From positions 1-35,437 of the forward strand of contig JAFYTG010000189.1 of NCBI GenBank assembly GCA_017558945.1: a stretch of DNA of 35,437 nucleotides, given 5' to 3'. Below are positions 1 through 35,437 of this stretch, piece after piece. This DNA comes from Clostridia bacterium (lineage in GTDB: Bacteria > Bacillota > Clostridia > Oscillospirales > SIG627). A model generated the notes under the pieces. It ran no database searches. It was given only the letters and a program-made list of their open reading frames with translations, and was not told where the DNA came from. The position numbers and the translations under genes are program-made. How positions within the stretch are numbered: the stretch's first letter is position 1; every line of letters starts with the position of its first letter.

Positions 1-1
1 A

Positions 2-76
2 TCACTTACCGAAAGAGGCTGGAGAGTGTCAAATTCAATCATCGAGGAAATACTCGATTCACTAAAGCTTCTTTAA
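2..76 (+). CDS. hemW: HemW-like radical SAM protein, C-terminal end (partial)
   Basis: Only the last 24 codons and the TAA stop are in the window. The readable end (LTERGWRVSN, then an amphipathic helix ending SLKLL) resembles the C-terminus of the HemW / oxygen-independent coproporphyrinogen oxidase-like family, where a 'L-T-x-x-G-x-x-x-S-N' motif precedes a final helix. HemW is a radical SAM haem-binding protein thought to act as a haem chaperone. A strong terminator follows at 113-153. The assignment rests on a short motif, so an unrelated protein with a similar tail cannot be excluded. Confidence 0.5.
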   Translation, partial: SLTERGWRVSNSIIEEILDSLKLL

Positions 77-112
77 ACCGATTCAAAGAGCTTCCGTTTA
101 TATTAAAAGCTC

Positions 113-153
113 AGGGACTGTAAAGGCTTTTATGCCTTTTACAGTCCCTTTTT
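113..153 (+). terminator. Intrinsic terminator after the hemW-like gene
   Basis: A near-perfect stem (AGGGACTGTAAAGGC pairing with GCCTTTTACAGTCCCT, one bulged T) closes a six-base loop and is followed by a T-run. It ends the plus-strand gene at 76 and, being nearly symmetric, may also stop transcription from the converging anti-sigma gene that ends at 159. Confidence 0.85.
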
Positions 154-158
154 ACGTT

Positions 159-983
159 TTATATTTTAATTCCGTAAAGCACCCTTGCACCGTCTATCAG
201 CTCAAGGTCGTATTTAAGCGTACCGTTTTCCTCGGAAACACTTTCGATGAAGTCAAAATATTCCGAAAGCACGTCAATTGGTATATCCTCATTCTTTTTG
301 ACCCTCAGCTCATCAAAGGTGTATATCTCACCGTCATAATACAACGCAAGCGGGTTTTTTAAAGCCCTTTTAATCTCCTCAACGTCATCAAGATACAAGG
401 CGTCAATGGTGCTTTGCTGAAGCTCGTCACCGCCAAGCTCTTTGTTTTTCCTTTCAAGCGCCTCCTTGGAGATGCCAAGGTCAACTATCATCATATATAC
501 GTTAGGCAATGCCTCCTGCTCCTCGGGAGAAAGCTTGAGGAAAACCTCATTAACCCATTTATCACTCGCTTCACGGCCGACTATTTCATCGCAAATATAT
601 ATATTGTATACCTCATCGATATACTTTCGTGAAAAGGTTGGGTCTGAGCCACCTATTGCGGGGGGAGTAATATCCGCACCGCTTGATACGGGAGTATTTT
701 CGGGAGGTGTGTAGGGACTTTCGACCTCGGGAACGATTGGATTTTCAACTATGGGCGGATCCGTTGGAGTCTCAATAACGGGAGGCTCGGGCGGTACCTC
801 TATCGGTAGCTTCGCCTTTGGATAGGCAAGTATTCCGATTATTGTCACAAGACAGAAACACGCCGCAAGGGATACCCATTTTACCGAAACGTGTCTGACT
901 GTTATCTCCTTATCGGGAGAGGCATCCTCGATATATTCGGGTGAAACGTTACCGATAGCAAAAAGCAAATCCTTAACATTCAT
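159..983 (-). CDS. Membrane anti-sigma factor-like protein
   Basis: This 274-residue protein starts at the ATG at 983, which overlaps the stop of the sigma gene in an ATGA arrangement; a longer reading upstream lies wholly inside the sigma gene and is rejected. The cytoplasmic head (MNVKDLLFAIGNVSPEYIEDA) resembles the conserved start of Clostridia sigma-regulator proteins. A single membrane segment follows at about residues 33-53 (WVSLAACFCLVTIIGILAY). Outside the membrane come a proline-rich linker at about 55-110 with repeated PP and TP motifs and a mostly charged C-terminal region of unknown fold. The expected role is to hold the co-transcribed ECF sigma factor at the membrane until an envelope signal arrives. 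The extracytoplasmic part gives no clue to the signal. Confidence 0.72.
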   Translation of the reverse strand: MNVKDLLFAIGNVSPEYIEDASPDKEITVRHVSVKWVSLAACFCLVTIIGILAYPKAKLPIEVPPEPPVIETPTDPPIVENPIVPEVESPYTPPENTPVSSGADITPPAIGGSDPTFSRKYIDEVYNIYICDEIVGREASDKWVNEVFLKLSPEEQEALPNVYMMIVDLGISKEALERKNKELGGDELQQSTIDALYLDDVEEIKRALKNPLALYYDGEIYTFDELRVKKNEDIPIDVLSEYFDFIESVSEENGTLKYDLELIDGARVLYGIKI

Positions 984-1528
984 ACAAAAAAGCCCTCCTT
1001 CTCCAAAAATGCTTTTAATTTTCGTCTCATTCTGGAAAGCATCATCGCAACGGTGCTCTCCTTCATATTGAAATCTCTTGCAATCTCTGAAACGGTGCAC
1101 ATATAAAAATATCTGCGCAGAAATATTCGCCGTTTAACCCTTGACAGTCCGCCGAGAAATCGGTTGAGAGTATCCGAAAGCGCTACACTCTCTCCTATAT
1201 CCTCCCCCTCCGAGATACACTCGGAAAGCTCGTCGAGTGCAACATCAGTCCGTCCGCCTCTCTTTTGAGCGTTGATATGCTCGTATCTGTTAAGCGAAAG
1301 CCGACGGGTTATCGTCCCGAGATAAGACTTCAACGGGTCGGGACGGCTTGGCGGTATACTGTTCCACGCCTTAAGGTAGGTATCGTTTACCACCTCTCCC
1401 GCATCCTCGTGGCTTGAGAGAATGTTATATGAGATACTGCGACAGTATCTTCCGTATTTTTTGTCGGTTTCCTCAATTGCGCTCTCGTTTCTGTCAAAAT
1501 ACAGGTCGAGTATTCTGAAGTCCTCCAT
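980..1528 (-). CDS. RNA polymerase ECF-type sigma-70 factor
   Basis: The 182-residue protein starts at the ATG at 1528, preceded by AAAGGAG with an 8-base spacer; an upstream in-frame ATG would have no such site. Region 2 (about residues 12-85) shows the helices around 'HEDAGEVVNDTYLKAWNSIPP', and region 4 (about 115-175) shows a helix-turn-helix with 'TVSEIARDFNMKESTVAMML' and a basic tail. It would direct RNA polymerase to envelope-response promoters. It is coupled by a 4-base overlap to the membrane protein at 159-983, the usual layout of a sigma factor and its inhibitor. Targets are not visible, although the operon probably includes its own promoter. Confidence 0.9.
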   Translation of the reverse strand: MEDFRILDLYFDRNESAIEETDKKYGRYCRSISYNILSSHEDAGEVVNDTYLKAWNSIPPSRPDPLKSYLGTITRRLSLNRYEHINAQKRGGRTDVALDELSECISEGEDIGESVALSDTLNRFLGGLSRVKRRIFLRRYFYMCTVSEIARDFNMKESTVAMMLSRMRRKLKAFLEKEGFFV

Positions 1529-1603
1529 ATTTTCAACTCCTTTCATATATAATAACAGAAAAACGTACAATTTTATCACACAAAATTTATTTTTCTCAAA
1601 AAG

Positions 1604-1642
1604 AAGGGCGAGGTGAAAATTTTACTTCTCACTCGCCCTTTT
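1604..1642 (-). terminator. Intrinsic terminator of the TasA-like gene
   Basis: On the minus strand AAGGGCGAG pairs with CTCGCCCTT around an A/T-rich loop and is followed by TTCTTTTT. It lies just after the stop codon of the TasA-like gene at 1658 and upstream of the sigma gene, separating the two transcripts. Confidence 0.75.
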
Positions 1643-1657
1643 AATCAGCTTATATTA

Positions 1658-3406
1658 TTACTTTTTAACAACAAGGTTGACACCATCAGTCGTAACCAAC
1701 TCACAACCCTCGGCAACAACAATTCGTCCCTTGTTAATATCCGATTGCGTTACGTCGGTTGTACCGTTCTTAAGATACGTATCGTAGGTAATTCCCTCGT
1801 GAAGAACTATTGTGGTTGTCGTACCGCAATTATCGTGTACGTTGAACGCATACTCGCTATCGTTATAGCTTCCGCCGTAAACGTTTATCATTACGGTAGG
1901 ATTGTTAACGTAAACCGCGCTCTCATTTCTCTCGTATGCATTTGTAATATAATTACCCGAATAAATATTTACGGTAGAATTAGCCCAACCGTAAACGGGA
2001 ATGGACTTATTCTCTGCAATTATACTACCCTCGCCTATAATGTCAATATTACTGTACTGAATAAGAAGAACGGCATTTGCATAAGCCTTTCCGTTAACCA
2101 ACGCATCGGAGGATACGGTAATGTTGTGACCGTTGAGGTCAAGAATACCCTTTACTCCATAGAAGTGAAGAGGTGCGCCGTTACCGTCGGTATACATAAA
2201 TTTCGTAGTTGAATCTATGACGATATCGTCCTCAAGAACGATGATTACTTCCTCACGGTAGCTCTTATTACCCAGCTCACCGGGTATCTGTTGCTTTGCA
2301 GAGGTCTTTATTTCGTTCAAAGTGGTCTGCAATTCCTCAACGCTGCTTACCTTAATGATAGGATCGGTATAAACTACCTCAAAAGGACTGAAGGATGTGG
2401 TCTTAAAGGAAACAACGTTATTTGTGGGATTGTAGGTATAGTCTGTTATCGGGTCTCCATTATGAATAAGAGTGTTAATAAAAACGTTCTTGCCAAGATT
2501 AATATCTACGTCATACTCAACGCCCGACGGTGCCTTAACGCCATCCTTGAGAAGATCTATGTTGAGAGAATAAGTAGTTTTGCCGTCTGCGTCCTTTTCT
2601 TCCTGTTGACTGTCTACCTTAAGAGTATATTCCGCCTCGGAGGCATCAGAAGGCAACGTAACGGTAACGTTTCCCGCTTCAATGCTCTCTCCACCCTCAA
2701 TCGTTGAGGTTTCAACACTCGGCAGCATTGCTTCCTTATCATACTCCTTATCGAAGCTATCCTCCTCGAAGATGTACTGGGTAGCAAGGAGCTGAACCGA
2801 GAAGTCCGTGCCGATAGACTTATTCTGATAATCGTTTCCTGCAGACTCCTGCATTTTGAATGCTATTGTAGCGGTAACCTCACCAACCTCCTCGTCGGGA
2901 GCGGTAACGGTTGCACCTGCGGGAAGCAATATACCGTGTACTGCGCCGTCTGCCTCATTAATTATATCGCGAAGCGTTCCGACGGGAGTTGCGGCAGCGA
3001 GCATATCACGGGTAATTTGGGTAGCACCCTCAATGTAATAAACGTCGATTACGTCAGCAAGTATATCTACCGTTCCGTTGGGAACGATGTGAAGAGCGTA
3101 TCTGAACGCAAGTGTGCCCTCGTTTGCGATTTTAACGTGCTTCGCTTCAACGTAACCGGGCTCCCACAAATCATTGTTGAAGATAGCGCCGGTGGAAGCA
3201 TCGTTCCAGGTTGTGCTTGCAGGGTCCTCGTCACCCTCAAGCCAATACATGCCAACGTCAAGCGTACCCGACTTAATAATGTTGTTGGAGCTTGTTACGC
3301 TATCGGTAAACCACGCAAACGTAGTTCCCACAAACATCGTAAAGCAAAGAGCAAGAATGACGAGAGCGGAAATCAACGATTTCAAGGTTGAATGTTTTTT
3401 AGCCAT
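1658..3406 (-). CDS. SipW-type signal peptide (TasA/CalY-like) surface protein with beta-helix tail
   Basis: The 582-residue protein starts at 3406 behind AGGAGG. The hydrophobic signal at residues 8-32 ends in 'GTTFAWFTDSVTS', the hallmark of SipW-processed proteins such as TasA and CalY. Residues about 45-230 form a TasA-like beta-sandwich ('SGTLDVGMYW', 'LWEPGYVEAKHVKIANEGTLAFRY', 'FSVQLLATQ'). A middle domain at about 235-350 ends 'TTSFSPFEVVY'. Residues about 400-560 contain short, regular turns of the right-handed beta-helix kind ('ILDLNGHNIT', 'STVNIYSGNYI', 'VMINVYGGSYN'). A role as extracellular fibre or adhesin is inferred. No SipW peptidase gene is in the window. Its closest relative here is the protein at 18027-19976, which shares the first two domains but not the tail. 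Confidence 0.8.
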   Translation of the reverse strand: MAKKHSTLKSLISALVILALCFTMFVGTTFAWFTDSVTSSNNIIKSGTLDVGMYWLEGDEDPASTTWNDASTGAIFNNDLWEPGYVEAKHVKIANEGTLAFRYALHIVPNGTVDILADVIDVYYIEGATQITRDMLAAATPVGTLRDIINEADGAVHGILLPAGATVTAPDEEVGEVTATIAFKMQESAGNDYQNKSIGTDFSVQLLATQYIFEEDSFDKEYDKEAMLPSVETSTIEGGESIEAGNVTVTLPSDASEAEYTLKVDSQQEEKDADGKTTYSLNIDLLKDGVKAPSGVEYDVDINLGKNVFINTLIHNGDPITDYTYNPTNNVVSFKTTSFSPFEVVYTDPIIKVSSVEELQTTLNEIKTSAKQQIPGELGNKSYREEVIIVLEDDIVIDSTTKFMYTDGNGAPLHFYGVKGILDLNGHNITVSSDALVNGKAYANAVLLIQYSNIDIIGEGSIIAENKSIPVYGWANSTVNIYSGNYITNAYERNESAVYVNNPTVMINVYGGSYNDSEYAFNVHDNCGTTTTIVLHEGITYDTYLKNGTTDVTQSDINKGRIVVAEGCELVTTDGVNLVVKK

Positions 3407-3467
3407 TTTTATGACCTCCTAAATATTTTTATTCAAATGTATTTACAAAGAAATCAATTATACTACA

Positions 3468-3495
3468 AGTATATCAAAGTTTTACGTTTTGTCAA
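3468..3495 (-). promoter_or_regulatory. Sigma-A promoter of the TasA-like gene
   Basis: Minus-strand TTGACA (3490-3495), a 16-base spacer, then TATACT (3468-3473). The predicted start of transcription gives a leader of roughly 55 bases before the ATG at 3406. Confidence 0.7.
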
Positions 3496-3544
3496 TAGCT
3501 CTTATTTGAATTTCACACCATTCACAACACTTTTTAAACGAATC

Positions 3545-3592
3545 AAAGAGGCTGTAAAAAAACTTGGTTAGAGTTTTTTTACAGCCTCTTTT
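3545..3592. terminator. Long perfect terminator hairpin
   Basis: A 20-base arm beginning AAAGAGGCTGT pairs almost perfectly with an arm ending ACAGCCTCTTT; the inner A-tract/T-tract and outer T-run suit termination on either strand. It lies between the TasA-like promoter and the solute-binding gene and probably stops read-through from the latter on the minus strand. Confidence 0.75.
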
Positions 3593-3618
3593 CAGGAGAT
3601 AGAAAAAATGCTCCGGAA

Positions 3619-3674
3619 TGGACAAACCGAAGCCCGTCAGCGTACGAGTGTACGGTAGTGGCGAGGTTTGTTCA
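3619..3674. repeat. Palindromic intergenic element (REP-like)
   Basis: TGGACAAACC (3619-3628) pairs with GGTTTGTTCA (3665-3674). Inside lie a GCC/GGC pair and a hairpin CGTAC-gagt-GTACG (3641-3654). The nested cruciform has no open frame. Its closing arms (GGACAAA / TTTGTTC) resemble those of the repeat units at 30841-31082, although the interiors differ. It is probably an intergenic mobile palindrome or a structured RNA. Confidence 0.6.
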
Positions 3675-3701
3675 GAGCCAAAAACATATGATTTATTCGA
3701 G

Positions 3702-3725
3702 AAAACTCATTTTTGAGTTTTTACC
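3702..3725 (+). terminator. Small hairpin with T-run
   Basis: AAAACTCA pairs with TGAGTTTT around a four-base loop, followed on the plus strand by further T residues. It lies in the 412-base gene-free stretch 3407-3818, which otherwise holds the promoter, the long terminator and the palindromic element. No plus-strand gene is known to use it, so its role is uncertain. Confidence 0.4.
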
Positions 3726-3818
3726 TTAATATTTCTCTGTATTTGTTTTGATATACAGTCTCATTTGCTTATGCTTTATTGTTTTTGGCGGTCTGGACTT
3801 TTTTACATCTCCTTTAGA

Positions 3819-5291
3819 TCACATTCTGTCTATTGCCTTTACGGTCGTTCTTATCTGATAACGAGCCTTGGGAAATCTTACGGTGTAGTATGACTGGAAG
3901 TTGTTGTTACCTTCAGCCATCATTCGCTGAAGCATAAACGCAAAGCCCTGCCAGTTATCATAAACCGTTCCGAAATCGAATTGAGTGCCATCGATTATCA
4001 TATCCATAATTTCCTTGGACTCGGAATCTCGAAGATATCTTGTTTTAAGAGCAATCTCGTAAAGAGTAGGCGTTACCGTTTTCCACGATTCCGCAGAAAG
4101 AGCCTCTACGATACGTCCTACAAATTCCGTATCCTTACAGGTTTTGGGAATTGCAAGAGCTGTATGGTGACCTCCAACCATCGTCTTGTATTCGGGTTGC
4201 TCCTCGGTATATTTGGGAAGAGGAAGCATACCATACTCATCCTCGAAATTACGCATATTCTCGTTAGTTGCACCGTAAACGGTACCCATCTTGAATATTG
4301 CCTTCTTCACGTAGAACTGGTCACCTGCAACGCTTCCCAAATCCTTCTTGTCCGGTTCAAAGAAAACGCCCGAATTATTAAAGCAGAAATCATAAACATC
4401 ATTAATTATGGCGTCTATCTTATCGGTCTTTACGGTTATCTGGGGCACACCGTCCGCATCCTTCGTACACACGGGATTGTCGAATGCCCAAAGAAACGAG
4501 TTAAGACAAGTTCCTTGATCAAGTCCAAAGCCATAAAAATCGCCTGTGTCACGGATATCATTACCGTCATCCACGTATATATCCTTGATCATTTCCGCAA
4601 GCTTGTCAAACGTCCACTTGCCGTCAAGAACAAGCTTGTACAAATCTCCGAGCTCATACGAGGAAGCAAGATTTTTATTATAATAAAGACAATAAGCACC
4701 GCCTACTGCAGTTTGGTTAAGATGAGAAATAGCTATAAGGTTCTTTCCGTTATAGGTAAGATCCGTAGAATTTGACTCATACCACCAGGGCTTTGAAAAA
4801 TCAATGTGTTCAACGTCGTACCAATTCAAAAAGATCTTTTTGGTAACCATACCGCCCATAGACATTACCATGCCCATAAACAAATCGAACTCATCGTTTC
4901 CCGAAAGAACCGACTTGGAAACGTAATCGTTCTGTTCCGAATACGTTCCGGTATACACAACATCAAACTTAACGTTGAAACGGTTTGCAACAGCCTCATT
5001 TCTTGCAAATCGCGAATCCTTTATCAAATCACCCTTATTACGCTCTTCTTCAAGAATCTCAATTTCCGTAGGAGTGTAGGCAACGATACGAAGAGCTCTT
5101 CCTCCGTAATCAGCCTCTCCGAGTCCATCTTCTACGAGACTACGCTCGTAGAAGATGGAGTCTTCCTCATAGGTCTTGATTTCATTTGAAGCCTCTTTCT
5201 TTTCATCGGTATTTTTTTCGCAAGAAAAGAACAAGGTAGAGCATGAAATAAGCATAACGATTGCAAGAAGTAAAGAAATTATCCTTTTCAT
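3819..5291 (-). CDS. ABC-type extracellular solute-binding lipoprotein (family 1-like)
   Basis: The 490-residue protein starts at 5291 behind AGGAG. The N-terminus is a lipoprotein signal (KR then a hydrophobic stretch, with candidate lipobox cysteines in 'LISC' and 'FFSC' followed by charged EKN). The body carries features of family 1 solute-binding proteins: 'DFYGFGLDQG', 'WAFDNPVC' and 'GMLPLPKYTEEQPEYKT', where a proline-rich segment precedes the hinge region. It would be anchored outside the cell and deliver a sugar or oligosaccharide to an ABC permease. No permease or ATPase gene for import is adjacent, so it may be an orphan receptor serving a transporter elsewhere. The substrate cannot be told from the sequence. 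Upstream codons to 5459 belong to non-coding and remnant sequence. Confidence 0.78.
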   Translation of the reverse strand: MKRIISLLLAIVMLISCSTLFFSCEKNTDEKKEASNEIKTYEEDSIFYERSLVEDGLGEADYGGRALRIVAYTPTEIEILEEERNKGDLIKDSRFARNEAVANRFNVKFDVVYTGTYSEQNDYVSKSVLSGNDEFDLFMGMVMSMGGMVTKKIFLNWYDVEHIDFSKPWWYESNSTDLTYNGKNLIAISHLNQTAVGGAYCLYYNKNLASSYELGDLYKLVLDGKWTFDKLAEMIKDIYVDDGNDIRDTGDFYGFGLDQGTCLNSFLWAFDNPVCTKDADGVPQITVKTDKIDAIINDVYDFCFNNSGVFFEPDKKDLGSVAGDQFYVKKAIFKMGTVYGATNENMRNFEDEYGMLPLPKYTEEQPEYKTMVGGHHTALAIPKTCKDTEFVGRIVEALSAESWKTVTPTLYEIALKTRYLRDSESKEIMDMIIDGTQFDFGTVYDNWQGFAFMLQRMMAEGNNNFQSYYTVRFPKARYQIRTTVKAIDRM

Positions 5292-5367
5292 AAATTCTCC
5301 TATTAGTGAAATATCATTTACGGCAAAGCCTTTACAAGAAAATTCAGTACTCTTCAATATTAATTTA

Positions 5368-5559
5368 TTAAAATTCAGTAATAATCTTAACGGTAGGATA
5401 TTCTGCGGAGATAACTGCAATTGCAGCTTCGCTCTTGGTCTTAACGGTGATGTTCTCAAGAGTACACTTGTTGAAGATACCGTAGCCTACTGTGGTTACA
5501 CCCTCGGGGATGTAGATTTCAGTAAGAGCAAGACATGAGAGGAATGCATAGGGAAGCTT
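5368..5559 (-). pseudogene. Remnant of a BspA-type leucine-rich-repeat (LRR_5) surface protein
   Basis: Reading on the minus strand directly after the EamA stop codon, 63 codons and a TAA encode an LRR_5-type repeat: 'AFLSCLALTEIYIPEGV', then 'VGYGIFNKC', then 'LENITVKTKSEAA' and a typical C-terminal strand. There is no start codon of its own, no ribosome binding site and no room for the rest of such a protein. The fragment is in the same frame as the EamA gene. It looks like the surviving 3' end of a larger gene whose front was lost by deletion or replaced when the upstream operon arrived. Confidence 0.65.
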
Positions 5560-6435
5560 TTATTTGTTGGAAATATAAATACCGCCTGCAATAAAGAGGA
5601 AGGATAAAATATACTGCCACTGAAAAATATTTTCGTTTAACAGCATTGCGCCGAAAATACATGCAAATGCAGGCTCGGCAAACTTGATGATAAAAAGCCT
5701 CGACAGCTCTCCGCTTTTAACCACCGTAAACCAGATGCAATAGCTTACGACCGACGCTATGCAGATATAGACGAACAGAAGTGAGGACAAAGATGCCGTA
5801 ACCGTCATCGAGCCTCCCATTGCTCTTCCGATTATTGCAAGCACGATTCCACCGAAAAGCTGGGATATTCCCGTTGCGGTAATCGGCTTTACCGTAACAA
5901 ATACCTTTTTGCTTATAATACTTGAAAAGACACTGCAGAACGATGCGATGATTATAAGCAGGTCACCGATATTGAAGCTTACGCCGTCAACGTTTAAATT
6001 GATGACGATAATTCCCGCAAAGCCGAGAAGCGCACCTATAAGCTTCTTAACGCTCAGCTTATCGTCCTTGAAAAAGAGGGAGGAAAAGCAAACGTAGAAA
6101 AGCACGCCGACCTGCTTGAGAATTGCGGTCTTTGAGCTGTCGGTCAGCTGAAGCGCCGAATAGGTGCAGGCGTAATGCAGAATGATAGAAAACAGTCCTG
6201 CAAGCAATATGGGAAGGATTGAGCTTTTAGCAGGCTTGAAGGACGCCTTGTCGGTGATGAGTGAAAAAAGACATATCACCCCTCCGCAAACGACGAATCG
6301 CATACCTGCAAAAAAGAGTATATCACCCGTCGTGCTTATATCAAACGCAGAATAGCTGAGCTTGACCGTCGGAAACAGCGTGCCCCATAAAAGCATTACG
6401 AAAAGGGACAATATAAGCGCTTTACTCTTTTGCAA
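5560..6435 (-). CDS. EamA/DMT-family metabolite exporter or importer
   Basis: The start is uncertain. The first ATG (6504) lies deep inside the upstream gene, so I prefer the TTG at 6435, preceded by AAGGTGG and overlapping the upstream stop by 14 bases; this gives 291 residues. The protein has about ten hydrophobic segments in two repeated halves, with the EamA start 'LLWGTLFPTVK' and the second-half entry 'SSIISKKVF...TATGISQLFGG'. These drug/metabolite transporters move small organic solutes across the inner membrane. As the last gene of the dehydroquinase-like operon it probably handles that pathway's substrate or product. A stretch of LRR coding sequence follows its stop in the same frame. 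Confidence 0.8.
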   Translation of the reverse strand: MQKSKALILSLFVMLLWGTLFPTVKLSYSAFDISTTGDILFFAGMRFVVCGGVICLFSLITDKASFKPAKSSILPILLAGLFSIILHYACTYSALQLTDSSKTAILKQVGVLFYVCFSSLFFKDDKLSVKKLIGALLGFAGIIVINLNVDGVSFNIGDLLIIIASFCSVFSSIISKKVFVTVKPITATGISQLFGGIVLAIIGRAMGGSMTVTASLSSLLFVYICIASVVSYCIWFTVVKSGELSRLFIIKFAEPAFACIFGAMLLNENIFQWQYILSFLFIAGGIYISNK

Positions 6436-7402
6436 TCTTAAGTACCACCTTACCGATATTTTCTCCGCGGTAAAGAATTGCGTGAGCCTCCTCCGCCTCT
6501 TCAATGGGAAGCACCTTATATATCGAGGGCTTCATCTCACCGCTCTCAAGCTTGCACCACACGTTATTTACAAGCTCGGAAAGGAGCCACGCCTTGAACT
6601 CGGGAGTACGTTTTCTGAGCATACTTCCCACAAGATGAAGTCCCTTTGTGAGAAGGGGGCGAAGCTGAACGGTGGTTTCAATTCCCGCCAAGGTGGAAAT
6701 TACCACCCAATAGCCGCCCTCCGCCATATACGGAAGGCTCTTGCCGAGGGTCTCACCCGAAAGACAGTCCATAGAAACGCTGACGGGAGTACCTCTCTCC
6801 TCCTCCGCCTTGAGAACCTCCTCAACGCACTGAGTTGTGGAATTAATAATAACGTCCGCACCGAGAGGCTTTATCTTTTCGGCAATCTCATCCGAAAGCA
6901 CCGAGGTAATGACCCTTGCGCCGAAAGCCTTTGCCATAGGAATTGCAACGCTTGCAAGACCCGATGCGCCTGCAGGGATGAAGGCGGTCTGACCTGCCTC
7001 AAGGTGTCCCTCGATAAACAAATTAAGATAGCTTGTAGCGTATGCCTCGGGAAGTGAGGATGCCTCCTCCATAGTAATCCCACGGGGGACGGGCATAAGC
7101 ATATCGTGTTTTACGGCAACGTACTCGGCGTAGCCTCCGCCTCCGAGCAAAGCGCACACCTTGTCACCGAGCTTCCAATTGCTAACGCTCTTTCCTAACT
7201 CAACGATTTCTCCCGAAATCTCAAGTCCCATCCACTCAGGACAGCCCTTGGGAGAGGGATATTTTCCTTCTCTCTGCAAGAGGTCGGCACGGTTAAGCGC
7301 CGCTGCATAAATTTTAACGAGCACCTCGTCGTCCTTTATGACGGGGGCGGGAACGTCACTCCATACGAGATTTCTGTTTTCATCAACGAGCATTGCCTTC
7401 AT
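6422..7402 (-). CDS. Quinone oxidoreductase-like MDR protein (PIG3/QOR type)
   Basis: The 326-residue protein belongs to the medium-chain dehydrogenase/reductase superfamily. The GroES-like N-terminal half carries 'AAALNRADLLQREGKYP' and 'GLEISGEIVELG', typical of the zinc-free PIG3/quinone reductase branch. The Rossmann half has the nucleotide motif 'AGASGLASVAIPMAKAFG' at about residues 143-160. No structural or catalytic zinc cysteine cluster is visible. It would use NADPH to reduce a quinone or conjugated enone. It sits one base after the SDR gene's stop and overlaps the EamA gene. Reduction of an enone produced by the dehydratase-like first gene of the operon is an attractive but unproven role. 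Confidence 0.85.
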   Translation of the reverse strand: MKAMLVDENRNLVWSDVPAPVIKDDEVLVKIYAAALNRADLLQREGKYPSPKGCPEWMGLEISGEIVELGKSVSNWKLGDKVCALLGGGGYAEYVAVKHDMLMPVPRGITMEEASSLPEAYATSYLNLFIEGHLEAGQTAFIPAGASGLASVAIPMAKAFGARVITSVLSDEIAEKIKPLGADVIINSTTQCVEEVLKAEEERGTPVSVSMDCLSGETLGKSLPYMAEGGYWVVISTLAGIETTVQLRPLLTKGLHLVGSMLRKRTPEFKAWLLSELVNNVWCKLESGEMKPSIYKVLPIEEAEEAHAILYRGENIGKVVLKIAKE

Positions 7403-7403
7403 A

Positions 7404-8177
7404 TCAGTCTGATCCTTTCATAGAAAGGGCTCTGCCTCCGTCAATAACGTAGGTCTGACCCGTGATCATTCTTGCCTTGTCGGAGGCAAGATACTCTACC
7501 ATATACGCGATATCCTCTGCAGTGCACTTTTCGCCGAGAAAATTCGTTTCGTAGGCGTAATGATGTCCGTCGGGAGTCGTAGTGTCAACCTCGGGACGAC
7601 AAACAACACCGGGTGCTATCGCATTGACGGTTATCTTATGAGGACCGAGCTCCTTGGCAAGAGCCTTTGTAAAAGACATTATACCGCCCTTTGAAGCGGC
7701 ATAGTCAACCGCTCCGGCAAGTCCGTTAATACCGACGGTTGAAGCAAAGTTTATGATTCGTCCACCCTCGCCCTGCTTAATCATTACGCGAGCTGCAGCT
7801 CGGCTTGCGTAGAATGCTCCGTAAAGATTGACCTTAAGAACCTGATCGATGACCTCGTCCTCCTGGTCAACGAGATGCGCATACTTACCGGGACCCGCAA
7901 GTCTTGCACTACCGCCTGCAACGTGTACCATAATATCAAGTCTGCCAAAGTTCTTGACGGTGGTGTCAACAGCCTCGTTAACCTCAGCGGAATTGGATAC
8001 GTCATAAACGAGCCCGATTGCATCGCCTCCGTTTTCACGAATAACGTTGACCACTCGGTCAACTGTCTCGCGGTTTATATCACCTACCGCAACGGCAATA
8101 CCTGCCTTTGCAAGAGTAATTGCGGTGGCACCTCCGATAAATCCGCCGCCACCCGTAATAAATGCTACCTTTTTCAT
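7404..8177 (-). CDS. Short-chain dehydrogenase/reductase
   Basis: This 257-residue classical SDR has the cofactor motif 'TGGGGFIGG' at residues 8-16, an acidic residue after strand 2 ('VGDINRE') suggesting NAD preference, and the catalytic Ser, Tyr and Lys in 'INFASTVG' and 'DYAASKGG'. The usual NAG motif is replaced by 'HVAGG'. The C-terminus 'GQTYVIDGG' is canonical. It would oxidise or reduce a hydroxyl on a small carbohydrate or cyclitol. It lies between the Gfo/Idh and the MDR genes in the same operon (20-base and 1-base gaps). FabG-like sequences look similar, but there is no fatty-acid context here. Confidence 0.88.
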   Translation of the reverse strand: MKKVAFITGGGGFIGGATAITLAKAGIAVAVGDINRETVDRVVNVIRENGGDAIGLVYDVSNSAEVNEAVDTTVKNFGRLDIMVHVAGGSARLAGPGKYAHLVDQEDEVIDQVLKVNLYGAFYASRAAARVMIKQGEGGRIINFASTVGINGLAGAVDYAASKGGIMSFTKALAKELGPHKITVNAIAPGVVCRPEVDTTTPDGHHYAYETNFLGEKCTAEDIAYMVEYLASDKARMITGQTYVIDGGRALSMKGSD

Positions 8178-8197
8178 TATAAGCTACTCCTTTATTG

Positions 8198-9190
8198 TTA
8201 AATTTTCTCACCTGTTGCCTGCATTAAGGTTTTCTGCACGGCAAGGTCGTGAGCATAAAGCTTTTCATCAATTTTAATACCTGTCACGAGGTCGTAAAAC
8301 TCACGCATCATATCGTTATAGCGATTTCGTGCAGGCATATCGGGAATATCTATTCTCCGTCTTATATTCTTATAAGCGTTATCCGCAAAGTCAATGCTTG
8401 AAAAATACATTTCAACGTCAAGCTCAAGAGGCTTGATCTCAACCGTGCCACGACTACCCATTACCGCCATTCGTCTCATTCCCCAGCCGTTTACCTCGAC
8501 CGAAAGATTCGTAATTTTCGCAATCGCCTTATCGTATTCAAGAACCGCAAAGCAGTTGTCATCGGTATGCACGCCCTTAAAATCTGTCTGCTTGATAAAG
8601 GAATGCACCTTATTCGGCTCACCGAGTATAAGATGTGCAAGGTCGATAAGATGGCTTCCGAATATATACATACTACCGCCCTTGAAGTGCTTGAGCCATT
8701 CACGGTATTCCGCAGAATGATAGGTGCTCATTTCAAGGTCAACCTGATATATCTCACCAAGCTCACCTGCCCGAATCATCTCAAGTGTTCTCTTGATTGC
8801 GGGATTTTGTCGGTACATATAGCCCATATGCACGATGAGATTTTTCTCTTTTGCCGTTTCTATAAGATGGGTAAACTCCTCAAGCGTACCGCTTGCGGGC
8901 TTGTCAATGTGCACGTGCTTACCTGCATCAACGCACCGTTGTGCCCATTTTGTCAAATTCCAGACGTCACACTCAACGCAGACGGCATCACATTTTTCAA
9001 GAAGCTCGTCCACCTCAAGTCTCTGCACACCGTCGTAACATTCAAGTCCGCCACGCTTTTTCACCCATTCCTCATCGGGCTCGGCATATCCGACTATCTC
9101 AAAGCAATCGGAATTGTTCTTTAACCCAAGCATATGTCCATCGGCGTGATTGTGACCTATGCCGAGCTGACCTATCTTTATTTTTTTCAT
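8198..9190 (-). CDS. Gfo/Idh/MocA-family oxidoreductase (dehydroquinase-like operon)
   Basis: The 330-residue protein has an N-terminal Rossmann fold ('IGQLGIGHNHADGH'), the family motif 'HIDKPASGT' (the EKP-type lysine loop) near residue 97, 'HMGYMYRQNPAIKR' near 121, and the C-terminal alpha/beta domain with 'GGSMYIFGSHLIDL'. Such enzymes oxidise or reduce sugars, inositols and related rings with bound NAD(P). Its ATG overlaps the stop of the dehydroquinase-like gene in an ATGA arrangement, implying coupled translation. The shared operon suggests that it makes the keto substrate needed by the Schiff-base enzyme. Confidence 0.85.
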   Translation of the reverse strand: MKKIKIGQLGIGHNHADGHMLGLKNNSDCFEIVGYAEPDEEWVKKRGGLECYDGVQRLEVDELLEKCDAVCVECDVWNLTKWAQRCVDAGKHVHIDKPASGTLEEFTHLIETAKEKNLIVHMGYMYRQNPAIKRTLEMIRAGELGEIYQVDLEMSTYHSAEYREWLKHFKGGSMYIFGSHLIDLAHLILGEPNKVHSFIKQTDFKGVHTDDNCFAVLEYDKAIAKITNLSVEVNGWGMRRMAVMGSRGTVEIKPLELDVEMYFSSIDFADNAYKNIRRRIDIPDMPARNRYNDMMREFYDLVTGIKIDEKLYAHDLAVQKTLMQATGEKI

Positions 9191-10011
9191 ATCATTCCGC
9201 CGACCTTTTTCATGCCGTCGATAATCTGACGGGTGGTCTGAAGGTCAAGCTGACCCAAGGTGCTGTTTGAGTCGTAAGAGTCAACGCAGAATATCATATG
9301 ACCGCCGAGTATGGGGTTGATAATCCTCGAAAGGTCTCCCTTCGCTCCTCCGACGTGGAAGGAAACTGCGGTCTTGACCTCTTTTTTAAGTGTTGTCATA
9401 GTTTTGAAGGCTTCGATAAGGTCCTCGTCGGTCTCGGCAAGAGACACAAGCTTTATGACGTCGGGATTTCTCTTTTCAAGAAAAAGAGCAAGGTCCACTA
9501 TCTGCTCACAATTCATAACCTTACCCGGATGGCAGGATAAAAGCACCTCAGCACCGTGACCGTGTACCCACTCGATAAGCTCGCACTGCTTGTCGATTAT
9601 TGCGGAATCGGTTACGACCTCAAAGGGCTTGACCGAGGCAAAGGAATGTCCTTCGTCCCCGAGATATTGAGCCTTTGACTCAGCGTGAAAGGTGTAGCCC
9701 TGCATATCAATACCTGCCGCACCCGCCTCAATCGCACGCTTGAAATAAGCCACTCTGTCCTCCTCGTTGAGATTCAGAGGCTCCCAGCTTGAGCCCATAT
9801 TATAATTGAGCGCAAGAACGGGCAAGGGCGTTGAGTCAACTATTCTTTTAAGTGTATCAACGTCGGATTTATCAAGGCAGGACATATGCAAATCTATCAT
9901 ATCCGCGCCGTGATAAAAGCAATTCTTAATTTCGGCAATTGCCGCTCTTTCGTTTGCTTCTCTTACAACGCCTGCAAGCGCAGGAGTTCTGACAGTAGTA
10001 ATTTTTTTCAT
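9187..10011 (-). CDS. Divergent type I 3-dehydroquinate dehydratase-like Schiff-base enzyme
   Basis: The 274-residue protein follows the type I dehydroquinase (AroD) barrel from end to end. Lys187 in 'DVIKLVSLAETDEDL' matches the Schiff-base lysine, His161 in 'LLSCHPGK' the catalytic histidine, Arg229 in 'GDLSRI' and Gln254 in 'TLGQL' the late active-site residues. The segment 'ALNYNMGSS' takes the place of the conserved F-T-x-R-x-x-x-E-G-G, and 'DLHMS' the place of E-x-R-x-D, so two arginines and a glutamate that hold dehydroquinate seem to be missing. I infer a related Schiff-base dehydratase or isomerase with another substrate. It is the first gene of a five-gene operon with its own promoter, away from any shikimate genes. 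Confidence 0.7.
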   Translation of the reverse strand: MKKITTVRTPALAGVVREANERAAIAEIKNCFYHGADMIDLHMSCLDKSDVDTLKRIVDSTPLPVLALNYNMGSSWEPLNLNEEDRVAYFKRAIEAGAAGIDMQGYTFHAESKAQYLGDEGHSFASVKPFEVVTDSAIIDKQCELIEWVHGHGAEVLLSCHPGKVMNCEQIVDLALFLEKRNPDVIKLVSLAETDEDLIEAFKTMTTLKKEVKTAVSFHVGGAKGDLSRIINPILGGHMIFCVDSYDSNSTLGQLDLQTTRQIIDGMKKVGGMI

Positions 10012-10028
10012 AAACTCACCTCGGTTAA

Positions 10029-10057
10029 ATTATGCATTACAATGTATAATTTGTAAA
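10029..10057 (-). promoter_or_regulatory. Promoter of the dehydroquinase-like operon
   Basis: Minus-strand TTTACA (10052-10057), 17-base spacer, CATAAT (10029-10034). It faces away from the AraC promoter about 40 bases off. The intervening sequence holds short inverted ATCA/TGAT elements (around 10059-10089) where the regulator could bind. Confidence 0.55.
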
Positions 10058-10097
10058 TATCACATTTGATGTTTTTATCAATTATGATACAAAACTG

Positions 10098-10126
10098 TTG
10101 ACTATTTCTAATTTTAGAGTTATTAT
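10098..10126 (+). promoter_or_regulatory. Promoter of the first AraC-type regulator
   Basis: TTGACT (10098-10103), 17-base spacer, TATTAT (10121-10126). Its position shows that the regulator starts at 10158 rather than at the earlier ATG at 10098, which lies within the -35 region. Confidence 0.65.
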
Positions 10127-10157
10127 TAACTTGCAATATCAAATGTTGAGGTGTTTT

Positions 10158-10913
10158 ATGAGTCAAAGCGTTTTATCAAATCTGATTATCAAGCGCGTGC
10201 TTTCGACTACAAAGCTTTTTACCGCCGAGGGAGTACATTGCAAAAAGGGAAAAAGACCGGGATGGGCGCTCGTTTTAAAGTATGAGGGAGAAACCGTATA
10301 CAAGCAAAACGGCAAGGAAATCGTTTCCGACTCGTCAAGCCTCATCATTCTTCCGAAGGGATGCATTTACGAATGGACATGCACAAAATCGGGACATTTT
10401 ATTATAACCGAGTTTGAGAGTGACCTCGAGTGTGAAAGCATTATATGCTTTCCCGTCAAAAGCTCGGACAAGTATCTCCAGCAGCTTCAAAGACTTGAAT
10501 ACATTATGACGCTAAACACACCTACCGTTCAGCTTGAGGCAATACGCGACGTTTATTCCGTAATACTTTCGTTGACTCAGCGCTCAAAGTCGTATCAACC
10601 AACCGACAAGCTTTCAAGAATAACACCTGCGCTTGAGTATATTGCCAAGCATTACGACACACAGATAACAAACGATGAGCTTGCAGAGCTGACGGGGCTT
10701 TCCTGCGTATACTTTCGCAAGCTTTTCAGCGAGGTTATGGGCGAATCCCCCATTGCCTACGCACACGGTCTGCGCATAAAAAAGGCTTGTGAGATGCTGA
10801 AAAGTGACTTCGGCAGTATTGCCGACGTAGCTCACACTCTCGGATATTCCAACATCTACGATTTTTCAAGGGATTTTAAAAAGCACACCGGAAAACCGCC
10901 GTCCAAATATTAA
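10158..10913 (+). CDS. AraC-family transcriptional regulator (dehydroquinase-like operon)
   Basis: The 251-residue protein starts at the ATG at 10158 behind GAGGTG. Its N-terminal half is a cupin-like sensing domain ('GWALVLKYEGETVYKQNGKE' and 'IILPKGCIYEW'), and residues about 150-250 contain the two helix-turn-helix motifs of AraC/XylS proteins ('LAELTGLSCVYFRKLFSEVM' and 'DVAHTLGYSNIYDFSRDFK', ending in the usual G-K-P-P-S-K-Y). It is transcribed divergently from the five-gene operon ending at 10011, the standard arrangement for a ligand-dependent activator of that operon. The ligand is unknown and presumably the pathway substrate. Confidence 0.85.
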   Translation: MSQSVLSNLIIKRVLSTTKLFTAEGVHCKKGKRPGWALVLKYEGETVYKQNGKEIVSDSSSLIILPKGCIYEWTCTKSGHFIITEFESDLECESIICFPVKSSDKYLQQLQRLEYIMTLNTPTVQLEAIRDVYSVILSLTQRSKSYQPTDKLSRITPALEYIAKHYDTQITNDELAELTGLSCVYFRKLFSEVMGESPIAYAHGLRIKKACEMLKSDFGSIADVAHTLGYSNIYDFSRDFKKHTGKPPSKY

Positions 10914-10919
10914 ATGAAG

Positions 10920-10945
10920 AAAGCCGTCTCTTGCGAGACGGCTTT
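10920..10945. terminator. Bidirectional terminator between araC and nagA
   Basis: A perfect 11-bp stem (AAAGCCGTCTC / GAGACGGCTTT) around TTGC lies between two converging genes that stop at 10913 and 10958, so it can end both transcripts. Confidence 0.85.
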
Positions 10946-10957
10946 CAATCATAATTC

Positions 10958-12136
10958 TTAATTTTTATACACAGTTTTTCCGCCGACAATCGTCATTTTC
11001 ACGTTGATATCGCTGTCGAAAAGCACAAGGTCGGCACGAAGTCCTCTTTCAAGGCTACCCGTTTTATCGTCGATGCCGATAAGCCTCGCAGGGTTTATAG
11101 TCATCATCTGTATAGCCTCAACGATGGGCACGCCTACCGTCTTGTACATAGTACGGACGAGTCTGTCTGCGGTACAAACGCTGCCTGCAAACGCAGTGCG
11201 GTCGGGAAGCTTTGCAACACCGCCCTCGATTATACAGTGCAGACCTGTTTCGCGATTTCCAAGCACCGTGTCACCGTCGGGCATTCCCGCACCTCTCATA
11301 GAGTCTGTGACGAGTGCGATGCGGTCAGCTCCCTTGAGCTTATAAATCATCAAAAGAAGCTCACGGGGAAGATGGTGACCGTCGGCAATAACCTCGACGT
11401 TCATTCCGTCAATGAGGTAACCGCTCTCGATAACTCCGAGTCTGCGATAACCGTCAACACGGGTAATGGTGGACATTCCGCTGTAAAAGTGAGTCATAAG
11501 CTCAACGCCGTTATTATAAGCCCTTTCAACGTCGGCATACACGGCGTTGGAATGACCAATGGAGGCAATAATTCCCTGCTTCTTGAGATATGCGGCAAAC
11601 TCATCCGCACCCTCAAGCTCGGGAGCAAGCGTCCAACGGATTATAGCACCGTTTGACTTTTCCACAATATATTCATAATCCTCGGGAGTGGGCTTGCGGA
11701 TATATCTCGGGTCCTGCGCACCTGCCTGCTCGGGAGAAAGGTAAGGACCCTCCATATGAATACCGACAAGTCTTGCACCGAGATGCTCGGAGTCACGCGC
11801 CTCGGCAAAGCATTCAAACGCCTTTACAACGTCCTCAACGGGACCCGTTGTAATGGTAGGCACAAGAGTGGTAGTACCGTGCTTTGCGTGAAGCTCGGCA
11901 GGAATTATATAGGACTCGACACCGCCGTCGTTGAAGTCGGCATCTCCGCCTCCGTGACAGTGTATGTCAACAAATCCCGCCGACAAAAATCTTCCCTCGG
12001 CATCAATGAGATTGCCCTCAAGCTTGGGAGTGCCCTCTCCGACACCGATTATAATTCCGTTTTCATAAGCAACGTAGCCGTTCTCTATAACTCTGTCGGA
12101 TATAATAACTCTCGCGTTATAAATAATCGTTTTCAT
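10958..12136 (-). CDS. nagA: N-acetylglucosamine-6-phosphate deacetylase
   Basis: The 392-residue amidohydrolase converts N-acetylglucosamine-6-phosphate to glucosamine-6-phosphate and acetate in the cytoplasm. The metal motif HxH is at residues 59-61 ('VDIHCHGGG'), the metal-binding glutamate in 'GIHMEGPYLSPEQAGAQDP', further histidines in 'SIGHSNA' and 'MTHFYSGMS', and the catalytic aspartate in 'LVTDSMRGAG'. The family's 'THLFNAM' segment is altered to 'THFYSGM'. Length is normal. It follows the hydrolase gene by one base and closes a four-gene operon with nagB, so deacetylation and deamination are co-produced. Confidence 0.93.
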   Translation of the reverse strand: MKTIIYNARVIISDRVIENGYVAYENGIIIGVGEGTPKLEGNLIDAEGRFLSAGFVDIHCHGGGDADFNDGGVESYIIPAELHAKHGTTTLVPTITTGPVEDVVKAFECFAEARDSEHLGARLVGIHMEGPYLSPEQAGAQDPRYIRKPTPEDYEYIVEKSNGAIIRWTLAPELEGADEFAAYLKKQGIIASIGHSNAVYADVERAYNNGVELMTHFYSGMSTITRVDGYRRLGVIESGYLIDGMNVEVIADGHHLPRELLLMIYKLKGADRIALVTDSMRGAGMPDGDTVLGNRETGLHCIIEGGVAKLPDRTAFAGSVCTADRLVRTMYKTVGVPIVEAIQMMTINPARLIGIDDKTGSLERGLRADLVLFDSDINVKMTIVGGKTVYKN

Positions 12137-12137
12137 T

Positions 12138-14006
12138 TCAATCCCCTAAAAGTCGGGCAAGTCCCGTCATTGTCACCTGAACTATATCCTCCTCGGAATA
12201 GAGTCGGTCGGTGATAATATCCTCTGCCGTCACCTTATTGTGACATTGCACCTTGACATCGAAGCCCGTTTTTTCAAGTATATCGGCAAACACGCCGTAT
12301 ACACCTTCAGTATATAACAAAACGTCACTTGAGTCAAGTTCATTTTTTGTCATTTCAAGAGTTTTGATAAGATCATACGTCATAAGTGCGGGAAGACTGT
12401 CTCCAAGGAACAAAAGCTCCTTTGAAAGTCTGACGGTCGTGTTAAAGCGACCCGCATTATTCAGTATTTCACGCGGTGAGCATTTACCCATAGTCGAAAG
12501 ATCAACTACAAGCGCACGTCTGCCGCTTTTCAGAATATCCCATATTACAGACTTATGCTCGACAAGCTTATCCGTACCACCCGACCAGAGACAGACGGTC
12601 ACAGGCAGGGAGTTGGTATTTTCGGGAGAAAACAAAACGCCGTAAGAGGCAAGCTCACGCTGTCCAAACCACATAATACGCTGAATTTCAGTTCCCTCAA
12701 GCGAGTCCTTGAAAAGATAACGGACACGTGGCTCAACCTCCTCACGCTCAAAATATATTTTCTCACGGAGAAGCTCTGCAGAGTCCTTCAAGGGCTTTCT
12801 TTTTTTATACTCGGCAAGGTTTTCCTCATACACGGTGGTATACTCGGGATATGCCGAATAAATGCTTCCGTCGGGAGAGGTATAAAGAGGTGACGGGTCG
12901 TCAAAAACCTTCACGTCGGGCTTGGCGCAAGCCTTCCTTCCGTCAAGTACCTCTGCAAAAAACTCTGCCGCACTGCAAGCAAGATTTTTCGTATAGGCGT
13001 GCTTGGAATCATCCCACGCAATGCGAAGGTTATCCTCACAGCCAAAGAGTCTGTAAAATTCTCTTCCCTTTTCAAAAACCCTTGCGGTACCCTCGGGGCA
13101 GAAGAAGTCACTCTTAACCCCCAAAATGAGATAGGGCTTCGGGCAAAAGGCGGAAATAAGCTCAAAATGGTCGAAATTATTTTTCGTAATTCCTTCCCAT
13201 ACCTGCTCTGCATCCTGCGTGCTGCCTGCGGAGAAATAGTCACGTCGGGTGGTAATAAACGTACCCGGTGCGGTTGCCTTTATTCTGTCGTCCAGAATAG
13301 ATATGACAGAGGTCATAGTACCGCCTCCCGAGTTGCCCGTAGCACCGATACGCTCACCGTCAAGCTCGGGACGGGACTCGATATAGTCAATGGCGCGCAT
13401 TGCATCCGAAATGAAATATTTCAGCACGTTGGTATCGTTCAGAATACACTGTCTTCCTACCCTCTCGTGCTCGTAGCAGGGAGACTCACGCATCATAGGT
13501 ATCTCGGAATAGCCCTGACGCTCGCCCTGACCTATATGGTCAATGGCAAGCACGGCAAAACCCGTTTTGGCAATAATTCTGCACACCGCCTGATACTGTG
13601 CATGAAATCTGCCCGAGGAGGCGTGTCCTCCTTGAAAAAGAATTGTCGGAAGCTTGCCGTCAGCATTCTCGGGCATATAGAGAGTCGCGGGAACGAAAAC
13701 GTTTTTCCTCGACTGAAAAACGATATTTTCAATACTCAAGCCATCGTCGGTAAAGCTTTTTACCACACGGGAGTTGAGCGGAAGAGACTTATCGTAGGGT
13801 ATTTTGCCCACGCTCTTTTTAAAGGTGTTTATTGCGCGACGGCGGTATTTTTCAAATTGCTCAAGGGTTTTAACTCGGTCACGGAGCTTATCTGCGCGGT
13901 CAAACGCCTTGTCACTGCGTCTTAAAATATGTAGAAAAAGCTTATCGTCAATGGCGTAAAAATCGTCCGTCGGCGTATATTTTTCTATTTTTTCAAGAAT
14001 GCTCAT
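12138..14006 (-). CDS. Alpha/beta-hydrolase (acetyl xylan esterase-like), two-part protein
   Basis: The 622-residue protein carries a helical lead-in (1-80), an alpha/beta-hydrolase core (about 85-345) and a further region of about 270 residues that I cannot assign. In the core the nucleophile elbow is 'GNSGGG' with Ser226, and likely partners are Asp300 ('VKSDFFCPEG') and His336 ('DSKHAYT'). The oxyanion segment is 'FQGGHASSGR'. This resembles AXE1/dienelactone hydrolase-type esterases, which remove acetyl or other acyl groups from sugars. It overlaps nagB by 4 bases (ATGA) and precedes nagA by one base, so it probably acts on an acylated amino sugar. No signal peptide is visible, so it acts in the cytoplasm. 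Confidence 0.75.
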   Translation of the reverse strand: MSILEKIEKYTPTDDFYAIDDKLFLHILRRSDKAFDRADKLRDRVKTLEQFEKYRRRAINTFKKSVGKIPYDKSLPLNSRVVKSFTDDGLSIENIVFQSRKNVFVPATLYMPENADGKLPTILFQGGHASSGRFHAQYQAVCRIIAKTGFAVLAIDHIGQGERQGYSEIPMMRESPCYEHERVGRQCILNDTNVLKYFISDAMRAIDYIESRPELDGERIGATGNSGGGTMTSVISILDDRIKATAPGTFITTRRDYFSAGSTQDAEQVWEGITKNNFDHFELISAFCPKPYLILGVKSDFFCPEGTARVFEKGREFYRLFGCEDNLRIAWDDSKHAYTKNLACSAAEFFAEVLDGRKACAKPDVKVFDDPSPLYTSPDGSIYSAYPEYTTVYEENLAEYKKRKPLKDSAELLREKIYFEREEVEPRVRYLFKDSLEGTEIQRIMWFGQRELASYGVLFSPENTNSLPVTVCLWSGGTDKLVEHKSVIWDILKSGRRALVVDLSTMGKCSPREILNNAGRFNTTVRLSKELLFLGDSLPALMTYDLIKTLEMTKNELDSSDVLLYTEGVYGVFADILEKTGFDVKVQCHNKVTAEDIITDRLYSEEDIVQVTMTGLARLLGD

Positions 14007-14737
14007 ATGCTTAAAATCTCACTCGCACTGTTCTCATCAATATAAAGAATGAAGTCGCGATGCTCCTTGAGGAGAGTTGCGGGAACGAGATTCGTTGTCT
14101 CCTTTGCCGAGAGGGTGTTTTTGATTGCCTCTGCCTTTACCTTATGAGGTACGCAGGATACTATCCTCTTACAAAGCATTATTTGATAAGCGGTCATAGA
14201 TACAGCCTGCTTGGGCACGTCGTCAATGGTTGCAAACCATCCCTCACCCATCTGCTGTTTTTTGCAACGCTCATTAAGGTCAACCACGATATACGCCTCT
14301 TTGGTGTCAAAGTTTGCAGGCGGGTCATTGAATGCAATATGTCCGTTTTCACCGATACCGATAAGACCGATATCAATGGGTGCACGGCGTATCTCCTCGG
14401 TAAGCTTTGCAATTCCTTCAACCGTACCGTCAACGAAATGAGCTGCCTTAAGCGTTCCGACCTTCTCAACGAATCTCTCCTTGAGATACTTGCGGAAGCT
14501 TGCAACGTGCGTTTCGGGAAGGTCAACGTACTCGTCGAGATGGAACATCTCAACGCATTCCCACTTAATATCAGGCTCTTCAACGAGCGCCTTAAGTGTA
14601 TCAAACTGTGATGCACCCGTAGAAAGAGCGATTCTTGCCTCGCCCTTTTCCGCTATAACCTCACGAAGCACCTGAGCCACCTGCTTTGCGGCGCTTTTTC
14701 CAAGCTCTTTACTGTTTTTACAAATTCTGATTTCCAT
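14003..14737 (-). CDS. nagB: Glucosamine-6-phosphate deaminase
   Basis: The 244-residue protein converts glucosamine-6-phosphate to fructose-6-phosphate and ammonia. Visible family motifs are the phosphate loop 'LSTGASQFDTLKAL' (residues about 38-51), 'MFHLDEYVDLP' with the catalytic aspartate, and 'IGIGENGHIAFNDPP' with the ring-opening histidine region. It starts at 14737 behind AAAGGAG and overlaps the esterase gene by 4 bases. Its length fits the shorter Gram-positive NagB forms. With nagA it makes a complete route from GlcNAc-6-P to glycolysis; no kinase or phosphotransferase gene is present nearby. Confidence 0.95.
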   Translation of the reverse strand: MEIRICKNSKELGKSAAKQVAQVLREVIAEKGEARIALSTGASQFDTLKALVEEPDIKWECVEMFHLDEYVDLPETHVASFRKYLKERFVEKVGTLKAAHFVDGTVEGIAKLTEEIRRAPIDIGLIGIGENGHIAFNDPPANFDTKEAYIVVDLNERCKKQQMGEGWFATIDDVPKQAVSMTAYQIMLCKRIVSCVPHKVKAEAIKNTLSAKETTNLVPATLLKEHRDFILYIDENSASEILSI

Positions 14738-14749
14738 ATTTCTTCTCCT

Positions 14750-15979
14750 TTATTTATAGTATTCGTTCAAATTTACTTGTCTGTTTTCAGCCATTGATAT
14801 ATTTGCCGCCGCTCCTATGCCGATAGACATCATACCTGCACGAAGGTCTGCCATCTGTCCAAGAGGATCGTCGGTATAGCCACGGAAAAGGTTATTTCGC
14901 AGAAGCGTATCGCTGCCTCCGTGCCCCTCGGCACTTCCCTCGGGAAGCTTATAGGTAATCTCCTCACCCGTTCTGTCATAAATTTTCATCATAGGTCTTG
15001 AAGCCTTATCGGAATAATCACCGACGTTGCCCGACCAGAACTTTGAAAGCTCAAGTCTGCCAAGCGTTCCGTTTATAACGAGATTTGCCCCCTCAAACGG
15101 TGAATGTGTGGTAAGAGAATAGCTCATAACCGCACCCTTTTTATACTTTACGCTGACTGATACGCTGTCCTCAATATCAATATCGGGAGAGAATACGCAA
15201 CGGTCACGCCAATATCCGTCCGCATCCTCGCAATCAAAATATATACGGCGTATATCCTTGTGCTTTTCTATATCAAAATAGAACTTACACTCCTTGGCAT
15301 AAGGGCAGGTGTGACACCTCTCGCCTCTCTTTTCGGTCACGGGACCGTAAAAGCGACGTGTACCGAAGGCGTTGACAGCCTCGGGCTCATCGTCAAGATA
15401 CCAGTTTGCAAGGTCGAAATGGTGGGTGGATTTATGTATCAGGAGAGATCCTGAATTACGTCTTTCACGGTGCCAACGACGGAAATAATCCGCACCGTGC
15501 TCGGTATCCAGCATCCACTGATAATGCACGCTTAAAACGTCACCGAGAACACCCGTATTTATAACCTCCTTAACCCTTCTGAAAACGGGATGGAAACGGA
15601 GATTGAAGGTTACAGTCACACGCTTGCCCGTTTCCTCCTCCGCCTTTTTTATGGCAAGAGCCTTTTCAAAGGTGGTGGTCAAGGGCTTTTCGGAAATGAC
15701 TTCGCATCCTGCGTAAAGTGATTTTATTGTGTACTCGTCGTGAAAGGCGTCTACCGTTGTAACGATTACCGTATCGGGCGCAACCTCCTCAAGCATTTTT
15801 TCAAAGCTGTCGAAAACGGGTATGCTTTTCCCGACGTACTCGCTGACAAGCTCGGCTCTTTTTCTGTTTACGTCGTAAACACCGCAAAGCTCTGCACAGT
15901 CACCGTACTCCTTTACCATTGGAACGGCATAAGACATTATACCTCTGTATCCGCAGCCTACTATAACGTATTTTTTCAT
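14750..15979 (-). CDS. Gfo/Idh/MocA-family oxidoreductase (nag operon)
   Basis: The 409-residue protein has an N-terminal Rossmann motif ('VGCGYRGIMSYAVP'), the lysine loop 'ISEKPLTTT' near residue 97 and the C-terminal substrate domain with 'LIHKSTHHFDLANWYL'. A cysteine cluster at about residues 225-236 ('RCHTCPYAKEC', with later cysteines in 'DCEDADGYWRDRC') occurs in one branch of the family and may bind metal. It is the first gene of the operon with nagB, the esterase and nagA. It could oxidise an N-acetyl sugar or, as in glycosidase families built on this fold (for example GH109), cleave a glycoside through a transient keto intermediate. The operon context favours an amino-sugar substrate. 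Confidence 0.82.
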   Translation of the reverse strand: MKKYVIVGCGYRGIMSYAVPMVKEYGDCAELCGVYDVNRKRAELVSEYVGKSIPVFDSFEKMLEEVAPDTVIVTTVDAFHDEYTIKSLYAGCEVISEKPLTTTFEKALAIKKAEEETGKRVTVTFNLRFHPVFRRVKEVINTGVLGDVLSVHYQWMLDTEHGADYFRRWHRERRNSGSLLIHKSTHHFDLANWYLDDEPEAVNAFGTRRFYGPVTEKRGERCHTCPYAKECKFYFDIEKHKDIRRIYFDCEDADGYWRDRCVFSPDIDIEDSVSVSVKYKKGAVMSYSLTTHSPFEGANLVINGTLGRLELSKFWSGNVGDYSDKASRPMMKIYDRTGEEITYKLPEGSAEGHGGSDTLLRNNLFRGYTDDPLGQMADLRAGMMSIGIGAAANISMAENRQVNLNEYYK

Positions 15980-16009
15980 AGTCCTGCTCCTTTACTGATT
16001 GACAATTTC

Positions 16010-16038
16010 ATTATATTGTGATAGCATTAAAAAGTAAA
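16010..16038 (-). promoter_or_regulatory. Promoter of the nag operon
   Basis: Minus-strand TTTACT (16033-16038), 17-base spacer, TATAAT (16010-16015). GTGATA occurs twice in direct orientation (16018-16023 and 16038-16043) overlapping the -35 side, a possible AraC-type half-site pair. The leader to the ATG at 15979 is about 25 bases and carries AAAGGAG. Confidence 0.6.
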
Positions 16039-16165
16039 GTGATAATTTTATGATTTTCAGTACAAAATTATACTTGATGCAATATTAAATATTGCTTTAT
16101 TGTAGACGTTTTAAAGTATCATAAGCATTTTTTTATTATAGGCAGGACAAAATTAGGAGGTCTTT

Positions 16166-16978
16166 ATGCCCGTTTCTTTTCTCGGAATTAAAAATATAGG
16201 TCTTGAGCCCGAAAGTGTGCATCTTTATACACCTCCAATCGTATGGAAGGGGGACAGCGTAGGACACGTAGGCTATTTTGACGTCTTCTTTCTGGTCACT
16301 CAGGGCGAGTGCTTTTTGAACGTCGCGGGTCAGAGCCACGTCGTAAAAAGCGGTCAGCTTGCCTTTCTGCCAAAGGGCAAGCTGAGACAGTATACTCAGA
16401 TTTCCAAAAGCTTTTCAATGTACGAGCTTCGCTTTAACGCCACAGCCGACGGTGAAAACCTTATGCAGACGCTCGGTCTTGCCGACGGAAATTTCGTAGT
16501 GGACCTTCACTCCGACGAAGCCGTAAGGCTTTTTGAAAGCTCCTGCCACGAGGAGTTCAATCAATCACCCTTGCACCGAGTCTCTCTTTGCTCAAGTCTT
16601 ATTACGATTATAAAAATATACGCAGATGAAAGACAGAAACAAGGCGGTGCGGATACGGGATTTTTCAAGCCCGTGCTTGAATATATGTCGGATAATATTT
16701 CCTCTCCAATCACCCTCGCAGAGCTTTCCTCTCTCGTCTTTATGCATCCGACCTACTTCGTCAAGCGCTTCGGTGATTGCTTCGGACTGTCTCCGCTTGC
16801 ATACCTCAACCGAATGAGAATATATCAGGCTATGGGATATCTTTCAGGAACGGATATGTCGGTTGAGGAAATATCGCGAGGCGTCGGATTTGCCGATTCC
16901 TCCTATTTTGCAAGAGCCTTCAAGAAGCAAACGGGAGCAACTCCGACAGAATACCGAAACGCCTTCAAGCGAGCATAG
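16166..16978 (+). CDS. AraC-family transcriptional regulator (nag operon)
   Basis: The 270-residue protein starts at 16166 behind AGGAGG. The N-terminal part reads as a cupin-like sensor ('GHVGYFDVFFLVTQGECFLNV' region with 'LAFLPKGKLRQYTQ'), and residues about 165-268 are a complete AraC DNA-binding domain ('SSLVFMHPTYFVKRFGDCFG' and 'EISRGVGFADSSYFARAFKK', ending G-A-T-P-T-E-Y-R). It is divergent from the nag operon, so it most likely activates that operon in response to an amino-sugar. It shares only the general family layout with the regulator at 10158 and is not a recent copy. Confidence 0.85.
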   Translation: MPVSFLGIKNIGLEPESVHLYTPPIVWKGDSVGHVGYFDVFFLVTQGECFLNVAGQSHVVKSGQLAFLPKGKLRQYTQISKSFSMYELRFNATADGENLMQTLGLADGNFVVDLHSDEAVRLFESSCHEEFNQSPLHRVSLCSSLITIIKIYADERQKQGGADTGFFKPVLEYMSDNISSPITLAELSSLVFMHPTYFVKRFGDCFGLSPLAYLNRMRIYQAMGYLSGTDMSVEEISRGVGFADSSYFARAFKKQTGATPTEYRNAFKRA

Positions 16979-16996
16979 GATATTTAGTCCACTCTG

Positions 16997-17025
16997 TTGA
17001 CAAATTCCCTTATTTATGTTACAAT
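16997..17025 (+). promoter_or_regulatory. Promoter of the second EamA transporter
   Basis: TTGACA (16997-17002), 17-base spacer, TACAAT (17020-17025). It gives the transporter its own transcript rather than relying on read-through from the AraC gene. Confidence 0.75.
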
Positions 17026-17056
17026 TCGGTTGATTTTATGAAAAGAGGTTTACAAA

Positions 17057-17941
17057 ATGGCTATCGTTATTATTGCGTTTATTATTTCAATGCTCGGTCT
17101 TGCATCGGGTAGTGTATTTTACAAAATGGGCTCGGAAAGACAGGCAGACCCTAAAAGCTCACCCGCACTTCTCTGCTTCTTCTACTTCCTGATTGCCGCA
17201 ATCGGATACACGGTCGCAGGTTTTATTACCAAAATATCCTTCGTTGCAACCCTTCCCACTCTTATAACGGCACTTATCGGAGGCGTATGCTTCTCGGCGG
17301 CGGCTTATCTTTACATTCTCTCACTAAAGAGCGGCCCCTTCACCATTTCCGCGGTGCTTTTGAACTTCTCAAACTTCGCACCCATTCTTTACTGTCTCAT
17401 TTTCCCCGGTGATATGATTGGTCTTATCACTCTTTCGGGCATAATCCTTATGGCAATCTCGGTTTACGTTCTCACCTCGAGAAATAAGGGAGAGGGAGAA
17501 ACGGGCATCAACAAGAAATGGATTCTTTACATCACCCTTACCTTTATCACTAACTCCATCATTTCCTACTGTATTCGTCTCCAGGAGCATTTTGCCGTTA
17601 AGAATGAATCGGTTATCTTCTACGTAATACTGTTTGGCTCTGCCGCAATTATTTCTCTTATTATCTTTCTTGCAACGGGCGGCACTAAAATCAAGCAAAA
17701 CAGCGTAAGACTCCTTCCTCCCGCAATCGGTCTTGCACTTACCATAAGCGCTAACGTATTCCCCCAGACTATCCTTTATCAGCACTCCATTCCCGCCGCA
17801 GTACAGTCTCCCATCATCAACGGCGGTGCAATTCTTTTAGCGGCTCTTTTCGGAAGGATATTCTTCAAGGATAAGCTTTCACTCAAGGCTTGGATCGCAA
17901 TTATCATCGGTATTGTTGCAATAGTTCTTCTCGGTATATAA
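17057..17941 (+). CDS. EamA/DMT-family transporter
   Basis: The 294-residue protein starts at 17057 behind AAGAGG. It has ten hydrophobic segments in two halves, each with the EamA signature ('AAYLYILSLKSGPFTISAVLLNFSN'-type end of the first half and 'IPAAVQSPIINGGAILLAALFGRIFFKDKLS' in the second). Members move small metabolites in or out of the cell. It has its own promoter and terminator. It neighbours the nag regulator, so transport of an amino-sugar-related solute is possible but not shown. It belongs to a different branch from the EamA protein at 5560-6435, judging from the low resemblance of the two. Confidence 0.82.
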   Translation: MAIVIIAFIISMLGLASGSVFYKMGSERQADPKSSPALLCFFYFLIAAIGYTVAGFITKISFVATLPTLITALIGGVCFSAAAYLYILSLKSGPFTISAVLLNFSNFAPILYCLIFPGDMIGLITLSGIILMAISVYVLTSRNKGEGETGINKKWILYITLTFITNSIISYCIRLQEHFAVKNESVIFYVILFGSAAIISLIIFLATGGTKIKQNSVRLLPPAIGLALTISANVFPQTILYQHSIPAAVQSPIINGGAILLAALFGRIFFKDKLSLKAWIAIIIGIVAIVLLGI

Positions 17942-17972
17942 TCCAAACAAATTCCCACATATACACAAAATA

Positions 17973-18000
17973 AGGGACGGCTTCTGCCGTCCCTATTTTT
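17973..18000. terminator. Terminator shared by EamA and the second TasA-like gene
   Basis: A perfect 9-bp stem (AGGGACGGC / GCCGTCCCT) around TTCT, followed by ATTTTT on the plus strand, lies between two converging genes. Confidence 0.85.
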
Positions 18001-18026
18001 GTTGTTATGTGATATTCGATTTTAAA

Positions 18027-19976
18027 TTAATTCATCCAATCCCAATCGTCAGCTTCCATTACAACGTTCTTGCAAAAACTATCGTTAACTGTTACGTTCT
18101 GTGTGCCGTTATTGCAAGTCAAATTATTATAATACAACGCACAGGGAGCTGCATAAGCAGTAGTATCGGATTTAAAGTTACCAATCAAGGTACAATTCTC
18201 AACATACATATAAGCACCGCGATTATCGGATTTTCCATTAACGTAGAAGGGATAATTGCCATCGTTAACAATAAGATCGTAGCACTTAACCTTTGACAAG
18301 CGAATTGACTGTACCGATGCATTGTCGGCAGAAAGCTTCATGCCCAACTTATTTTTATAGTAGTTGTTTGCAGTTCCATCTAAATACAGATTTCTAATTG
18401 TAACTTGAATATGTTCGCTTAGTGTAACTGCACCACCGCAGTTAAAGAGGTGTCGATTAGTCGCGCTAGTCTTATCAGTAGTGCCACTCACCTTTATAAC
18501 CTTAATGTCCTCAGCATTACCAAGTCCAACAATATCAACACTAAAGCCAATATCTATCGTGGTAGCCTCATTATATGTACCGGGCATTATATATACCGTA
18601 TTAAAAGACACGCCCTTAAGAATTTCATACTGATAGCTTCCGCTTGCAGTAAACACCCTCCAAAGATTTCCGCCGGAAGCATTTACTGCGTAAACATCAT
18701 CGCCGTGATTTGCCTTAAGAGTAGCAACAGCTTCATCGGTTGAAACGGCAATAACAGTTTCCGCCTTCTTGCTTACCGCATAGCAGGTCTTACCGTCCTT
18801 TACGTAATCAACGACAATACAATCGTCTGCAACGTACTCGAAGGGATTGAAGTCGCCCGTTTCAAAGAGACCGTAAACGATTGCATTTTCGCCAATCTTA
18901 CCGTTGACGGAAAGCTCGCCGTAGGTAACCTCAAAGGGACTGAAGGAGGAGGTATTGAACTTTATAATACCCGTAACGGGATTATAGTCATAAACGGTAA
19001 TTTCGTTTCCGTTATGAGTAATCTTCTCAATATCAAGAAGCTGGTCAAGCTGAATTTCCACGGTATATTCAACGCCCGCCTGAGCAGCAACCTTTTCTCC
19101 GTCTCTTTCGAGGCTGATGTCGTAGCCAAGGCTGTCAAGACCGTTTGCGGTCTCACCTACGACCTTGTTATCTACTACTACGACGTAATTACCCGCTTCA
19201 CTTCCTGCGGGAACGGTAACGGATACGGAATCACCCTCATCGGTTTCCACGGTGATCTTCTTTTCGGCAATTCCGTCAGAGTATCCGCCTGCGGTTACGG
19301 GGAATTCCGCTTCCTCGTCATAGTACTTATCAAAGCTGTCCTCCTCAGAGGTAAACTGAGTTGCAAGAAGCTGTACGGTGAACTCGGTTCCGAAAGATCT
19401 GTTCTGATACTCGTTGCCTGCGTCCTCCTGCATCTTAAGTGCAAGAGTTATGGTAACCTTTTCATTTTCCTCAAGAACGCCGTTGCCCGATGCGTTGAGA
19501 CCTGCAAGGACCTCGGTGAGAGTTCCGAGCTTGTTGTCATCGCTGAAAGCGGTGCGCTCGTCAACCTTGATTGCAGGGTCAACGTAATATACGTCGATAA
19601 CGTCTGCAAGGCTTACACCGTCAGCGTAGGTTACGGTTCCGCTGGGAATAATGTTAAGCTCATACTTGAGCGCGAGAGTTCCCTCATTCTCAATCTTGAT
19701 ATGTCTTACTTGAGTAAAGCCGGGCTCCCAGAGCTCATAGCTGAATATTGCGCCCTTAGCCGCATCCTTCCAATCCGTATCTGCCGCAGCAGCAGGATCG
19801 ATACTCAAATCATCGATGTATTCAAGAGTTACATCAAGATTACCCGACTTAACAACGTTTCCCGTGCTGGTAACGCTGTCGGTAAACCACGCAAAAGTAG
19901 TACCGATAAGCATTGACGCACAGAGAAGAAGAGAAAGTGCGCTCATAATAAGCGAATTCTTTGTGCTTCTTTTCAT
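18027..19976 (-). CDS. Second SipW-type signal peptide (TasA/CalY-like) surface protein with beta-helix tail
   Basis: The 649-residue protein starts at the ATG at 19976 behind AAGGAG; the longer reading to 20111 would begin within the promoter. The signal at residues 8-33 ends 'GTTFAWFTDSVTS', as in the other copy. The TasA-like domain (about 40-235) shares 'LWEPGFTQVRHIKIENEGTLALKY' and 'FTVQLLATQFTSEEDSFDK', and the middle domain ends 'TSSFSPFEVTY'. The tail (about 430-649) differs: it contains 'VYIMPGTYNEATTIDIGF', the opening motif of pectate-lyase-like beta-helices, followed by regular strand-turn repeats. It would be secreted after SipW-type cleavage and could decorate or bind glycans. 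The two heads are clear paralogues placed about 15 kb apart. Confidence 0.8.
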   Translation of the reverse strand: MKRSTKNSLIMSALSLLLCASMLIGTTFAWFTDSVTSTGNVVKSGNLDVTLEYIDDLSIDPAAAADTDWKDAAKGAIFSYELWEPGFTQVRHIKIENEGTLALKYELNIIPSGTVTYADGVSLADVIDVYYVDPAIKVDERTAFSDDNKLGTLTEVLAGLNASGNGVLEENEKVTITLALKMQEDAGNEYQNRSFGTEFTVQLLATQFTSEEDSFDKYYDEEAEFPVTAGGYSDGIAEKKITVETDEGDSVSVTVPAGSEAGNYVVVVDNKVVGETANGLDSLGYDISLERDGEKVAAQAGVEYTVEIQLDQLLDIEKITHNGNEITVYDYNPVTGIIKFNTSSFSPFEVTYGELSVNGKIGENAIVYGLFETGDFNPFEYVADDCIVVDYVKDGKTCYAVSKKAETVIAVSTDEAVATLKANHGDDVYAVNASGGNLWRVFTASGSYQYEILKGVSFNTVYIMPGTYNEATTIDIGFSVDIVGLGNAEDIKVIKVSGTTDKTSATNRHLFNCGGAVTLSEHIQVTIRNLYLDGTANNYYKNKLGMKLSADNASVQSIRLSKVKCYDLIVNDGNYPFYVNGKSDNRGAYMYVENCTLIGNFKSDTTAYAAPCALYYNNLTCNNGTQNVTVNDSFCKNVVMEADDWDWMN

Positions 19977-20052
19977 TGTTTTTTCTCCTTGCTTAAAATT
20001 ATAATCAATAGCATAATACAGACAATCTGAAAATGCTCCTATCACATTTTCC

Positions 20053-20080
20053 ATTTTAATCAAAACCCTACAATTGTCAA
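20053..20080 (-). promoter_or_regulatory. Promoter of the second TasA-like gene
   Basis: Minus-strand TTGACA (20075-20080), 16-base spacer, TAAAAT (20053-20058). The spacing of 16 and the perfect -35 match the promoter of the other TasA-like gene, which hints at shared control. Confidence 0.65.
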
Positions 20081-20193
20081 GTACAATCAACAAATTGGCA
20101 GTTTTTTTCACGCAATCGGAGAAAAATCAGTAATAATTGAGTCCGTAATCGCTTAAGCAGACACTCTTCAAAAGCCATACGCAAGCTAATAAA

Positions 20194-20220
20194 TGGGCTA
20201 AGCCCATCGGACTTAGCCCA
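20194..20220 (-). terminator. Terminator of the ddl-protease operon
   Basis: TGGGCTAAG pairs with CTTAGCCCA around a 9-base loop, five bases after the stop codon of the protease gene. The following minus-strand sequence is T-rich but not a clean T-run. Confidence 0.7.
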
Positions 20221-20225
20221 CATTA

Positions 20226-21833
20226 TCAATATATTCTTGCAAGAACAGCGTTAAGCTGATTATCAACCGTATAGTAGTAATCCTTATAGGTATTTACGAT
20301 ATCGGTAATTGAATTAACAAGCGGAAGAGTCAAGGCACCCGTAGGCTCCTGACCGACCGATAGCTGAAGGAAGGTGACCGCATTCGTGGTATGCTCATCC
20401 CACTTGCCGTCAACGAATTCACCTCTCATAAAGCCCATAAGCTCAAGACGGCGTTCAAGAGCCGTAACGACCTCATTTTCTGCTCCGTCAACAGCCTCAA
20501 CGTAATTGATGTAATTAAACCATTCAAGGTCTGTGGGAAACTCAAATTTAATGCTGGGATTATCAAGATACACAGTAGGCATAAGCCCCTTTTCGTTATA
20601 GGTCTGACCTCTGTAATCGTACGCCACAAAGGTTGTGATACCGTAGGTGGAATCGTCAATCAGCGTTGCGGCGCTCTGTGCCACTGCCTTACCGACGGTC
20701 TTTTTGCCAACGAGCGTTGCGCCCGCGTGCTGCTTAAGACAAAGGGCTGTAATTTCAGCACTCGATGCAGTATTCTCGTTTACAAGCACGTGAAGGGTGT
20801 CAAACTCAACACCGTCACCGTTTGACTTAAAGCTGTGATAATTGAGCTTGCCCTCGCGTCCCATTGTGAAGAGAGGCACGTCCTCATCCTCAATAAACGC
20901 GCTTATGATATTCGAGGCAACGTAAACGTCTCCGCCCGAATTGTCGCGGAGGTCAAGAATTGCGTTGACGTAGCCCAACTCCTTAAGCTCCTTGAAGCGT
21001 TCAATCAGCTGAAGATAGGTATCGGGATTCTTAAAGCTTGAAAGCTGGAGAACAAACGCACGGTCATCGGGATAAAGATGGAAGCTGAATTCACGGAAAA
21101 CCGTCGCGCGACGCTCAAGAGTCACGTCGGTCTCGGAAATCTCCTCACCGTCTATTCTCTCATACTTAAGCTCGATATAATTATCGTCCTCACCGAGAGA
21201 GGAAAGAATTGCCTGAACTGCGGAAAAGGGTGAGCTTGAAACGTCATAGCCCATAAGAGAGGTTAATCGGTCGCCCGTGCGAATATCCATAGCGGCAGCG
21301 GTTGAACCGGGTGAAACTCCCTCAACGAATGTGCCGACACTTCCCCACACATCTCCCGTCTCATCGTAAACGAAGGTAATTCCGACTCCCTTTGCGGTTG
21401 TGGAATTCCAGAAGGAATCGTAATACTGCGGAGGCAGATAATAGCTGTATTTGTCAAGAAGCGAAAACAGATTCTGATACGCCTCATCCATATTTTTAGT
21501 GTTGACGTACTTGAATTTATCGGCATACTGTCGGAATATTTCCTCGGCGGTGGTCGGGATATAATAAAGATCCTCAATCGTGTAGCAAAAATACACGAAT
21601 TTATCGGAATTGATATGTCGTTCACTTTCGTCAAGTGCTAACATCGCATCGTAAAATTCCTGAAACGTCATCGTTTCGGTTATGTAAATGATGCCTCTTG
21701 CCTGCCTCTCGATATCCGACATTGCGGAATAGTCAAGAGCCTCCTCGGGCTGTGCGGTCTCATCCGCCAACGCCGTGACAAGCGTCAACGAGAGAACAAT
21801 CACAAGCAAAAGTGCCGTTAAAATCCTTTTCAT
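20226..21833 (-). CDS. Secreted S41-family (C-terminal processing-type) serine protease with peptidoglycan-binding domain
   Basis: The 535-residue protein has a signal peptide (residues 1-24), an alpha-helical lead-in, a PDZ domain at about 165-240 ('GSVGTFVEGVSPGSTAAAMDIRTGDRL'), and the S41 catalytic core at about 255-430. There 'NENTASSAEI' holds the expected catalytic serine and 'KKTVGKAVAQ' the lysine. The C-terminus (about 455-515) is a peptidoglycan-binding module of the PG_binding_1 kind ('LERRLELMGFMRGEFVDGKWDEHT...FLQ'). It would cut exported proteins at the cell wall. It follows ddl by 11 bases, linking it to wall synthesis. In many CtpA proteins the lysine motif is GKG; here it is GKA. 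Confidence 0.88.
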   Translation of the reverse strand: MKRILTALLLVIVLSLTLVTALADETAQPEEALDYSAMSDIERQARGIIYITETMTFQEFYDAMLALDESERHINSDKFVYFCYTIEDLYYIPTTAEEIFRQYADKFKYVNTKNMDEAYQNLFSLLDKYSYYLPPQYYDSFWNSTTAKGVGITFVYDETGDVWGSVGTFVEGVSPGSTAAAMDIRTGDRLTSLMGYDVSSSPFSAVQAILSSLGEDDNYIELKYERIDGEEISETDVTLERRATVFREFSFHLYPDDRAFVLQLSSFKNPDTYLQLIERFKELKELGYVNAILDLRDNSGGDVYVASNIISAFIEDEDVPLFTMGREGKLNYHSFKSNGDGVEFDTLHVLVNENTASSAEITALCLKQHAGATLVGKKTVGKAVAQSAATLIDDSTYGITTFVAYDYRGQTYNEKGLMPTVYLDNPSIKFEFPTDLEWFNYINYVEAVDGAENEVVTALERRLELMGFMRGEFVDGKWDEHTTNAVTFLQLSVGQEPTGALTLPLVNSITDIVNTYKDYYYTVDNQLNAVLARIY

Positions 21834-21844
21834 TATTTATCCTT

Positions 21845-22918
21845 TCAATTGTTAAGCGCCCATTCTGCAAGGCGTGTAATAAGCTCGGAATAGGAAATGC
21901 CCATATTCTCCATAAGCTTGGGATACATACTGATGCTGGTAAATCCGGGAAGAGTATTTATTTCGTTGAACACAAGTCCCTTTTCGGTGGCAAAGAAGTC
22001 AACTCGCGAAAGTCCTCTGCAATCGAGCGTGCGGAATACCTTCTCAGCATAGCCCTGCACCTCCTTTATTTTCTCGGGAGAAAGGCGTGCGGGAATATAA
22101 AACTGTGCCGTATCGTTTTTGTACTTGGTGTCGTAATCGTAAAAGCCCTCACCCGTTACAAGCTCACCGGGAAGAGATACGAAAAGCGACCTCTTACCGT
22201 CAACCGTCTCATCCATTACGGCAACCTCAACCTCACTGCCGACGATGGTCTCCTCGGCAAGCACCTTCGAGTCATACTTAAAGGCATTATCAAGAGCCTT
22301 GACAAGCGCTTCTCTGTTCTCCGCCTTTGAAACACCGACGGACGAGCCCGTGCCGCAGGGCTTAATAAATATAGGATAGCTTATCTGAGCCTCGCACTCG
22401 GCAATGCTCTTGTTTATATCACGCTCACGGCGGAAGAGATACCAATCCGCCATGGGAATATCGGTCTTTTCAAGAAGTGCCTTTGTCACCGATTTATCCA
22501 TCGACACCGCAGAGCCTCTGGCATCCGAGCCGATATATTTAACGCCCGAAAGCTTTAAAAGTCCCTGAAGATTTCCGTCCTCGCAATTTTCACCGTGAAC
22601 AACGGGGAAAAATACGTCTACGTTTTCTATCCTGAACGTTCCCTCTGCCTTGTTGAATACCGCAAGTCCGTGATGTGCGGGACAAGGGCTTATCACCGCA
22701 GGCAAAAGCCTTTCGGTATCCTCTACGTAGCTTCCGTCCTCAATTTTGTCAACTTCTCCGTTATATAAAAACTGACGTCCGTCACGAAGGATGGCAAGGG
22801 TTTTTAATTCAAATTTGTCACGGTCAACGTTACGGATAACACCTGCGGCAGAGCGAAGTGATATCTCGTGCTCGCTGGATGCTCCTCCAAAAATTACACA
22901 TAAAACTGTCTTTGACAT
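21845..22918 (-). CDS. ddl: D-alanine--D-alanine ligase
   Basis: The 357-residue ATP-grasp enzyme joins two D-alanines for the peptidoglycan precursor. Visible motifs are the N-terminal 'FGGASSEHEISLRS' at residues 10-23, the ATP-binding 'FIKPCGTGSSVGVSK' near 180, and the C-terminal 'VFNEINTLPGFTSISMYPKL' that builds the Mg-ATP and second D-Ala site. It starts at 22918 behind GGAGG and has its own promoter. It is the first gene of a two-gene unit with the S41 wall protease. Ligases making D-Ala-D-lactate look similar; the sequence alone does not exclude that. Confidence 0.93.
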   Translation of the reverse strand: MSKTVLCVIFGGASSEHEISLRSAAGVIRNVDRDKFELKTLAILRDGRQFLYNGEVDKIEDGSYVEDTERLLPAVISPCPAHHGLAVFNKAEGTFRIENVDVFFPVVHGENCEDGNLQGLLKLSGVKYIGSDARGSAVSMDKSVTKALLEKTDIPMADWYLFRRERDINKSIAECEAQISYPIFIKPCGTGSSVGVSKAENREALVKALDNAFKYDSKVLAEETIVGSEVEVAVMDETVDGKRSLFVSLPGELVTGEGFYDYDTKYKNDTAQFYIPARLSPEKIKEVQGYAEKVFRTLDCRGLSRVDFFATEKGLVFNEINTLPGFTSISMYPKLMENMGISYSELITRLAEWALNN

Positions 22919-22951
22919 AAAATTACCTCCAAAACTGTTCGACTGTAATAC

Positions 22952-22980
22952 ATTCTATCACATTATATGCTAAAACTCAA
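22952..22980 (-). promoter_or_regulatory. Probable ddl promoter
   Basis: Minus-strand TTGAGT (22975-22980), 17-base spacer, TAGAAT (22952-22957). A separate TATAAT lies within the spacer, so the exact start of transcription is uncertain. Confidence 0.45.
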
Positions 22981-23019
22981 TACGAAAAAATTTTCTTATT
23001 AAAAAATTAACCGTTAGTA

Positions 23020-23047
23020 CAAAAAACGGCGTGACAAAAGTCACGCC
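23020..23047 (-). terminator. Terminator of corC
   Basis: On the minus strand GGCGTGAC pairs with GTCACGCC around TTTT and is followed by GTTTTTTG. It begins seven bases after the corC-like gene's stop codon. Confidence 0.9.
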
Positions 23048-23054
23048 ACAGCAA

Positions 23055-24362
23055 TTATTCTTCCTTACCGTCCTCATCGGAATCCTTGGACTTTTTCTTG
23101 TCGTCCTCGTCATCCTCGTTCTTTTCAAATAGCTCAACACGGACAGAGGTAACTCTGTGAGACTCACAAACCTCAACGGTCAAAACACCGAAGTCGGTCT
23201 CAAGTCGGTCACCCTCCTCGGCAACCTTTTCAAGACGCTCGGCAACAAAGCCTCCGAGAGAAACGCTGTCTGTCTCAAAATCGTCAAGGTCAAAACGGCT
23301 CTTGAAATCCTCCATATTGACACCGCCCTCAACGAGATAAAGTCTCTCGCCAATCTCACGGTAATCCTCAACTACCTCGTCGTGCTCGTCCCAGATTTCT
23401 CCGACGAGCTCCTCGAGAATATCCTCCATAGTGACTATACCGAGAGTTCCGCCGTACTCGTCAAGCACGACCGCAATATGAGATTTTTCCTCCTGAAGTC
23501 TCTTGAGAATACTCATAATCTTTTCGGTCTGGTTGATAAAAATGGGCTCGGAGGAAATATCCTTGATATCTCCCTTGTACATACCGCCGTTAACGTAGAA
23601 GTCCTTCTGATGAATAACGCCGACAATGTTGTCAATGCTATCCTCAAAAAGAAGAAGTCTCGAAAAGCGTGTTTCGGTAAAGCAATCGGCAATCTCCTGC
23701 TTTGTAGCGGTAATGGGAAGAGCCTCAATGTTTATACGGTGGGTAAGTATTTCCTCGGCACAACGGTCGGTAAACTCGATAGCATTCTTAAGAAGCTCAC
23801 CCTCGTCGTCGTTGATGCTTCCCTCCTGCTGACCCTCTTCAACGAGAATAAGCAGCTCCTCCTGAGATACGCCCTCCTCCTCTTCCGCCTTGAAAAGCAC
23901 GTAGATGAGCTTTCTCCACAAGGAGAAGATGAAATTGAAGGGAGTGAGAAGAATCAAAAAGAACTTAAGTAAGCGCACGGTTGCCATTGCGAATTTTTCC
24001 GCAAAGCTTCTTGCAAGGGTCTTGGGCGTTATCTCACCGAAGATGAGAACGACTATCGTTACCGCAACGGTTGAAACGGTTGCCGCAACGTCCTGATCCT
24101 GAATGAGCTTTACGAAAACAATGGTAGCCATTGAAGAAAGCAGGATGTTAACCACGTTGTTACCGATAAGTATCGTGGAAATGAGCTTGTCGTATTGCTC
24201 GGTAAGAGCCAACACAACGTCCGCCTTTTTGTTACCCTTTTCCGAAAGAGCCTTAAGGCGAGTTTTATTTACCGAGGAAAAAGCCGTCTCGGTAGCCGAG
24301 AAATACGCGGAAAGCACAAGGCAAACCGCCATAACTATAAAATACGGGATATATTCTGTCAT
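23055..24362 (-). CDS. CorC/HlyC (CNNM)-type transporter, likely Mg2+ exporter
   Basis: The 435-residue membrane protein has a DUF21/CNNM transmembrane domain (about 1-185, four hydrophobic stretches; 'FSATETAFSSVNKTRLKALSE' and 'FGEITPKTLARSF' motifs). Two CBS domains follow at about 205-325 ('EEILTHRINIEALP', 'VVLDEYGGTLGIVTMEDILEELVGEI'), then a CorC_HlyC domain at about 340-410. The tail after 412 is densely charged. Family members such as S. aureus MpfA and the CNNM proteins export Mg2+. The DEYGG motif and domain order are canonical. Expression probably depends on the leader ORF and terminator just upstream, which end in an ATGA overlap with this start. Older annotations call such genes haemolysins, for which there is no evidence here. 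Confidence 0.88.
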   Translation of the reverse strand: MTEYIPYFIVMAVCLVLSAYFSATETAFSSVNKTRLKALSEKGNKKADVVLALTEQYDKLISTILIGNNVVNILLSSMATIVFVKLIQDQDVAATVSTVAVTIVVLIFGEITPKTLARSFAEKFAMATVRLLKFFLILLTPFNFIFSLWRKLIYVLFKAEEEEGVSQEELLILVEEGQQEGSINDDEGELLKNAIEFTDRCAEEILTHRINIEALPITATKQEIADCFTETRFSRLLLFEDSIDNIVGVIHQKDFYVNGGMYKGDIKDISSEPIFINQTEKIMSILKRLQEEKSHIAVVLDEYGGTLGIVTMEDILEELVGEIWDEHDEVVEDYREIGERLYLVEGGVNMEDFKSRFDLDDFETDSVSLGGFVAERLEKVAEEGDRLETDFGVLTVEVCESHRVTSVRVELFEKNEDDEDDKKKSKDSDEDGKEE

Positions 24363-24505
24363 AAAGCAAACACCTCATCATTTCTAAAAATAGACACAAA
24401 AAGGCATACCTGCACACCTTTAGTGCGCGCAGATATGCCGAAATCTATTTCATTATTATTAAAAAAGCAAGTGTTCGCGTCAGGGTCGCAACTGTCGCCG
24501 TCCAT
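24359..24505 (-). CDS. Leader peptide overlapping corC (candidate Mg2+ sensor)
   Basis: A 48-codon open frame starts at the ATG at 24505, twelve bases after a strong AAGGAGG (24518-24524), and ends in TGA overlapping the corC ATG as ATGA. A second in-frame ATG at 24517 touches the AAGGAGG, too close for normal use. The peptide opens with the acidic, proline-containing MDGDSCDPDANTC, then FFNNNE, then a hydrophobic-basic part. The last 25 or so codons run straight through the terminator hairpin at 24403-24439. Nascent acidic/proline-rich starts destabilise ribosomes when Mg2+ is low in E. coli MgtL. The homology here is of principle only. The frame may instead be a chance reading through a structured RNA. 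Confidence 0.55.
   Translation of the reverse strand: MDGDSCDPDANTCFFNNNEIDFGISARTKGVQVCLFVSIFRNDEVFAL
24398..24439 (-). terminator. Intrinsic terminator (attenuator) inside the corC leader
   Basis: On the minus strand the stem GGCATA-tCTGC... pairs with ...GCAG-gTATGCC across about 15 pairs with a small bulge, and TTTTT follows at 24398-24402. It lies 36 bases upstream of corC, between its promoter and its start, so transcription must pass it. It is fully covered by the leader ORF, so an elongating ribosome would prevent it from folding. Confidence 0.75.
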
Positions 24506-24541
24506 TATCCGTATCATCCTCCTTGAAAATTATTCGAAGGA

Positions 24542-24570
24542 ATTATAACAAATAAAAGGACTTTTGTCAA
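24542..24570 (-). promoter_or_regulatory. Consensus sigma-A promoter of the corC leader
   Basis: Minus-strand TTGACA (24565-24570), exactly 17 bases, TATAAT (24542-24547): both hexamers are perfect. The predicted start near 24535 gives a leader of about 170 bases before corC. Confidence 0.85.
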
Positions 24571-24578
24571 GCCCTTTT
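24554..24578 (-). terminator. Terminator-like hairpin overlapping the corC -35 element
   Basis: Minus-strand AAAAGGGCTT pairs with AAGTCCTTTT (one G-T pair) around GACAA, followed by ATTTGTT. It lies 12 bases after the ABC transporter stop and contains the TTGACA box of the corC promoter in its loop and inner stem. It would end the nifS-thiI-pth-ABC transcript just before the new one begins. Confidence 0.6.
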
Positions 24579-24590
24579 AGTAAATTATGC

Positions 24591-26303
24591 TTATGCTCTG
24601 AGATGAGAACGGTAAAGTCCTGCGTAAACACCGCCCTTTTCGAGAAGCTCGGTATGAGTTCCTCTCTCGGTAATTCTTCCGTCGGATACAACAACTATCT
24701 CATCCGCACACTGCACGGTGGAAAGTCTGTGAGCAACGATAAGCGTCGTTCTTCCCTCGCAAAGCTCGTTGAGAGCATTCTGTATAAGTATCTCGGTCGC
24801 ATTGTCAAGAGCACTCGTTGCCTCGTCGAGAATAAGAATGGGAGGATTCTTGAGAAAAATTCTCGCAATGGAAAGTCTCTGCTTCTGACCTCCCGAAAGT
24901 CTTACGCCTCTCTCACCGACCTCGGTGTCGTAGCCCTTTTCAAGAGTGGTTATGTAATCGTGTATACCTGCCTTCTTCGCCGCATCAATAACCTCCTCCT
25001 CGGTAGCGTCGGGTCTTCCGTAAAGGATGTTGTCACGGATGGTGGAGTTAAACAGATAAACGTCCTGCTGAACGATACCGATATTACGGCGGATGGATTC
25101 ACGAGTATAGCTTTCGGCAGGTCTTCCGTCGAGGAAAAGCTCACCGTTTTCAATATCGTAAAATCTCGGTATAAGGTGGCAAACCGTGGTCTTGCCTCCT
25201 CCGCTCGGACCGACGAGCGCAACCGTCTTACCCTTTTCAAGCTTCAAATCGATTCCGTGAAGTACGTCGTGTACTCCGTCGTAGCCGTAGGACACCGAAC
25301 GGAATTCTATATCACCCTCAAGCACTCCCGCATCAACCGCGCCCTCACTATCCTTTTCGGGCTCGGCATCAAGCACCTCGAGAAATCTCTCAAAGCCCGT
25401 AACGCCGTTCTGATACTGCTCCATAAAGTTGATAAGTGTCATAACGGGAGACAGAAACATATTTACCGATACGACGAACGCCGAATAGTCACCGAAGAGT
25501 ATATAGCCCTTATAATAGAAGAATCCGCCCGCAATAAGCACTATGACGTTGAATATATCGGTAATAAAGGAAGTGGAGGCGTGAAACTGACCCATCGCCT
25601 TATACGCCTTGTATCTTGCGTAGATAAAATCCTCGTTGCCCTCCTCAAACTTTTCCTGCTCCTTTGCGGAATTGTTGTACGCCTTGGTGGTACGGATACC
25701 CGAGATGCTTCCCTCGATACATGCGTTTATCTTGCCGACAGCCTCACGGCTTTCCTTAAAGGCGTTTCGCATCTTGACTCTAAGCTTCATTGCCGCAACA
25801 AGCAAAAATGGTACGGCAACGAAAATAACAAGAGTGAGACGGATATCGATGGTTGAAAGAAAGATAAAGGAAGCAATAGCAGTTATGGTGGAAATAAGCA
25901 GATTTTCGGGACCGTGATGAGCAAGCTCGGAAATCTCCCAGAGGTCGCTCGTCATACGGGTCATAAGCTTACCCGTTTCGTGATTGTCAAAATAGCTGTA
26001 CGGAAGCTTTTCAAGATGTGTGAAAAGCTCGCTTCTCATCTGTGCCTGCATTTTAACGCCCATAACGTGACCGTAATACTGAATGAAATAGTTAAGAAGC
26101 ATACGCACGATATAAAGCGCAAGCAGACCGAGACCCGCCCAAACCACCAGACTGTATTTTCCGTTGGGTATGAGGTCGTTGAGCATTTCACGAGTAAGTA
26201 TCGGATAAAGTATTGCAATAAGCGCAACGAAGAGCGATGCCGTCATATCCCAGAAGAAAATCCTTTTGTGTGGCTTGTAATATGACAAAAATCTTTTTAA
26301 CAT
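24591..26303 (-). CDS. ABC exporter, fused membrane and ATPase domains
   Basis: The 570-residue half-transporter starts at 26303 behind AAGGAG. Residues about 1-300 hold six membrane helices of the type I exporter fold with the coupling region 'SYFDNHETGKLMTRMTSDLWEI'. The ATPase domain has Walker A 'GPSGGGKTT' at 365-373, the signature 'LSGGQKQR' and Walker B 'ILILDEATSALD', plus the H-loop 'VAHRLST'. As a homodimer it would export a lipid, drug or peptide. It follows pth by 10 bases in the nifS-thiI-pth unit, with no accessory gene, so the substrate is not apparent. A MsbA-like or multidrug role is possible. Confidence 0.9.
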   Translation of the reverse strand: MLKRFLSYYKPHKRIFFWDMTASLFVALIAILYPILTREMLNDLIPNGKYSLVVWAGLGLLALYIVRMLLNYFIQYYGHVMGVKMQAQMRSELFTHLEKLPYSYFDNHETGKLMTRMTSDLWEISELAHHGPENLLISTITAIASFIFLSTIDIRLTLVIFVAVPFLLVAAMKLRVKMRNAFKESREAVGKINACIEGSISGIRTTKAYNNSAKEQEKFEEGNEDFIYARYKAYKAMGQFHASTSFITDIFNVIVLIAGGFFYYKGYILFGDYSAFVVSVNMFLSPVMTLINFMEQYQNGVTGFERFLEVLDAEPEKDSEGAVDAGVLEGDIEFRSVSYGYDGVHDVLHGIDLKLEKGKTVALVGPSGGGKTTVCHLIPRFYDIENGELFLDGRPAESYTRESIRRNIGIVQQDVYLFNSTIRDNILYGRPDATEEEVIDAAKKAGIHDYITTLEKGYDTEVGERGVRLSGGQKQRLSIARIFLKNPPILILDEATSALDNATEILIQNALNELCEGRTTLIVAHRLSTVQCADEIVVVSDGRITERGTHTELLEKGGVYAGLYRSHLRA

Positions 26304-26313
26304 CTTTTTCTCC

Positions 26314-26901
26314 TTAGTTATAATGGCACATTGCCGTGTCAATTCCCTCTCTCAGCATTTCACAAAGAGCCGCGTGAGTATTAGTGAAGGCGTCAAACAT
26401 AAGCTTTTCGTCTGACTTGGGAAATCTTCCAAGCACCCAATCCTTCATATCGTAATCGGGGTGAGGAGGAGAGCCGACGCCTATCTTTATTCTCGGAAAA
26501 TCCGAGGAATTAAGATGCGCCGTAATTGACTTTATTCCGTTGTGACCTCCGTGAGAGCCCTTGCGACGAAGTCTTATCTTACCCGGAACAAGAGAAATAT
26601 CGTCAAAAATAACGATTACGTTTTCGGGAGGAATGTTATAAAACTTTGCCGCCTCGCCAATGGCAAGTCCCGAATCGTTCATATAGGTCTGCGGCTTCAT
26701 AAAGAGTATCCTCTGACCCTCTATCTCTCCGTCAAAGCAAGCGGAATGGAATTTCACCTTTCCCGAGCCGACTCCTATCTTTTCTAAAATATAGTCAAGC
26801 GCAAGGTAGCCTGCGTTGTGTCTTGTAAATACATACTCCTTACCGGGATTGCCGAGACCTGCGACAATATAGGTATAGGTCTTATTATTAAAAAGCTTCA
26901 T
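26314..26901 (-). CDS. pth: Peptidyl-tRNA hydrolase
   Basis: The 195-residue enzyme frees tRNA from abandoned peptidyl-tRNA. Family motifs are present in order: 'VAGLGNPGKEYVFTRHNAGY' with the catalytic histidine at residue 28, 'KPQTYMNDSG' near 70, the aspartate in 'IFDDISLVPGKIRLR', and 'GSHGGHNGIKSI' near 113. Length is normal. Its start lies inside the end of thiI (14-base overlap), so translation is coupled. In many Firmicutes pth is near mfd or prs; here it joins tRNA thiolation genes instead. Confidence 0.95.
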   Translation of the reverse strand: MKLFNNKTYTYIVAGLGNPGKEYVFTRHNAGYLALDYILEKIGVGSGKVKFHSACFDGEIEGQRILFMKPQTYMNDSGLAIGEAAKFYNIPPENVIVIFDDISLVPGKIRLRRKGSHGGHNGIKSITAHLNSSDFPRIKIGVGSPPHPDYDMKDWVLGRFPKSDEKLMFDAFTNTHAALCEMLREGIDTAMCHYN

Positions 26902-28069
26902 TATATATCACCTGATGTTCAAGAGTTTTGAGTGCGTTTTCGATAAGGGTCTTACGGTCGAGTCCTTCCTCAGCGCGAATTACCTTTTCAAGCACGGGGC
27001 GTGTTCTCGGATGAGGAGGAGTGAACACCGTGCAGCAATCCTCGTACGGCTCAATAGAGGTCGCAAAGGTATCAATGCGTCGGGCTATCTGCACGATCTC
27101 CTCCTTGTCCATACCAATCAAGGGACGGAACACGGGGATGGAGGGCACGCAATCGGTTACCGCAAGAGCCTGCATTGTCTGACTTGCAACCTGACCGATG
27201 CTCTCACCCGTTATCAGTGCGTTTGCATTTACACGGCGGGCAACCTCGTCGGCAATCTCCATCATAAAGCGACGGAGAATAAGGGTGAAATAATCGTACT
27301 CGCAGTTATCTCGGATAGCCTCCTGAATTTCAGTAAGAGACACCTTGTTGAAATGCATCTTGTCGGTATAACGGCAAAGCTTACCTGCAAGAGTCTTTAC
27401 CTTTTCAAGTGCACGCTCGGAGGTGTAAGGGAAGCTTTCAAAGTGGAGCGCATCCACCTCAACGCCTCTCTTTGCCATCATCCAGCCCGCAACGGGAGAA
27501 TCGATTCCGCCCGACAAAAGAAGCAGACCTCTGCCTCCCGTTCCGTACGGAAGTCCTCCTGCGCCCATTGTTTTTCCTGCGTGGATGAATGCGTATTTCT
27601 CACGCACCTCTATCATAACGGTTATTTCGGGATTTATAACGTCAACCGCAATATCGGGACATTTTTCGGAAAGCTCTCCGCCTACCTCCATCATAATCTG
27701 AGGAGTGGTATACGGGAAGGTCTTGTCACTTCTGCGCGCATCCGCCTTGAAGGAGCGATAGCCCTCAAGATGAGGCGGAATATATTCAAGTGCCACTCTC
27801 ATTATTTCCTCCATGCTCTTTTCGGCACGGTAGGCAATACAAAGAGACACTATTCCGAAAATTCTTGACAAAGCATCGTGCGCTATCTCGACGTCCTCGT
27901 CACGCTCGGGAGTTACGTAGACGGTAGACTGCATATATTCAAGCTCATATTCACCGATAAGTCCCTTAAGACGACGGCGTATGGAATCGGCAAGCTGTTT
28001 TTCAAAGGCGCGTCTGTTTGCCCCCTTTAAAATTATCTCACCGTATTTTAAAAGTATTGTTCTTTTCAT
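26888..28069 (-). CDS. thiI: tRNA uracil 4-sulfurtransferase, rhodanese-free form
   Basis: The 393-residue protein makes 4-thiouridine in tRNA and can feed sulfur to thiazole synthesis. It has an N-terminal ferredoxin-like/THUMP region (about 1-165, with 'GEIILKGANRRAFEKQL') and a PP-loop ATPase domain with 'LLSGGIDSPVAGWMMAKRG' at about 182-200 and 'GESIGQVASQT'. It ends without the C-terminal rhodanese domain of E. coli ThiI, as in Bacillus, where a partner desulfurase supplies sulfur directly. The nifS-type gene immediately upstream shares one base of its stop with this start, which fits that partnership. Confidence 0.95.
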   Translation of the reverse strand: MKRTILLKYGEIILKGANRRAFEKQLADSIRRRLKGLIGEYELEYMQSTVYVTPERDEDVEIAHDALSRIFGIVSLCIAYRAEKSMEEIMRVALEYIPPHLEGYRSFKADARRSDKTFPYTTPQIMMEVGGELSEKCPDIAVDVINPEITVMIEVREKYAFIHAGKTMGAGGLPYGTGGRGLLLLSGGIDSPVAGWMMAKRGVEVDALHFESFPYTSERALEKVKTLAGKLCRYTDKMHFNKVSLTEIQEAIRDNCEYDYFTLILRRFMMEIADEVARRVNANALITGESIGQVASQTMQALAVTDCVPSIPVFRPLIGMDKEEIVQIARRIDTFATSIEPYEDCCTVFTPPHPRTRPVLEKVIRAEEGLDRKTLIENALKTLEHQVIYNEAF

Positions 28070-29196
28070 TATCTGTTACCTTTCAAGCGTTGTATTTCCT
28101 CTTTTAATGCCGTAACGAAGGCTTCTATTTCATCCTCGGTATTAAGCCCCGACAGACTCACCCTGACAGCTCCCTCAAGTCCCGATTTATCAAGACCAAA
28201 CGCCTCGAGCACCGAGCTTGTTTTAGCCTTGGATGAGCAGGCAGACCCGCTGGAAACGAATATGCCTCTTGCCGATAGTGCGTGCAGAAGCGTTTCACTT
28301 CTGATGCCATTGACCGAGAGGTTTGTGACGGTCGGGCTTTTCTTTTCGGGAAGATTTAAGGACACGCCGTCAACCTCGGACAAAAGTGTCACAAGTTTAT
28401 CTGACAAAGCCGAAATCCTTTCAACCCTTTCTCTGTCTCTTGCAAGAGTCTCAACCGATGCGCCGAGAGAGACGATTCCGACAGTGTTTTCAGTACCGCT
28501 TCTGAGTCCCTTTTCCTGTCCTCCGCCGAAAATTACAGGGGAAAGAGGCAAGGGCTTTGCAAGTGCCAATGCACCGACTCCCTTAAGAGCGTGTACCTTG
28601 TGAGCGGAAACCGAAACCATATCAACGCCGAGTCCCGACAGAGTAAAGCTATCCTTTAAAAAGGCTTGCACGCAATCGGAATGAATAAGCGCTCTCGGAT
28701 AACGCTTCTTGACTCTCTTGGAGATTTCGGCAACGGGATATATTGCACCCGTCTCATTGTTGGTATGCATAACCGAGACGAGACATACGGGCGTATCAAG
28801 TGCCGCCTCAAGCTCGTTCATATCAATTCTGCCACCTCGGGTAGAAAGATAGACAAGCTCAAAGCCACGGCGCTCAAGCTCACGACAGCATTCAAGCACC
28901 GAGGGATGCTCAGAGTCCGTAGTTATTATTCTGTTACCTGCGCGTCGGTTTTTTTCAGCACCCGACAAAAGCGCTAAATTATTTGCCTCACTGCCCGAGG
29001 CAGTAAAGACGACCTGACCCGCTCCGAGAAGCCTTGCAAGCGACTCACGCACACGGGATATTACCTTCTCCGCATCAAAGCCGAGTGTATGAAGACTGGA
29101 AGGGTTACCGTAAAGCGAAAGGCTTTCCCTTATCCTCTGTTCAACCTCGGGAATAAGAGGAGTTGTCGCAGCGTTGTCAAGATATATATTTGGCAT
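28069..29196 (-). CDS. Cysteine desulfurase (NifS/IscS type), partner of ThiI
   Basis: The 375-residue class V aminotransferase-fold enzyme takes sulfur from cysteine with PLP. It shows the start 'YLDNAATTPL', 'ASGSEANNLAL', 'HTNNETGAIYPV', the PLP lysine in 'VSAHKVHALKGVG' at about 198-206, and the mobile loop cysteine in 'SSGSACSSK' near 320. It is the first gene of the minus-strand unit and overlaps thiI by one base, so it most likely serves tRNA thiolation rather than bulk Fe-S assembly; no iscU or suf gene is adjacent. Confidence 0.92.
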   Translation of the reverse strand: MPNIYLDNAATTPLIPEVEQRIRESLSLYGNPSSLHTLGFDAEKVISRVRESLARLLGAGQVVFTASGSEANNLALLSGAEKNRRAGNRIITTDSEHPSVLECCRELERRGFELVYLSTRGGRIDMNELEAALDTPVCLVSVMHTNNETGAIYPVAEISKRVKKRYPRALIHSDCVQAFLKDSFTLSGLGVDMVSVSAHKVHALKGVGALALAKPLPLSPVIFGGGQEKGLRSGTENTVGIVSLGASVETLARDRERVERISALSDKLVTLLSEVDGVSLNLPEKKSPTVTNLSVNGIRSETLLHALSARGIFVSSGSACSSKAKTSSVLEAFGLDKSGLEGAVRVSLSGLNTEDEIEAFVTALKEEIQRLKGNR

Positions 29197-29233
29197 AAGA
29201 TTCCCTCAATCATTAAAAATTTGCTCACCTCTC

Positions 29234-29262
29234 TTGATTATATTATAAATTTGTATTATAAT
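29234..29262 (+). promoter_or_regulatory. dusB promoter, interleaved with the nifS promoter
   Basis: Plus-strand TTGATT (29234-29239), 17-base spacer, TATAAT (29257-29262). The sequence is nearly its own reverse complement, so each -35 box overlaps the -10 region of the opposite promoter. Confidence 0.65.
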
Positions 29263-29265
29263 CAA
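29237..29265 (-). promoter_or_regulatory. nifS-thiI promoter, interleaved with the dusB promoter
   Basis: Minus-strand TTGATT (29260-29265), 17-base spacer, TATAAT (29237-29242), identical in both boxes and spacing to the divergent dusB promoter. Confidence 0.65.
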
Positions 29266-29303
29266 GTAAGAGTTTGATTTTTTTGAAAAAATTTAGGTAA
29301 AAA

Positions 29304-30251
29304 ATGAATTACAAGAACACAAAGCTTATACTTGCACCTATGGCGGGCTTTGGAGATTCCGCCTTCCGCACCGTCTGTAAAAGATGGGGAGCAGACGAGG
29401 TCGTCAGCGAAATGATTTCGGCAAAGGCTACCGTCTTTCGTGACAAAAAGACTCTTGAGCTTGCAAAAAGATGCAACGAGGAAACGCCCTTCCGCATACA
29501 GCTTTTTGGATCAGAGCCCGAAATAATTGAGGAAGCAGCGTCAATACTTGCCGAAAAATGCCGTCCCGACGGCTTTGATATCAATATGGGCTGTCCCGTC
29601 GGAAAGATAGTAAAAAACGGTGAGGGCTCTGCTCTTATGAAAAATCCCGCGCTGGTTGAAAAAATCGTTTATTCAGCCGTAAAGGGAGCAGGAGGTCTGC
29701 CCGTCAGCGTCAAAATAAGACGCGGTTTTTCTCCCGATACCGTCAATGCGGTGGAGGTGGCTCTTGCCGCCGAGGCGGGAGGCGCAGACAGAATAGCCGT
29801 ACACGGAAGAACGCGTGACCAGATGTATATGCCTCCCGTAAATCTTGATATTATTGCGGACGTCAAGCGCGCGGTCAAGGTGGAGGTAATCGGAAACGGT
29901 GATATCACCTCTCCCGAAAGTGCTCTTGAAATGCTTGAGAAAACGGGATGCGACCATCTTATGATAGGCAGAGGAGCGCTTGGAAGACCGTGGATATTTT
30001 CCGAGATTTCCGCTGTGCTGAAGGGAAACGAAGCACCCGTAATTCCTACGGGCGAGGCTTTGTATCAGGCAATGACAGAGCATCTGTCTCTTGCCCTTCA
30101 TGACAAGGGAGAGGCTCGGGCAATACCCGAGGCAAGAGCGCAGATTGCACACTATATAAAGGGAGTGCGAGGTGCGGCAGAGGTAAGAAACCGAGTCAAC
30201 CACGCCTCAAGCTACAACGAGATTTGCGAAATTCTTAAAACTATTTTATAA
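29304..30251 (+). CDS. dusB: tRNA-dihydrouridine synthase (DusB-like)
   Basis: The 315-residue flavoprotein reduces uridines in tRNA. The FMN barrel starts 'LILAPMAGFGDSAFRTVC' (residues 8-25), the catalytic cysteine lies in 'DINMGCPVGKIVKNGEGSALM' near residue 98, and 'RIAVHGRTRDQMY' and 'DHLMIGRGALGRPWIF' bind the phosphate and FMN. The C-terminal helical tRNA-binding part is short but complete. It is divergent from the tRNA thiolation operon, so two tRNA modification units share one control region. It is followed after 29 bases by a sigma factor gene that may be co-transcribed. DusA and DusC look less similar to the motif set. Confidence 0.92.
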   Translation: MNYKNTKLILAPMAGFGDSAFRTVCKRWGADEVVSEMISAKATVFRDKKTLELAKRCNEETPFRIQLFGSEPEIIEEAASILAEKCRPDGFDINMGCPVGKIVKNGEGSALMKNPALVEKIVYSAVKGAGGLPVSVKIRRGFSPDTVNAVEVALAAEAGGADRIAVHGRTRDQMYMPPVNLDIIADVKRAVKVEVIGNGDITSPESALEMLEKTGCDHLMIGRGALGRPWIFSEISAVLKGNEAPVIPTGEALYQAMTEHLSLALHDKGEARAIPEARAQIAHYIKGVRGAAEVRNRVNHASSYNEICEILKTIL

Positions 30252-30280
30252 AATCTGACGAAAGGAGAGTGACGGGTTAA

Positions 30281-30826
30281 ATGGACAACAATCTTAACAA
30301 ATCATATATCAGTAAAATCCGTCACGGAGATTTGCACGCCTTTGAAGAGCTTGTGCAATACAACACGCCTTTCGTAATGTCGGTATGTCTGTCGCTTATG
30401 AAGAATAAGCAGGACGCCGAGGACGCTTGTCAGGAGGTTTTCCTCAAGGTGTGGAAAGGTCTGTCACGCTTCAGAGGAGAAAGCACCTTCACCACCTACT
30501 TATATACGATAAGCCGTAACACCTGCATTGATATTCTTAAAAGAAACAACAAAAACGAGTGTGAGGAAATCCCCGAAACACTTGCAGACGGGAACGAGAC
30601 TCCCGAGGAGCAATATATCAAGCGGGAATTTAACGAGCTTTTGGAGGAATGTCTCAACGCACTTGAGGAGGATATGAGAACGGTATTACTTCTCAGGGAA
30701 AAGGCAGGGCTTTCCTATACCGAAATTGCCGAAACGCTTCTCATTTCCGAGGGCACGGTCAAAAGCCGTATAAGTCGGGCAAGAGAAAAGCTTTTAAAAT
30801 TAATGAAAGAAAAAAACGCTTTTTGA
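30281..30826 (+). CDS. RNA polymerase ECF-type sigma-70 factor
   Basis: The 181-residue protein has region 2 at about residues 18-85 ('KNKQDAEDACQEVFLKVWKG', 'STFTTYLYTISRNTCIDILKR') and region 4 at about 120-175 ('LSYTEIAETLLISEGTVKSRISRAREKL'). An acidic linker rich in E, N and T lies between. The AAAGGAG is unusually far (about 13 bases) from the ATG. The next gene codes for a zinc-motif anti-sigma protein, but the two are separated by 290 bases holding two structured repeats, unlike the tightly coupled pair at 159-1528. It may respond to cell-surface stress and control the acyl-transfer genes that follow. Confidence 0.93.
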   Translation: MDNNLNKSYISKIRHGDLHAFEELVQYNTPFVMSVCLSLMKNKQDAEDACQEVFLKVWKGLSRFRGESTFTTYLYTISRNTCIDILKRNNKNECEEIPETLADGNETPEEQYIKREFNELLEECLNALEEDMRTVLLLREKAGLSYTEIAETLLISEGTVKSRISRAREKLLKLMKEKNAF

Positions 30827-30840
30827 AGGAACTAAAATAA

Positions 30841-30943
30841 ATTTTTTCCGTCAAAGATAATAGAAACGGAATAGCGTGTAGCCAAATGCTCTGCATATTT
30901 CAAGGCGGTCATATCCCGCAGATAACGCGGTATTGGACAAAAA
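30841..30943 (+). repeat. Structured ~100-base repeat, copy 1
   Basis: This copy shares a 41-base identical block (30903-30943, AGGCGGTCATATCC... to ...TTGGACAAAAA) with copy 2 139 bases downstream. Upstream of that block the sequences differ but both keep a small hairpin at the same place: here ATGC-tct-GCAT (30886-30896). It lies between the sigma and anti-sigma genes and has no coding frame. Confidence 0.7.
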
Positions 30944-30979
30944 TTTCAATTAATTCTACCGCTTGACAGTTTTGAATAA

Positions 30980-31082
30980 AGATTTTTGTTCAAGACAAGG
31001 CATCAAGGGTAGGAGCGCCGATGGAATACTTCCGTATTTCGAGGCGGTCATATCCCGCAGATAACGCGGTATTGGACAAAAA
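30980..31082 (+). repeat. Structured ~100-base repeat, copy 2
   Basis: The unit is closed by TTTTTGTTC (30983-30991) pairing with GGACAAAAA (31074-31082). The small hairpin is AATAC-ttcc-GTATT (31025-31038), at the place of the different hairpin in copy 1. A GC-rich CCGC/GCGG hairpin lies in the shared block. It ends about 15 bases before the anti-sigma ribosome binding site. Confidence 0.7.
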
Positions 31083-31115
31083 GATTATTCAAAAAAAGGA
31101 GGTAAGAGTATCACT

Positions 31116-31943
31116 ATGATGGATTGTAACCGATTCCACGAATTAATGTGGGAAGATACCGTCCCCGACGAAGCTTTAAAGCATTTTGAAGAATGCCCCG
31201 AATGTAAAAAAGAATACGAGCTTGTAAAAAAGATGCGTAGCTCTCTTGCCTCAAGCGAGAATATGACGGGAAGAATTATGGCAAGAATCGTAAAGGAAAA
31301 GCGCCGTCAGTTATTTAAAAACGTTACAAAAATTGCCGCGGCATTCGTTGTCCTTGTTGCAGTCGGATTTTTTGCAAGGATTGCCATAAATTCAGGCTTC
31401 GTTGCAAAGGAGAGTGTAAACGATAACGGTGCGTTTGACCGTGAGGAGATAGGACTTGTAACAAAGAGTGAAAGCACTACGGCGAACGACCAAGACTATT
31501 CAAGTGACGGAAGCTCAAACGATATGTTCGACTACAACTATCCTATGGAGGCAGAGCCCGAGGAGGACTTCGTTGCGATGGAGCCGGAGTCACCCAAGCC
31601 CGAGCCCGAAACGGCATCGGGGACAACAGTCAAGGAGGAAGTACTTGAGAGTGAGGAGGCACCTGCTCACGACCTTTATATGCTCCTCAACGAGTACAAG
31701 TACAATCACGGAATATCCCAGCACACCGCGGACATTATAGTCTCAGGTGGAAGTCTTGACGAGGTGCTTGATACACTTTACGAATTAGGTGCTGTAATCG
31801 TTGACTCACACGTTGAAATAAACGGAGATTTTTACTTTGAAGCGCAAATGCTTCTTGAAAAAGCGGGCTTTACCGTAGCGCTTACCTCAAGCTCCGAAAC
31901 GATTAAAAAAACTCTTGTTTACTTTGAAGATTTGCTGATTTAA
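31116..31943 (+). CDS. Zinc-motif transmembrane anti-sigma factor
   Basis: The 275-residue protein begins with a cytoplasmic zinc-binding anti-sigma domain: 'HFEECPECKKEYE' at residues 23-35 has the H-x3-C-x2-C layout. One membrane segment follows at about 70-90 ('IAAAFVVLVAVGFFARIAI'). The outer part has an acidic, proline- and glutamate-rich linker (about 110-185) and a small alpha/beta-looking C-terminal domain of unknown family. It would hold the ECF factor at 30281. An AAGGAGG lies about 13 bases before the ATG, and a second ATG follows directly, so the start is slightly uncertain. Confidence 0.8.
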   Translation: MMDCNRFHELMWEDTVPDEALKHFEECPECKKEYELVKKMRSSLASSENMTGRIMARIVKEKRRQLFKNVTKIAAAFVVLVAVGFFARIAINSGFVAKESVNDNGAFDREEIGLVTKSESTTANDQDYSSDGSSNDMFDYNYPMEAEPEEDFVAMEPESPKPEPETASGTTVKEEVLESEEAPAHDLYMLLNEYKYNHGISQHTADIIVSGGSLDEVLDTLYELGAVIVDSHVEINGDFYFEAQMLLEKAGFTVALTSSSETIKKTLVYFEDLLI

Positions 31944-31953
31944 GGGAGACGGT

Positions 31954-33369
31954 ATGGTATTTTCAAGCTTAATTTTTCTGTTCATTTTTCTTGTATTTAC
32001 CCTTGCGGTATACTATATTCTGCCAAGAGCTGCACGTAACGCCTTCCTGCTCATAGTAAGTCTGTTCTTCTACGCATGGGGAGAGCCTTCCTACATTGTG
32101 GTGATGATAGTATCAATAATCACAAACTATACCGCAGGCAGACTTATTGCCCATTACAAGAGCCGTGAAAAAACCACCGGGGCAAAAATCACAGTTGCAG
32201 TTCTTTCGGTTATTGACATCGGACTTTTAGTATTTTTCAAATACACGGGCTTTATCTTCGACAATATTTCATCAATTTTCAAAATATCCTTCCCGTTTGA
32301 CCCGTTCATTGATTCAATCGTTTTGCCTATCGGTATATCCTTCTACACCTTCCAGATGATGTCATACGTTATCGACGTTTACAGAGGTGACACCGAGGTG
32401 CAGAAGAACGTTCTCGACTTCGGATGCTACGTATCCCTGTTCCCTCAGCTTATTGCAGGACCTATCGTTCAGTATAAGACGGTTGCAGACCAAATGAAAA
32501 ACCGCCGTGAAAATCTCACGATGTTTGCCGAGGGTGTTATACGCTTCGTCGTAGGTCTCGGAAAAAAGGTGCTTCTTGCGAACGGCGTCGGAATAATCTG
32601 GGACACGGTTGCAGGCTACGACCTTGCGACACTTCCCGTACTCACCGCGCTTATCGGCTCGGTTGCCTTTTCATTCCAGATATATTTTGACTTTTCGGGA
32701 TATTCGGATATGGCAATAGGTCTCGGCAAGATGCTCGGCTTTGAATTTCTCGAAAACTTCAATTATCCCTATATTTCAAAAAGTGTTACGGACTTCTGGA
32801 GAAGATGGCACATCTCCCTCTCCTCCTGGTTCCGTGATTACGTTTACATCCCTCTCGGCGGTAACCGTCGAGGATTTGCAAAGCAGATACGCAATATTGC
32901 AATCGTTTGGCTTTGCACGGGTATATGGCACGGTGCCTCCTGGAACTTCGTTTTGTGGGGAGCTTGGTTCGGAATACTTCTCATTGCCGAAAAGCTGTTC
33001 CTTTTAAAGCTTCTTGACAAGCTTCCTCGCTTCGTTTCTCATATATGGGCGTTGTTCTGTGCGTGGTTCGGTTGGGTAATATTTGCAAACGAGGACCTTT
33101 CACGTCTCGGTCAGTATATCAAGGCGCTCTTCGGAGGCTCGGGAGTATTTGCCGACGGTCAGTCTCTCTGGCTTCTCTCAAATTATGCAATTATATTTGT
33201 AATTGCCGCTATTGCTTCCACTCCGCTTTGCAAAAATCTGTGGAAGAGGGTGGAAAATTGCTCCGTTGCTCCCGTATTGAGAGTTTTGTTCGTTGTGGGA
33301 ATTCTCGTTTTGTGTACCGCTTACCTGGTATCCTCAACCTACAATCCCTTTATCTATTTCCGTTTTTAA
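31954..33369 (+). CDS. MBOAT-family membrane O-acyltransferase (AlgI/DltB-like)
   Basis: The 471-residue protein has about ten hydrophobic segments and the start 'MVFSSLIFLFIFLVFTLAVYY' common in AlgI-like proteins. The MBOAT signature is clear: 'YFDFSGYSDMAIGLGKMLGF' near residues 245-265, 'DFWRRWHISLSSWFRDYVYIPLGG' near 280, and the catalytic histidine in 'CTGIWHGASWNFVLWG' near 325. It would move acetyl or another acyl group across the membrane for surface-glycan modification. It follows the anti-sigma gene by 10 bases and is followed by a DHHW protein, its usual partner. Without dltA/dltC it is not a D-alanylation system. Confidence 0.93.
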   Translation: MVFSSLIFLFIFLVFTLAVYYILPRAARNAFLLIVSLFFYAWGEPSYIVVMIVSIITNYTAGRLIAHYKSREKTTGAKITVAVLSVIDIGLLVFFKYTGFIFDNISSIFKISFPFDPFIDSIVLPIGISFYTFQMMSYVIDVYRGDTEVQKNVLDFGCYVSLFPQLIAGPIVQYKTVADQMKNRRENLTMFAEGVIRFVVGLGKKVLLANGVGIIWDTVAGYDLATLPVLTALIGSVAFSFQIYFDFSGYSDMAIGLGKMLGFEFLENFNYPYISKSVTDFWRRWHISLSSWFRDYVYIPLGGNRRGFAKQIRNIAIVWLCTGIWHGASWNFVLWGAWFGILLIAEKLFLLKLLDKLPRFVSHIWALFCAWFGWVIFANEDLSRLGQYIKALFGGSGVFADGQSLWLLSNYAIIFVIAAIASTPLCKNLWKRVENCSVAPVLRVLFVVGILVLCTAYLVSSTYNPFIYFRF

Positions 33370-33378
33370 GGAGGCAGT

Positions 33379-34479
33379 ATGAAAAGAACTGAAGCAATTA
33401 TTATAACTGCGGTTTTTTCCCTGCTTCTCGTCGTGGGACTTGTGGGAACGCTTATTTCGGATAAGCCCGATTTCTCGGAATGGGAAAACCGTGAGCTTGC
33501 AGAATTTCCCGAGGCAAGCGTTGACTCGGTGCTGTCGGGTAAATACGGTCAGGACTTTGAGGGCTGGCTGACAGACCGCTTCGTTGCAAGAGATTTCTGG
33601 GTAAAGCTCAAAAGAGTCTCCGACTCGGCTCTCGGCATTAAGGAATCAAACGGCGTTGTCGTAGGAAATAACGCACTGTTTGATATTCCCGACAAGGTAA
33701 GCGACAAGGCAGTCGAAAAAAACATTTCGGCAATCAACGCCTTTCAAAAGAAAACAAGCCTTCCAACCTCGATAATACTCGTTCCGTCTACCGCTACGGT
33801 GTTTTACGAGGATGCGCCCTCTCTCTTCCCGTCAAATGACGAGGAGGCGCTTGTTGAGGATATCTATTCAAGGCTTGATAACGTCACCACCGTTGATACC
33901 CTTCCCGTGCTTCGCACGATGTCGCTTGACGAGGCTTTCTATAAGACCGACCATCACTGGACGAGTAAAGGCGCTTCGGCGGTTTATTCCGTCTGGAGAA
34001 ATACAGAAAACACCTTTGAGCTTGAAACGGTGGCAGAGGATTTTTACGGTACTCTTACCTCTCGCTCGGGAGATATTTCCATAAAGGCTGATACAGTTGA
34101 GAAAATTACGTCGGGTGACGCCTTCGTCTCCTGCAAGGTGTTTGACGGCGTTAATACCACCAAATATCCGTCAATGTACTTTGACTCCTATCTCGGACTT
34201 AAGGATAAGTATTCCTACTTCCTCGGCACGAATCAGCCGATGGTAACGCTTGAGACCGCGAATGATACGGGCAGAGTCCTGCTTATGCTCAAGGACTCCT
34301 TTGCTCATTCCTTCGTGCAATGTGCCTCGACGGATTTTGATAAGGTCATCCTCATTGACCTCCGCTATCTTACCTCTCCTCTCGATACACTCCTTGACCT
34401 CAACGAAGTCACCGACGTGCTTTTCCTTTATAGCCTTGAAAACTTCACCACTCAGGATAATATGATGTGGATAAAATAA
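33379..34479 (+). CDS. DHHW-family protein (AlgJ/AlgX-like SGNH hydrolase fold)
   Basis: The 366-residue protein has an N-terminal membrane anchor or signal (residues 4-27) and an extracellular SGNH-like domain. The name-giving motif is 'YKTDHHWTSKGA' near 193-204, and the putative nucleophile region is 'LMLKDSFAHSFVQ' near 310. 'FSEWENRELAEFPE' near 35 is the family's conserved lead-in. Members finish the transfer of acetyl groups started by MBOAT proteins onto exopolysaccharides. It begins 9 bases after the MBOAT gene behind AAGGAGG, so the two form a functional pair. Confidence 0.9.
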   Translation: MKRTEAIIITAVFSLLLVVGLVGTLISDKPDFSEWENRELAEFPEASVDSVLSGKYGQDFEGWLTDRFVARDFWVKLKRVSDSALGIKESNGVVVGNNALFDIPDKVSDKAVEKNISAINAFQKKTSLPTSIILVPSTATVFYEDAPSLFPSNDEEALVEDIYSRLDNVTTVDTLPVLRTMSLDEAFYKTDHHWTSKGASAVYSVWRNTENTFELETVAEDFYGTLTSRSGDISIKADTVEKITSGDAFVSCKVFDGVNTTKYPSMYFDSYLGLKDKYSYFLGTNQPMVTLETANDTGRVLLMLKDSFAHSFVQCASTDFDKVILIDLRYLTSPLDTLLDLNEVTDVLFLYSLENFTTQDNMMWIK

Positions 34480-34520
34480 CCCTTTTCATATTTCTCTTGT
34501 CTTATTATGTCTTTTACCAA

Positions 34521-34557
34521 AATATGCCACAGGCTTTCCGCCCGTGGCATATTTTTC
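34521..34557. terminator. Terminator between the DHHW and SPFH genes
   Basis: AATATGCCAC pairs with GTGGCATATT around a GC-rich loop and is followed by TTTTT on the plus strand. It serves two converging genes. Confidence 0.85.
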
Positions 34558-34575
34558 TACAATTAATTTCAATTA

Positions 34576-35437
34576 TCATTTATTATCTGTTGTATTAGGA
34601 ATAGGCGGCATAGCATTTGCAAAAAGATTTTTCAGTTCTTCTACTGCTCCCGCTTTCTGCCATTCAGCCATTCCGTTTTTCCACACCAAGCTGTCTGCGG
34701 TGAACTGCCCCGCACTTGCCATCTGTGTAAGTACGGCAATATCAAAGGGGCCGGTTGCTTGTCCGTTGACGGCTATGTGATATGCCACCGTAGGAATGGG
34801 AGGAGGAACGGCACCTGTCGCCGTCTGCTGATTGATACCACCCATCATATTATTCATAGCACCTGCTATATTCTGACCGACAGCGCCGCCAACAGCCATA
34901 CTTGCCATCATAGCAGCCATATTGAATCCCGTGCCGTCACCGCCACCGCCTCCGATATTGACATTGCCTGCGCCATTTGCACCCATTTGACCAAGTGCTT
35001 CCGCACCTGCAACGCCAACCTCAGCCTGCTTTTCAACTTGGTATGCTCCGAAGTTTGCAGTACGGGTGTGCATATGCTGTGCGTACTGTCCTTCCTCACG
35101 CTGAACACGGAGAGATTCTTCATAGTGTTCTGCCTCAATACGCTGTTTGTCAGCAATATCCTTAATTTTCGCTTCTGCCTCTGCTTTCGCTGTTGCACCC
35201 GCAATATCCTTGGTAACGCTCATAAGCTGGCGGTATCCATCGCTTGCCTTGTCAATCTCAATCGCCCCGATGTCCACACCGGATACAACAACACCAAAGG
35301 TTTCCTTCAATCTCTCCCCGATGTCAAACTCCACAACATCATTGATTTGTGCTGTCTTGCTTTCAATCTGCACCAAGGGGATATTGTTCTTTGCGGGAGC
35401 ATTAGCCACCGCATCCTTGACATAGCGGCATACTGCG
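34576..35437 (-). CDS. SPFH-domain protein with C-terminal GYF_2 domain (5' end outside window)
   Basis: The frame is open to the window edge (codons from 35436), so the first part is missing; the GTG at 35409 is not likely the real start. The visible 286 residues begin in the last part of an SPFH/band-7 domain ('FDIGERLKETFGVVVSGVDIGAIEID'). They continue with a charged, coiled-coil-like helix ('AKAEAEAKIKDIADKQRIEAE') and a glycine/alanine/methionine-rich linker. The end is a GYF_2-like domain ('YHIAVNGQATGPFDIAVLTQMASAG...VWKNGMAEWQKAG'). This order is seen in the YdjI-type 'virion core protein' group of SPFH proteins, which are thought to organise membrane patches. Confidence 0.85.
   Translation of the reverse strand, partial: AVCRYVKDAVANAPAKNNIPLVQIESKTAQINDVVEFDIGERLKETFGVVVSGVDIGAIEIDKASDGYRQLMSVTKDIAGATAKAEAEAKIKDIADKQRIEAEHYEESLRVQREEGQYAQHMHTRTANFGAYQVEKQAEVGVAGAEALGQMGANGAGNVNIGGGGGDGTGFNMAAMMASMAVGGAVGQNIAGAMNNMMGGINQQTATGAVPPPIPTVAYHIAVNGQATGPFDIAVLTQMASAGQFTADSLVWKNGMAEWQKAGAVEELKNLFANAMPPIPNTTDNK

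Follow-up and report, generated by a model that had tools for sequence, protein, structure and literature searches.

A divergent type I dehydroquinase-fold protein in a catabolic operon of gut Clostridia, probably a Schiff-base dehydratase of a different cyclic keto-acid

A single reaction is ascribed to the whole family of type I dehydroquinases (PF01487), and the name 3-dehydroquinate dehydratase is readily given to its proteins. In a Clostridia bacterium of the order Oscillospirales (GCA_017558945.1, contig JAFYTG010000189.1; the whole stretch of 35,437 nucleotides analysed is referred to as the window), a gene of this family leads an operon of oxidoreductases behind a divergent regulator. 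What reaction does a dehydroquinase homologue catalyse in such a setting? The features on which the analysis rests are collected in Table 1.

The dehydroquinase-like (DHQ-like) gene is an intact open reading frame on the minus strand, and the plus-strand frame of the same stretch contains stops. Its 274-residue product matches the DHquinase_I profile at E 5.6e-18 (66.3 bits, cut-off 22.2), while on the NCBI AroD equivalog model TIGR01093 it scores 46.3 bits, under the cut-off of 139.3. The AlphaFold2 model, for which a 33-sequence alignment served as input, had a mean pLDDT of 91.2. Its top structural matches (Foldseek, VIA-align 2) were all AroD/DHQ1 structures (Z 25.0, rmsd 2.4, 232 residues), Salmonella AroD being the closest. 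The first unrelated fold, homocitrate synthase, followed at Z of about 17, so that the dehydroquinase fold lies far above every other fold among the structural matches listed. Both the profile match and the structural score exclude a chance resemblance; the protein is genuinely homologous to the type I dehydroquinases, in agreement with the preliminary description, which had assigned the fold and proposed structure prediction as a check.

Table 1. Features of the DHQ-like gene and its operon in the window (residue numbers of AroD are those of the E. coli enzyme).
Feature	Position	Strand	Basis
DHQ-like protein, clade A of PF01487, 274 aa	9187..10011	-	ORF, Pfam, AlphaFold, alignment, tree
K187 codon, Schiff-base lysine (K170 of AroD)	9451..9453	-	alignment, hhalign
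H161 codon, catalytic histidine (H143 of AroD)	9529..9531	-	alignment, hhalign
R229 codon, carboxylate-binding arginine kept (R213 of AroD)	9325..9327	-	alignment, PMC9902378
Q254 codon, kept (Q236 of AroD)	9250..9252	-	alignment, PMC9902378
D102 codon, kept (D114 of AroD)	9706..9708	-	alignment, PMC9902378
D40-L41-H42, in place of E46-x-R48 of AroD	9886..9894	-	alignment, hhalign, hmmsearch; D40/H42 invariant in clade A
N71 codon, in place of R82 of AroD	9799..9801	-	alignment, hhalign
27-residue insertion 104-130	9622..9702	-	alignment, hhalign
Gfo/Idh/MocA oxidoreductase, 4-base overlap with DHQ-like stop	8198..9190	-	ORF, Pfam
Short-chain dehydrogenase (SDR)	7404..8177	-	ORF, Pfam
PIG3-type quinone reductase-like MDR, constant partner of clade A	6422..7402	-	TIGR02824 above cut-off
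EamA-family transporter, true start probably downstream of mechanical TTG start	5560..6504	-	ORF, Pfam
Divergent AraC-family regulator, mechanical TTG start	10098..10913	+	ORF, Pfam
Sigma-70-like promoter match, upstream of DHQ-like gene	10029..10057	-	consensus match only
Terminator-like hairpin, 12 pairs, ends neighbouring NagA block (separate transcript)	10919..10946	-	

Family membership, fold and catalytic residues would also suit a divergent yet ordinary biosynthetic AroD. The genome of the window, however, carries a type II dehydroquinase, AroQ, as do 24 of the 28 other genomes with members of the two clades described below (clades A and B), and 12 of the 13 high-quality ones. Canonical AroD was detected in none of these 28, the best PF01487 score being 76 bits where canonical enzymes score at least 159. 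Since canonical AroD is absent and AroQ is present in 24 of 28, the clade A and B proteins are not the housekeeping dehydroquinase. AroQ was undetected in four genomes, three of them 72-77% complete. The fourth, G015 (98% complete), holds both a clade A and a clade B gene with neither AroQ nor canonical AroD detected, and speaks for a biosynthetic role. Against such a role stand also the patchy occurrence within the genus, the catabolic operon and the equivalog score of 46 bits against 139, and it is considered highly improbable. Profile searches found no shikimate genes beside the DHQ-like gene in the window operon; together with the loci of relatives they uphold the earlier view that a catabolic operon stands in their place.

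The active-site register was obtained from a 96-sequence MAFFT alignment and an hhalign comparison of clade A with canonical AroD, which were concordant; that of the E46/R48 strand was also confirmed by hmmsearch against Arabidopsis DHQ-SDH. The groups aligned were 38 clade A proteins (the window protein among them), 30 of clade B and 27 canonical AroD, E. coli included. The clade B residue counts (n=30) include L048, which the tree puts in clade A. K170, H143, D114, R213 and Q236 of E. coli AroD are retained in the window protein as K187, H161, D102, R229 and Q254, and all five are invariant in clade A (38/38). The first four are kept across clade A, clade B and the canonical enzymes, and Q236 as well, with one exception in clade B. 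E46, R48, D50, R82 and E86, invariant in 27/27 canonical enzymes, are D40, H42, S44, N71 and S75 in the window protein. Within clade A, D40 and H42 are invariant, S44 is present in 33/38 and N71 in 34/38, with no fixed residue at the E86 position. H219 (M203 in AroD) is likewise invariant, and residue 17 (R17 in the window protein, M23 in AroD) is R or K in 37/38. After the beta-4 aspartate lies the insertion, which is conserved in clade A and has Q104, Y106, T107 and F108 invariant. Retention of the Schiff-base residues and replacement of the E-x-R and F-T-x-R-x-x-x-E-G-G segments, both claimed in the preliminary description, are thus evident from the alignment. Its claim that the dehydroquinate-binding arginines were lost holds for R48 and R82 (now H42 and N71) but fails for R213, which is kept as R229.

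Loss of the substrate-binding E46, R48, R82 and E86 might indicate a catalytically dead or binding-only homologue, such as a sensor or pseudo-enzyme. The invariance of the Lys, His, Asp, Arg and Gln in all 38 clade A proteins, purifying selection on the gene (dN/dS 0.157) and its place in a set of enzymes argue against this. A pseudogene or dead enzyme was rejected on the invariant Lys/His pair and the dN/dS value, and the whole explanation is left with very little probability.

In crystal structures of DHQ1, R213 and Q236 hold the C1 carboxylate, whereas the C4 and C5 hydroxyls are held by E46, R48, R82 and D114 (PMC9902378). In the canonical reaction the C3 ketone is bound as a Schiff base, the C2 proton is removed and the C1 hydroxyl expelled, which gives an enone (PMC9902378). 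As read from the aligned residues, the carboxylate site of the DHQ-like protein is retained and the site for the C4/C5 diol is rebuilt. The retention of R229, Q254 and D102 confines the apparent change to the diol end of the pocket and suggests that a carboxylate may still be present on the substrate. With the carboxylate pair in place, ring ketones bearing a carboxylate would be better candidates than inososes and neutral keto sugars, which the preliminary description had put forward for assay. R17 or R86 may be candidate residues compensating for the lost positive charge.

The kept carboxylate pair, catalytic pair and D114 equivalent are also what would be expected of a catabolic 3-dehydroquinase with a variant pocket, acting on 3-dehydroquinate from dietary quinate while the operon reduces the resulting enone. 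That product could be reduced by a PIG3-type reductase, and the GDSL esterase genes present in a few operons of relatives could free quinate from esters. However, the C4/C5 diol residues, invariant in the 27 canonical enzymes, are replaced and the replacements are invariant too; the branch leading to the clade is long; and profile searches of the window operon found no shikimate or quinate dehydrogenase-type gene. This explanation is regarded as unlikely.

In a maximum-likelihood tree, with bootstrap not fully settled, canonical AroD and clades A+B were split with support 100/100 by a branch of 1.85 changes per site, and within A+B the two clades parted with support 97/99 and 97/91. By the tree, clade A comprises 38 rows plus L048 (38-39 members), clade B 29 rows and the canonical group 27. 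Clade B keeps R82 in 25/30 proteins and usually has G-x-Q for E46-x-R48; its E86 loop is absent and its insertion is shorter than that of clade A. Members of A or B were found in 30 of 295 genomes sampled from the window's order, and a sample of 398 genomes of the phylum gave only 2 carriers of a clear member outside that order. A search of genome contigs showed members also in Lachnospiraceae and Eisenbergiella MAGs. Many named sources of carriers are hindgut samples of goat, sheep, deer and cattle. Occurrence in 3 of the 6 genomes sampled from the window's genus is as expected of an accessory catabolic trait.

A second PF01487 paralogue in the window's own genome (C162:3818-4597, L035) belongs to clade B and adjoins a divergent AraC gene; downstream of it lie genes for an NmrA/epimerase-like protein, a PIG3-type MDR and a WbsX/GH99-like protein. 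This paralogue and another at L005:825-1619 share with clade A an ancestry apart from AroD (100/100) and the partner families SDR, MDR, Gfo, PIG3 and AraC. Yet another divergent member of PF01487 is encoded at L124:1450-2187, in a genome that holds canonical AroD as well; in the alignment it lacks conservation at the catalytic His, Lys and Arg positions.

In the window the order is divergent AraC, DHQ-like, Gfo/Idh/MocA, SDR, PIG3-type MDR and EamA. These neighbours had been named correctly from the sequence, as profile searches confirmed. In relatives, where gene calls are mechanical ORFs, the set begins with AraC and DHQ-like, followed by some of the families SDR, Tdh/IolM-like MDR, Gfo, EF_0837-like amidohydrolase, NmrA/epimerase-like, PIG3 and EamA. 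Counted in loci with at least 5.5 kb of downstream sequence (25 of clade A, 15 of clade B), PIG3 accompanies clade A in 24/25, Gfo in 18/25, MDR and amidohydrolase in 16/25 each, SDR in 15/25 and EamA in 13/25. The separate clade tied to Gfo/Idh genes that the preliminary description had thought worth looking for is therefore found, both in the fully supported branch and in the Gfo count. At clade B loci SDR (13/15) and PIG3 (11/15) recur; no amidohydrolase match was found in the 15, and some clade B loci have a metallo-beta-lactamase-fold hydrolase in place of the amidohydrolase, a hydrolase also present in some loci without a DHQ-like gene. At L005 a B operon and an A operon stand in tandem. 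Genome-wide, a close PIG3 homologue was present in 28/30 A/B genomes and in 5/265 others (Fisher p 8e-32, ignoring shared ancestry).

Some MDR-Gfo-PIG3 operons lack a DHQ-like gene, and these are at times found in A/B genomes. The DHQ step may therefore be a side branch and not the core; DHQ and PIG3 can occur as separate modules, seemingly within a single metabolic network. Gfo and PIG3 occur together without a DHQ-like gene, mostly beside AraC, at L128, L130, L132, L136, L137 and L140; all of these carry an MDR gene except L136. L130 has in addition the metallo-beta-lactamase-fold hydrolase and a GH36 gene nearby, and another GH36 gene is present in L135. Upstream of two clade A operons, a PFL-family glycyl-radical enzyme is encoded with a radical SAM protein beside it (L021:3852-6875, L023:628-2754).

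Taken together, the protein is probably a type I dehydroquinase-fold enzyme that has been repurposed to dehydrate a different cyclic keto-acid by beta-elimination through a Schiff base, its step following an oxidation and preceding the reduction of an enone. The oxidation, of a ring hydroxyl to a ketone, would be the work of the operon's SDR or of its MDR and Gfo/Idh pair. K187 would then form a Schiff base with the ring ketone and H161 would relay protons. Elimination of a substituent in the beta position to the carbonyl (water, possibly alkoxy) would yield an enone. PIG3-family proteins carry the name of quinone reductases; here the PIG3-type partner would reduce the enone, and further dehydrogenases with a metal-dependent hydrolase (the amidohydrolase in clade A) would complete the breakdown. 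With R229 and Q254 kept, the substrate probably has a carboxylate near the leaving group; its difference from 3-dehydroquinate would lie at the C4/C5 end. There a new wall is probably formed by D40, H42, N71, H219 and the 104-130 insertion.

A Schiff-base lysine with a histidine would also suit the enamine chemistry of an isomerase, epimerase or retro-aldolase acting on a keto sugar with no elimination step, and in two operons (L024, L032) genes for KduI/IolB isomerases place keto-sugar chemistry nearby. Set against this, the elimination-relevant residues are conserved in full, and the constant partner is a protein of enone-reductase type. The conserved elimination residues, along with partners for oxidation and enone reduction, favour a sequence of oxidation, elimination, reduction and hydrolysis, and there is only a small chance that the enzyme is of the isomerase, epimerase or retro-aldolase kind.

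In inositol catabolism (IolG, IolM, IolE, IolD, IolB) the ring is likewise oxidised, dehydrated and hydrolysed. The operons described here resemble it in this logic, in their Gfo and MDR genes and in the KduI/IolB relatives of two operons. They differ in that the DHQ fold takes the place of IolE and in scoring far under cut-off on the NCBIfam Iol models (48.8 bits against 355 for the window Gfo on the iolG equivalog); in the window operon, profile searches found no gene of the IolE or IolD families. No function outside shikimate and quinate metabolism is known to us in PF01487. A literature search that covered few subscription journals returned no described non-shikimate PF01487 enzyme and no clade A or B operon. 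Oxidation of a ring hydroxyl followed by beta-elimination is known from the 3-keto-glycoside beta-eliminases AtOGE and PuCGE, which act with Gfo/Idh oxidoreductases, and from RgNanOx. The former lyases use Mn2+ (PMC10628242) and in RgNanOx the elimination is done inside the Gfo enzyme (PMC7535918), whereas for the DHQ-like protein a Lys Schiff base is predicted.

Two sister clades combine the catalytic core with a re-tooled pocket in a recurrent catabolic gene set, in about one-tenth of the sampled genomes of one gut order. Confirmation would give a classic Schiff-base enzyme family a second reaction, expose a systematic misannotation and define a pathway by its partner genes and divergent regulator. 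More tentatively, the protein could represent the Schiff-base beta-eliminase branch of a new anaerobic oxidise-eliminate-reduce pathway for carboxylated ring compounds in Clostridia of the herbivore gut, acting on a sugar acid, ulosonic acid or cyclitol acid, perhaps as a glycoside. If true, PF01487 would gain the first such function known to us, and the Mn2+-dependent keto-glycoside lyases a counterpart that works through lysine.

Glycosidase genes of many families adjoin some A/B operons and suggest sugar-acid or glycoside sources; the KduI/IolB isomerases point to uronate- or inositol-like intermediates. A substrate could not be read from the glycosidases, since GH106-like, GH2-like, GH88-like, GH20, GH36, GH95 and WbsX/GH99-like genes each occurred only once or twice. 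Sialic or another ulosonic acid, with its geminal carboxylate and leaving group and a 4-ketone, is chemically attractive (cf. RgNanOx, PMC7535918); it was set aside, the residues being its only support.

Next to the operon, a separate minus-strand block (window 10958-15979) encodes NagA, a 622-residue AXE1-like esterase, a NagB-like protein scoring under deaminase cut-offs and a second Gfo/Idh protein. A link to these genes was dropped, as the terminator-like hairpin and the divergent AraC gene lie between and, of the loci compared, none but that of the nearest relative (L004/L089) has this block. Between window 6422-10011 and L004 8001-11588, PIG3 is 98% identical (dS 0.13), the DHQ-like protein 85% (dS 0.59) and SDR 88% (dS 0.83), an unevenness suggesting recombination or replacement inside the operon. 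Elsewhere, window positions 1658-3406 and 18027-20111 encode large proteins of 582 and 694 residues that are related to each other and match camelysin (M73) weakly.

Follow-up and report, generated by a model that had tools for sequence, protein, structure and literature searches.

Does a ribosome translating a short acidic leader peptide determine, according to Mg2+, whether a putative Mg2+ exporter is transcribed? The question is raised by a locus in a 35,437-nucleotide stretch of DNA from a Clostridia bacterium (the window hereafter), in which an acidic reading frame with an intrinsic terminator inside it immediately precedes a CNNM/CorC gene. A sequence-only reading had proposed that the ribosome finishes the leader at high Mg2+, blocks the terminator and re-initiates on corC.

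Acidic starts destabilise ribosomes and abort translation, an effect that high Mg2+ counteracts (PMC9718836); abortion by early acidic residues is also described in PMC11282234. According to the latter source, E. coli MgtL senses Mg2+, being translated in full at high Mg2+, with ribosome drop-off on EPDP at low Mg2+. In E. coli a translating ribosome is also reported to repress a nearby intrinsic terminator (PMC4824070). Salmonella corC is induced by high Mg2+, and the mechanisms which induce corC and mgpA under this condition are called unclear in PMC12421838.

The corC locus of the window

The elements on which the proposal had been built are all present in the sequence: a TTGACA-17-TATAAT promoter matching the consensus in full, an AAGGAGG, a 48-codon frame beginning MDGDSCDPD, a terminator within that frame, and a leader TGA that overlaps the corC start as ATGA at 24362 on the minus strand (Table 1). 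A promoter scan of 23000-27000 gave ten promoter-like sites, and the 12/12 score is unique to the one upstream of the leader. An extra in-frame ATG at 24517 abuts the Shine-Dalgarno (SD) sequence, so that the mechanical ORF has 52 codons; 24505, about 12 nt from the SD sequence, is taken as the start because the MD start at this position is conserved in relatives.

Table 1. Features of the corC locus, in coordinates of the window
Feature	Position	Strand	Basis and remarks
Sigma-70-type promoter, TTGACA-17-TATAAT, TG before the -10 element	24542..24570	-	12/12 consensus match
Leader Shine-Dalgarno sequence, AAGGAGG	24518..24524	-	Sequence; duplex energy -11.7 kcal/mol
Acidic leader ORF, 48 aa plus stop, MDGDSCDPDANTCFFNNNEIDFGISARTKGVQVCLFVSIFRNDEVFAL	24359..24505	-	Sequence; ATG at 24505, TGA ending at 24359; acidic start kept in relatives
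Leader codons 10-13 (GCGAACACTT), with predicted pairing to the ribosome-binding region of corC (24375-24366)	24469..24478	-	Minimum-free-energy fold
Intrinsic terminator hairpin, 15 pairs, then TTTTT (24402-24398)	24403..24439	-	Wholly inside the leader frame; conserved and covarying in a 48-sequence alignment
CNNM/CorC gene, 435 aa, with CNNM membrane domain, CBS and CorC_HlyC	23055..24362	-	Pfam matches above cut-off
Terminator-like site 3' of corC	23026..23049	-	Terminator scan

The closest solved chains to the CorC protein are 7m1t and 7m1u ('Hemolysin, contains CBS domains'), and by analogy with characterised relatives it would export Mg2+. As a terminator-like site follows corC, promoter, leader, corC and terminator look like a single unit. 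The predicted pairing of leader codons 10-13 with the corC ribosome-binding region might form a second regulatory layer; it is graded weak because its arms were seen by eye in locus L002 and in no further locus. The arrangement of leader, terminator and corC is itself conserved in relatives, which confirms it as real and as more than chance.

Conservation of the leader frame and its terminator

The comparison drew on 110 CorC loci: 30 from 146 related whole genomes, the window's own included, and 80 from genome contigs, mostly of uncultured Oscillospiraceae and other Clostridia. Removal of eight near-duplicates, and of a further locus whose upstream DNA was too short, left 101 upstream regions (window included), and the best upstream ORF (uORF) at each was picked by SD strength alone. 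A uORF with a good SD sequence is found in 93 of the 101, and it starts M-D/E in 76 of these 93. The corresponding figures are 35/197 for control uORFs, taken from the 319 regions upstream of the remaining long ORFs at these loci (197 had a uORF) and in many cases situated within neighbouring coding sequence, and 15/197 for control gene starts. Positions 2-10 hold on average 2.84 acidic residues in CorC leaders and 0.79 in both control uORFs and control gene starts. The conserved acidic N-terminus that had been predicted for related Clostridia is therefore found. By the same rule, 25 of the 101 upstream regions have no acidic leader. On inspection, the second-best frames of L054, L075 and L078 are acidic, as are non-MD leaders such as L086, L094 and L104; these stand outside the count of 76.

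One leader of 75 aa (L092), probably an unrelated small gene, was removed before hairpins were analysed, leaving 75. An initial terminator scan limited to near-perfect stems found 49 hairpins in the 76 leaders (three with a stop well before the stem) and missed bulged ones; for the leader counts it was replaced by a fold-based scan. A terminator hairpin then lies 3' of the start in 69 of the 75 leaders; its median distance from the start codon is 59 nt (35-118). With a frame counted as open to the hairpin if its stop lies at most 14 nt before the stem or anywhere 3' of that point, the leader frame is open in 69/69, frame +1 in 46/69 and frame +2 in 7/69. The stops fall beyond the U-tract (36 leaders), in it (1), inside the hairpin (27) or within 14 nt before the hairpin (5), so the terminator is conserved inside or at the end of the leader frame, as the sequence-only reading had it. 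In itself this openness is nothing unusual: hairpins occur in 63 of the 197 control uORFs, and 46 of these 63 are open. Strong hairpins (-14 kcal/mol or lower) are present in 62/75 leaders versus 31/197 control uORFs, 20 of the latter being open.

Of the 62 strong-hairpin leaders, 48 were aligned, 14 of odd length or close to other sequences being left out. Base pairing is seen in 92.1% of aligned hairpin cells versus 82.8% after shuffling (0/500 shuffles as high), some of it built in because the alignment was picked from strong-hairpin loci. Cells changed on both sides number 65 versus 26.1 in shuffles, again with 0/500 as high, and pairs with a change on both sides number 9, a value reached by 39/500 shuffles. 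A promoter-like site scoring 10-12/12 lies within 90 nt upstream of 57 of the 69 leaders (window included), compared with 2.6% of mononucleotide shuffles. A T-enriched stretch precedes the hairpin by 4-13 nt, and TTNTTT, a NusG-type pause motif, occurs in 16 of 62 segments, against a mean of 11.5 in dinucleotide shuffles; a pause element is not established by these counts.

At the second position, 67 of the 69 hairpin-bearing leaders have Asp, for which both codons are used, and 2 have Glu; codons 3-8 encode mainly Ser, Asp, Gly and Cys, with some Pro, Glu, Ala, Asn and Tyr. Under three divergence limits, dN/dS for codons 2-8 ranges over 0.18-0.26 in the leader frame, compared with 0.86-0.95 (frame +1) and 0.53-0.58 (frame +2); these values are pairwise and rest on non-independent pairs. 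Judged by these ratios, the N-terminal codons are under coding constraint, and the synonymous bias that had been looked for is borne out.

Such constraint would also be expected if the leader encoded a functional small protein acting on CorC in trans. However, in the 45 leaders (of 69) in which the conserved 5' stem arm could be located, this arm lies in frames 0, 1 and 2 of the ATG in 30, 11 and 4 cases, respectively; with this frame drift, and with lengths that vary, the C-terminal half is not conserved as a peptide. A trans-acting small protein is therefore extremely unlikely.

Constraint might instead lie in the RNA, as in an attenuator or riboswitch of a new type in which the acidic ORF is incidental; indeed, the stem sequence is conserved beyond base pairing and in several reading frames. 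Against this stand the low in-frame dN/dS, higher in the other two frames, the leader frame kept open at every hairpin, and an RNAalifold consensus containing the terminator helix only. Nor does a known family account for the element: none of 4227 Rfam families reaches its gathering score anywhere in the window, and a permissive search (E up to 10) gave nothing credible in 24300-24640, which agrees with the earlier expectation for this region. An RNA-only device is thus considered very unlikely.

The leaders vary in type and are nevertheless acidic or Pro-rich (MDSDSSDD, MDSDDGDYPAN, MDEPPPSNN, MDSVPRRRR, MEPDDGNP, MDESPLPADSPRR). Their richness in a few residues, Asp above all, could suggest classical attenuation via a charged tRNA (Asp, Ser, Asn or Cys). 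Yet Glu and Pro can stand in place of Asp, there are leaders wholly of a Pro/Arg type, and the targets are exporter-type genes and not biosynthetic ones, so that this explanation deserves hardly any credence.

Genes preceded by the element

Searching the 146 genomes for the core start as an exact DNA pattern gave five matches, all of them CorC leaders already known, and the reversed control gave none. A covariance model, R1, was built from the 48-sequence alignment, whose leaders precede CorC type-1 genes, and was run on the 146 relatives and on 391 genomes of the class. Among the distinct places listed with E up to 1e-4 (n=52), 33 have a CorC type-1 gene downstream, 8 a CorC type-2 gene, 6 a P2A-type ATPase gene and 5 none of these. 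An exporter-type gene thus follows 47 of the 52, and 14 of these genes lie outside the family used to build R1; many of the type-1 matches are training loci or the same loci again, which the 14 are not. One of the five matches without a downstream target, L178, sits at a contig end.

The nearest solved chain to a leader-bearing ATPase (L164) is the calcium-transporting ATPase lmo0841, known as LMCA1, and the protein resembles PMR1-type models, below cut-off. Credible leaders precede four of the best-scoring 30 P2A ATPases; these four are 70-100% identical to the query and make up one subclade. P2A ATPases in general were rejected as targets, given that the other 26 of the best 30 have no credible leader; the calls of an 'acidic' leader at L280 and L286, both P2A ATPases, look spurious. 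For CorC type-2, 13 of the best-scoring 30 genes have a leader by a strict rule.

In the phylum at large, a CorC match was found in 130 of 299 genomes, and 80 upstream regions were taken, eight of which belong to the class of the window. An acidic uORF is present by rule in 15 of the 80, several probably by chance; L220, L224 and L230 look like a credible, distinct acidic leader family. A hairpin and T-run are visible by eye at L230. Many distant CorC proteins themselves start acidic, with starts picked by SD. In the main sample, CorC's own start is acidic at 20 of 76 loci with a leader and at 16 of 25 without one (Fisher p 0.0014). No trade-off between having a leader and an acidic start of CorC itself is claimed, because a sign test on a quick CorC tree, where only six supported independent pairs differ in the leader, was not significant (median p 1).

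A proposed cation-responsive attenuator and its relation to known systems

The leader is probably a translation-coupled transcription attenuator, in which the stability of the ribosome serves as the sensor of Mg2+, or of cations, and switches the exporter ON at high Mg2+. In this model, the strong promoter would make a short leader RNA, and a ribosome starting on it would have to polymerise an N-terminus of acidic or Pro and small residues (MDGDSCDPD in the window). At low Mg2+, or low total stabilising cation, such an N-terminus would destabilise the ribosome; following its drop-off, the downstream hairpin would form and transcription would stop. With ample Mg2+ the ribosome would run into or through the hairpin, blocking the terminator and allowing transcription of the exporter gene, which is CNNM/CorC here and CorC type-2 or a P2A-type ATPase at other loci. 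Since the leader stop of the window would place the ribosome on the start of corC, re-initiation may contribute to control there. As a general feature re-initiation did not hold up: the ATGA overlap occurs in 6 of the 76 acidic leaders, and a one-base stop/start overlap in 2 more. The sequence-only interpretation is, taken as a whole, partly supported.

The comparison of sequences shows the leader frame, its coding constraint, a terminator within this frame or at its end, and the association with exporter-type genes. The response to Mg2+ and its sign would follow from established intrinsic ribosome destabilisation (IRD), with drop-off presumably taking place on the leader itself. Expression at high Mg2+ would suit genes whose products are likely exporters, and would be opposite in sign to MgtL. 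Four acidic residues in the first ten, a moderate number, may be too few alone for strong abortion. Of yeast ORFs with four D/E, one of three tested was clearly aborted (PMC9718836), and di-acidic residues alone are described as insufficient in the EttA paper (PMC11282234).

The model further requires that ribosome and polymerase stay close. B. subtilis is one of the species in which transcription runs away from translation. Such runaway transcription (PMC13323073) would make control by a ribosome passing through a terminator harder, with coupling weaker in the species concerned; B. subtilis does use ribosome-mediated attenuators (PMC4191407, PMC9226507).

The same device could, however, answer to another signal than Mg2+ as such, namely ribosome health or total polycation (polyamines, the bL31/zinc state, an ABC-F factor or antibiotic stress). 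Polyamines are reported to substitute for Mg2+ (PMC12421838), EttA and bL31 are reported to modulate translation of acidic starts, and L131, the sole CorC type-2 target to be scanned, has its best score against the model of the polyamine exporter PaeA, though below its cut-off. On the other side, 41 of the 52 strong R1 matches belong to CNNM/CorC-type genes, and Mg2+ tolerance or efflux has been tied to Salmonella CorC and MgpA, S. aureus MpfA and two CorB proteins (PMC12421838). These ties are not decisive, since PaeA, of the same broad family, exports polyamines. A signal other than Mg2+ is on the whole judged unlikely, if less so than the alternatives weighed above.

Returning to the Mg2+-gauging attenuator, one leader-in-terminator element stands before three exporter types, which suggests a cation-export regulon with neither a protein nor a riboswitch as sensor. 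A single device may thus be shared by many Clostridia, ribosome stability on the acidic leader being the Mg2+ gauge for CNNM/CorC type-1, CorC type-2 and one subclade of P2A ATPases, an unrelated exporter type, with a sign opposite to that of MgtL; we regard the case for this wider proposal as evenly balanced.

If true, it would offer, in other bacteria, a widespread protein-free answer to induction by high Mg2+, the ribosome reporting its own Mg2+ saturation, and exporters are predicted to be on once the destabilising leader is completed. Dozens of naturally varying leaders would also be at hand from which to learn what kinds of early sequence make ribosomes unstable, and the leader could serve to flag unassigned cation exporters by sequence; for the P2A ATPase subclade that bears it, export of Mg2+ or another ribosome-stabilising cation would be predicted. 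The principles of IRD sensing and of ribosome-mediated attenuation are already known. What appears new is the combination of a separate acidic leader, an in-frame intrinsic terminator, the sign and three exporter types; among the papers listed by searches of one open-access library, no title or abstract start describes such a peptide upstream of firmicute CorC/CNNM or P2A ATPase genes, a scope outside which most subscription journals fall.

Among known systems, attenuation of the pyrBI type likewise places an intrinsic terminator within a leader frame. There a ribosome close behind RNA polymerase blocks the terminator, and the signal is UTP-dependent polymerase pausing. The leader frame runs into or through the terminator here too (the stop is inside it or further on in 64 of 69, and at most 14 nt short of it in the other 5), whereas the signal would be ribosome stability on the acidic N-terminus, and the target class is another. 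The single-amino-acid codon run and antiterminator of trp-type leaders are not seen: Asp is replaced by Glu or Pro, and the consensus fold has the terminator helix only.

The nearest precedent by target family, the window's protein having the CNNM, CBS and CorC_HlyC domains, is CorC (YbeX) of E. coli and Salmonella. The E. coli protein starts MSDDNSHSSD. It is said to carry an IRD start, and PMC12421838 already suggests that this sequence lets CorC rise at high Mg2+; there the acidic sequence sits in CorC itself and not in a separate leader. The same paper suggests that the leader YoaL might raise mgpA at high Mg2+. Although yoaL overlaps the start of yoaE (mgpA), YoaL (MDRHRRHFS) is not acidic, unlike the Clostridial leaders, and the parts of PMC12421838 that deal with CorC and YoaL mention no intrinsic terminator inside a leader. 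Salmonella MgtQ is alike in being a short uORF whose Asp2 and Glu5 impede its own translation and thereby control a Mg2+ transporter gene, but it serves an importer and acts on translation, via a stem-loop at the ribosome-binding site, rather than on transcription termination (PMC8092293).

In composition the Clostridial leaders resemble both the CorC/YbeX N-terminus and MgtL, the leader of mgtA in E. coli and Salmonella. As in MgtL, early acidic or Pro residues occur in a short leader before a cation transporter gene. The starts MEPDD (L073), MDPLPRSS/R (L311, L312), MDSVPRRRR (L019, L021) and MDEPPP (L023, L027) echo E. coli MgtL, MEPD or PLPR-type starts being common to some. MgtL works with a Rho-dependent terminator and alternative folds on an importer gene, which full translation turns OFF. 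In the Clostridial leaders the terminator is intrinsic and falls within the frame, the consensus fold holds its helix only, the targets are exporter-type genes, with CNNM/CorC foremost, and translation of the leader should turn them ON.

Stem conservation and start-site spacing of the leaders

Across the hairpin alignment (A1; 48 leaders, chosen from 62 with a strong hairpin) the terminator stem sequence GGCATATCTGC...GCAGGTATGCC is conserved, as is TTTTTGCG on its 3' side, and these elements fall in different reading frames among the leaders. This conservation seems to exceed what base pairing alone would need.

The spacing between the Shine–Dalgarno (SD) sequence and the start codon is both tight and unusually long in the 69 acidic CorC leaders with a terminator hairpin (median 12 nt, quartiles 11–13). 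It is shorter at 278 other gene starts (median 8, 6–11), and the corC genes that these leaders precede have a median of 10 (7–12). The long leader spacing could tune initiation or early drop-off.

Promoter region and a further frame in the window

Inverted repeat TAAAAGGGCTTGACAAAAGTCCTTTTA lies just past the end of the upstream ABC transporter gene and is followed by T-rich DNA; an upstream terminator and the leader promoter may be overlaid on the same DNA. Elsewhere, the N-terminal part of a 694-aa ORF appears to resemble TasA/camelysin-type proteins.

Features in the window
Feature	Position	Strand
Inverted repeat TAAAAGGGCTTGACAAAAGTCCTTTTA with the promoter -35 box in its loop	24579-24553	minus
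Example of long leader SD-to-start spacing	24524-24503	minus
694-aa ORF	18027-20111	minus

Other leader arrangements

The leader also marks one subclade of P2A-type ATPases (loci L276–L279), whose N-terminus reads M(D/E)xHxxxPWHA and whose substrate may differ from that of ordinary Ca2+-ATPases. Outside the window's class, three loci (L220, L224, L230) carry a different acidic leader family before corC, beginning MEDSFGEEG... in two and MDEDIGDEG... in one, and ending in PFYYPRP or PFYYLRP.

At L151/L019 (G116:C14), one corC is preceded by two leaders in tandem, a hairpin-bearing MEDSGTRSC... leader and then an MDSVPRRRR... leader. This arrangement recalls Salmonella mgtCBR, which is reported to have tandem attenuators.
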